Shown here: positions 1 to 30,754 of the stretch, piece after piece
How positions within the stretch are numbered: the first letter of the stretch is position 1
Layout of the letters: every line of letters starts with the position of its first letter
DNA from: a virus
Strand: one strand, 5' to 3'
DNA: 30,754 bases
Virus record (IMG/VR): IMGVR_UViG_3300037963_001337
Location: 1 to 30,754 of that record
Program-made: the position numbers and the translations under genes
The notes under the pieces: model-generated
The model's database searches: none
What the model saw: the letters and a program-made list of their open reading frames with translations, nothing else
What the model was told of the DNA's origin: nothing

Positions 1-119
1 TAAGATTCTATGTTATCCTTGTTTTTTACCCAATATCTTAATCTTCCTGCTTGGGATTGAGATATCCAATTATCCCTTTCCCAGTTTGTTATTACATTAC
101 AGTAGTCTTGTTTTCTCAT
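1..119 (-). CDS. Small protein at left edge (39 residues visible)
   Basis: A minus-strand reading frame starts at an ATG (119-117) preceded by a good Shine-Dalgarno sequence (AGAGGAG, 131-125) and stays open to the window edge. It begins MRKQDYCNVITNWERDNW and is rich in Trp, Arg and Asn; I do not recognise it. It lies 24 nt downstream of the amidoligase-like gene, so the two are probably co-transcribed. The last two bases read TA; if the window closes into a circle the next base is A, giving a TAA stop and a complete 39-residue protein. In a linear context it is simply partial. It could be a small accessory partner of the amidoligase, but nothing in the sequence proves that. Confidence 0.6.
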   Translation of the reverse strand, partial: MRKQDYCNVITNWERDNWISQSQAGRLRYWVKNKDNIES

Positions 120-143
120 TTTATTCTCCTCTGGGGGAGGGGG

Positions 144-1061
144 TCAAGCCCCCGCCTTCCCATATCTTGTTCTGATTTCGTTGACTATTCCCTCGAGGTC
201 AACTCTCTCGATGTTGTGATTCGCTAGTCTGATGCAGTCAGCTTCCCACATCTTCGCTTGTCCTAGATTCTCACTTCCGTATTCGAATACCTGCCTCCAG
301 CTCCAGTGTAGATTCTTAGGTTCGCCTTTGCTGTATCTGTTGCCTTTTGATTTCTCAACCGCTCCAGATTTTCTGACCCTCATTCTCGGTGACTCTGATG
401 TTACCTTGAAGAGTTTGGTTGTTGGTCTTGACCAGTATTCCGTAAGGTTGACCGCTAGCATGACTCTCTGAAAGAGCTTGCTTGCAACCTTTGTAGTTCC
501 GAACCATCGCCACTCGATAGTTCCAAAGTTGTTTAGCTGATTGGTAGAGAGTCCATAGAATTTCCATCCGCTGATGTGTCTGATGAAATCTTCTCTGTCT
601 ATCTCGCCTCGTTGCCACTTCTTAGCATATTCGTAAGCATGCTCCGCATTCTCTCTTCTTACTTCTTTGCAGTTAACATTGCTTTCCCATCTCGTTCTAG
701 GAATGCCTAACTGTATCACATTCTGAAATTCATAGAAACTTGTGATTAGGTTGGCTATCTGGATGGGTGTCTTGTCGACCATGTCTATATGAACATGCAT
801 CCCGCATTGCTCATCAAGTCGAGTATGCCAATCTACTTGGCTTACAAAGTCAGTCCAAAACTCTATGGATTGATTAAGCGGTAAGTAATGCCTAAGATTC
901 AATTCATAGTGATTGTGTCCATGCTCCGTTTCTAATTTTAGTTCTGGATATCGATTGTCAATGATATCCTTGAGTTGATAAAAGCCGTCTCTACTTTTGA
1001 ATTCCCATTCAATAGAAACAGGCTTTGATAATGTTGTATTGTGTTTTCTTAATGTATGCAT
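144..1061 (-). CDS. Amidoligase-like (COOH-NH2 ligase) enzyme
   Basis: The 305-residue protein shows features of the Amidoligase_2 family, which are ATP-dependent carboxylate-amine ligases with a glutamine-synthetase-like fold. I see an early acidic strand IEWEF (residues 17-21), the motif CGMHVHIDM (86-94), and LSTNQL followed by GTIEWRWFGTT (171-190), matching the family's E-x-E, H-x-H and late E-x-R metal/ATP-binding signatures. The start has a strong GGAGG ribosome-binding site (1075-1069). Family members are predicted to ligate amino acids or peptides to proteins or cell-wall components; the substrate here is unknown. The gene runs against the structural genes and its base composition looks richer in G+C than theirs, so it is probably an acquired accessory (moron) gene. 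I am fairly sure of the family and unsure of the role. Confidence 0.75.
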   Translation of the reverse strand: MHTLRKHNTTLSKPVSIEWEFKSRDGFYQLKDIIDNRYPELKLETEHGHNHYELNLRHYLPLNQSIEFWTDFVSQVDWHTRLDEQCGMHVHIDMVDKTPIQIANLITSFYEFQNVIQLGIPRTRWESNVNCKEVRRENAEHAYEYAKKWQRGEIDREDFIRHISGWKFYGLSTNQLNNFGTIEWRWFGTTKVASKLFQRVMLAVNLTEYWSRPTTKLFKVTSESPRMRVRKSGAVEKSKGNRYSKGEPKNLHWSWRQVFEYGSENLGQAKMWEADCIRLANHNIERVDLEGIVNEIRTRYGKAGA

Positions 1062-1417
1062 AATAAATGCCTCCGTGATTTAATAATAATAATGTTTTTC
1101 TTTTTTTGTCTTGGGGTAGATAATCAATAATGATGTCTTACCAAGCCGAGCCTAAGTCGCATTACATTCAATATTAATGATTCCAGTGTCTCGGTTTAAG
1201 GAAGCCTACCACTCCATCGGATTTGCCGGTATAGACTTTTGGGATTGCGGACTACTCCGTCCATTCCATGCTAATTCTATTTTTATTTCATATTCACCTC
1301 AAATTTAAAAACTTTATATATATATTATATATCTAATCTATCATAATGTATATAGGTAAATTTTACTACAATCTCGACACATAATGTGCTCCCCTATTTA
1401 TTTTTGTCCACTATAGG
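1062..1417 (-). other. 340-bp region between minus-strand genes; possible structured RNA leader
   Basis: No convincing gene is present. The part at about 1135-1275 is clearly richer in G+C than its AT-rich flanks (poly-T and TATATA tracts) and, read on the minus strand, holds several short complementary segments. CGGA-GTAG-TCCG can form a hairpin (about 1260-1249), CGG-CAAAT-CCG another, and CCGAG pairs with CTCGG (about 1196-1146) around an inner CATT/AATG hairpin. It lies directly upstream of the amidoligase-like gene, so it would be its 5' leader or a separate small RNA. I could not match it to a known riboswitch or tRNA. The distal part (1280-1417) is AT-rich and contains TATAAT-like sequence on the minus strand. 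Confidence 0.35.
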
Positions 1418-1681
1418 TTATAATTTAATAGATGAGGAAAGAATTATGGAAACAGGTATGGTTATCACACTCCCGTAGGAATCAACCTGTTTATGGTCAC
1501 CATAAGCTAAGTCTGAAGCAATCACTATTCGCTCTTTCGTTTTATGCACAAGGAATCCTATGGTGTGGCATAAAGCTGGTTCTTCTAGCTCCTTGTTGGA
1601 TAGTTCTGTCCATTCCGAGTGCGATTGTGGGTCTAGCCACCAGACTTCGATTTTGGGGAAAGGGTTCTTAGGAAACTTCAT
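1418..1681 (-). CDS. Conserved-looking small phage protein, unknown function
   Basis: The 87-residue product reads like a soluble alpha/beta protein: an early strand KIEVWWLDP, a central CHTIGFLVHKTKERIVIASDL and a final VITIPVSIILSS. I recall this strand pattern (a V-G-F-L-V segment, then IVIA, then a terminal IP-x-S-I) from small phage proteins of unknown function, but I cannot name a family. An overlapping plus-strand frame at 1432-1671 gives a low-complexity, unlikely protein, so I call the minus strand. The ATG has no Shine-Dalgarno sequence but lies 7 nt after a -10-like box with a perfect TTGACA 17 nt upstream of that box, consistent with a leaderless transcript. It is the first gene of the minus-strand cassette containing the amidoligase. 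Confidence 0.6.
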   Translation of the reverse strand: MKFPKNPFPKIEVWWLDPQSHSEWTELSNKELEEPALCHTIGFLVHKTKERIVIASDLAYGDHKQVDSYGSVITIPVSIILSSSIKL

Positions 1682-1688
1682 ATATAAA

Positions 1689-1717
1689 AAGCTAAAATAC
1701 TAATTTAATTATGTCAA
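1689..1717 (-). promoter_or_regulatory. Minus-strand promoter for the amidoligase cassette
   Basis: On the minus strand TTGACA (1717-1712) is followed after 17 nt by TAGCTT (1694-1689), a weak -10. The ATG at 1681 comes 7 nt later, so transcription would begin at or next to the start codon. The -35 is perfect and the spacing ideal; the -10 matches only three of six bases. Confidence 0.45.
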
Positions 1718-1735
1718 GTATAGTTCAAAAAAAAT

Positions 1736-1765
1736 TTGCGAAAGCTTCGCTTTTACTTGTATAAT
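1736..1765 (+). promoter_or_regulatory. Promoter of the head-tail/tail operon
   Basis: TTGCGA (1736-1741), an 18-nt spacer and a perfect TATAAT (1760-1765) lie just before the ATG at 1772, 6 nt after the -10. The start would be leaderless or nearly so; no Shine-Dalgarno sequence is present. The spacer contains a perfect 5-bp inverted repeat GCGAA-AGC-TTCGC (1738-1750), which could be an operator or a remnant terminator hairpin (T-rich on its right, A-rich on its left). The region is divergent with the minus-strand promoter at 1689-1717. Confidence 0.55.
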
Positions 1766-1771
1766 ATCTCT

Positions 1772-2272
1772 ATGCCTAGTTACACAACTGTAGATAATGT
1801 TTACAATTTATATCCAAGAGTAGGAAGTCTCTCAACTGTTACTTCATCATCAATTAGTTTTTTTATAGACCAAGCGGAAAATGAGATAAATGGTTTTCTT
1901 GTAAACAACTATACTCTGCCTTTTACAAACGGAGCACCGATTGTAGAATCTATCGCAACAGAATACTCTCTTGTTAAAATATTAGAAAGATTCTTTACTC
2001 AAGAAATTGGTAGTGAAAACTCATGGGTTGCAGCAAGAAGAGAGCAGGTCATGGATTATTTGAATAAAATCAATACAGGAGAAATCGGGATATATAACAA
2101 TTCGCTTCAGCTTATTACTTATAATGCAGGCGATACTATCTTCAGCAACACTATGGAATACAATCCTACATTCACTATGCTCAATTCTACACTTCAGCAG
2201 ATTGATGCTGACAGACTAGATGATGAGTTAGATGCTGTAGACCATGAAGATTACAATCCAGCTCTATATTAA
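1772..2272 (+). CDS. Head-tail connector/adaptor (DUF1320, Mu gp36-like)
   Basis: The 166-residue protein begins MPSYTTVDNVYNLYPRVG and has the central pattern FIDQAENEINGFLVNNYTLP followed by an Ala/Glu/Leu-rich helix. This is characteristic of the DUF1320 / gp6-like head-tail adaptors that dock on the portal and form the neck. I chose the ATG at 1772 rather than an in-frame TTG at 1736, because that TTG lies inside the promoter -35 box and would add a residue run encoded by promoter sequence. The C-terminus is acidic. It opens the connector and tail operon; the next gene overlaps its stop by one base (TAATG). Confidence 0.7.
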   Translation: MPSYTTVDNVYNLYPRVGSLSTVTSSSISFFIDQAENEINGFLVNNYTLPFTNGAPIVESIATEYSLVKILERFFTQEIGSENSWVAARREQVMDYLNKINTGEIGIYNNSLQLITYNAGDTIFSNTMEYNPTFTMLNSTLQQIDADRLDDELDAVDHEDYNPALY

Positions 2273-2814
2273 TGTTAAGAACTGTATATAACTTAAGTCA
2301 GATTAATAGCCGAGTAAATAGGCTCGACAAGGCATTTGGGGTTAAGAATCGAAGAAGACTAATAAAACAAAGCTCTGAAGAAATTCTTAGAGAGATAAGA
2401 AGAACTTTTAGAACAAAAGCTACTCCTGAAGGTGAACCTTGGGCAGCATTAGCTCCTAAGTATCAAGAGTTTACAAACACGGAAGGAGACATTGGTATTT
2501 TGTCTGGGCTTATGTTAAATTCGATACCTGGTAAATTTGCAAACACTTCTAGGTTTAAAATGAAACTTAAAAGCACAAAAACAGAAACAACATTAGAAAT
2601 GCAACACTTGCTAAGATATGCTGAATACTTTAATGATGGCTCGGTAGGTGGTGTAAGAACTGGTGGTAAAGGTCTTAAAACACAAGCACAACTGTTTGGA
2701 GTTAGAGCTCAACCAGCAAGACCATTTATGCCTGATGCAGCAGATGTTGATTTCGATACTTTAGACAGACTTCAAAGAGACATTCTTAAAGAATTTAACA
2801 AGAGGTTAAAATAA
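2272..2814 (+). CDS. Phage virion morphogenesis / tail completion protein (Mu gpG-like)
   Basis: The 180-residue product matches the Phage_tail_S / virion morphogenesis pattern: a basic N-terminal helical segment, then PEGEPWAALAPKYQEF (P-x-G-x-P-W), a GILSGLMLNSIPG motif (I-L-x-x-G-x-L-x-x-S-I), a YAEYFNDG segment and the C-terminal QPARPFMPDA (P-A-R-P-F). Members act at the head-tail joining step, after packaging, in phages with Mu-like head genes. It overlaps the upstream stop by one base and the downstream gene starts at its own stop (TAATG), so translation is coupled. Confidence 0.75.
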   Translation: MLRTVYNLSQINSRVNRLDKAFGVKNRRRLIKQSSEEILREIRRTFRTKATPEGEPWAALAPKYQEFTNTEGDIGILSGLMLNSIPGKFANTSRFKMKLKSTKTETTLEMQHLLRYAEYFNDGSVGGVRTGGKGLKTQAQLFGVRAQPARPFMPDAADVDFDTLDRLQRDILKEFNKRLK

Positions 2815-3269
2815 TGGCGATTATAGACTACACAGGGATTGTAAATGAAATCAAATCTATATTAGACAATGATTCAAGAACTAATTCATTTGGTGGTAAA
2901 ACTACTACAATAATTGTAGAAGGTGAAGCTATTCTTAATGAAGAAAGTTGTCCACAAATTCAAATCTTTTTAGAAGAACATGAAACATTACAAGATACAG
3001 AAACTATTGGTGGCACTACACCTTATCTAACATCTTTATCAATTATTATTTGGATGTATGATTTTAATTTAGAAAATGTACCTGGTTCACAAGCCAGAGA
3101 TACTATGTTAGGAAAAGTAAAAGAAGTTTTAAAAGAAAAGAAAACTTTAAATGATACAGTTTTATATTATAAGTTTACTGGTGGTGAGTTTGACAATCAG
3201 AAAAATACTGCTGGACTTGGCTTTTTTAAAGGTGTATCATTAACCATAGACTGTGAGGTCAAAGAATAA
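2814..3269 (+). CDS. Probable tail terminator protein
   Basis: A 151-residue alpha/beta protein in the position of the tail terminator, between the virion morphogenesis gene and the major tail tube gene. The N-terminal segment IDYTGIVNEIKSILDN and the later strand SLSIIIWMYDF (with an intervening acidic segment) fit the small terminator fold that caps the growing tail tube. The call rests mainly on position, size and secondary-structure pattern. Translation is coupled to both neighbours by overlapping stop and start codons. Confidence 0.55.
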   Translation: MAIIDYTGIVNEIKSILDNDSRTNSFGGKTTTIIVEGEAILNEESCPQIQIFLEEHETLQDTETIGGTTPYLTSLSIIIWMYDFNLENVPGSQARDTMLGKVKEVLKEKKTLNDTVLYYKFTGGEFDNQKNTAGLGFFKGVSLTIDCEVKE

Positions 3270-3448
3270 TGAAGATTAAATTTATTGTAGATGGATTAGA
3301 AATAGCTGGATTTGGAATTGCAACAAAGGGAAAAGAAATAGAAGTTCCAGATGTTGTTGGCAATAGTCTTGTAAGTGAAGGTATTGCAAAAGAATCAAAA
3401 GCTAGTAAAATAAAAAAAGAAGAACCTAAAGAAGGTGAAGGAGAGTAA
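3269..3448 (+). CDS. Small protein before the tail tube gene
   Basis: A 59-residue frame starts at an ATG overlapping the previous stop (TAATG) and ends 3 nt before the tail tube gene. It begins MKIKFIVDGLEIAGFGIATK and ends in a Lys/Glu-rich tail. Its size, tight coupling and a shape consisting of two short strands plus a charged tail support a real gene. Small proteins of this type are common between tail terminator and tail tube genes, but no function is assignable. Confidence 0.65.
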   Translation: MKIKFIVDGLEIAGFGIATKGKEIEVPDVVGNSLVSEGIAKESKASKIKKEEPKEGEGE

Positions 3449-3451
3449 ACA

Positions 3452-4408
3452 ATGGGCTACGGAATCGGTGGACATTTAGCAATATCAGAACAAAATTCAG
3501 TAGGAACAGCAACAGCGAATTATATTTATATTCCGTTTGTTTCAGAATCTCTCACAGAAAACATTGAACAACTACAATCAGAAAGTTTAAAAGCAATCTA
3601 TGACCAACCTAATCAATTAGAAGGCATAAACAATGTAACTGGAGATATCGTATTTGAGCCACACCCAATTTACTTAGGACACTTCTTAAGAGCGGTTACA
3701 GGACAAGCAGCATCAACTTTATCTACATCTGCATACATACATGAGTTTGTACCAACACAATCTGACTTCGATTCTAACTTTGCTTTAAGACCTTATACAA
3801 TCAACTTATTTAAAAATGTAGGCTCTGCTTATCAATACACAGATGCAATGATTCATACACTTGCTATTGAAATTACTGCTGGTGGAATCATAAATGCGAC
3901 TGCTACTGTTCATGCTAGAGGTTCTGCTTTAATCAACCCAACAACTGCTAGCTTCATTGCCGCAGACCCGTTTACTTGGAACGAAACATCTTTACAAGTA
4001 GGTGGTTCAGCAAATGGTGAATTTGAATCAGCAACAATCACAATCGATAATCCGATAGAAGGTATAGCAACACTTAACGGAGCTAAAACTCACGGCAAAA
4101 TAAAAAGAACAGGATTTAGAACTGTTGCTGTAGCTGGAGACCAAGACTTCTCATCACAAGATGAATACAACATATTTAGAGCACAAACTAGACAAAGATT
4201 CTTATTTACAATTACTGGAGATAACATCGGTGGTTCTGCTAATAACGAAATTACAATAGATATTCCACAATGTAATTACACTTCTTATACAAGCCCAATT
4301 GGTGGACCTGGAAGAATTACAGCATCTTACGAAGGTAATGGTGAATACGATACTTCTTCAAGCTATGCTATAAGATACACAATGACAAATACATTATCAG
4401 CTTATTAA
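3452..4408 (+). CDS. Major tail tube protein
   Basis: A 318-residue beta-rich protein, starting MGYGIGGHLAISEQNSVGTA, that fits the phage tail tube family (Phage_tube_2 type): an opening G-x-x-x-x-L-x-x-x-E-x-x-x-G-T, an N-terminal SESLTENIEQLQSESLK (orientation of tube loops), and a central DIVFEPHPIYLGHFLRAVTG. The C-terminal half repeats a beta-sandwich pattern (residues about 170-310). It sits just before the chaperone pair and the tape measure gene, as in most long-tailed phages. The start is 3 nt after the previous stop and has GGAGAG upstream. Multiple copies would polymerise into the tail tube. Confidence 0.8.
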   Translation: MGYGIGGHLAISEQNSVGTATANYIYIPFVSESLTENIEQLQSESLKAIYDQPNQLEGINNVTGDIVFEPHPIYLGHFLRAVTGQAASTLSTSAYIHEFVPTQSDFDSNFALRPYTINLFKNVGSAYQYTDAMIHTLAIEITAGGIINATATVHARGSALINPTTASFIAADPFTWNETSLQVGGSANGEFESATITIDNPIEGIATLNGAKTHGKIKRTGFRTVAVAGDQDFSSQDEYNIFRAQTRQRFLFTITGDNIGGSANNEITIDIPQCNYTSYTSPIGGPGRITASYEGNGEYDTSSSYAIRYTMTNTLSAY

Positions 4409-4424
4409 GCTAGGGAGGAAACTC

Positions 4425-4697
4425 ATGAAGTTCAATGTAAAAGATAAAGAAGTTAATATCAATCCTGCATCTTTAAGACAGATTCACGAACTAGAACAAC
4501 AAATTGGTAGTCTTGCTGACTTAGGCGAGAAAGCACCATTCGATACTATTGTTAAAGTTCTGTCTGTAGCTTTACCTGCAACAGAAAATGAAGTAACAGT
4601 AGATTGGCTCTTAGATAACTGTTCTATGGAAGATGTAAAAGTCTTGAACGAGATGGTAGCTCATTTTTTAGGGGCAAGCTCTCTCGAGCAAAAATAA
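4425..4697 (+). CDS. Tail assembly chaperone, short form (gpG-like)
   Basis: A 90-residue acidic helical protein that starts at an ATG with a strong GGGAGGAAAC ribosome-binding site. Its length, position between tail tube and tape measure genes, and the slippery sequence near its end identify it as the short tail chaperone (lambda gpG equivalent). It would bind the tape measure protein during tail assembly and is not expected in the virion. The last codons of this frame follow the slip site and read on to TAA at 4695. Confidence 0.8.
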   Translation: MKFNVKDKEVNINPASLRQIHELEQQIGSLADLGEKAPFDTIVKVLSVALPATENEVTVDWLLDNCSMEDVKVLNEMVAHFLGASSLEQK

Positions 4698-4846
4698 AAG
4701 AATTAGACATAGTAGATTTCTTTGCATATCATTATGGATGGTCTAAAAGTCAGACCTATGAGCTTACCGCTCATGAAATTGATAAATTGTATGCTATAAT
4801 TGTAAAGAGAGTTAAGCAAGCAAACTCAAGGAATCGAAATGGCTAG
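4425..4846 (+). CDS. Tail assembly chaperone, frameshifted long form (gpGT-like)
   Basis: A -1 slip at 4664-4670 joins the first 82 codons of the short chaperone to a 58-codon frame (4670-4843, stop TAG 4844-4846), giving about 140 residues. The added part starts RGKLSRAKIKELDIVDFF and contains YHYGWSKSQTYELTAHEI, a short helical domain of the gpT type with a W-S-x-S-x-x-x-x-L-T pattern. The second frame has no ATG of its own, and its stop overlaps the first codons of the tape measure gene. This is what is expected of the lambda-like G/GT arrangement. Confidence 0.8.
4664..4670 (+). promoter_or_regulatory. Programmed -1 ribosomal frameshift site (T TTT TTA)
   Basis: The heptamer T TTT TTA sits in the exact X XXY YYZ phase of the upstream frame (CAT TTT TTA GGG). 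Seven bases later a small hairpin GCTC-TCTC-GAGC (4678-4689) could act as stimulator, though its 4-bp stem is weak. The -1 frame opens immediately into the 58-codon gpT-like segment. Confidence 0.8.
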
Positions 4847-7241
4847 AAAGAACGAAGCGAAATTTTTTGTAACCCTAGATGCTAAACAATACACTGCTGC
4901 TTTTAAGAAACTCGCTGCTGGCAATGCCAACTACATAAAACAACTAAAACTAATGCAACAGCAAGAGGCGAGGTATCGCCAAACTCAAAAAGCATTAGGT
5001 GCAGCTCTAACTAATCTAGCAAGAAGAACAGAAGTCATAGCTAGAGGTTATCAACACTTTGGAGCAACTCTTTCTAATAATAATAAAATTGTAAGCACAG
5101 CTATCAGAGGATATAAAAGCTTTCAACAAAATCAAAAACGAATAGCAACTTCACTTGGACAAAGCACAGCAGCAATTAAAACACAGACTGCTGCTTTACA
5201 AAAACAAAAACTAGCTTATGCAGGAATGTCTGGTGCAGGAAGAGCACCAATGTTACCACCTGTAGAAGGACCTACAAAACCATTCGGTAAAGCAACTCCT
5301 ATACTACCTCCTGTAGCACCGAGACAAACTTATGAACTAGAAAGAATTAAGAAAGCTACTAAAGAAGCTTCACAAGCACAGAAAGCATTAGCAGGCAATA
5401 TGAAAGTAGTTAATGGTGTTGCAAGAGTTGGCACTAAAACGATGGGAGCTTTTGGTTCAAGTATAAGAAATATTGCTTCTTATCTAAAGGCTTTTGCGGT
5501 CATTGCGGCAGCTACACAGATTGTGAAATTAGCTGAAGATGCTGGTCAATTAAATAACAGAATCTTGGTTGTATCAAGAAATACAGATGAGTTTAATGCT
5601 AACTTTAGAAGGCTTCAAGAAATTGCTAAGAGAACAAGAAGTCCATTGAGAGATACAGCAGTTCTGTTTTCAAGAATGAGAATTGCAACAAAAAGGCTAG
5701 GGTATGACTTAGACCAAGTTGCAACTGCGACAGAAAACCTATCCAAAATGATGAGAATACAAGGTGTAGGAGCACATGAAGCTCGTTCCGCAGTGTTACA
5801 GTTATCACAAGCCTTGCAATCAGGTAGGTTAGCTGGTGATGAATTTAGAGCTATCCAAGAGATTATGCCTGCACTTCTAGGCGACATTGCTAGAGCTACA
5901 GGTTATCCAATAGAACAATTGAAAGACTTAGCCAGAGAAGGAAAGATAACCCCTAAAGTTATTATGGATGCTCTTCTCGATAACACAGACAAAATCAATT
6001 TTATGTTTGACAGAACTAAAATGACTGTTGGAGATATGGCTACACAAATTAGAAACTCTTTCTTATCCATGTTCTCAGTAATAACAAAAAACGAAGGTGC
6101 AGCAGCATCTTTACACAGAGTTTATACGGCAATAGCTGACACTTTTCAACTTTTAGCTGATTCAATAGGATTTGTTGTTACATCATTCTTATTTCTTGCA
6201 AGCAGATTTCCTTCTATAGAAGATAAAACTGCAAACCTTACAAAAGAGCAAGAAAAGTTATACAAAACAATGGAAGAAGGTGGTGCTAACATGGGGATAT
6301 TGGGCAGAGGCTTAAAAGCTCTTGGTGTTGAAGTATCTGCCGACCAAAGCCTATTTGCACAACTTGCACAGGGTATCAGCACTGTGAATCAAAAAATGTT
6401 AGAGCAAATGGCAAGAGAAGAATTATTAAGAAAAACTAGAGCAGAGCTAAAAGAAACATACGAAAAAGATGGCATAACTTATACTAAAGCAGAATTAGAA
6501 GCAGAAACAGAAAGAATAATTAAAGCAATGGAAGAACAAGAACAAGAGTTTGCTAGATATACACAAGCTTTTGGTGATTTAAAAACTGGTATTAATTTGG
6601 CAGATGTCGTAGAAAACATGCAAGAACTTGGAGAAAGTTTTAGGTCAACAGCTTTTAAAACACTTGTAGAAGATTTCCCTACAGGATTTGGAAATGCGGT
6701 CGCCGACACAATAATGGAAGGTGAAAGTTTAAAAGATGGTCTAAGTAATTTGTTCAAACAATTAGCTAAACAAGTTATAGCTCAAATCGTAGCAATGATT
6801 ACACAAATGTTAATTATGAAAGCCATAATGGCTTCAATGGGCTTTGGCGGCTTGGCTTTTGGTCAAGGTTTTGCTGGTCAAGGACTTGGTGGATTGTTTG
6901 GTGGAATAGGCAAAGGTATAAGCCTAATATCAAAAGGTATTGGCGGATTATTTGCTGATGGAGGTAGACCACCAGTTGGGGTTGCATCTATTGTTGGTGA
7001 AAGAGGACCAGAATTGTTTGTGCCAGATACACCAGGAACAATTATTCCAAACGAACAAATGGGCGGCACAGTAGTTATACAAAGATTAGAAATTATGCCT
7101 GGAGCAAATATAGACCAAGCTCTAATGGACAAACCTGCAACATATTGGGTAGACTTAGCACAAGAAAAAATCTTACCAGCATTAAACACTTTAGGACAAG
7201 CTGGTAACACAACAACACTCAAACAGAGGGAATCAAGATAA
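4839..7241 (+). CDS. Tail tape measure protein
   Basis: An 800-residue protein that sets tail length. The N-terminus (about 1-200) is a long Gln/Lys/Ala-rich helical region. Residues about 225-375 carry the classical tape-measure N-terminal domain, with LNNRILVVSRNTDEF, SRMRIATKRLG, LQSGRLAGDEFRAIQEIMP and PKVIMDALL. A hydrophobic Gly/Met/Ala stretch (about 640-700) resembles the membrane-active segment of other tape measures. The C-terminal VGERGPELFVPDTPGTIIPN matches the common C-terminal motif. The gene overlaps the end of the gpGT frame, and its own stop overlaps the next start. At about 1.5 angstrom per residue it predicts a tail of roughly 120 nm, an inference. Confidence 0.9.
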   Translation: MARKNEAKFFVTLDAKQYTAAFKKLAAGNANYIKQLKLMQQQEARYRQTQKALGAALTNLARRTEVIARGYQHFGATLSNNNKIVSTAIRGYKSFQQNQKRIATSLGQSTAAIKTQTAALQKQKLAYAGMSGAGRAPMLPPVEGPTKPFGKATPILPPVAPRQTYELERIKKATKEASQAQKALAGNMKVVNGVARVGTKTMGAFGSSIRNIASYLKAFAVIAAATQIVKLAEDAGQLNNRILVVSRNTDEFNANFRRLQEIAKRTRSPLRDTAVLFSRMRIATKRLGYDLDQVATATENLSKMMRIQGVGAHEARSAVLQLSQALQSGRLAGDEFRAIQEIMPALLGDIARATGYPIEQLKDLAREGKITPKVIMDALLDNTDKINFMFDRTKMTVGDMATQIRNSFLSMFSVITKNEGAAASLHRVYTAIADTFQLLADSIGFVVTSFLFLASRFPSIEDKTANLTKEQEKLYKTMEEGGANMGILGRGLKALGVEVSADQSLFAQLAQGISTVNQKMLEQMAREELLRKTRAELKETYEKDGITYTKAELEAETERIIKAMEEQEQEFARYTQAFGDLKTGINLADVVENMQELGESFRSTAFKTLVEDFPTGFGNAVADTIMEGESLKDGLSNLFKQLAKQVIAQIVAMITQMLIMKAIMASMGFGGLAFGQGFAGQGLGGLFGGIGKGISLISKGIGGLFADGGRPPVGVASIVGERGPELFVPDTPGTIIPNEQMGGTVVIQRLEIMPGANIDQALMDKPATYWVDLAQEKILPALNTLGQAGNTTTLKQRESR

Positions 7242-7615
7242 TGGCAATGTTACTAGGAGTTCCAAATTCAAGCTACATAGATTTAACTGATATTGCGGGT
7301 TATGGATATACATTCGATAAAACATTTGATAAAAAAGATATAAGAACAAAAGGTGGCAAGTTGTTTACATACATAACACCTGCTTCTACATTTCAAAGAT
7401 TTAAAATACCAACTACATTTGTTACATCATCAGATGTATCTGTAATAAACTCTTGGTTTAGCACAGGAACAAATTTAAGATTTATAGAAGATGACACATT
7501 CGCTAACAGCTACTATGATGTTAGAATAGTAGGAACTTCTGAGCCTTACAACAAGTTTATACAACCTTATTTTAGGCAGTTTTATTCAGGAGAGATACTT
7601 ATAGAAACTATATGA
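7241..7615 (+). CDS. Small tail protein following the tape measure
   Basis: A 124-residue protein with alternating strands and many aromatics (SWFSTGTNLRFIEDDTF, PYNKFIQPYFRQFYSGEILI). In long-tailed phages the gene directly after the tape measure usually encodes a distal tail or tail-tip component, and this protein is translationally coupled to it (TAATGG overlap). I do not recognise a family. A distal-tail or tip adaptor role is inferred from position only. Confidence 0.55.
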   Translation: MAMLLGVPNSSYIDLTDIAGYGYTFDKTFDKKDIRTKGGKLFTYITPASTFQRFKIPTTFVTSSDVSVINSWFSTGTNLRFIEDDTFANSYYDVRIVGTSEPYNKFIQPYFRQFYSGEILIETI

Positions 7616-7698
7616 GTGATAACAAAATCTTAGCATTAATGTGTATTTTTGGTGGTATTCTCTTAATGCTTATTGGAATAGATTATATATTGAGGTAA
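7612..7698 (+). CDS. 28-residue single-span membrane micropeptide
   Basis: The frame starts at an ATG overlapping the preceding TGA (ATGA) and encodes MSDNKILALMCIFGGILLMLIG plus six residues: a short polar N-terminus, one hydrophobic span (about residues 6-23) and a Tyr-Ile-Leu-Arg end. ATGA coupling and an almost perfect single transmembrane helix support a real gene, though at this size chance cannot be excluded. Its stop codon forms part of the -10 box of the next gene's promoter. Confidence 0.5.
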   Translation: MSDNKILALMCIFGGILLMLIGIDYILR

Positions 7699-7701
7699 AA
7701 T
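7673..7701 (+). promoter_or_regulatory. Promoter of the fibre gene cluster
   Basis: TTGGAA (7673-7678), a 17-nt spacer, then TAAAAT (7696-7701) and exactly 6 nt to the ATG at 7708. There is no Shine-Dalgarno sequence between. This fits the leaderless-start pattern seen at 1772 and elsewhere. Confidence 0.5.
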
Positions 7702-7707
7702 TTAGAC

Positions 7708-8109
7708 ATGGCTCACATTTATGATTCAGCAAGACAATATTTCGCAAGTGGCAGTATTAACTTAGCAACAGCTACGATTGGTGTAACACTTGTGAATACA
7801 ACTCTTTACACATTCAATGCTGCTCACGATATGTTAAATGACATTCCTGTAGCTGCAAGAATAGCAACAAGCTCATTATCTAATGTGGCAGTAGCTAGTG
7901 GCAGATTGGATGCAGACAACTTAGACATTGCTACAGTAGCAGTAAATAGTGTGATTAACGGAGTAGTGTTATTTATTTCAACTGCTGATTCATCAACTAG
8001 CCCGTTATTATTTATTCAATCAGAAGGAGTAGGGTTTCCAGCGACACCTGATGGTGGAACTGTAACTGTTAACTTTGAAGCAACAGACCCTTTTATAATG
8101 AAAATCTAA
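7708..8109 (+). CDS. Phage structural protein of the fibre region
   Basis: The 133-residue protein starts MAHIYDSARQYFASGSINLA and continues through VTLVNTTLYTFNAAHDMLND, a pattern I recognise from small proteins encoded next to fibre genes in many phages (an early D-x-A-x-x-x-F-x-x-G, then V-x-L-V-x-T-x-x-Y-T-F). It ends in a beta-rich segment with GFPATPDGGTVTVNFEA. Members are annotated as structural or tail proteins of unknown detail. It opens a run of tightly coupled fibre-type genes and probably forms part of the tail tip or fibre. Confidence 0.6.
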   Translation: MAHIYDSARQYFASGSINLATATIGVTLVNTTLYTFNAAHDMLNDIPVAARIATSSLSNVAVASGRLDADNLDIATVAVNSVINGVVLFISTADSSTSPLLFIQSEGVGFPATPDGGTVTVNFEATDPFIMKI

Positions 8110-8612
8110 TGGCATTACAAGGATTAATTGAATTAGGTAATGTAATACAAGTTGTAACATCTAACAAAACAGATACATTTACAACCACATCACCAGCTGA
8201 AACAGCTTTTGTAGACACAGGTCTAAGTGTTTCAATCACACCTAAATTTAGTAATAGTAATATTTTAGTTTTATGGAATATGTGTATTGGCTCAACTGGT
8301 GATAATGTAACGTATATGAAACTACAAAGAGGAACAACTGATATATTACTTGGTGATGCTTCAAGCACTAGAATTAGAATGTCACAAGGACAAGGTGGTG
8401 GTTATGGCAGTAATCTATGGAAAATTGATGTCGCTGCTGGTTCATTTTTAGATTCTCCAGCAACAACCTCTGCAACAACTTATAGATGGGTTTGGGCAAG
8501 TAATGGCTCTGCTACATCAACTATGAATAGAAGTGGTCGTGACCATACAAGCACAAATGATGAAGATGGAAGAACTGTATCAACAATGACAGCAATGGAG
8601 ATAGCAGGATAA
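8109..8612 (+). CDS. Tail fibre / receptor-binding type protein
   Basis: A 167-residue Ser/Thr-rich beta protein. It has the common phage fibre-domain pattern: an opening VIQVVTSNKTDTFTTTSP, a GLSVSITPKFSNSNILVLW strand pair, KLQRGTTDILLGDASS, an SFLDSPATTSATTYRW segment and a terminal STMTAMEIAG (S-T-x-T-x-M-E-I). Proteins of this type occur in the tips of tail fibres of many environmental phages. It overlaps both neighbours by one base, so it is co-translated with them. Confidence 0.65.
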   Translation: MALQGLIELGNVIQVVTSNKTDTFTTTSPAETAFVDTGLSVSITPKFSNSNILVLWNMCIGSTGDNVTYMKLQRGTTDILLGDASSTRIRMSQGQGGGYGSNLWKIDVAAGSFLDSPATTSATTYRWVWASNGSATSTMNRSGRDHTSTNDEDGRTVSTMTAMEIAG

Positions 8613-9775
8613 TGGCAGTAGCAGGTGCAATAGGAGTAATAACATCAGCAGAGTTAGCAGATAATGCTGTAACAACTGACAAATTAATAGATGATGCAGT
8701 TACTAATCCTAAAATTTTAGATGAAACAATTACAGATGCTAAACTAGATAATCCGAAAAGAAGAAATTTAATTATAAATGGTGATATGAGAGTTAATCAA
8801 AGAGCATTTGCAAGTGATGTAGATAATGATTATACAGTAGACAGATTTGTTTATCAAAGTTCACAAGGTGATAAATTTACAATTACACAAGACACAGACA
8901 CTCCTAGTGGAGAAGGATTTGTAAATTCACTAAAATTTGTTACAGCATCAGCAGTATCAGTTGGTGCATCTGATTATTTTATGATTTCTCAACCTATTGA
9001 AGGTTTCAATACTGCTCTTTTAAGGTTAGGAACAGCTAGTGCAAAAACATTTACATTGTCATTTTGGACAAGAAGTTCTTTAACTGGAACATTTGGTGGT
9101 GCAATTGGTAATGCTGGAACTAGATATTATCCATTTACATATACCATTTCTTCAGCAGATACTTGGGAAAGAAAAACAATTACAGTTGCAGGAGATACAA
9201 CAGGAACTTGGGCTACTGATAATACTCATGGATTAATAGTAAGATTTGGTTTAGGTGTTGGCTCAACTAAATCTGGAACTGCTGGAAGTTGGCAAGGTGC
9301 AGAATACTTTAGTGCTACTGGAGCAACAAGTGTAGTAGGAACTGGTAGTGCAACTTGGTATATTACAGGAGTTCAATTAGAAGTTGGAAGCACAGCATCT
9401 GATTTTGAGCATATGAATATTACAGAGCAAATACAATTATGTGAAAGATACTTTAATAAGTCTTATGCTTTATCAGTTGCACCGGGTACAGCAAATACAG
9501 TTGAAGGTTCTATTGCAATAAGAAATGGTAATTTCACAGATAATCATAGCCCATTTTGGCATGTAAGTTTCCCTACTAGAATGAGAACAGAGCCAACTGT
9601 AACAACCTTTGATTATGCTGGTAATAGTGGAAAAATTAATGGTCCAAGTAATGCTTCAGTTACTGGAACAGCATTTCAAATAGATGAACGAGGTTTTAAT
9701 ATTCTTAATTCATCTGGTTCTTCAGTTGCAAAAGGAGATTATTACTGTAATTATAAGGCGAGTGCAGAATTATGA
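8612..9775 (+). CDS. Tail fibre with carbohydrate-binding-like domain
   Basis: A 387-residue protein with an N-terminal repeat region (about 12-48: ELADNAVTTDKL, DDAVTNPKIL, DETITDAKL) that looks like a short trimeric stalk. A central beta-sandwich resembling carbohydrate-binding modules follows, introduced by RRNLIINGDMRVNQRAF (about 50-66). It includes TFTLSFWTRSSLTG and closes with WYITGVQLEVGSTASDFEHM, a hallmark of these fibre domains, then QIQLCERYFNKSY. The last 100 residues form a variable tip. It probably recognises surface glycans of the host; the specificity cannot be read from sequence. Confidence 0.7.
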   Translation: MAVAGAIGVITSAELADNAVTTDKLIDDAVTNPKILDETITDAKLDNPKRRNLIINGDMRVNQRAFASDVDNDYTVDRFVYQSSQGDKFTITQDTDTPSGEGFVNSLKFVTASAVSVGASDYFMISQPIEGFNTALLRLGTASAKTFTLSFWTRSSLTGTFGGAIGNAGTRYYPFTYTISSADTWERKTITVAGDTTGTWATDNTHGLIVRFGLGVGSTKSGTAGSWQGAEYFSATGATSVVGTGSATWYITGVQLEVGSTASDFEHMNITEQIQLCERYFNKSYALSVAPGTANTVEGSIAIRNGNFTDNHSPFWHVSFPTRMRTEPTVTTFDYAGNSGKINGPSNASVTGTAFQIDERGFNILNSSGSSVAKGDYYCNYKASAEL

Positions 9776-9957
9776 TAAAAGAAAATATACAAGAAATTGT
9801 TTTAATTTATGATTTTAATGGTGTAGCTAATAGTTACAAAGTAACTTGTACCGACAATTCAATCTGTCAAGTTCCATTAAAAACAGGAAATACAGATTAT
9901 CAAGTAATTCAAGAATGGATTGCTGATGGCAATACAGTTATAGATAATGGTGATTAA
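9772..9957 (+). CDS. Small fibre-associated protein
   Basis: A 61-residue protein that starts within the last codons of the fibre gene (ATGATAA overlap). Its C-terminal half, VPLKTGNTDYQVIQEWIADG (N-x-x-Y-Q-x-I-Q-E-W-x-x-x-G-N), is a pattern often seen in small proteins encoded beside fibre genes of environmental phages. Function is not established; an accessory or assembly role is possible. Codon-level coupling and motif support a real gene. Confidence 0.6.
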   Translation: MIKENIQEIVLIYDFNGVANSYKVTCTDNSICQVPLKTGNTDYQVIQEWIADGNTVIDNGD

Positions 9958-9969
9958 GGGAGAGTAATT

Positions 9970-10266
9970 ATGGCAGATATAATATCAGCAATTTTAGCTT
10001 TAGACCCAAATGCACAAGTAAGTGTAGTTGGCGAAAGTTTAGATGGTATTACATGGCATGATGATAACCCAAACAACATTACCAATGAACAGATAACTGC
10101 AAAACAAGCAGAGCTTCAAGCAGATTATGATGCAAAGCAATATCAAAGAGACAGACAAAAAGAATATCCAAGTATTGAAGACCAATTAGATGACTTATAT
10201 CACAATGGTATTGATGGTTGGAAAACAACCATCAAAGCTGTAAAGGATAAATATCCAAAGGAGTAA
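9970..10266 (+). CDS. XkdW-like small phage protein
   Basis: The 98-residue product starts MADIISAILALDPNAQVSVV and contains GITWHDDNPNNITNEQITAK followed by a helical stretch ending in DYDAKQYQRDRQKEYPSIEDQLDDLYHNG. The last part (Y-Q-R-x-R-x-x-x-Y-P-S-I-x-x-Q-L-D) is the XkdW-like pattern found in small proteins of phage tail-fibre loci. GGGAGAG precedes the start. Its exact role is unknown; an assembly function with the adjacent fibres is possible. Confidence 0.65.
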   Translation: MADIISAILALDPNAQVSVVGESLDGITWHDDNPNNITNEQITAKQAELQADYDAKQYQRDRQKEYPSIEDQLDDLYHNGIDGWKTTIKAVKDKYPKE

Positions 10267-10269
10267 GCA

Positions 10270-10725
10270 ATGCCAATAGCAGGAAGAATAAATAGAATAG
10301 AAGATGGAGCAGTAACAACAGCAAAACTAGCTGATACTGCTGTTACAACTGCTAAGATTACAGATGCAAATGTAACAAAAGCAAAAACTGAAACTGCTAT
10401 TGATGATAATATTCCACTAGCTTGGGTTTCTTTTATTGGCACAGGAACACCAACTATTGAAGATGATTTTAATGTTTCATCTATTACAGATAATGGAACT
10501 GGAGATTACACAGTTGTTTATACATCTGGTTTACCAAATGATGATTATTGTTGTGTTGGAATGTCAATGAGAGATAGTGATAATATTTCTGCATTATGTA
10601 TGAAAGGTGATGCAAACCCAGCAAGTTACAAAAGAATAGAATCAGTAAGACTATCAAATAGAGATAATGCAAATAGTTCTGTAGATGCTGCAAATGTATC
10701 AATAGCTTGTTTTAGTACATCATAA
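10270..10725 (+). CDS. Fibre-type protein with AVTTAK repeat stalk
   Basis: A 151-residue protein starting MPIAGRINRIEDGAVTTAKL. The N-terminal stretch (about 10-40) repeats DGAVTTAKL / DTAVTTAKI / DANVTKAK, the same kind of stalk repeat as in the fibre at 8612. A small beta domain with two to three Cys residues follows. The shared stalk type suggests that it forms or joins a trimeric fibre. The start is 3 nt after the preceding stop, with AAGGAG just before. Confidence 0.55.
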   Translation: MPIAGRINRIEDGAVTTAKLADTAVTTAKITDANVTKAKTETAIDDNIPLAWVSFIGTGTPTIEDDFNVSSITDNGTGDYTVVYTSGLPNDDYCCVGMSMRDSDNISALCMKGDANPASYKRIESVRLSNRDNANSSVDAANVSIACFSTS

Positions 10726-10741
10726 GAGGTATATTAAAGAT

Positions 10742-11179
10742 ATGTCAAAAGTTATAATCTATAATCAAGAAAACGGAATTATGGCAGTATGTGTACCTGC
10801 GAATAATTCTGGACTGACAGTAGAAGAAGTTGCTGCAAAAGATTGTCCAGAAGGAGCAAAAATTATAGATAGAACAGACCTAGATGCTCTTGATAATGAT
10901 TTTAGAAATGCTTGGGCATGTGATGCAGACATGAATCCAACAGTAGACATGACACTTGCTAAAGATGTTTGGAGAGACAAGATAAGAAGAGCAAGAAAAC
11001 CAAAATTAGAAGAATTAGATATTCAGTATATGAGAAAACAAGAAGCAGGAGAAGATACTTCTGCAATAGTAGCAACTAAAAATAAACTAAGAGATTTCCC
11101 AGCAAAAGCAGAAATAGAATCAGCTTCTACAGTTGAAGAACTTAAAGCAATATGGGATAATGATTTAGGAGATAAATAA
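10742..11179 (+). CDS. Fibre-region accessory protein (unknown function)
   Basis: A 145-residue protein beginning MSKVIIYNQENGIMAVCVPA and containing VEEVAAKDCPEGAKIIDRTD, DNDFRNAWACD, then AKDVWRDKIRRARKPKLEELD and LRDFPAKAEIESASTVEELKAIW. I recognise this order (A-x-K-D-x-P-x-G, D-x-x-F-R-x-A-W, I-R-x-A-R-x-x-x-L-x-x-L-D, L-R-D-x-P) from proteins encoded near phage tail fibres in marine and other phages. Their function is not established. The end overlaps the next start by one base. Confidence 0.6.
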   Translation: MSKVIIYNQENGIMAVCVPANNSGLTVEEVAAKDCPEGAKIIDRTDLDALDNDFRNAWACDADMNPTVDMTLAKDVWRDKIRRARKPKLEELDIQYMRKQEAGEDTSAIVATKNKLRDFPAKAEIESASTVEELKAIWDNDLGDK

Positions 11180-11499
11180 TGGCACAGACAGTCGTAGCAA
11201 CAGGAGCAGTAGCAGTATCAGCAACCACAGTAGTTTTTTCAACTGCCGTAGCAGGTATTTATTCTACTTTAGTTGATTTAACACCTATGGTATCTGGGGC
11301 AAACTATAATATTAGTATTAGCAATTGCACAATTGTAGCCTCTGGTAATAAAGTTGTGACTAGAGACAACTTCAGTGGTGCACAAGATGAGCCAATGTTC
11401 TTTGCTCCACCAATGCACACAAACAAGGGCTATAGTGTTACTATAGTAAAAAGCTCTGGTACAACAGCAACCTTACCTTTTGAAATTACCCAGTTTTAA
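11179..11499 (+). CDS. Small Ser/Thr/Val-rich structural-type protein
   Basis: A 106-residue protein, beta-rich with many small residues (TVVATGAVAVSATTVVFSTA, NYNISISNCTIVASGNKVVT), ending in LPFEITQF. No family is recognised. It is coupled to the gene before it and is the last of the 7708-11499 run. A virion surface or fibre component is plausible from composition and context. Confidence 0.5.
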   Translation: MAQTVVATGAVAVSATTVVFSTAVAGIYSTLVDLTPMVSGANYNISISNCTIVASGNKVVTRDNFSGAQDEPMFFAPPMHTNKGYSVTIVKSSGTTATLPFEITQF

Positions 11500-11514
11500 A
11501 TAATAGTATATAAT
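11486..11514 (+). promoter_or_regulatory. Possible promoter before the hub-like gene
   Basis: A perfect TATAAT (11509-11514) lies exactly 6 nt before the ATG at 11521, and the position 17 nt upstream reads TTACCC (11486-11491), a poor -35. No Shine-Dalgarno sequence precedes the start. The -10-to-ATG distance is the same as at 1772 and 7708. Confidence 0.4.
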
Positions 11515-11520
11515 TAATCT

Positions 11521-13113
11521 ATGCTCGGAAGTTTCGCTACTACACAATTAGCTCAAGCGACTTATCACATTATTCCAAAAGATAAGAAGCAAAGAACTCC
11601 AGGATTAGAAGAATTTTCTATCTACTATACTAGTCTGCCATTAGAACGAAAAGATATAAAACTCGGTTATTGGCACAAAAATCCATATCAGATGTATGGA
11701 GCAATAGCAACTGAGCCAATAATGGATATGGATGGTGTCGACTTTCAAACAGCAGTCGGCTCTGTAACAGTAGCTACAACTGTAGAAGTTATAGCAATGA
11801 CTGGTGTAAACTTCGAAACAGAAGTTGGCTCAATAGATTTAGCTACAGTCGTTAGGTCAGAATGTCGACTAGGACACGAATTAACACCTTTTTTCTTAGA
11901 ACAACAAGCATCTACGAATCCTCGCTCTATAGTAAAACAGTTTTCATTTAATAATTCAGTATTCAGTGATAGAGTTACTAAATTCCCTGCGGTTTCCAAA
12001 GCATATAAAGATGTAGTTGGCAAACCATTTACTATAACTTTAGAAAATGCATCACAACTTATGAATGATGTAATACAAAATAGAACTAATTTTAGAAGCT
12101 CAGGCGAAATATCATTTGGCTATCAATTTAATCCAAGTCATATAGATTTTGGATGTGTAGGTAAAGGTTTTTTAATTAATGCTAATTATAATAATTCTAC
12201 TGTAAGATTAAACTTTAAAAATCAAATGGATATCTTGTCTCAAGTATTTGTATCAACAGATACTACATCGCAACAAGGTGCAAGCTTTATTAATTCTAAT
12301 TGGAATCCTGCTGACTTAACATTCAATGTTCTTACCTCTAATTCTTATGGTGCAGGATTAGATAACACTGCTTCTAATGCAAATACAGATATAGATTATG
12401 AATCTTGGCTAGATTGGAAAAACACATTTGGCTCAGAATCAATAGTTGTGCAAGGTTTCTTCCCCTATGGTACAAATTATGTTCAGGCATTACAAGGTAT
12501 TGCTGAAATAACTGATTCAGCAATTTATGTAGAAGCTAATAACAAAGTTTACTTTAGAAGAAACTTAGTAGGTAGTAACAGCTTTAGCACGGTTGTTTCT
12601 GGTAGCGATATAATCTCTTTCGAAGCTAAAGGTGATGCTTATGATATGTGTAATAGATACACTGTGCCTGTCTCGTTCAATGTTCAATCTAATGCAGTTG
12701 TTGGACCAGCATCAACAGTTACAAGAGATAACACTGCATCTATAAATTCTTATAATGTGATTAGAAAACAACCGACATCTCAGCTTATTTGGTATGTCGA
12801 CAATGCTGGAGCAGCAAACTTAGGCGATAGAATTGTATTTAGAAGAAAAGAGCCAGAGGTTGCACTTAACATTAAAACTCCGCTCAAATATATGCAACAG
12901 CAATTAGGTGATATTGTATATGTAAATATTGATGAAGTAGGCATAATAGACCAACCATATACTTTGATTGGCAACACCATTGATATCGAAAACAATACAA
13001 TGACATTAGACTTATCTGTTGGTCATGGAATAGCAATATCTAACATAACAGTATTTGAATTAGATGACCCAGATTTAGGAACATTGAATAACACTGTGTC
13101 TGTGTTAGCATAA
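11521..13113 (+). CDS. Large tail protein, probable hub or tail-tip component
   Basis: At 530 residues this is the largest gene after the tape measure. The N-terminus LAQATYHIIPKDKKQRTPGL and the C-terminal PLKYMQQQLGDIVYVNIDE... TLIGNTIDIENNTMTLDLSV are typical of baseplate/hub proteins (a late 'G-D-x-V-x-V' strand then D-x-x-x-x-T-M-T-L). An internal repeat pair, GVDFQTAVGSVTVATTV and GVNFETEVGSIDLATVV (about residues 73-111), looks like an inserted duplicated element. I find no lytic or peptidase motif. The assignment is by size, position and C-terminal pattern. Confidence 0.5.
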   Translation: MLGSFATTQLAQATYHIIPKDKKQRTPGLEEFSIYYTSLPLERKDIKLGYWHKNPYQMYGAIATEPIMDMDGVDFQTAVGSVTVATTVEVIAMTGVNFETEVGSIDLATVVRSECRLGHELTPFFLEQQASTNPRSIVKQFSFNNSVFSDRVTKFPAVSKAYKDVVGKPFTITLENASQLMNDVIQNRTNFRSSGEISFGYQFNPSHIDFGCVGKGFLINANYNNSTVRLNFKNQMDILSQVFVSTDTTSQQGASFINSNWNPADLTFNVLTSNSYGAGLDNTASNANTDIDYESWLDWKNTFGSESIVVQGFFPYGTNYVQALQGIAEITDSAIYVEANNKVYFRRNLVGSNSFSTVVSGSDIISFEAKGDAYDMCNRYTVPVSFNVQSNAVVGPASTVTRDNTASINSYNVIRKQPTSQLIWYVDNAGAANLGDRIVFRRKEPEVALNIKTPLKYMQQQLGDIVYVNIDEVGIIDQPYTLIGNTIDIENNTMTLDLSVGHGIAISNITVFELDDPDLGTLNNTVSVLA

Positions 13114-13117
13114 TCTC

Positions 13118-13558
13118 ATGGCATTTACAGATATAAATTTTGCTTTTGGAGCTAAACTTACATCTACTCAATTAAATCAATTGCAAGGCAATTTTGATGC
13201 TATAGCACAAGGGGATTCATCAGAATATAACTTGTTTGGACAAGGTATAAAGGTTTGTTATTTTTATGGACTTGGTGCAATGCATCAATTTATGAGTGTT
13301 GGTGTGTCTTCAGTTTTATATGTAAGTCTTGGTACATATCAAATTAACTGGACAAATTCATACACTACAGAAAATTATTGTGCTAATTTTCAAATGGCGA
13401 AAGATGGTGCAGAAGAAAGCAGAAATTTTCAATTGGCATGTCAATCTAAATCAGGAGGAAGCATTACAGTCTATGCAAGAGCATCAGACCCAGGCGACAC
13501 TGACCCTTTCACTGCTGAAGCTGGAGTTGTAATGACATGGGCAACAGATGGCATTTAA
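13118..13558 (+). CDS. MAF-start minor tail protein, copy 1
   Basis: A 146-residue protein beginning MAFTDINFAFGAKLTSTQLN, followed by NFDAIAQGDS. The first 35 residues follow the pattern M-A-F-x-x-x-x-F-x-x-G-x-x-L-T-x-x-x-M/L-x-x-x-x-x-N-F shared with the next two genes, while the rest (beta-rich) has diverged. The common N-terminus is probably an attachment module and the variable part a tip. Its last codons overlap the start of the second copy by 11 nt. Confidence 0.6.
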   Translation: MAFTDINFAFGAKLTSTQLNQLQGNFDAIAQGDSSEYNLFGQGIKVCYFYGLGAMHQFMSVGVSSVLYVSLGTYQINWTNSYTTENYCANFQMAKDGAEESRNFQLACQSKSGGSITVYARASDPGDTDPFTAEAGVVMTWATDGI

Positions 13559-14024
13559 CGATATAACTTTTCAATTTGGAGAAACTTTAACTGCAAGTGC
13601 AATGTCAACAGTGCAGTCTAATTTTACTGCATTTGCAAATAAAGAAACAGGTGTAACTGCAACATTTAACAGAGCAAAAGCTATAGTAAATTATTCAGGT
13701 ACATCAATTAACTTTTCAGATAATGTTAGTTCAGTAACTCAAAACTTTGTAGGCTCGTATAACATTAATTTTACATTTACATATTCAATGGTTACAGTAA
13801 ACTCTGTGAATTTACCTTCTATATATGCACTAGGAAATGCACATGACACGACTAATGGTAACTCTACTGTAGTATATTCAATGCCATATTTTAACATTGG
13901 AACAGCACCATATAATTTCTTTCCTGTTTTTCATCACAACTTTAACGACAGTGCTGACAGTTATCATCAACCAGTTAGTGCAACTGCTGTATTCTTTGAA
14001 AGAAACGAAACGGGGTCTTCATAA
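13548..14024 (+). CDS. MAF-start minor tail protein, copy 2
   Basis: A 158-residue protein starting MAFNDITFQFGETLTASAMS, then NFTAFANKET, the same N-terminal module as its neighbours. The C-terminal part is a Asn/Ser/Thr/Phe-rich beta domain unlike that of copy 1. The start codon lies inside the end of copy 1 in another frame. Function beyond 'paralogous structural protein' is not readable. Confidence 0.6.
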   Translation: MAFNDITFQFGETLTASAMSTVQSNFTAFANKETGVTATFNRAKAIVNYSGTSINFSDNVSSVTQNFVGSYNINFTFTYSMVTVNSVNLPSIYALGNAHDTTNGNSTVVYSMPYFNIGTAPYNFFPVFHHNFNDSADSYHQPVSATAVFFERNETGSS

Positions 14025-14449
14025 TGGCTTTTACAAGTTTATCTTTTACAAGCGGTGAAGTTTTAACATCAAGCAAAATGAACTTGCTTATGTCTAATTT
14101 TAAGTCGTTAGCTGACCAAGATTCAACAGCACCAAGAGTTACAAATATACCAAGAGCTTGGGTTAATCATGATGGTGCTGCTACTTTAGTTGGTAGTCAA
14201 TATAATATTACATCAGTATCAGATATTGGCTTTGGTAAGTATCAAACTAATTTTTCTATTGTTTTTTCTGGAACATACGGAGCTACTTGGGGTTTTAGAG
14301 CTGGCGGTGGTCAAGGAGACAATAGAATGAGAAACATTACTCTTTATACTATGACAAGCACTTATGTGCAGTATAAAGGCAGAAACAGCACTACTCAGCA
14401 GAGTGGTGATGAAGAATTCCCTATGTCTTTAACTTTTTGGCAAGACTAG
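14024..14449 (+). CDS. MAF-start minor tail protein, copy 3
   Basis: A 141-residue protein starting MAFTSLSFTSGEVLTSSKMN, then NFKSLADQDS, matching the module of the two upstream copies. The C-terminal half contains PRAWVNHDGAATLVGSQYNI and a GTYGATWGFRAGGG segment; 'R-A-W-V-x-F/H-D/N-G' is frequent in short phage tail proteins. It starts at the last base of copy 2 (TAATGG) and ends the structural cluster. Confidence 0.6.
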   Translation: MAFTSLSFTSGEVLTSSKMNLLMSNFKSLADQDSTAPRVTNIPRAWVNHDGAATLVGSQYNITSVSDIGFGKYQTNFSIVFSGTYGATWGFRAGGGQGDNRMRNITLYTMTSTYVQYKGRNSTTQQSGDEEFPMSLTFWQD

Positions 14450-14456
14450 GTAAAAT
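14428..14456 (+). promoter_or_regulatory. Possible promoter of the lysis/secreted-protein operon
   Basis: TTTAAC (14428-14433), 17 nt, TAAAAT (14451-14456). Transcription would begin near 14463, leaving a short leader that carries the AAAGGAGAG ribosome-binding site of the holin-like gene. The -35 is weak. Confidence 0.3.
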
Positions 14457-14476
14457 TTAATAAAGGAGAGTACATT

Positions 14477-14641
14477 ATGTGGACAATTATAGATAGACTA
14501 AAAGAGCCTTCAACTTATGCTGGATTATCAGCAATTATGATAGCCTTTGGTGTTTCATCAGAACAATGGACTACAATATCTACAGCATTAGCATCTGTAG
14601 CTGCTGTTGTATCAATGTTATTAAAAGAGAAGAAAGATTAA
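14477..14641 (+). CDS. Holin-like small membrane protein
   Basis: The 54-residue protein begins MWTIIDRLKEPSTYAGLSAI and ends in VVSMLLKEKKD. The order 'x-I-I-x-x-L-K-E-P-S-T-x-A-G-L' followed by hydrophobic segments (about 15-28 and 35-50) and a charged tail is typical of small phage proteins that are called holins. These permeabilise or depolarise the inner membrane at lysis. A strong AAAGGAGAG ribosome-binding site lies 7 nt upstream. It heads a run of membrane and secreted proteins, which fits a lysis module. Confidence 0.7.
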   Translation: MWTIIDRLKEPSTYAGLSAIMIAFGVSSEQWTTISTALASVAAVVSMLLKEKKD

Positions 14642-14892
14642 TGATAAGTAAAATTGTTTCTTCTATAGTAACGAGTTTATTAAGCAAGGGATTTGCTGCT
14701 CTGCAAGAGTATATGCAAAAGCGAAAAGTAGGTAAATTAGAGCAGCAGGTCTCTAGCTTGCAAGATAAGGTAGCAATACTTGAACATGAGAAAAAGAAAG
14801 AAAAGAAAATACAAGATTGGAAATACAGAATACAAAACAAGGAGAACGATTCTCTAGCTGAAGAACTTAATAAAATAAGGAATGAGGAGTAG
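14641..14892 (+). CDS. Small membrane-anchored coiled-coil protein
   Basis: The 83-residue protein starts at an ATG overlapping the holin stop (TAATG): MISKIVSSIVTSLLSKGFAA. An N-terminal amphipathic or membrane segment (3-20) precedes a long charged coiled coil (KLEQQVSSLQDKVAILEHEK and on). The frame is also open upstream to 14566, but that extension overlaps the holin gene and gives an implausible Cys/Ser/Ile sequence, so I take 14641. Topology fits an i-spanin or membrane scaffold; neither is proven. Confidence 0.55.
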   Translation: MISKIVSSIVTSLLSKGFAALQEYMQKRKVGKLEQQVSSLQDKVAILEHEKKKEKKIQDWKYRIQNKENDSLAEELNKIRNEE

Positions 14893-15526
14893 CTTATTAG
14901 TATTTGCATTAATCATAATATTGCTCTTCATTGGAGCTGCTGCAAATGCAACAGATAACTCTGTCAGTAATCAGACCAACACTAGCGGTAGCAATACTTC
15001 TATATCTGGTGGGTATACTTCTACTACTAACAATAGTTATAGCGGTGGACAGACTAACACAACTACCCATAATTCGACTAATTCGACCAAAAATTCTAAA
15101 ATACCAGTCGGAACTGCGACTGCCCCATCTATGAGTTCTTATTCGCAAGACCTTTGTATAGTGGGTGTAAGTGGTGGAGTTCAAGTTACAGGGTTTGGTG
15201 TATCGGGTGGAACTTATGTTACTGATGAGAATTGCGAGAGAATGAAACTATCAAAGCTCCTTTATGACTTTAATATGAGAGTTGCATCCATAGCAATTCT
15301 TTGTCAGGATGACAGAGTTTTTTCAGCAATGGAACATGCAGGTACACCATGCCCGTTTGAAGGGGCTATTGGCAAAGATGCAGAAATGCAATGGAAGAAG
15401 TATGATATAGAAAGACCTGACTATGATAAATATATAGAAAAACTAAAAAGGAGACATGCTATAGATAACAAAACAGAATTTGTTCCTATAGATACAGAAT
15501 ACGACTTGTATGGAGATGATGATTAA
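14882..15526 (+). CDS. Secreted protein with Asn/Ser/Thr-rich linker and Cys-containing domain
   Basis: The 214-residue product has a clear signal peptide (MRSSLLVFALIIILLFIGAA, likely cut after ANA at about 23). A low-complexity N/S/T/G stretch (25-75) follows, then a C-terminal domain with GVSGGVQVTGFGVSGGTYVT, DENCERMKLSKLLYDFNM, VASIAILCQDDRVFSAMEHA and GTPCPFEGAIG. That domain (C-E-R-x-K-L-x-x-x-L, then A-x-L-C-Q-D-x-R-V-F-x-A-M-x-x-A-G-T-P-C-P) occurs in environmental phages with no assigned function. It is probably periplasmic or surface-exposed. Its start overlaps the preceding gene by 11 nt. Confidence 0.65.
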   Translation: MRSSLLVFALIIILLFIGAAANATDNSVSNQTNTSGSNTSISGGYTSTTNNSYSGGQTNTTTHNSTNSTKNSKIPVGTATAPSMSSYSQDLCIVGVSGGVQVTGFGVSGGTYVTDENCERMKLSKLLYDFNMRVASIAILCQDDRVFSAMEHAGTPCPFEGAIGKDAEMQWKKYDIERPDYDKYIEKLKRRHAIDNKTEFVPIDTEYDLYGDDD

Positions 15527-16832
15527 ATGTTTATACTTGTCATTAATACTATTCTTGATAGTGTGGGCAGTTCAAGCAGAAGAGATTACGACAGGAAACC
15601 TATTACCGAATGGTACAAACAACTCAAGCAGTTATCAAAGTGTAGATACCACAATACCAAACATAACAACAAATGGCTTTAATACTTCTGGAGGTATAAG
15701 AGATTGGGGTCAAGAAATAGAAACTACTGGTACAGGTAGTATTAACTATACTGGCAACTTAACTGACCATGCCACACAACAGCAATTAGATAATGGGATA
15801 ACCCTTAACTCTACAACAATAGTACAAAACTGTGAGTGGCAAGGCTCTAACTGGCAATGTGGTCAAGCAAGAGCAGGTCAAGATTCATTTACTACGACTG
15901 TAAAAATATTAGATGAAAATGGCAATACTTTGGCAATAGTAAATCAAACTAGAAACAATGATGCTGGGTATGGCAATAATGCTTTTAAGTATGAAGATTC
16001 TGTTAGCTATACAGGTGCAGGAAGCAATCAGTTTTATTGGGAATGGGAAGGTGTAGATGAAGGTAGCTATGTAGACTTAGGTGGACCTAACCTTCTAGGT
16101 GCAAAACTTACAATGACTTATGATGATACTGTTATAGAGCAAGAAGTAATTGAAGAAATACAGGAAGTGTTAGATGAATTTGTAGAATGGGAAACATCTT
16201 TTGTAGAACCTGAAGTTGTAGAAGAATTTATACCTTTGCCAGTTTTGATAGAAGAACTACCTATGTTAGTATTAGAAGAAGAAGAGCTTATCGAAGTCCT
16301 CGAAACAGCTCAAGAATTAGAAGAAGAATTCGAAGAAGTGGAGATACTGCAAGTGTTTGGTGGACCAGAAATAGTAGAAGAACCAGAAGAAGAAGATACG
16401 AGTAGCGAACCTGCTGTAGCACAGATAGAAGAAGAAGTTTTAGAAGAATCTGAAACTGAAGAAACATCTGTTAATGAACCAACAGTAAAAGTTGAAGTAA
16501 CTGTTCAAGCAATAGACAAACAAATTAAAAAAGCAGTTAAGTCTGTAGAGCAACAATTGTCTGCTACAAATATCATTGCTGCAAAAGTTATAGAATCTAA
16601 ACAACCAGATATTTCTTCTTACTACAAAACATATACAGACCCAAGAAGAATTTATGAAGGCAACGATTATCAAGACTTAAGAATGTTGGGCGGCAAACAA
16701 ATTTATGCAGAAAACAAAATGATACAAGTTGCACAAAACGACCCTCTATATATTTATCAAGAACGAATTAGACAAGCAACACTTAAAAGAGTTATACTAG
16801 AAAAAGAACTAAGAATTTTACAAGGAAGGTAA
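15510..16832 (+). CDS. Secreted acidic protein with Glu-rich central region
   Basis: A 440-residue protein with a signal peptide (MEMMIKCLYLSLILFLIVWA, cut probably after VQA at about 23). Residues 25-205 form an Asn/Ser/Thr/Gly-rich beta domain including CEWQGSNWQCGQARAGQDSF. Residues about 210-330 are extremely Glu-rich (runs such as EEEELIEVLETAQELEEEFE). The C-terminal part is helical and basic (IYQERIRQATLKRVILEKEL). The start overlaps the upstream gene by 17 nt, and two further in-frame Met codons (15516, 15519) are possible. Together with the protein before it, it forms a secreted pair of unknown role. Confidence 0.6.
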   Translation: MEMMIKCLYLSLILFLIVWAVQAEEITTGNLLPNGTNNSSSYQSVDTTIPNITTNGFNTSGGIRDWGQEIETTGTGSINYTGNLTDHATQQQLDNGITLNSTTIVQNCEWQGSNWQCGQARAGQDSFTTTVKILDENGNTLAIVNQTRNNDAGYGNNAFKYEDSVSYTGAGSNQFYWEWEGVDEGSYVDLGGPNLLGAKLTMTYDDTVIEQEVIEEIQEVLDEFVEWETSFVEPEVVEEFIPLPVLIEELPMLVLEEEELIEVLETAQELEEEFEEVEILQVFGGPEIVEEPEEEDTSSEPAVAQIEEEVLEESETEETSVNEPTVKVEVTVQAIDKQIKKAVKSVEQQLSATNIIAAKVIESKQPDISSYYKTYTDPRRIYEGNDYQDLRMLGGKQIYAENKMIQVAQNDPLYIYQERIRQATLKRVILEKELRILQGR

Positions 16833-16833
16833 G

Positions 16834-17070
16834 ATGATAGAAACATTACAAAAGTATGCAATGATTATTGGAGTAGTTATGACTATCGGTGGTGGCTTTT
16901 ATGCTTGGGGTGTCTTTAACAATAGACTTGATGCAGTGTCAGCAGCAGTTGGTTCTGACACAGTTGAACAACTTCAAAAGCAAGTTGCCGTGATAGACAA
17001 GAAATTAGAAGTTTTAGAAGCAAAGTTTGATGAACTTAAGGCAAAAACTGATAATCCACTAGGTAAATAG
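16834..17070 (+). CDS. Single-TM coiled-coil protein, candidate inner-membrane spanin
   Basis: A 78-residue protein with an N-terminal membrane span (about residues 8-27, YAMIIGVVMTIGGGFYAWGV) and a coiled coil with hydrophobic heptads (VEQLQKQVAVIDKKLEVLEA). This i-spanin-like topology, just upstream of a lipoprotein gene, suggests part of the envelope-disruption step. AAGGAAGGTAAG, which also contains the previous stop, provides the ribosome-binding site. Confidence 0.5.
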   Translation: MIETLQKYAMIIGVVMTIGGGFYAWGVFNNRLDAVSAAVGSDTVEQLQKQVAVIDKKLEVLEAKFDELKAKTDNPLGK

Positions 17071-17081
17071 GTCAACATCGC

Positions 17082-17363
17082 ATGAGAAGCACAGAAACAG
17101 GGCAAATAAAGCAGGTAGCTAGAAAAGCATATATTATCATTGCTTTTATCTTGTTTGGGCTTGTATCGTGCTCTAAAGCAGTCAAATTTCAACGAGAGTT
17201 GCCAGAAATGATAAAATATAACAAAGTTGAGTTTGTTGAGTGTCCTGCCGACATATCGGGATATCTTTGCATCAAAAATACGGATGCAATCAATTCTGTG
17301 ATAGACTTAAAGAATTGCCAAGAGCAAAATAGATTCTTAAGAGAGATGTTAGATGGAGACTGA
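17082..17363 (+). CDS. Lipoprotein, candidate outer-membrane spanin
   Basis: A 93-residue protein with a basic n-region, hydrophobic span (AYIIIAFILFGLVSC) and a lipobox L-V-S-C with Cys 30. The mature part is short, has paired Cys residues (CPADISGYLC) and ends in a polar helix. Position after the single-TM coiled-coil gene fits an o-spanin. The ATG has only a weak AGGT upstream. Other lipoprotein roles remain open. Confidence 0.55.
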   Translation: MRSTETGQIKQVARKAYIIIAFILFGLVSCSKAVKFQRELPEMIKYNKVEFVECPADISGYLCIKNTDAINSVIDLKNCQEQNRFLREMLDGD

Positions 17364-17613
17364 GCTACTAGCAGTATTAAGCCAAGCACCAGCTTTAGTA
17401 ATAATTGTTTGGTTAGTTATGAAACAACAAAATGGAAATGGAAATGGTAGCACAGAACTTATAAGAACAATTGCTAGGTCATTAGAAAAAATGGCAGAAG
17501 CACAAGCAGAAGCAAATAGAATTGCAGAGAAGAGAGCAGAGGGATTTGAAAAATGGGTAGAACTCCAAAAGAGCCAATGCCAACAACAATTCGTGTCAAG
17601 AAACCAAAAATAG
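17353..17613 (+). CDS. Small membrane protein with coiled coil
   Basis: An 86-residue protein with one N-terminal span (about 5-23, LLAVLSQAPALVIIVWLVMK), a flexible Gly/Asn spacer (QNGNGNGST) and a long Ala/Glu/Arg helix (AEAQAEANRIAEKRAEGFEK). It overlaps the lipoprotein gene by 11 nt and the nuclease gene by 61 nt. Role unknown; membrane topology suggests that it belongs to the lysis/envelope group. Confidence 0.55.
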   Translation: METELLAVLSQAPALVIIVWLVMKQQNGNGNGSTELIRTIARSLEKMAEAQAEANRIAEKRAEGFEKWVELQKSQCQQQFVSRNQK

Positions 17614-17918
17614 ATTATCCAAAACTTTTAGTAGACCAAATAATGTCTACAAATTTACCTGCACCAATTCGTGAACATAGGTTTCATGAAACTCGTAAAT
17701 GGCGATTCGACTTAGCTTGGCTAAAATATAAATTAGCTGTAGAAGTCGAGGGTGGGATTTGGGTTTATGGTCGCCACAATAGAGCTGCAACTTTTTTAAA
17801 AGACATGGAAAAGTATAATAATGCTTGTTTATTAGGGTGGAGTGTGTTAAGATTGTCAACAGACATGGTTAAAAGTGGAGAAGGCTTGAAATTAATTACT
17901 ATGTTTTTTGAAGGTTGA
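17553..17918 (+). CDS. Small PD-(D/E)xK/Vsr-type nuclease-like protein
   Basis: The 121-residue product contains EHRFHETRKWRFDLAWLKYK, then LAVEVEGGIWVYGRH and DMEKYNNACLLGWSVLRLST. The F-D-x-A-W ... x-V-E-V-E-G-G ... H ... K-Y-N-x-A ... G-W-x-V-x-R arrangement is that of small phage endonucleases of the Vsr/DUF559-like superfamily; Asp and the E-x-E likely bind metal. It could act as a resolvase or nicking enzyme in DNA processing. AGAGGG (17538-17543) is 9 nt before the ATG at 17553; a shorter start at 17577 is possible. Confidence 0.65.
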   Translation: MGRTPKEPMPTTIRVKKPKIDYPKLLVDQIMSTNLPAPIREHRFHETRKWRFDLAWLKYKLAVEVEGGIWVYGRHNRAATFLKDMEKYNNACLLGWSVLRLSTDMVKSGEGLKLITMFFEG

Positions 17919-18706
17919 GAAAAAAAACTCACATAAGAACTGTCTTTATATCAGACATTCATATACCTTATGAAGACAAAAAGGCTCTTGGGATGGCTAT
18001 GGAAATTCTCAAGGACTTAGACTTAAAAGATACAGATAATATTATTATTGGTGGAGACCTGCTAGACTATTATCCGTTATCAACATTCTCACCTGACCTT
18101 ACAGCTTCTAATATAGAAATAGAATTGTTTGAAGGTGTATCTTGGTTAAACAAGCTTAGAAAGATAGCACCTAGACCTAGCATATATTTCTTTGAAGGTA
18201 ATCACGAACAAAGGATGCAAAAAAAGATTTTATCTTGTTGTGCGGCACTAGCTCCATTCTTAGCTAACAGGTTACACTTGCATGAAATCCTAGAGTTTAA
18301 AAAGTTTAAAATCAGAAATGTAAGTTCACCTTTTACACTTAACAAAAAACTTTATTATATGCATGGACATGAAAAACGAGGCTTCGCTACACCACAGCAC
18401 ATAGCAAATGTAAATTTAAAATACTACAACAGGAATGTAATCTTTGGACATCATCATAGATTTGATATGACTGTAGCAACACAGCTAGATGGCTCACTTC
18501 TTGGTGGTTGGGCTAATGGTTGTCTTGCAGATTTATCTCGTATGCCTGGTGGTTTATATTCACCATTCGACAATACACAAAGAGGACTTACAATAGTTTA
18601 TGAAAAAACTAATGGCTTTTTTAGTGTAGAACAATACATGTTCATTCCGAACAAGAAAAAAGGTTATGAATGTCTTGTTAATGGCAAAGACTATACATCT
18701 AAATAA
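17915..18706 (+). CDS. Calcineurin-like metallophosphoesterase
   Basis: A 263-residue enzyme with all the metal-binding blocks of the family: SDIH (13-16), GGDLLD (46-51), GNHE (95-98), HGHE (150-153) and GHHH (178-181). Members hydrolyse phosphate mono- or diesters. The start must be a non-ATG codon: the TTG at 17915 overlaps the previous TGA (TTGA), and the next in-frame ATG (17994) would remove the D-x-H motif. GAAGG precedes it directly, so translation is likely coupled. It ends against the convergent regulator gene with a 16-nt overlap. Substrate unknown. Confidence 0.75.
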   Translation: MRKKTHIRTVFISDIHIPYEDKKALGMAMEILKDLDLKDTDNIIIGGDLLDYYPLSTFSPDLTASNIEIELFEGVSWLNKLRKIAPRPSIYFFEGNHEQRMQKKILSCCAALAPFLANRLHLHEILEFKKFKIRNVSSPFTLNKKLYYMHGHEKRGFATPQHIANVNLKYYNRNVIFGHHHRFDMTVATQLDGSLLGGWANGCLADLSRMPGGLYSPFDNTQRGLTIVYEKTNGFFSVEQYMFIPNKKKGYECLVNGKDYTSK

Positions 18707-19038
18707 TCAGCAATTCTTTTTATAAATATAGAAGTTGGTATATCACCAGATTCAATTCTAGTTACAACAGAAGCAAATGTTCCAACTTTGTTAGCAACTT
18801 CAGCTTGTGTTTTCTTTAACAATTTTCTTTTAATTCGTATCTGATGATGTATTGGATATTGTTTTTTGCAAGCATCAAATTCGTTTAGAAGTTTTTGTCT
18901 AACAATCTCAGGATTGTTTTTTCTTCTATTACAAATAAAAGATAGATATTGCTTAGTAACACCAAGTCTTTCGCCAATCTCCCTATAGGTTTTATTGTTG
19001 AAAATTCGTTCTTTTTCTATTTCTATTATCTTCATCAT
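18691..19038 (-). CDS. Transcriptional regulator with two HTH segments
   Basis: A 115-residue protein. Residues 14-38 (TYREIGERLGVTKQYLSFIC) form one helix-turn-helix. Residues 69-113 form an XRE-type one: KRKLLKKTQAEVANKVGTFA, then VVTRIESGDIPTSIFIKRIA. Having two within 115 residues is unusual. It is the only minus-strand gene in this half and faces the early region, with the 19066-19093 promoter between them, so I infer that it controls the early operon. Two TTGACA direct repeats, 10 bp apart, lie in that promoter and could be its binding site. Without an integrase, a lysogeny role is uncertain. Confidence 0.65.
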   Translation of the reverse strand: MMKIIEIEKERIFNNKTYREIGERLGVTKQYLSFICNRRKNNPEIVRQKLLNEFDACKKQYPIHHQIRIKRKLLKKTQAEVANKVGTFASVVTRIESGDIPTSIFIKRIADYLDV

Positions 19039-19065
19039 ACAGATAACTTACAACATTTTTTACAT

Positions 19066-19093
19066 TTGACAAGTGTTGACATTAATATATAAT
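19066..19093 (+). promoter_or_regulatory. Early promoter with repeated TTGACA
   Basis: TTGACA (19066-19071), 16 nt, TATAAT (19088-19093): close to the sigma-70 consensus. A second TTGACA (19076-19081) lies 10 bp after the first, on the same face of the helix. Transcription would start near 19100, giving a short leader with AGGAGGG before the ATG at 19115. It also separates the regulator gene from the early genes. Confidence 0.7.
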
Positions 19094-19114
19094 AATTACA
19101 TAAGGAGGGTCAAT

Positions 19115-19327
19115 ATGACTAAGTATACATACGGCGATAACGACACTATTGTAGAAGCTAGAACCTATGATGAGTTTTTTGAAAACTTATCTAAATACAA
19201 ACATTTCTATCCTTTTACAAAAGGTTGTCCAATCGAACTAAAGAAGAGATTGTGCAAGATGTACGATACAACTTTAGCTGGTTTATCTTATAGAGACACC
19301 AAGCAGATATTCGACAAGTTACAATGA
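19115..19327 (+). CDS. First early gene, 70-residue protein
   Basis: I take the ATG at 19115, which follows a strong AAGGAGGG (19102-19109) and the early promoter. An in-frame upstream start at 19073 would lie within the promoter. The product begins MTKYTYGDNDTIVEARTYDE and has several Cys and Tyr residues and a KKRLCKMYDTTLAGLSYRD segment. No family recognised. Being first in the early operon, it may be an early host-modifying protein or regulator, which is inference from position. Confidence 0.65.
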   Translation: MTKYTYGDNDTIVEARTYDEFFENLSKYKHFYPFTKGCPIELKKRLCKMYDTTLAGLSYRDTKQIFDKLQ

Positions 19328-19343
19328 AAGGGGATTATAAGAC

Positions 19344-19493
19344 ATGCCAAAGAAAGTAACTAAAGATAACATGCAAAAAGGTTCTGGTTTTTTCAAGCAA
19401 CAGCATGAGAAAAATGCAGATGAAATGAAAAAGAAAAGAACAAAGGCAACAAAAAGTCAAAGAGCGACTTATGCCAAAAGGAAGGGAAGCTAA
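19344..19493 (+). CDS. Basic microprotein, copy 1
   Basis: A 49-residue Lys/Arg-rich protein: MPKKVTKDNMQKGSGFFKQQ, then a tail with KATKSQRATYAKRKGS. GAAAGGGG (19326-19333) is upstream, and the stop overlaps the next start (TAATG). The tail resembles that of the next protein (A-x-K-S-x-x-A-x-Y-A-x-x-K), suggesting tandem duplication. Nucleic-acid or ribosome binding would fit the charge. Confidence 0.6.
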   Translation: MPKKVTKDNMQKGSGFFKQQHEKNADEMKKKRTKATKSQRATYAKRKGS

Positions 19494-19633
19494 TGTTTAT
19501 GCATCAAAATGCAAGAGAAGATACTGGTGAAAAAAGAAAACAAAGAGTAGCCAGAGCAAAGAAAAGCAGAAATGCTTATTATGCAAACAAAAAATCTAGC
19601 AAGGAGGTAAAAAATGGCACTAAAAAAAGTTGA
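19493..19633 (+). CDS. Basic microprotein, copy 2, overlapping the next gene
   Basis: A 46-residue basic protein, MFMHQNAREDTGEKRKQRVA then RAKKSRNAYYANKKSSKEVK and so on. It starts on the previous stop and ends 20 nt inside the next gene. Its own codons include the AAGGAGGT ribosome-binding site of that gene. The A-K-K-S-R-N-A-Y-Y-A-N-K-K segment parallels the tail of copy 1, with about half the positions identical. Confidence 0.55.
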   Translation: MFMHQNAREDTGEKRKQRVARAKKSRNAYYANKKSSKEVKNGTKKS

Positions 19634-20078
19634 TGAAGGAACAAGAACTGTGTCTATCGATAAAGTTATTGGTAAGTCCAAAAACGGAATTGAGGTAAAT
19701 GGTGTGGCTTACTGGTATTCTAAAAAGTCTGGTCAGTCAGTTACTTTTGATGCTGGCGATGTTGTTCAGTTATCATACACACATCTTGTAGACAGCGAAA
19801 CAAAAGACAATGTTTACATGATACAGGACTTAGACTTTACAGATAACGATAAAGAAAAGCAGATTGATAAAGCTGCTGGACAATATGTATCAGAGTTTGA
19901 TGCTAAAGTTCCATCGCTTAATATATCATCATCACAACCCTTAGATAAAGATGAAAAAATTACTAACATGAACATCTTAAATCGAGCTGTAGACTATTGT
20001 ATTGCAACTGGAAACTTATCAGATGCAGATATTTTAGAAAGAGCTAAAACTTTTAAAGCTATGCTAAACCAATTTTAA
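19614..20078 (+). CDS. Early protein with possible OB-fold, ssDNA-binding candidate
   Basis: The 154-residue protein has an N-terminal strand-rich half (SIDKVIGKSKNGIEVNGVAY, SVTFDAGDVVQLSYTHLVD, NVYMIQDLDF), reminiscent of a five-strand OB fold. The C-terminal helical region, ITNMNILNRAVDYCIATGNL then LSDADILERAKTFKAML, is typical of a second domain. A strong AAGGAGGT precedes the ATG. Early position and shape make a single-strand DNA-binding or replication-accessory role plausible, but I see no defining motif. Confidence 0.5.
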   Translation: MALKKVDEGTRTVSIDKVIGKSKNGIEVNGVAYWYSKKSGQSVTFDAGDVVQLSYTHLVDSETKDNVYMIQDLDFTDNDKEKQIDKAAGQYVSEFDAKVPSLNISSSQPLDKDEKITNMNILNRAVDYCIATGNLSDADILERAKTFKAMLNQF

Positions 20079-20093
20079 TGGTATAGTTGTAAA

Positions 20094-20143
20094 GGGGCAG
20101 AGCTGTTTTTACCTCAAATTTAAACCCTCCGTGTCTCTGCCCT
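20094..20143 (+). terminator. Long-loop hairpin between early gene blocks
   Basis: GGGCAGAG (20095-20102) pairs perfectly with CTCTGCCC (20135-20142), with a further G-T pair outside, enclosing a 32-nt loop with a T5 tract and the sequence ACCTCAAATTTAAA. It lies just after the stop at 20078 and before the next promoter. There is no clean T-tail, so it may be an attenuator, a processing site or a weak terminator rather than a normal intrinsic terminator. Confidence 0.45.
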
Positions 20144-20151
20144 CATAACAT

Positions 20152-20180
20152 TTGACAATACAAATCTATAATGATATTAT
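20152..20180 (+). promoter_or_regulatory. Promoter of the replication gene
   Basis: TTGACA (20152-20157), 17 nt, TATTAT (20175-20180); a start near 20187 leaves a short leader with ACGGAGG before the ATG at 20204. The surrounding ACATTTGACAA (20148-20158) is identical to 19062-19072 at the early promoter, suggesting shared regulation. Confidence 0.65.
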
Positions 20181-20203
20181 ATTAGACAACGGAGGATTAA
20201 GTT

Positions 20204-20893
20204 ATGGACAAACCAAACTACTATGCTGTAATCACAGCAGAAGTAAGATACGATACAAGGCTAACACCTTTTGCTAAACTGATGTATGCAGAAGTTGTTG
20301 CTCTTGCTAACAAAGAAGGCTATTGCTGGGCTAACAATTCTTTTTTCGCAAAGAACTATGAGACAACAGAAAGAACAGTTCAAAGAGCATTGTCGTTGCT
20401 TGAAGAATACGGCTATATTCACAAAGAGATTACTAACAATAATACTGAAAGAAAGCTGTATATTACTATGACAAAACAGTCAGAAGGGGTAGACAAAACT
20501 GTCAGCACTTCCCCTGACAAAAAGGTCATACAGAATAATACAAGTAAGAATATTAAAAAAGAATATATATATAAAAGAGATTTAGAGGATTTTGGTAAGT
20601 TCTGGAATAAGCTACAAGGTAGAAAACTTCAAAAGCCATCTGCTTTGAAAGCCTATGTTCAGATAGATACCGAGTTCTCGGCAGAAGAGTTAGCTCAAAA
20701 GTTTAACGAGTTGTTACATTCTAGAGAAGAAAAGTATGTGCCATATCCACAAAAGTGGCTTAAGAACGAAGGATGGAATGATGAAATAAAAGAAGAATCT
20801 TCTGGCAAAGCATGGGTGTCGGATTCGGGAGTTTATAGAGATGCTGATGGTTACATTATATCAAAAGAAGAATATGAACAAATTTACAAATAA
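20204..20893 (+). CDS. Replication initiator-like protein (winged helix)
   Basis: A 229-residue protein. The N-terminal winged-helix (1-90) opens with YYAVITAEVRYDTRLTPFAK and continues with NKEGYCWANNSFFAKNYETT and RTVQRALSLLEEYGYIHKEI, the pattern of phage replication and primosomal initiators. The C-terminal part has FGKFWNKLQGRKLQKPSALK and YVPYPQKWLKNEGWNDE, a domain common in the same proteins. It probably marks or opens the origin and recruits host helicase. Own promoter; strong GGAGG ribosome-binding site. Confidence 0.7.
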   Translation: MDKPNYYAVITAEVRYDTRLTPFAKLMYAEVVALANKEGYCWANNSFFAKNYETTERTVQRALSLLEEYGYIHKEITNNNTERKLYITMTKQSEGVDKTVSTSPDKKVIQNNTSKNIKKEYIYKRDLEDFGKFWNKLQGRKLQKPSALKAYVQIDTEFSAEELAQKFNELLHSREEKYVPYPQKWLKNEGWNDEIKEESSGKAWVSDSGVYRDADGYIISKEEYEQIYK

Positions 20894-20934
20894 GTTGAAA
20901 AGGTTTATAAAAAATCTTATACTATGGAGGAATC

Positions 20935-21165
20935 ATGACTACAAACGAAGTACAAGATACTCTACTTTCAGATAAAGAATTAGAGGTAAAAATAATTAGA
21001 GATGCTTTGCACATGCACAAGCTTTGGTTTAAAGATGGTAGAATTATGCCTAGATATCTTAGTAAACTAGAAGCATTGTTAAGAAAATATGATGACAAAG
21101 AAACAACAATTTTAACCAAATATAATTTATCTGGAGATATTTATGACACAAGTGGTAACGACTAA
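20935..21165 (+). CDS. Small early protein, unknown
   Basis: A 76-residue helical protein, MTTNEVQDTLLSDKELEVKI then RDALHMHKLWFKDGRIMPRY and ALLRKYDDKE. GGAGGAATC is just before the ATG. It overlaps the next start by 23 nt. A replication-region accessory protein; no recognised family. Confidence 0.6.
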   Translation: MTTNEVQDTLLSDKELEVKIIRDALHMHKLWFKDGRIMPRYLSKLEALLRKYDDKETTILTKYNLSGDIYDTSGND

Positions 21166-21685
21166 TAATGAAATAGCTGAGAATAATTATGTAAAACTAG
21201 CTCCTATGCTAGAAAGACTAAACAACATAAACCTAGCAATTTTAAAAGGTAGACTTGAAAGAGGCATGTATTTAGCCAAAATAAAACACGATAAAGTTTA
21301 TCAAGGTTACGATGGTTGGGTTAGCAGTTGGACAGAATTTTTAGATAGCATTGGAATAGCAAGAGAAACAGCAAGACAAGATATGGAGATTTATGCCGAG
21401 TTTGCAAGCTATGTGCAAGCTAATCCCAAACTTGCAGAAAGTTTAACTTACGAAAGGTTAGTTAGACTATTACCAGTAGTAAAATCAAATCCAGATATAA
21501 AATTAAAAGTTATAGAAATGGCGGCTACAGCAAGTAGGTTCGATTTTGATAACAATGTAAAAGAATTGAAAGGACAAACTCCAGATGATAAATGTATAAA
21601 TCCTAGTGATTGCACAAGTCCAAAAATCATTTTGGAAAAGTGTCAAATATGTGGGGTGACTTATCGCAGGAAAGACTTGGAATAG
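21143..21685 (+). CDS. DUF3102-like helical protein with C-terminal Cys motif
   Basis: A 180-residue protein. The segment LKGRLERGMYLAKIKHDKVY followed by DGWVSSWTEFLDSIGIARET and ARQDMEIYAEF resembles the DUF3102-type pattern in phage and plasmid proteins (an L-x-x-x-K ... W-x-x-F-L-x-x-x-G-I-x-x-x-T-A helix pair). The C-terminus has DCTSPKIILEKCQICGVTYR, with a C-x-x-C that could form a zinc ribbon with the upstream Cys residues. Function unknown; a DNA-binding role is possible. Confidence 0.5.
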   Translation: MTQVVTTNNEIAENNYVKLAPMLERLNNINLAILKGRLERGMYLAKIKHDKVYQGYDGWVSSWTEFLDSIGIARETARQDMEIYAEFASYVQANPKLAESLTYERLVRLLPVVKSNPDIKLKVIEMAATASRFDFDNNVKELKGQTPDDKCINPSDCTSPKIILEKCQICGVTYRRKDLE

Positions 21686-21695
21686 AGGATTTGAA

Positions 21696-22025
21696 ATGAA
21701 CAATAAGTTTATAGAAGAGCATTCATTAGACTATGTAGATTTTATAAGAGGCAAACAGTGTTGTGTATCTGGCAATCATGTAGCAGACCCACATCATCTA
21801 CATGCTATAGGCATGGGGGCAAATAGACAAAAGCCAAATGCCAGACACTTCACTTGTGTGCCGTTAAGTAGAGACATGCACACAGAGCTACACCAAATCG
21901 GAATAAATAGATTTCAAGAAAAATACAAAATAGATTTGTGGCAAGAAGCATACTACTACTTTATAAACTTTTTAGTGCAGAGAGGTATATTAGATGACCA
22001 AAATTATCAAGACAAAAACGACTGA
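21696..22025 (+). CDS. DUF968/HNH-like nuclease or recombination protein
   Basis: The 109-residue protein has the His/Cys arrangement of phage DUF968-like HNH proteins: CCVSGNHVADPHHLHAIGMG, then FTCVPLSRDMHTELHQIGIN and FQEKYKIDLW. The C-x-x-x-x ... D-P-H-H ... V-P-L ... H-x-x-L-H-x-x-G positions would hold the metal and catalytic His. It overlaps the ParB-like gene by 32 nt. DNA processing during replication or recombination is the likely role. Confidence 0.7.
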   Translation: MNNKFIEEHSLDYVDFIRGKQCCVSGNHVADPHHLHAIGMGANRQKPNARHFTCVPLSRDMHTELHQIGINRFQEKYKIDLWQEAYYYFINFLVQRGILDDQNYQDKND

Positions 22026-22551
22026 CATACAACCTTATGCAGGTAATCCAAGAAAAAATCAACCTGTTGAAAAGGTTGCAAAGAGCATAAAAAAGTTTGG
22101 ATTTAATTCACCAATTATTATAGATAAAAACAATGTTATTATTGCTGGACATACAAGATGGAAAGCGGCAAAACATTTAAACATGGAAGAAGTTCCAGTA
22201 ATTAAAGTAGACTTGCCAGAGAAGTTAGCTAATGAATACAGAATAGTAGACAACAAATTGTCAGAAGAAGCTACATGGGATAAATTCCTTTTGGAAATGG
22301 CAGTAGATGAGCTACCTATGGAAGAGTGGGATTTTCAATTTGATGAAGATAGCGATGTTGTTGAAGCAATAAAGGAAGATGTTTTAGATGTTGGACACGA
22401 AGCAACAGACCAGCAAAAGAAGTTAATTTTCTTGTATTCTAATCCCAGTAAATACAGAAAGCATTTTGACAAAATACAAAACATTAAATACGAATATGGT
22501 TTCGACACAGATGACCAAATTATTGATTACTTGTTGGAGAAAATAAAATGA
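21994..22551 (+). CDS. ParB-like nuclease-fold protein
   Basis: A 185-residue protein with a ParB N-terminal domain: TTDIQPYAGNPRKNQPVEKV, AKSIKKFGFNSPIIIDKNNV, IIAGHTRWKAAKHLNMEEVP and RIVDNKLSEEATW. This version (A-G-N-P-R-x-N ... I-A-G-H-T-R-x-x-A-A) is normally fused to or next to a DNA methylase, but no methylase follows here; the C-terminal about 70 residues are short and helical. It may act in DNA modification, segregation or transcription control. The adjacent glycosyltransferase makes a modification role worth testing. Confidence 0.7.
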   Translation: MTKIIKTKTTDIQPYAGNPRKNQPVEKVAKSIKKFGFNSPIIIDKNNVIIAGHTRWKAAKHLNMEEVPVIKVDLPEKLANEYRIVDNKLSEEATWDKFLLEMAVDELPMEEWDFQFDEDSDVVEAIKEDVLDVGHEATDQQKKLIFLYSNPSKYRKHFDKIQNIKYEYGFDTDDQIIDYLLEKIK

Positions 22552-22700
22552 CTTCTACAGAGCAAAAATTTTATGCATTATTGTTAAGCATTGAAGACAA
22601 ACTTAACAAACTTATAGAGAAAGACAAACCAAAGACAACGAGGAAGAAAGCCAGTGGTAATACTCGTAAATCCAATGTGGTCCGTAGAGCATCTAAATAA
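22548..22700 (+). CDS. 50-residue basic protein
   Basis: Starts on the stop of the ParB-like gene (ATGA): MTSTEQKFYALLLSIEDKLN then KLIEKDKPKTTRKKASGNTR and a basic end. A helical N-terminus with a Lys/Arg tail. It overlaps the start of the glycosyltransferase by 47 nt. Unknown function; real because of tight coupling. Confidence 0.5.
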   Translation: MTSTEQKFYALLLSIEDKLNKLIEKDKPKTTRKKASGNTRKSNVVRRASK

Positions 22701-24009
22701 AGATTCTAACTATGTGCACATCAAAAAAGTTGTTGAAAACTATACTAAACTATATCCTGATACTTATTTTATCATTCCTTTTCCTGTTAAACATTTTAAG
22801 TATTTTGAAGATGGTTTTTTTAATAACCCTAAAGTAGAAAGAATTCCGTACAAAATACCTTTAGCTAAAAAAATAAACAACATTACATTTGATGGCGAGT
22901 GGTATAAAGATGTTATAGAAAAATACAACATAGCAATTGTATATAATCAAATACCAGAAGTAACAGGTCAGCTTAAATGTATCGATACTCATTTTCAAAG
23001 CAACATAAGTGTTGTTAATCAACATCATTATATATACCACGACTCGTTACCTTACACCTTAGATGGTCAAATGCAATATGTTTACTGGCAAATACTTGGC
23101 GATGTCTTAGCAGATGAAAACATATTCAACTCTAAATACACAATGTGGATGGTTGAAGATAATGTAGAAAAGTATATGCCTGACTTCAAAGACAAAGTTA
23201 AAGGAACAGTAGTTCCGTTTGGATTATATAACCCTGAAGATATAGTTAAAAACGAAAAGTTTGAAAAGTTTACCTTTGTTTACAATCACAGGTTACAAGC
23301 ATATAAAAACTGGGAAGTAACTTTTAATATGTTTGATGACCTATACAAAGATTACGACTTTGATGTTGCAGTATGTCCTGTTGGTACAAGCAATCTTGCT
23401 GCTGTAAACAAAAAACCTTATACAAAAATATATGAATGTAAAACTCAAAAGCAATACTATGATGTATTAAGCAAGTGTCATGCTAACACTTTTAACTCGC
23501 AATACGAAACTTTTTGCATATCTATTTTTGAAAGTATGATGCAGGGATTAGCTACAATCGTTCCTGAAGCAACTACAATGCCAGAGCTTCTTGGTTCTGG
23601 TAACGAACAACTTTTTAGAGACAAAGATGAGCAACTAAGCTTAGTTAAAAGAATGTTAAAAAATCCTAATCTTGCGATTGGATGGGGAGAGCATAATAGT
23701 CAGAGAGCTAAAACCTTTTCCGTTGAAAATTATTGCAAAAGACTTCGTGCAATTTTTACACAACAACTAACAAAGAAAAACATGTTTGAAAGTTTAAAAG
23801 ATAAAAACAAAGAAAAACTCATGAAGTTTTTAGACAAGTTTGATACAATTAAGGCTTCTGAGCTTAAAAGAATACGAAGACATATCAATTTATCAAATCA
23901 ATCTGTACCAAATCATAGGCTTGTTAACATAATGTATCATGCAGGATATGACCAAATAATTAAAAAAGATGAACCTATATTCGTAAAACAACTTGACACA
24001 AAAATATAA
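22654..24009 (+). CDS. Glycosyltransferase (GT-B, family 4-like)
   Basis: A 451-residue protein. The N-terminal Rossmann strand VVILVNPMWSVEHL requires the GTG at 22654, supported by GAGGAA upstream; a later ATG at 22675 would cut it. The C-terminal half has FTFVYNHRLQAYKNWEVTFN and the donor-binding E-x7-E motif in ETFCISIFESMMQGLATIVP (E285, E293). It would transfer a sugar from a nucleotide-sugar donor. In phages such enzymes modify DNA bases, proteins or host surface glycans. It lies between the ParB-like gene and the terminase, a position that does not settle the acceptor. Confidence 0.7.
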   Translation: MVILVNPMWSVEHLNKDSNYVHIKKVVENYTKLYPDTYFIIPFPVKHFKYFEDGFFNNPKVERIPYKIPLAKKINNITFDGEWYKDVIEKYNIAIVYNQIPEVTGQLKCIDTHFQSNISVVNQHHYIYHDSLPYTLDGQMQYVYWQILGDVLADENIFNSKYTMWMVEDNVEKYMPDFKDKVKGTVVPFGLYNPEDIVKNEKFEKFTFVYNHRLQAYKNWEVTFNMFDDLYKDYDFDVAVCPVGTSNLAAVNKKPYTKIYECKTQKQYYDVLSKCHANTFNSQYETFCISIFESMMQGLATIVPEATTMPELLGSGNEQLFRDKDEQLSLVKRMLKNPNLAIGWGEHNSQRAKTFSVENYCKRLRAIFTQQLTKKNMFESLKDKNKEKLMKFLDKFDTIKASELKRIRRHINLSNQSVPNHRLVNIMYHAGYDQIIKKDEPIFVKQLDTKI

Positions 24010-24020
24010 ACCCTCATATT
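23993..24020 (+). promoter_or_regulatory. Possible promoter of the packaging/head operon
   Basis: TTGACA (23993-23998), 16 nt, CATATT (24015-24020), then 6 nt to the ATG at 24027, which has no Shine-Dalgarno sequence. A perfect TATAAT (24021-24026) abuts the ATG but sits 22 nt from the TTGACA. The -10/ATG distance of the first option repeats the leaderless pattern. Confidence 0.4.
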
Positions 24021-24026
24021 TATAAT

Positions 24027-24410
24027 ATGGGTTATCGTATATCGAACACCAAGCTAGAAGAGTTAATAACGGAATATAAAGGATTTGTTACTAGAATTTG
24101 TAAAGCTGCGGGTATATCAAGGCAAGCTTTTTATGCAAGATTAGAAAGACATCCTAACTTACAAAAGAAACTAGATGAAGCAAGAGATGAAGTTATAGAT
24201 TTTGCAGAATCAAAATTGCTAGAGCTCATTAACGAAAAACATTATCCTAGCATTAGATTTTATTTAGAAACCCAAGCCAAAGATAAGGGCTATGTTATTA
24301 AACAGGAAATAGAGAACAAACATACAATTGATAGTATTGTAGAAGTTCCAGAAATGACAGCACATGAGCCAACAATCGAAGAAATTAGAGAAGAAACAAC
24401 AGAACACTAA
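24027..24410 (+). CDS. Terminase small subunit-like, HTH protein
   Basis: A 127-residue protein with an N-terminal helix-turn-helix (GFVTRICKAAGISRQAFYAR, about 18-38), then LDEARDEVIDFAESKLLELI and KHYPSIRFYLETQAKDKGYV. The L-x-x-A-R-x-x-x-I-D-x-A-E-x-x-L ... I-x-F-Y-L-x-T-x-x-K-x-x-G-Y pattern is that of small terminases. It recognises the packaging site and loads the large subunit. It overlaps the large subunit gene by 47 nt. Confidence 0.75.
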   Translation: MGYRISNTKLEELITEYKGFVTRICKAAGISRQAFYARLERHPNLQKKLDEARDEVIDFAESKLLELINEKHYPSIRFYLETQAKDKGYVIKQEIENKHTIDSIVEVPEMTAHEPTIEEIREETTEH

Positions 24411-25746
24411 TGTAATTTGGAAACCAACACCAAAGCAACTAGAGTTCTTAAAAGCAGGAGCAATATTTGAAGTTGCATATCTAGGTGGTGCAGGTAGCGG
24501 TAAATCATCTGTTTTGCTTATTGATGCTTGTAGACAAATGATGTACGAAGATGCTAAAGCTGTAGTCTTTCGTAGAACAACTAGAGAGCTTAGACAGCTT
24601 ATTGATTACTCACAACAAATATATAAAAAACTTGGAGCTAAATGGAATCAACATCAATCTTTTTGGCAATTTCCTAGTGGTGGCAAAATATTTTTCTCTC
24701 ACATGGAAACAGTAAATGACAAGTTTCAGCATGATGGACAAGAGTATAGTGCAGGAGTTTTCTTTGATGAGATAACATCTTTCGAAGAAGAACAGTATTT
24801 GTATCTACATTCTAGGTGTCGTTCTACTAATCCAAAGCTTATTCCTAGAGTAAGATGCACAGGCACTCCAGTTGGCAAATATGTAGACTGGGTTCGTAAA
24901 AGATTTGTAGAGCCAGGTGCTTATAATATTTATAAAGAGCCTAACACGGGCTTAAAAAGACTGTTCATACCTGCTACCTTAGATGACAACCCACATTTGC
25001 AACAAAATGATAAAATGTATGAGCAAAGACTTAAAATGCAAGGTGATAAAATTTATGCTGCTCTTAGATATGGCGATTGGTCTAAAATAGAGGGTACATG
25101 TTTTCCCGAGATGTCGGTACAACAACATTTGATATCTTCTTATAAGCCTTCAGAAAATGACATTATAATTAGAGGTTTTGACTATGGATTTTCTGCTCCA
25201 TTCGCTACAGTTTGGTTAGCTTATACTGGAGAGAAAGAACTAATTTGCTTTAAAGAATATGTAGGTACAGTAGATGGTAGCAATAAAGGTTTACAAATGC
25301 CTGCAAACGAAGTAGCTAAAAACATAAAAGATATAGAAAAAGCTAATGGTTTTTATGCTTCACATTGCCCATCGGATGTATCAATGTGGAACAGGCACAA
25401 TCAAGGTGAATCAATAGCAGAAATATTTGAATCAGAAGGCTTAGTAATGCATAGAGCAAATAATGACAGAATCTATGGAACACAACAATTACACATGAGA
25501 TTAGCAAACTTACAACATACAGGAAAACCGACATTGATATTTACAGAAGATTGCCCATATACTTTTAAGGCAATGAGCCAAATACAAGTAGACAAGAAAA
25601 ACATCGAAACTTATGATACTAACGGATTTGACCATCCTGTAGATGCATTGAGGTATGCAGTCTGCGAAATGCCAATAGAAGGAGATGCGGCTATGAGCCC
25701 AGTAGATGTTTTTGGTGATAGAATATCTGCTAATATGCCTTTTTAA
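24364..25746 (+). CDS. terL: Terminase large subunit
   Basis: A 460-residue packaging motor and nuclease. Walker A is GGAGSGKSS (41-49) and Walker B is VFFDE (132-136), with GTPVGKY (167-173) as the coupling motif. The C-terminal RNase H-like nuclease shows RGFDYGFSAPF (Asp 273), PSDVS (Asp 338) and HPVDALRYA (Asp 427). The length is typical. The start at 24364 overlaps the small subunit and has no strong ribosome-binding site; no other in-frame ATG precedes the Walker A motif. Confidence 0.9.
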   Translation: MSQQSKKLEKKQQNTNVIWKPTPKQLEFLKAGAIFEVAYLGGAGSGKSSVLLIDACRQMMYEDAKAVVFRRTTRELRQLIDYSQQIYKKLGAKWNQHQSFWQFPSGGKIFFSHMETVNDKFQHDGQEYSAGVFFDEITSFEEEQYLYLHSRCRSTNPKLIPRVRCTGTPVGKYVDWVRKRFVEPGAYNIYKEPNTGLKRLFIPATLDDNPHLQQNDKMYEQRLKMQGDKIYAALRYGDWSKIEGTCFPEMSVQQHLISSYKPSENDIIIRGFDYGFSAPFATVWLAYTGEKELICFKEYVGTVDGSNKGLQMPANEVAKNIKDIEKANGFYASHCPSDVSMWNRHNQGESIAEIFESEGLVMHRANNDRIYGTQQLHMRLANLQHTGKPTLIFTEDCPYTFKAMSQIQVDKKNIETYDTNGFDHPVDALRYAVCEMPIEGDAAMSPVDVFGDRISANMPF

Positions 25747-25785
25747 CCTTTACTTTATATACGATATCAAATAAACTATATTGAA

Positions 25786-27741
25786 ATGGCTTTACTTGAC
25801 AAGATTACGAAAATATTCCAAAAAGAACAACCGACTAAAGTAAGATTAGGCGAATTGGCTAGTTCAGAATCTAAACTAGCTTATAAGAATGGCATTATAC
25901 CATACAACCCAGATACATTGGTATCAAGAAAGGGTATGCAAATATATGACCAAATGAGAATTGATGATATGGTTAAGTCTTCTTTAAGTCTTAAAAAGTT
26001 TGCAACATTAGCACCTAACTTCAAAATTGTACCTGCATCAGACAGCACTTCAGATAAAGAAGTTGCAGACTTTGTTAATTACACAATAACTGAAATGGAA
26101 GGCTCTATGAATGATGCATTGTTCCAAATTATGTCAGCTTTAGACTATGGTTACTCTGTAACAGAAATAAATTACAAGTTGTATGATTCAGGACCTTATG
26201 CTAACAAAGTAGGTCTAAAAAACTTAAAAACAAAAAGACCACATTGGTATGAATTTAAAGTAGATAAATATAGCAACTTAAAAAAAAGAGGCATAATTTA
26301 TACCTATGAAGGTTTGGAACAAAAATTACCAACAAACAAATTTCTAATATTTAGTTACAACAAAGAATTTGGTAATCATTATGGACAATCTGACTTAAGG
26401 TCAGCATATAGAGCTTTCTGGTCAAAAGATACAATAATAAAGTTTTGGAACATTTACTTAGAAAGATTTGCAAACCCAACAGTTCTTGGAAAGTATAGAA
26501 ACAATGACCCGCAAACAACTGTTAATCTTAGGAAGATACTTGATAATTTAACTGCTAAAACATCTATTACACACAGAGTAGATGAATTTGACATTAGTTT
26601 CTTAGAGCCATCAAGGAGTTCAACTGATGACTTTAAAACTGCAATTAATTATTATGATAAATCTATTGCTCGTTCTATTCTTATCCCTGATAGGCTAGTA
26701 GCCGAAGGACAGTTTGGAGCATACTCACAAGCAAAAGTACACTTTGATGTTTTCTTATATGTTCTTGGTAAATTAAGACAAGACTTAGAAGAAATCGTAA
26801 TGCAAGAACAATTAATTAAAAACATTGTGCAAATAAATTATGGCAATGTTGCATTACCTAAATTTCAATTTAACCCTATGACTGATGACCAAAAATTAGA
26901 ACTAAATCAGTTATTTGTTGATGCTGTATCTAAAGGTGTAGTTCAAGCAACACAATTAGACCAAAATGCAATAAGAGAAAACTTACATTTCCCAACAGTA
27001 AATTCTATGGAAGAGCCTGCTCCACAAGAAGGTTTAGCTGAAGAACCTATTGTAGATGACAATAACCTTGAAGATTCTGAAGAAATGGTTACCTCTAACA
27101 ATAGTCAGTTGGATTTAAGACCAACCGAAGCAATGGCTAAAGAAGGAGAGAAAGCATTAGAATGGAGAAAGGAGTTTGGAAGGGGTGGCACTGCCGTTGG
27201 GATAGCTCGAGCCAGACAATTAAAAAACAGAGAGAACTTGTCGCCAAGTACAGTGAAGCGAATGCACAGTTTCTTTTCCCGACACGAAGTAGACAAAAAA
27301 GCACAAGGATTCAGACCAGGAGAAAAGGGTTATCCAAGTAACGGAAGAATTGCTTGGGCAATGTGGGGTGGAGACCCTGGACAATCTTGGGCTAGGTCAA
27401 AAAGAAACCAGCTTGAAAATAAACCAGCTTCAGACCAACAAGAAGCAATAGAGTATAGTGCCAGAGATGAAGCACTTAAAAAGAAAGTAAAAGACCATAA
27501 TGAGAAGTATGGTGGTACAAACAAAAGAACTAACATGAGAACACTTCGTGTAGTTTATAATCGTGGGATTGGAGCTTACAGAACTAATCCAGGTAGTGTA
27601 AGACCATCTGTAAAATCACCACAACAATGGGCACTTGCAAGAGTAAATAGTTATCTATATGCACTTCGCAATGGTCGTTTCCGTTCTGGTAAACACGACA
27701 CTGATTTATTCCCTAAAGGACATCCACTGAGTACAAAATGA
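25786..27741 (+). CDS. Portal protein (Mu gp29/DUF935-like) with C-terminal extension domains
   Basis: A 651-residue protein. The first about 410 residues form the portal core: QIYDQMRIDDMVKSSLSLKK, YSVTEINYKLYDSG, HYGQSDLRSAYRAFWSKDTI, VDEFDISFLEPSRSS, SKSIARSILIPDRLV-like block, and GAYSQAKVHFDVFLYVLG. Residues about 446-545 add GRGGTAVGIARARQLKNREN, SFFSRHEVDKKAQGFRPGEK and AWAMWGGDPGQSWARSK, a domain frequent in phage head proteins. Residues about 560-650 add a DUF5824-like domain (RGIGAYRTNPGSVRP, QQWALARVNSYLYALRNGRF). No Shine-Dalgarno before the ATG. The dodecameric portal is the DNA channel; the extensions may handle head assembly. Confidence 0.8.
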   Translation: MALLDKITKIFQKEQPTKVRLGELASSESKLAYKNGIIPYNPDTLVSRKGMQIYDQMRIDDMVKSSLSLKKFATLAPNFKIVPASDSTSDKEVADFVNYTITEMEGSMNDALFQIMSALDYGYSVTEINYKLYDSGPYANKVGLKNLKTKRPHWYEFKVDKYSNLKKRGIIYTYEGLEQKLPTNKFLIFSYNKEFGNHYGQSDLRSAYRAFWSKDTIIKFWNIYLERFANPTVLGKYRNNDPQTTVNLRKILDNLTAKTSITHRVDEFDISFLEPSRSSTDDFKTAINYYDKSIARSILIPDRLVAEGQFGAYSQAKVHFDVFLYVLGKLRQDLEEIVMQEQLIKNIVQINYGNVALPKFQFNPMTDDQKLELNQLFVDAVSKGVVQATQLDQNAIRENLHFPTVNSMEEPAPQEGLAEEPIVDDNNLEDSEEMVTSNNSQLDLRPTEAMAKEGEKALEWRKEFGRGGTAVGIARARQLKNRENLSPSTVKRMHSFFSRHEVDKKAQGFRPGEKGYPSNGRIAWAMWGGDPGQSWARSKRNQLENKPASDQQEAIEYSARDEALKKKVKDHNEKYGGTNKRTNMRTLRVVYNRGIGAYRTNPGSVRPSVKSPQQWALARVNSYLYALRNGRFRSGKHDTDLFPKGHPLSTK

Positions 27742-27911
27742 CAGAAGTTGCATCAACAGTAACACATAGTCAAGTTCAATCAATACAATCCTTTGTAAAA
27801 CAAGACATTAGGTGTTACAATTGTAATAAATTACTAGCAAAATCAAATGTCAAGGATTTTGTTGGAATTGAAATAAAATGTCCGAGATGTCGGGTAATAA
27901 ATGAGGTGTAA
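27738..27911 (+). CDS. Com-like zinc-ribbon protein
   Basis: A 57-residue protein starting at the portal stop (ATGA). Its C-terminal half, IRCYNCNKLLAKSN then IEIKCPRCRVINEV, matches the four-Cys ribbon (C-x-x-C ... C-x-x-C) and flanking pattern of Mu Com, an RNA-binding protein that switches on translation of the mom DNA-modification gene. Here no mom-like gene is next to it; the neighbours are the portal and the protease/scaffold. It may regulate translation of a head gene or of the distant modification-like genes, which is inference. Confidence 0.65.
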   Translation: MTEVASTVTHSQVQSIQSFVKQDIRCYNCNKLLAKSNVKDFVGIEIKCPRCRVINEV

Positions 27912-27913
27912 AT

Positions 27914-29353
27914 ATGCCAGGAATACATGGTAAAGACAAAGATAAAGAAATGGAGCATTATCCAGGTCATGAAGATGACAAAGAAATGGGTTCTATGTTA
28001 AGACCTGAAATACAAGAAAGAATGACCAAGGAAGAATTGTATGCAATGGAAGATGTGTATACAACTGCTGAAAAAGCAGAAGCTAGAGCTAAAGAAATGG
28101 GTGGAGAAGGTTCTCACACACATACTCATGTTATTGATGATGAAAAGGTAACTATGTATATGCCGTTTCCAAGTCATGATGCTTACATGGAAGCTAAGAA
28201 AAAAATGATGGAAGAAGAAGAGTATATGGATGAAGAAGAAAAAATGGCAATTACACCAAAAGATGTTCACACAAAAAAACCAATAGGTTCTTATGCACAA
28301 TCTGACTGCGATTGTGATGACAAAAAAGAAGTGTGTGATTGTAAAGAAGAACAAAAAAACAATGCAGTCGAACAAACTTTTAACCTTAATGGTGTCGAAA
28401 TATTTTCAACTGGTGTCTGGAATGGCGACAGATACAGTGAGAAGGACCTAGATGCTATGATAGAAAACTTTGATGATGTGGGCTTTGAACCACCAGTCAA
28501 ATTAGGACATAATGAGGAACAATCTGAGTTGCAAGATGGACAACCTGCTCTTGGTTATATCTCCAAAATCTATAAGGTAGGTAGTAAACTCGTTGCTGAT
28601 TTTAAAGAACTTCCAAAGAAAGTTTATGATGCAATCAAAAGAGGAAACTACAAACGAGTTTCAAGTGAAATATATTGGAACTATAAAGCCAATGGCTCAA
28701 CTTTCAATAGGGTACTAAAAGCAGTTGCTTTATTGGGAGCTGATATTCCTGCTGTTACTAATTTAGAATCAATCGAAGGATTGTATTCCAATATGGGCAC
28801 AGGAGAAGTCAAATACCACTATAACGGAAAGGAGAGTGAAATCATGGAAGAGAAACATGATGAGGTTTCAGTCAATAAGTACGAGGAAGAAATTTCACAA
28901 CTTCGCAAAGAAAAAGAAGAAGTTATGAAAGAATACCAAGCACATAAAGATGAAATCAAAAAAACCAATATCGCTTCATACATGGAAAGTTTAAAAACTG
29001 AAGGCAAAATCCTTCCTGTCCAGTATAAAGAGGTAGAGGCACTTCTTTCAACTGCAACTGAAGAAAAAGTATTTTCTTATTCAAAAGATGACAAAGAAAT
29101 TAATTTATCTCAGTTCGAACTTGTAACAAGCATCCTAGATAACATGCCAAAAGTTGTTGAGTTTGCTGAAATATCAGAAGAAGGTGGCGAACCAATAGTA
29201 GCTACTGAATATGATAATGCAGGTGTTGAAGTTGATAGAAGAGCCAAGCTTTACATCTCTAACAAAAAAGCAGAAAATTATGGCGAAGCTATAAAAGCTG
29301 TGTTAGCTGATGATGAAGAATTGGCAGAAAAATATGAACTAGAAAGGAGATAA
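27914..29353 (+). CDS. Prohead protease (Mu gpI-like) fused to scaffold
   Basis: A 479-residue protein. Residues 1-150 are a charged extension with YTTAEKAEARAKEMGGEGSH, a His-rich HTHTHV stretch and a Cys-rich CDCDDKKEVCDC. Residues about 155-300 form the protease: GVWNGDRYSEKDLDAMIENF, PVKLGHNEEQS, GYISKIYKVGSKLVADFKEL, YKRVSSEIYWNY and LLGADIPAVTNLESIEGLYS. From residue 311 a helical scaffold region follows (KYEEEISQLRKEKEEVMKEY). An internal AAGGAG and ATG suggest a separate scaffold product. Starts after a GAGGTGTAAAT ribosome-binding site. Confidence 0.8.
   Translation: MPGIHGKDKDKEMEHYPGHEDDKEMGSMLRPEIQERMTKEELYAMEDVYTTAEKAEARAKEMGGEGSHTHTHVIDDEKVTMYMPFPSHDAYMEAKKKMMEEEEYMDEEEKMAITPKDVHTKKPIGSYAQSDCDCDDKKEVCDCKEEQKNNAVEQTFNLNGVEIFSTGVWNGDRYSEKDLDAMIENFDDVGFEPPVKLGHNEEQSELQDGQPALGYISKIYKVGSKLVADFKELPKKVYDAIKRGNYKRVSSEIYWNYKANGSTFNRVLKAVALLGADIPAVTNLESIEGLYSNMGTGEVKYHYNGKESEIMEEKHDEVSVNKYEEEISQLRKEKEEVMKEYQAHKDEIKKTNIASYMESLKTEGKILPVQYKEVEALLSTATEEKVFSYSKDDKEINLSQFELVTSILDNMPKVVEFAEISEEGGEPIVATEYDNAGVEVDRRAKLYISNKKAENYGEAIKAVLADDEELAEKYELERR
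28844..29353 (+). CDS. Probable internal-start scaffold protein
   Basis: Within the protease gene an in-frame ATG (28844) is preceded by AAGGAG (28829-28834) at 9 nt. Translation from it gives a 169-residue, largely coiled-coil and acidic protein, exactly the part after the protease domain. Nested scaffold genes with their own start are well known for Mu- and lambda-type proteases, which supports this reading. It would drive prohead assembly and be degraded by the protease. Confidence 0.65.
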   Translation: MEEKHDEVSVNKYEEEISQLRKEKEEVMKEYQAHKDEIKKTNIASYMESLKTEGKILPVQYKEVEALLSTATEEKVFSYSKDDKEINLSQFELVTSILDNMPKVVEFAEISEEGGEPIVATEYDNAGVEVDRRAKLYISNKKAENYGEAIKAVLADDEELAEKYELERR

Positions 29354-29355
29354 AA

Positions 29356-29715
29356 ATGAGTACAAGACAATATTTATCAATGGTCGCAAGAGAAGATTTA
29401 TCCAATATGCAATACAAAATCGTGAATGTTCATGATGCAAACGGGATAAAATTACGAGTTGCAGCAGGAGCAGGTGTTCTTGGTGTATTAAACAACAAAC
29501 CACAATCAGGCGAACATGCAACAGTAGTTGTCGGTGGATTAACAAGATGTGTAGCTGGTGCTACTATGGCAGCAGGAAGCTGGGTTACAGTAACTGCTTC
29601 TGGTACAGGAACAGCAGCAACATCAGGAGATTATATTCTAGGTAAATCAATCACAGGTTGTGCATCTGGAAGCAACTTCCAACTGTTAGTTCAACACAAT
29701 GGTTACAGAGGTTAA
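29356..29715 (+). CDS. Capsid decoration protein (DUF2190-like)
   Basis: A 119-residue small beta protein encoded between protease/scaffold and capsid. It begins MSTRQYLSMVAREDLSNMQY and has the DUF2190-like pattern VAAGAGVLGVLNNKPQSGEH, RCVAGATMAAGSWVTV, ILGKSITGCASGSNFQLLVQ. These proteins decorate and stabilise the capsid surface. AAAGGAGATAAAA precedes the ATG. Confidence 0.75.
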   Translation: MSTRQYLSMVAREDLSNMQYKIVNVHDANGIKLRVAAGAGVLGVLNNKPQSGEHATVVVGGLTRCVAGATMAAGSWVTVTASGTGTAATSGDYILGKSITGCASGSNFQLLVQHNGYRG

Positions 29716-29736
29716 TTAATTTAAGGAGATAAAAAA

Positions 29737-30690
29737 ATGGGAATAGGACCAAGAGATGTTCACATTGATGTACCTTTAAGCAATTTAGTTGTTGGCTTTG
29801 AGCCACAAAATACAATTGTTCAAGACATATATCCAATTGTGAATGTTCAAAAACAATCAGATGTGTTCTACAAGTGGACAAAAGGAGACTTCTTTAGACT
29901 TCCTGAAACTACAATAAGAGCACCAAGAACAAAAGGTAGAACAGTTAACTACAATGTATCATCAGATACATTCTATGCTAAAAACTATGCCTTAGTAGAT
30001 GAAATAGACTACGAAACAATGGTTAATGCTGATGCACCTCTACAAATCAGAGAGAAAGCAGCTAGAAACCTACAAAACTTATTAATGTTAGACTATGAGA
30101 ACAGAGTTGCAGATCAGTTAAGAACTGGTTCAAACTTAGGTTCTAATGCAACAGTTTCCTCTAAATGGGATTCTACTGCATCTGGAACTTCTGATCCTTT
30201 TGCTGATATCCAAACAGCTAAAGATTCTATCAGAAGCACAACAGGCTTAGAAGCTAACACAATTATCTTTGGTAGAGAAGTCTACAATGCTCTTTTAAGA
30301 CATGCAGACATTCTTGAAAGAATCAAATATGTTCAAAGAGGTGTTGTAACAAAAGACCTTTTAGCTGCATTATTTGATGTCGACAAAGTGTTAATAGGTT
30401 CAGCTATTAAAAACACAGCAGAAGAAGGACAATCAGATAGCTTTAGCTCAGTATGGGGTAAAGACACTATCATTGGACACTTCACTAATGGACCAGATGC
30501 TGATGGAAGAAACCCTTCATTAGGTTATTCTTTCAGATGGACAAATCCATTATTTGGTACACCTATGGCAGTTGAATCATGGGAAGATCCAGATCATGGA
30601 AACTACATGAATATGAGAGTTCAGTATTATCAAGATGAGAAAATCGTTGCTCCTGAACTAGGATATTTATGGGAAGACTGTGTTAGTTAA
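29737..30690 (+). CDS. Major capsid protein
   Basis: A 317-residue protein, beginning MGIGPRDVHIDVPLSNLVVG, with the pattern of capsid proteins in this gene position: DIYPIVNVQKQSDVFYKWTK, YALVDEIDYETMVNADAPLQ, TGLEANTIIFGREVYNALLR and KDTIIGHFTNGPDADG. It follows terminase, portal, protease/scaffold and decoration genes, which fixes the assignment. I infer an HK97 fold, since all such phages use it. Strong TAAGGAGAT ribosome-binding site. Confidence 0.85.
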   Translation: MGIGPRDVHIDVPLSNLVVGFEPQNTIVQDIYPIVNVQKQSDVFYKWTKGDFFRLPETTIRAPRTKGRTVNYNVSSDTFYAKNYALVDEIDYETMVNADAPLQIREKAARNLQNLLMLDYENRVADQLRTGSNLGSNATVSSKWDSTASGTSDPFADIQTAKDSIRSTTGLEANTIIFGREVYNALLRHADILERIKYVQRGVVTKDLLAALFDVDKVLIGSAIKNTAEEGQSDSFSSVWGKDTIIGHFTNGPDADGRNPSLGYSFRWTNPLFGTPMAVESWEDPDHGNYMNMRVQYYQDEKIVAPELGYLWEDCVS

Positions 30691-30701
30691 ACACTAAACT
30701 A

Positions 30702-30729
30702 GGGGGAGCTTTCGCTCCCTCTTTCTTTT
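30702..30729 (+). terminator. Intrinsic terminator after the capsid gene
   Basis: GGGAGC (30704-30709), loop TTTC, GCTCCC (30714-30719), followed by TCTTTCTTTT. The stem is 6 bp and GC-rich in an AT-rich region, 14 nt after the capsid stop. If the ends are joined it would lie between the capsid operon and the convergent minus-strand cassette, and could serve both (A-rich on its left). Confidence 0.75.
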
Positions 30730-30754
30730 ATGAAAATCTTAACAATAATTCTTT

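Follow-up and report, generated by a model that had tools for sequence, protein, structure and literature searches.

We propose that an amidoligase encoded at the left end of a 30,754-base stretch of DNA from a marine-type bacteriophage (the whole stretch analyzed here, hereafter the window) on balance probably works with a second enzyme, the two forming an accessory module that rewrites or recycles gamma-glutamyl linkages. The second enzyme would be a gamma-glutamyl cyclotransferase (GGCT, AIG2-like) carried by related phages in a segment that the window contig does not include, and the distribution of the two genes makes them the best-supported candidate for a functional unit at this locus. 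Phage amidoligases are widely annotated, with a function that is treated as proposed in the literature that we searched. Joint gain and loss of the amidoligase and GGCT, without the class II glutamine amidotransferase (GATase) of larger cassettes, leaves two enzymes to consider, which can be expressed and assayed side by side.

The minus-strand block lies at the edge of an incomplete contig

The original prediction described a minus-strand block carrying an amidoligase-like enzyme. This block is indeed present at positions 1-1681, where the amidoligase, an 87-aa gene (p87), a promoter-like site and a GC-rich spacer follow one another, and the enzyme scores above the PF12224 cut-off (Table 1). 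The block had also been placed between capsid and head-tail genes, on the assumption that the window is circular. A contig 99.8% identical to the window over the shared stretch (L002) tracks it down to position 1 and then continues into different sequence, in which the left-edge ORF grows to 63 aa and is followed by an 80-aa gene. Because L002 runs past position 1 into other sequence, the window is not a circle. In addition, two contigs from one sample (L063 and L064) share a 77-bp overlap of 100% identity, which connects the capsid side with the amidoligase side. By our own count, about 8 kb separate the MCP gene from the cassette in this join, comprising a repeat-rich convergent non-coding region, a DUF7249 gene, GGCT, small genes and a ~970-aa glycosyltransferase-methyltransferase-glycosyltransferase (GT) fusion.

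In relatives, the capsid gene and the amidoligase are ~8-11 kb apart. One complete relative (38,213 bp; direct terminal repeat of 212 bp) shares the overall gene order, its MCP gene lying at 17204-18154, its amidoligase gene at 29012-30034 and gp36 at 30550. The predicted position therefore holds only loosely, in that the cassette closes an accessory interval of 8-12 kb. The window contig is incomplete and lacks the segment carrying GGCT, which was invisible to the original prediction because the contig is without that segment. A truncated contig can in this way suggest both a spurious micro-peptide and a wrong order of the genome. No tRNA was found in the window.

The interval has other features in the relatives. 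In nearly all of them, a gene that fuses glycosyltransferase 1, methyltransferase and glycosyltransferase 2 domains lies 3' of the capsid gene; it is inverted in L127-L131. Palindrome-like GTACTnTA / TAnAGTAC sites occur 15 times in ~620 bp of L048 (3744-4363), in the convergent non-coding region beside the cassette, and such an array is also present in L005, L060, L119, L058 and L061; no such site occurs in the whole window. The array is possibly a replication origin or an operator array.

Table 1. Features of the amidoligase locus. Positions are those of the window unless a relative is named.
Feature	Position	Strand	Remarks
p66, first 39 residues of a protein of 63-66 aa	3..119	-	cut by the window edge; ATG start, SD GAGGAG
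Amidoligase, GS-fold COOH-NH2 ligase, 305 aa	144..1061	-	PF12224, phrog_2443, AlphaFold model, invariant residues
Possible structured 5' leader RNA of the amidoligase	1085..1317	-	core ~1110-1275; GC-rich, compensatory changes
Promoter-like site TATACA-17-TATAAT	1352-1324	-	for the leader RNA and amidoligase
p87, 87 aa, phrog_25889	1418..1681	-	predicted small beta barrel; evolution separate from that of the amidoligase
Terminator-like hairpin	1738..1750	.	bidirectional, between the minus-strand block and gp36
Terminator-like hairpin	30701..30722	+	3' of the major capsid gene, right contig end
~970-aa glycosyltransferase fusion	L060 1354-4272; L064 3401-6319; L057 3961-6873		

The amidoligase is a divergent GS-fold enzyme with conserved residues

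The family call made in the original prediction is upheld by profile matches, fold and conserved residues. The window protein matches PF12224 with 26.3 bits (E 8e-6; curated cut-off 22) in an alignment that spans only positions 108-238 of the 245-position profile, as a divergent, single-copy member, and it matches phrog_2443 with an E value of 6e-11. Its homologues score 23.5-107 bits against PF12224. The AlphaFold model (pLDDT 82.3, pTM 0.85) has YbdK, PafA, glutamine synthetase and Dop as its best Foldseek matches. The best structural match is YbdK (Foldseek 1.1e-5; VIA Z 12.4-12.8), which superposes with an rmsd of 4.2-4.3 over 244-246 residues at 10-13% sequence identity (1r8g / 1tt4), and glutamine synthetases match at Z ~12.

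Seven residues (G87, H89, H91, R124, T181, E183 and R185) are invariant in 17 homologues that are 16-94% identical to the window protein, and E20 and E53 are nearly invariant in the same set. Loss of predicted catalytic residues in close homologues had been named as a possible refutation; the catalytic-type residues are kept down to ~16% identity. Comparison with the L003 homologue gives a dN of 0.034 and a dS of 0.41 (dN/dS ~0.08). Judged from sequence and model, the window gene encodes a predicted ligase of the glutamine-synthetase (GS) fold, is under purifying selection and has its active-site-type residues intact.

Searches among cultured phages returned 20 matches to the amidoligase, none of them from pelagiphages, and a scan of genome contigs found no relative. 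For both the amidoligase and the capsid protein (29737-30690), the best cultured-phage matches include Arthrobacter phages (Edmundo, Salgado, Kovu and others), at a distant 24-34% identity.

GGCT is the gene that tracks the amidoligase

We gathered 57 loci through the conserved neighbor gp36 and assigned families by iterated profiles. The interval from MCP or GT to gp36 is complete in 34 loci, which form 18 clusters at 95% gp36 identity. Of these 18 clusters, 7 carry both amidoligase and GGCT and the other 11 carry neither, with no discordant cluster. On the gp36 tree, each gene changes at least 7 times, always jointly in the independent pairs that we drew; when only well-supported branches are counted, 3 independent joint changes remain, a number at which a sign test has no power. 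Pfam searches of the whole records (PF06094 and PF12224) agree with this co-occurrence. The GGCT itself scores 38.8 bits against PF06094 (cut-off 22.8), and its conserved motifs FAYGMN and LDxLEGYP fit YGxN and catalytic-Glu-type motifs.

The pair is kept through three layouts. In the window type, the amidoligase is on the minus strand and GGCT on the plus strand. In L091/L061 both are on the plus strand, apart from each other. In L103 and L108 both are on the plus strand and close together, 3' of the glycosyltransferase fusion, in the order amidoligase, 81-aa ORF, GGCT; L093 and L096, loci covered only in part, belong to this layout too. The two genes are ~1-2.5 kb apart in relatives, and in most lineages they lie on opposite strands and are not co-transcribed. 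GGCT is also a common gene, found in 9 of 14 control genomes, so its role in the phage may be separate from the ligase. The original prediction had sought the partner in a tiny co-transcribed protein; the gene that tracks the amidoligase is instead GGCT, in the missing segment.

The small neighboring proteins do not follow the amidoligase

A 39-residue peptide had been counted as part of the cassette. Its ORF is open at the window edge, with no stop inside the window, and a stop after residue 39 arises only when base 1 is joined to base 30754. The peptide is thus a truncation artefact, being the start of a protein (p66) of 63 aa in L002 (4943-5134) and 66 aa in L003-L005, which is also found at full length in L080/L063, L048 and L005. 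The p66 family was found only in the window lineage and the L059/L121 lineage. In these two diverged lineages it ends in ...NNAE or ...YNGE, and it starts 24-60 nt after the amidoligase with a good SD. A match of p66 to ATP-grasp_IQCH was due to chance (E 0.16).

The size of p66, its position and SD, and its terminal Glu in two lineages recall Pup, and the best fold matches of the amidoligase model include PafA and Dop, so that the enzyme could be imagined to attach p66 to target proteins as PafA does Pup. We consider such conjugation extremely unlikely: YbdK is a closer match to the model than PafA, p66 lacks the GG motif of Pup, and the ORFs downstream of the amidoligase in other lineages are unrelated to p66 and have no terminal Glu or Gln (L057 ...RMK, L058 ...RKI, L107 ...EVN, L119 ...CHP, L103 ...RYN).

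The second small protein, p87, belongs to a family without assigned function (phrog_25889, E 3e-14). Its homologues occur in 37 phage records, 34 of them from named Pelagibacter phages. Hfq/LSm barrels resemble its model weakly, at Z 6-7, in the range common to small barrels, and no Foldseek match falls below 0.001; we therefore do not propose that p87 is an Sm-like RNA-binding protein. The co-occurrence of p87 with the amidoligase, on which the predicted cassette relied, did not bear out. The gene is present without the amidoligase in the complete intervals L087 and L088 and in the 37 phage records, the amidoligase is present without p87 in L093, L096, L103 and L108, and in L061/L091 the two are on opposite strands. 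On the gp36 tree, just two changes are placed for p87, and its presence is not tied to that of the amidoligase.

That the amidoligase works on or with p87 and the 39-mer, as products of one peptide-modifying operon, is very improbable, even though p87 adjoins it in the window lineage and several others and a short ORF lies directly 3' of it in most lineages. These short ORFs are not one family, the 39-mer is a fragment, and p87 is distributed separately. Pairing with GGCT is the reading that we retain.

In a comparison with L003 (window 1418-1700), p87 and the promoter are nearly identical, while the ligase and leader differ strongly. Since dS between the window and L003 is 0.018 for p87 and 0.41 for the ligase, the sequences suggest a recombination joint at this spot.

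The amidoligase is preceded by a possible structured leader

The promoter-like site upstream of the leader has better -35 elements in relatives, TTGCAG (L003/L018) or TTGCAC. A consensus scan alone performs near chance (6 sites found, 4.6 expected). For the RNA, we found a GC-rich leader behind this promoter-like site, with a GC content of 43% in 1110-1275 against 23% and 21% in the flanks. Between the window and L018, two helices carry compensatory changes (GGAC/GUCC to GAAC/GUUC and CUUGG/CCAAG to CUAGG/CCUAG), and a third (CCGAG/CUCGG to CUAGG/UCUAG) hinges on the placement of one gap. L059 and L079 likewise differ by GGAAAUG/CAUUUCC to GGAAAAG/CUUUUCC and GGGU/ACCC to GGGC/GCCC. Against shuffled alignments, z is -1.6 for the window type, -2.2 and -2.1 for the L057/L059 type and -2.3 for the L105 type, in sets of 2-4 sequences each, while single-sequence folding gave no excess stability over shuffles (z 0.55, 0.38, 1.28 and -1.14). 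Because the sets are this small and single folds are no better than shuffles, the signal for a conserved fold in these alignments is suggestive, not strong.

An Rfam search of the window and leader gave nothing above threshold; weak matches to SAM-II, psRNA6, PhotoRC-I, CbSR12 and speF fell far below their gathering scores and were rejected, and comparison with cultured phages returned chance-level matches only. Two short reading frames in the leaders could be due to chance: in the window (1285-1300, minus strand) and in the L060 leader, an SD-like GAGGTG/GAGGT precedes a two-codon ORF (ATG AAA TAA/TAG) where the leader begins, and the L057/L059-type leader has an ATG TAG start-stop.

In L003, L004 and L009 the leader segment is swapped for unrelated sequence while both flanks are kept. 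The spacer is the most novel element of the locus. It may conceivably hold a structured, rapidly changing cis-regulatory RNA of a new class, one that is swapped as a unit among close relatives and controls ligase expression, perhaps by sensing a metabolite of the amidoligase and GGCT, although we hold this to be unlikely.

A larger role for the RNA, as part of a ribonucleoprotein or RNA-dependent unit with the ligase, would fit the long GC-rich spacer with compensatory changes beside most minus-strand amidoligases, a spacer not evident in the complete intervals L087 and L088, which carry no amidoligase. This is very improbable, as no RNA-binding domain was detected in the ligase, L119 has just 162 nt between the two ORFs, and L061/L091, with their plus-strand amidoligase, have no such spacer between it and p87.

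A model for the amidoligase-GGCT pair

The analysis shows the family, the fold, the conserved residues, the co-occurrence with GGCT and the gene order; from these we infer the chemistry, substrate and timing of the pair, and the role of the leader, as follows. The amidoligase would have its own promoter and be transcribed behind a probably structured leader of ~150-450 nt, with one or two small downstream genes on the same transcript. It would use ATP to activate a carboxylate, most likely of the gamma-glutamyl type, and join it to an amine, while GGCT would open gamma-glutamyl amides and release 5-oxoproline. Together, the two enzymes could rewrite or recycle gamma-glutamyl linkages during infection, the most plausible substrates being peptidoglycan stem peptides or small gamma-glutamyl peptides.

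Alternatively, the amidoligase could serve in accessory metabolism, for instance as a weak glutamate-cysteine ligase of the YbdK type, and its link with GGCT could come from a shared turnover of small gamma-glutamyl metabolites rather than from the cell wall. In cells, GGCTs process small gamma-glutamyl compounds, an activity that fits such a role, as does YbdK being the best fold match. Against it stands the proposal that peptidoglycan is the target of the published phage cassettes (PMC5498523). We regard the purely metabolic role as possible but rather unlikely, and keep the two-enzyme module acting on gamma-glutamyl linkages as our preferred model.

Comparison with known systems

The Amidoligase_2 family is reported to consist of GS-like COOH-NH2 ligases (Iyer et al. 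2009). The window protein shares with it (PF12224) a score above the cut-off, the GS fold and the E/HxH/R/TxExR residues, and is divergent. Compared with YbdK, the closest fold to the model, the phage enzyme is shorter. With PafA/Pup the locus shares a GS-fold ligase and, in two lineages, a neighboring small protein ending in Glu; Pup, however, has a GG-E/Q tail, whereas p66 ends in NAE/NGE and is missing from most lineages. OM43 phages encode an amidoligase together with GATase (PMC10580990). They share with our lineage a marine phage amidoligase of PF12224, but its partner is GATase there and GGCT here.

The closest parallel is with a cassette of RIO1-like podoviruses, phiEco32, LUZ24 and tf, in which GGCT and amidoligases occur together and which is proposed to modify peptidoglycan (PMC5498523). 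The original prediction had cast the block as a peptide- or envelope-modifying module; this agrees with the roles proposed for similar phage genes in the literature, while the small-protein partner that it invoked is unsupported. The amidoligase and GGCT lie in one region in both systems (here in the relatives, outside the window). The podovirus cassette includes a GATase, which this lineage does not have: PF13522 is absent from the 9 records of the lineage that were searched, including the complete 38.2-kb relative, and was found as a positive control in the record of L010, an unrelated one with a fuller set. No ATP-grasp was noticed among the subset of interval ORFs that we inspected. The podovirus cassette is located in the replication region, whereas here the pair sits between the capsid gene and the head-tail genes, in most lineages on opposite strands, and has a long leader before the amidoligase. 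We call the pair reduced because GATase is absent from the lineage while the L010 control record is positive; by analogy, the amidoligase and GGCT look like a reduced form of the proposed podovirus peptidoglycan-modification cassette.
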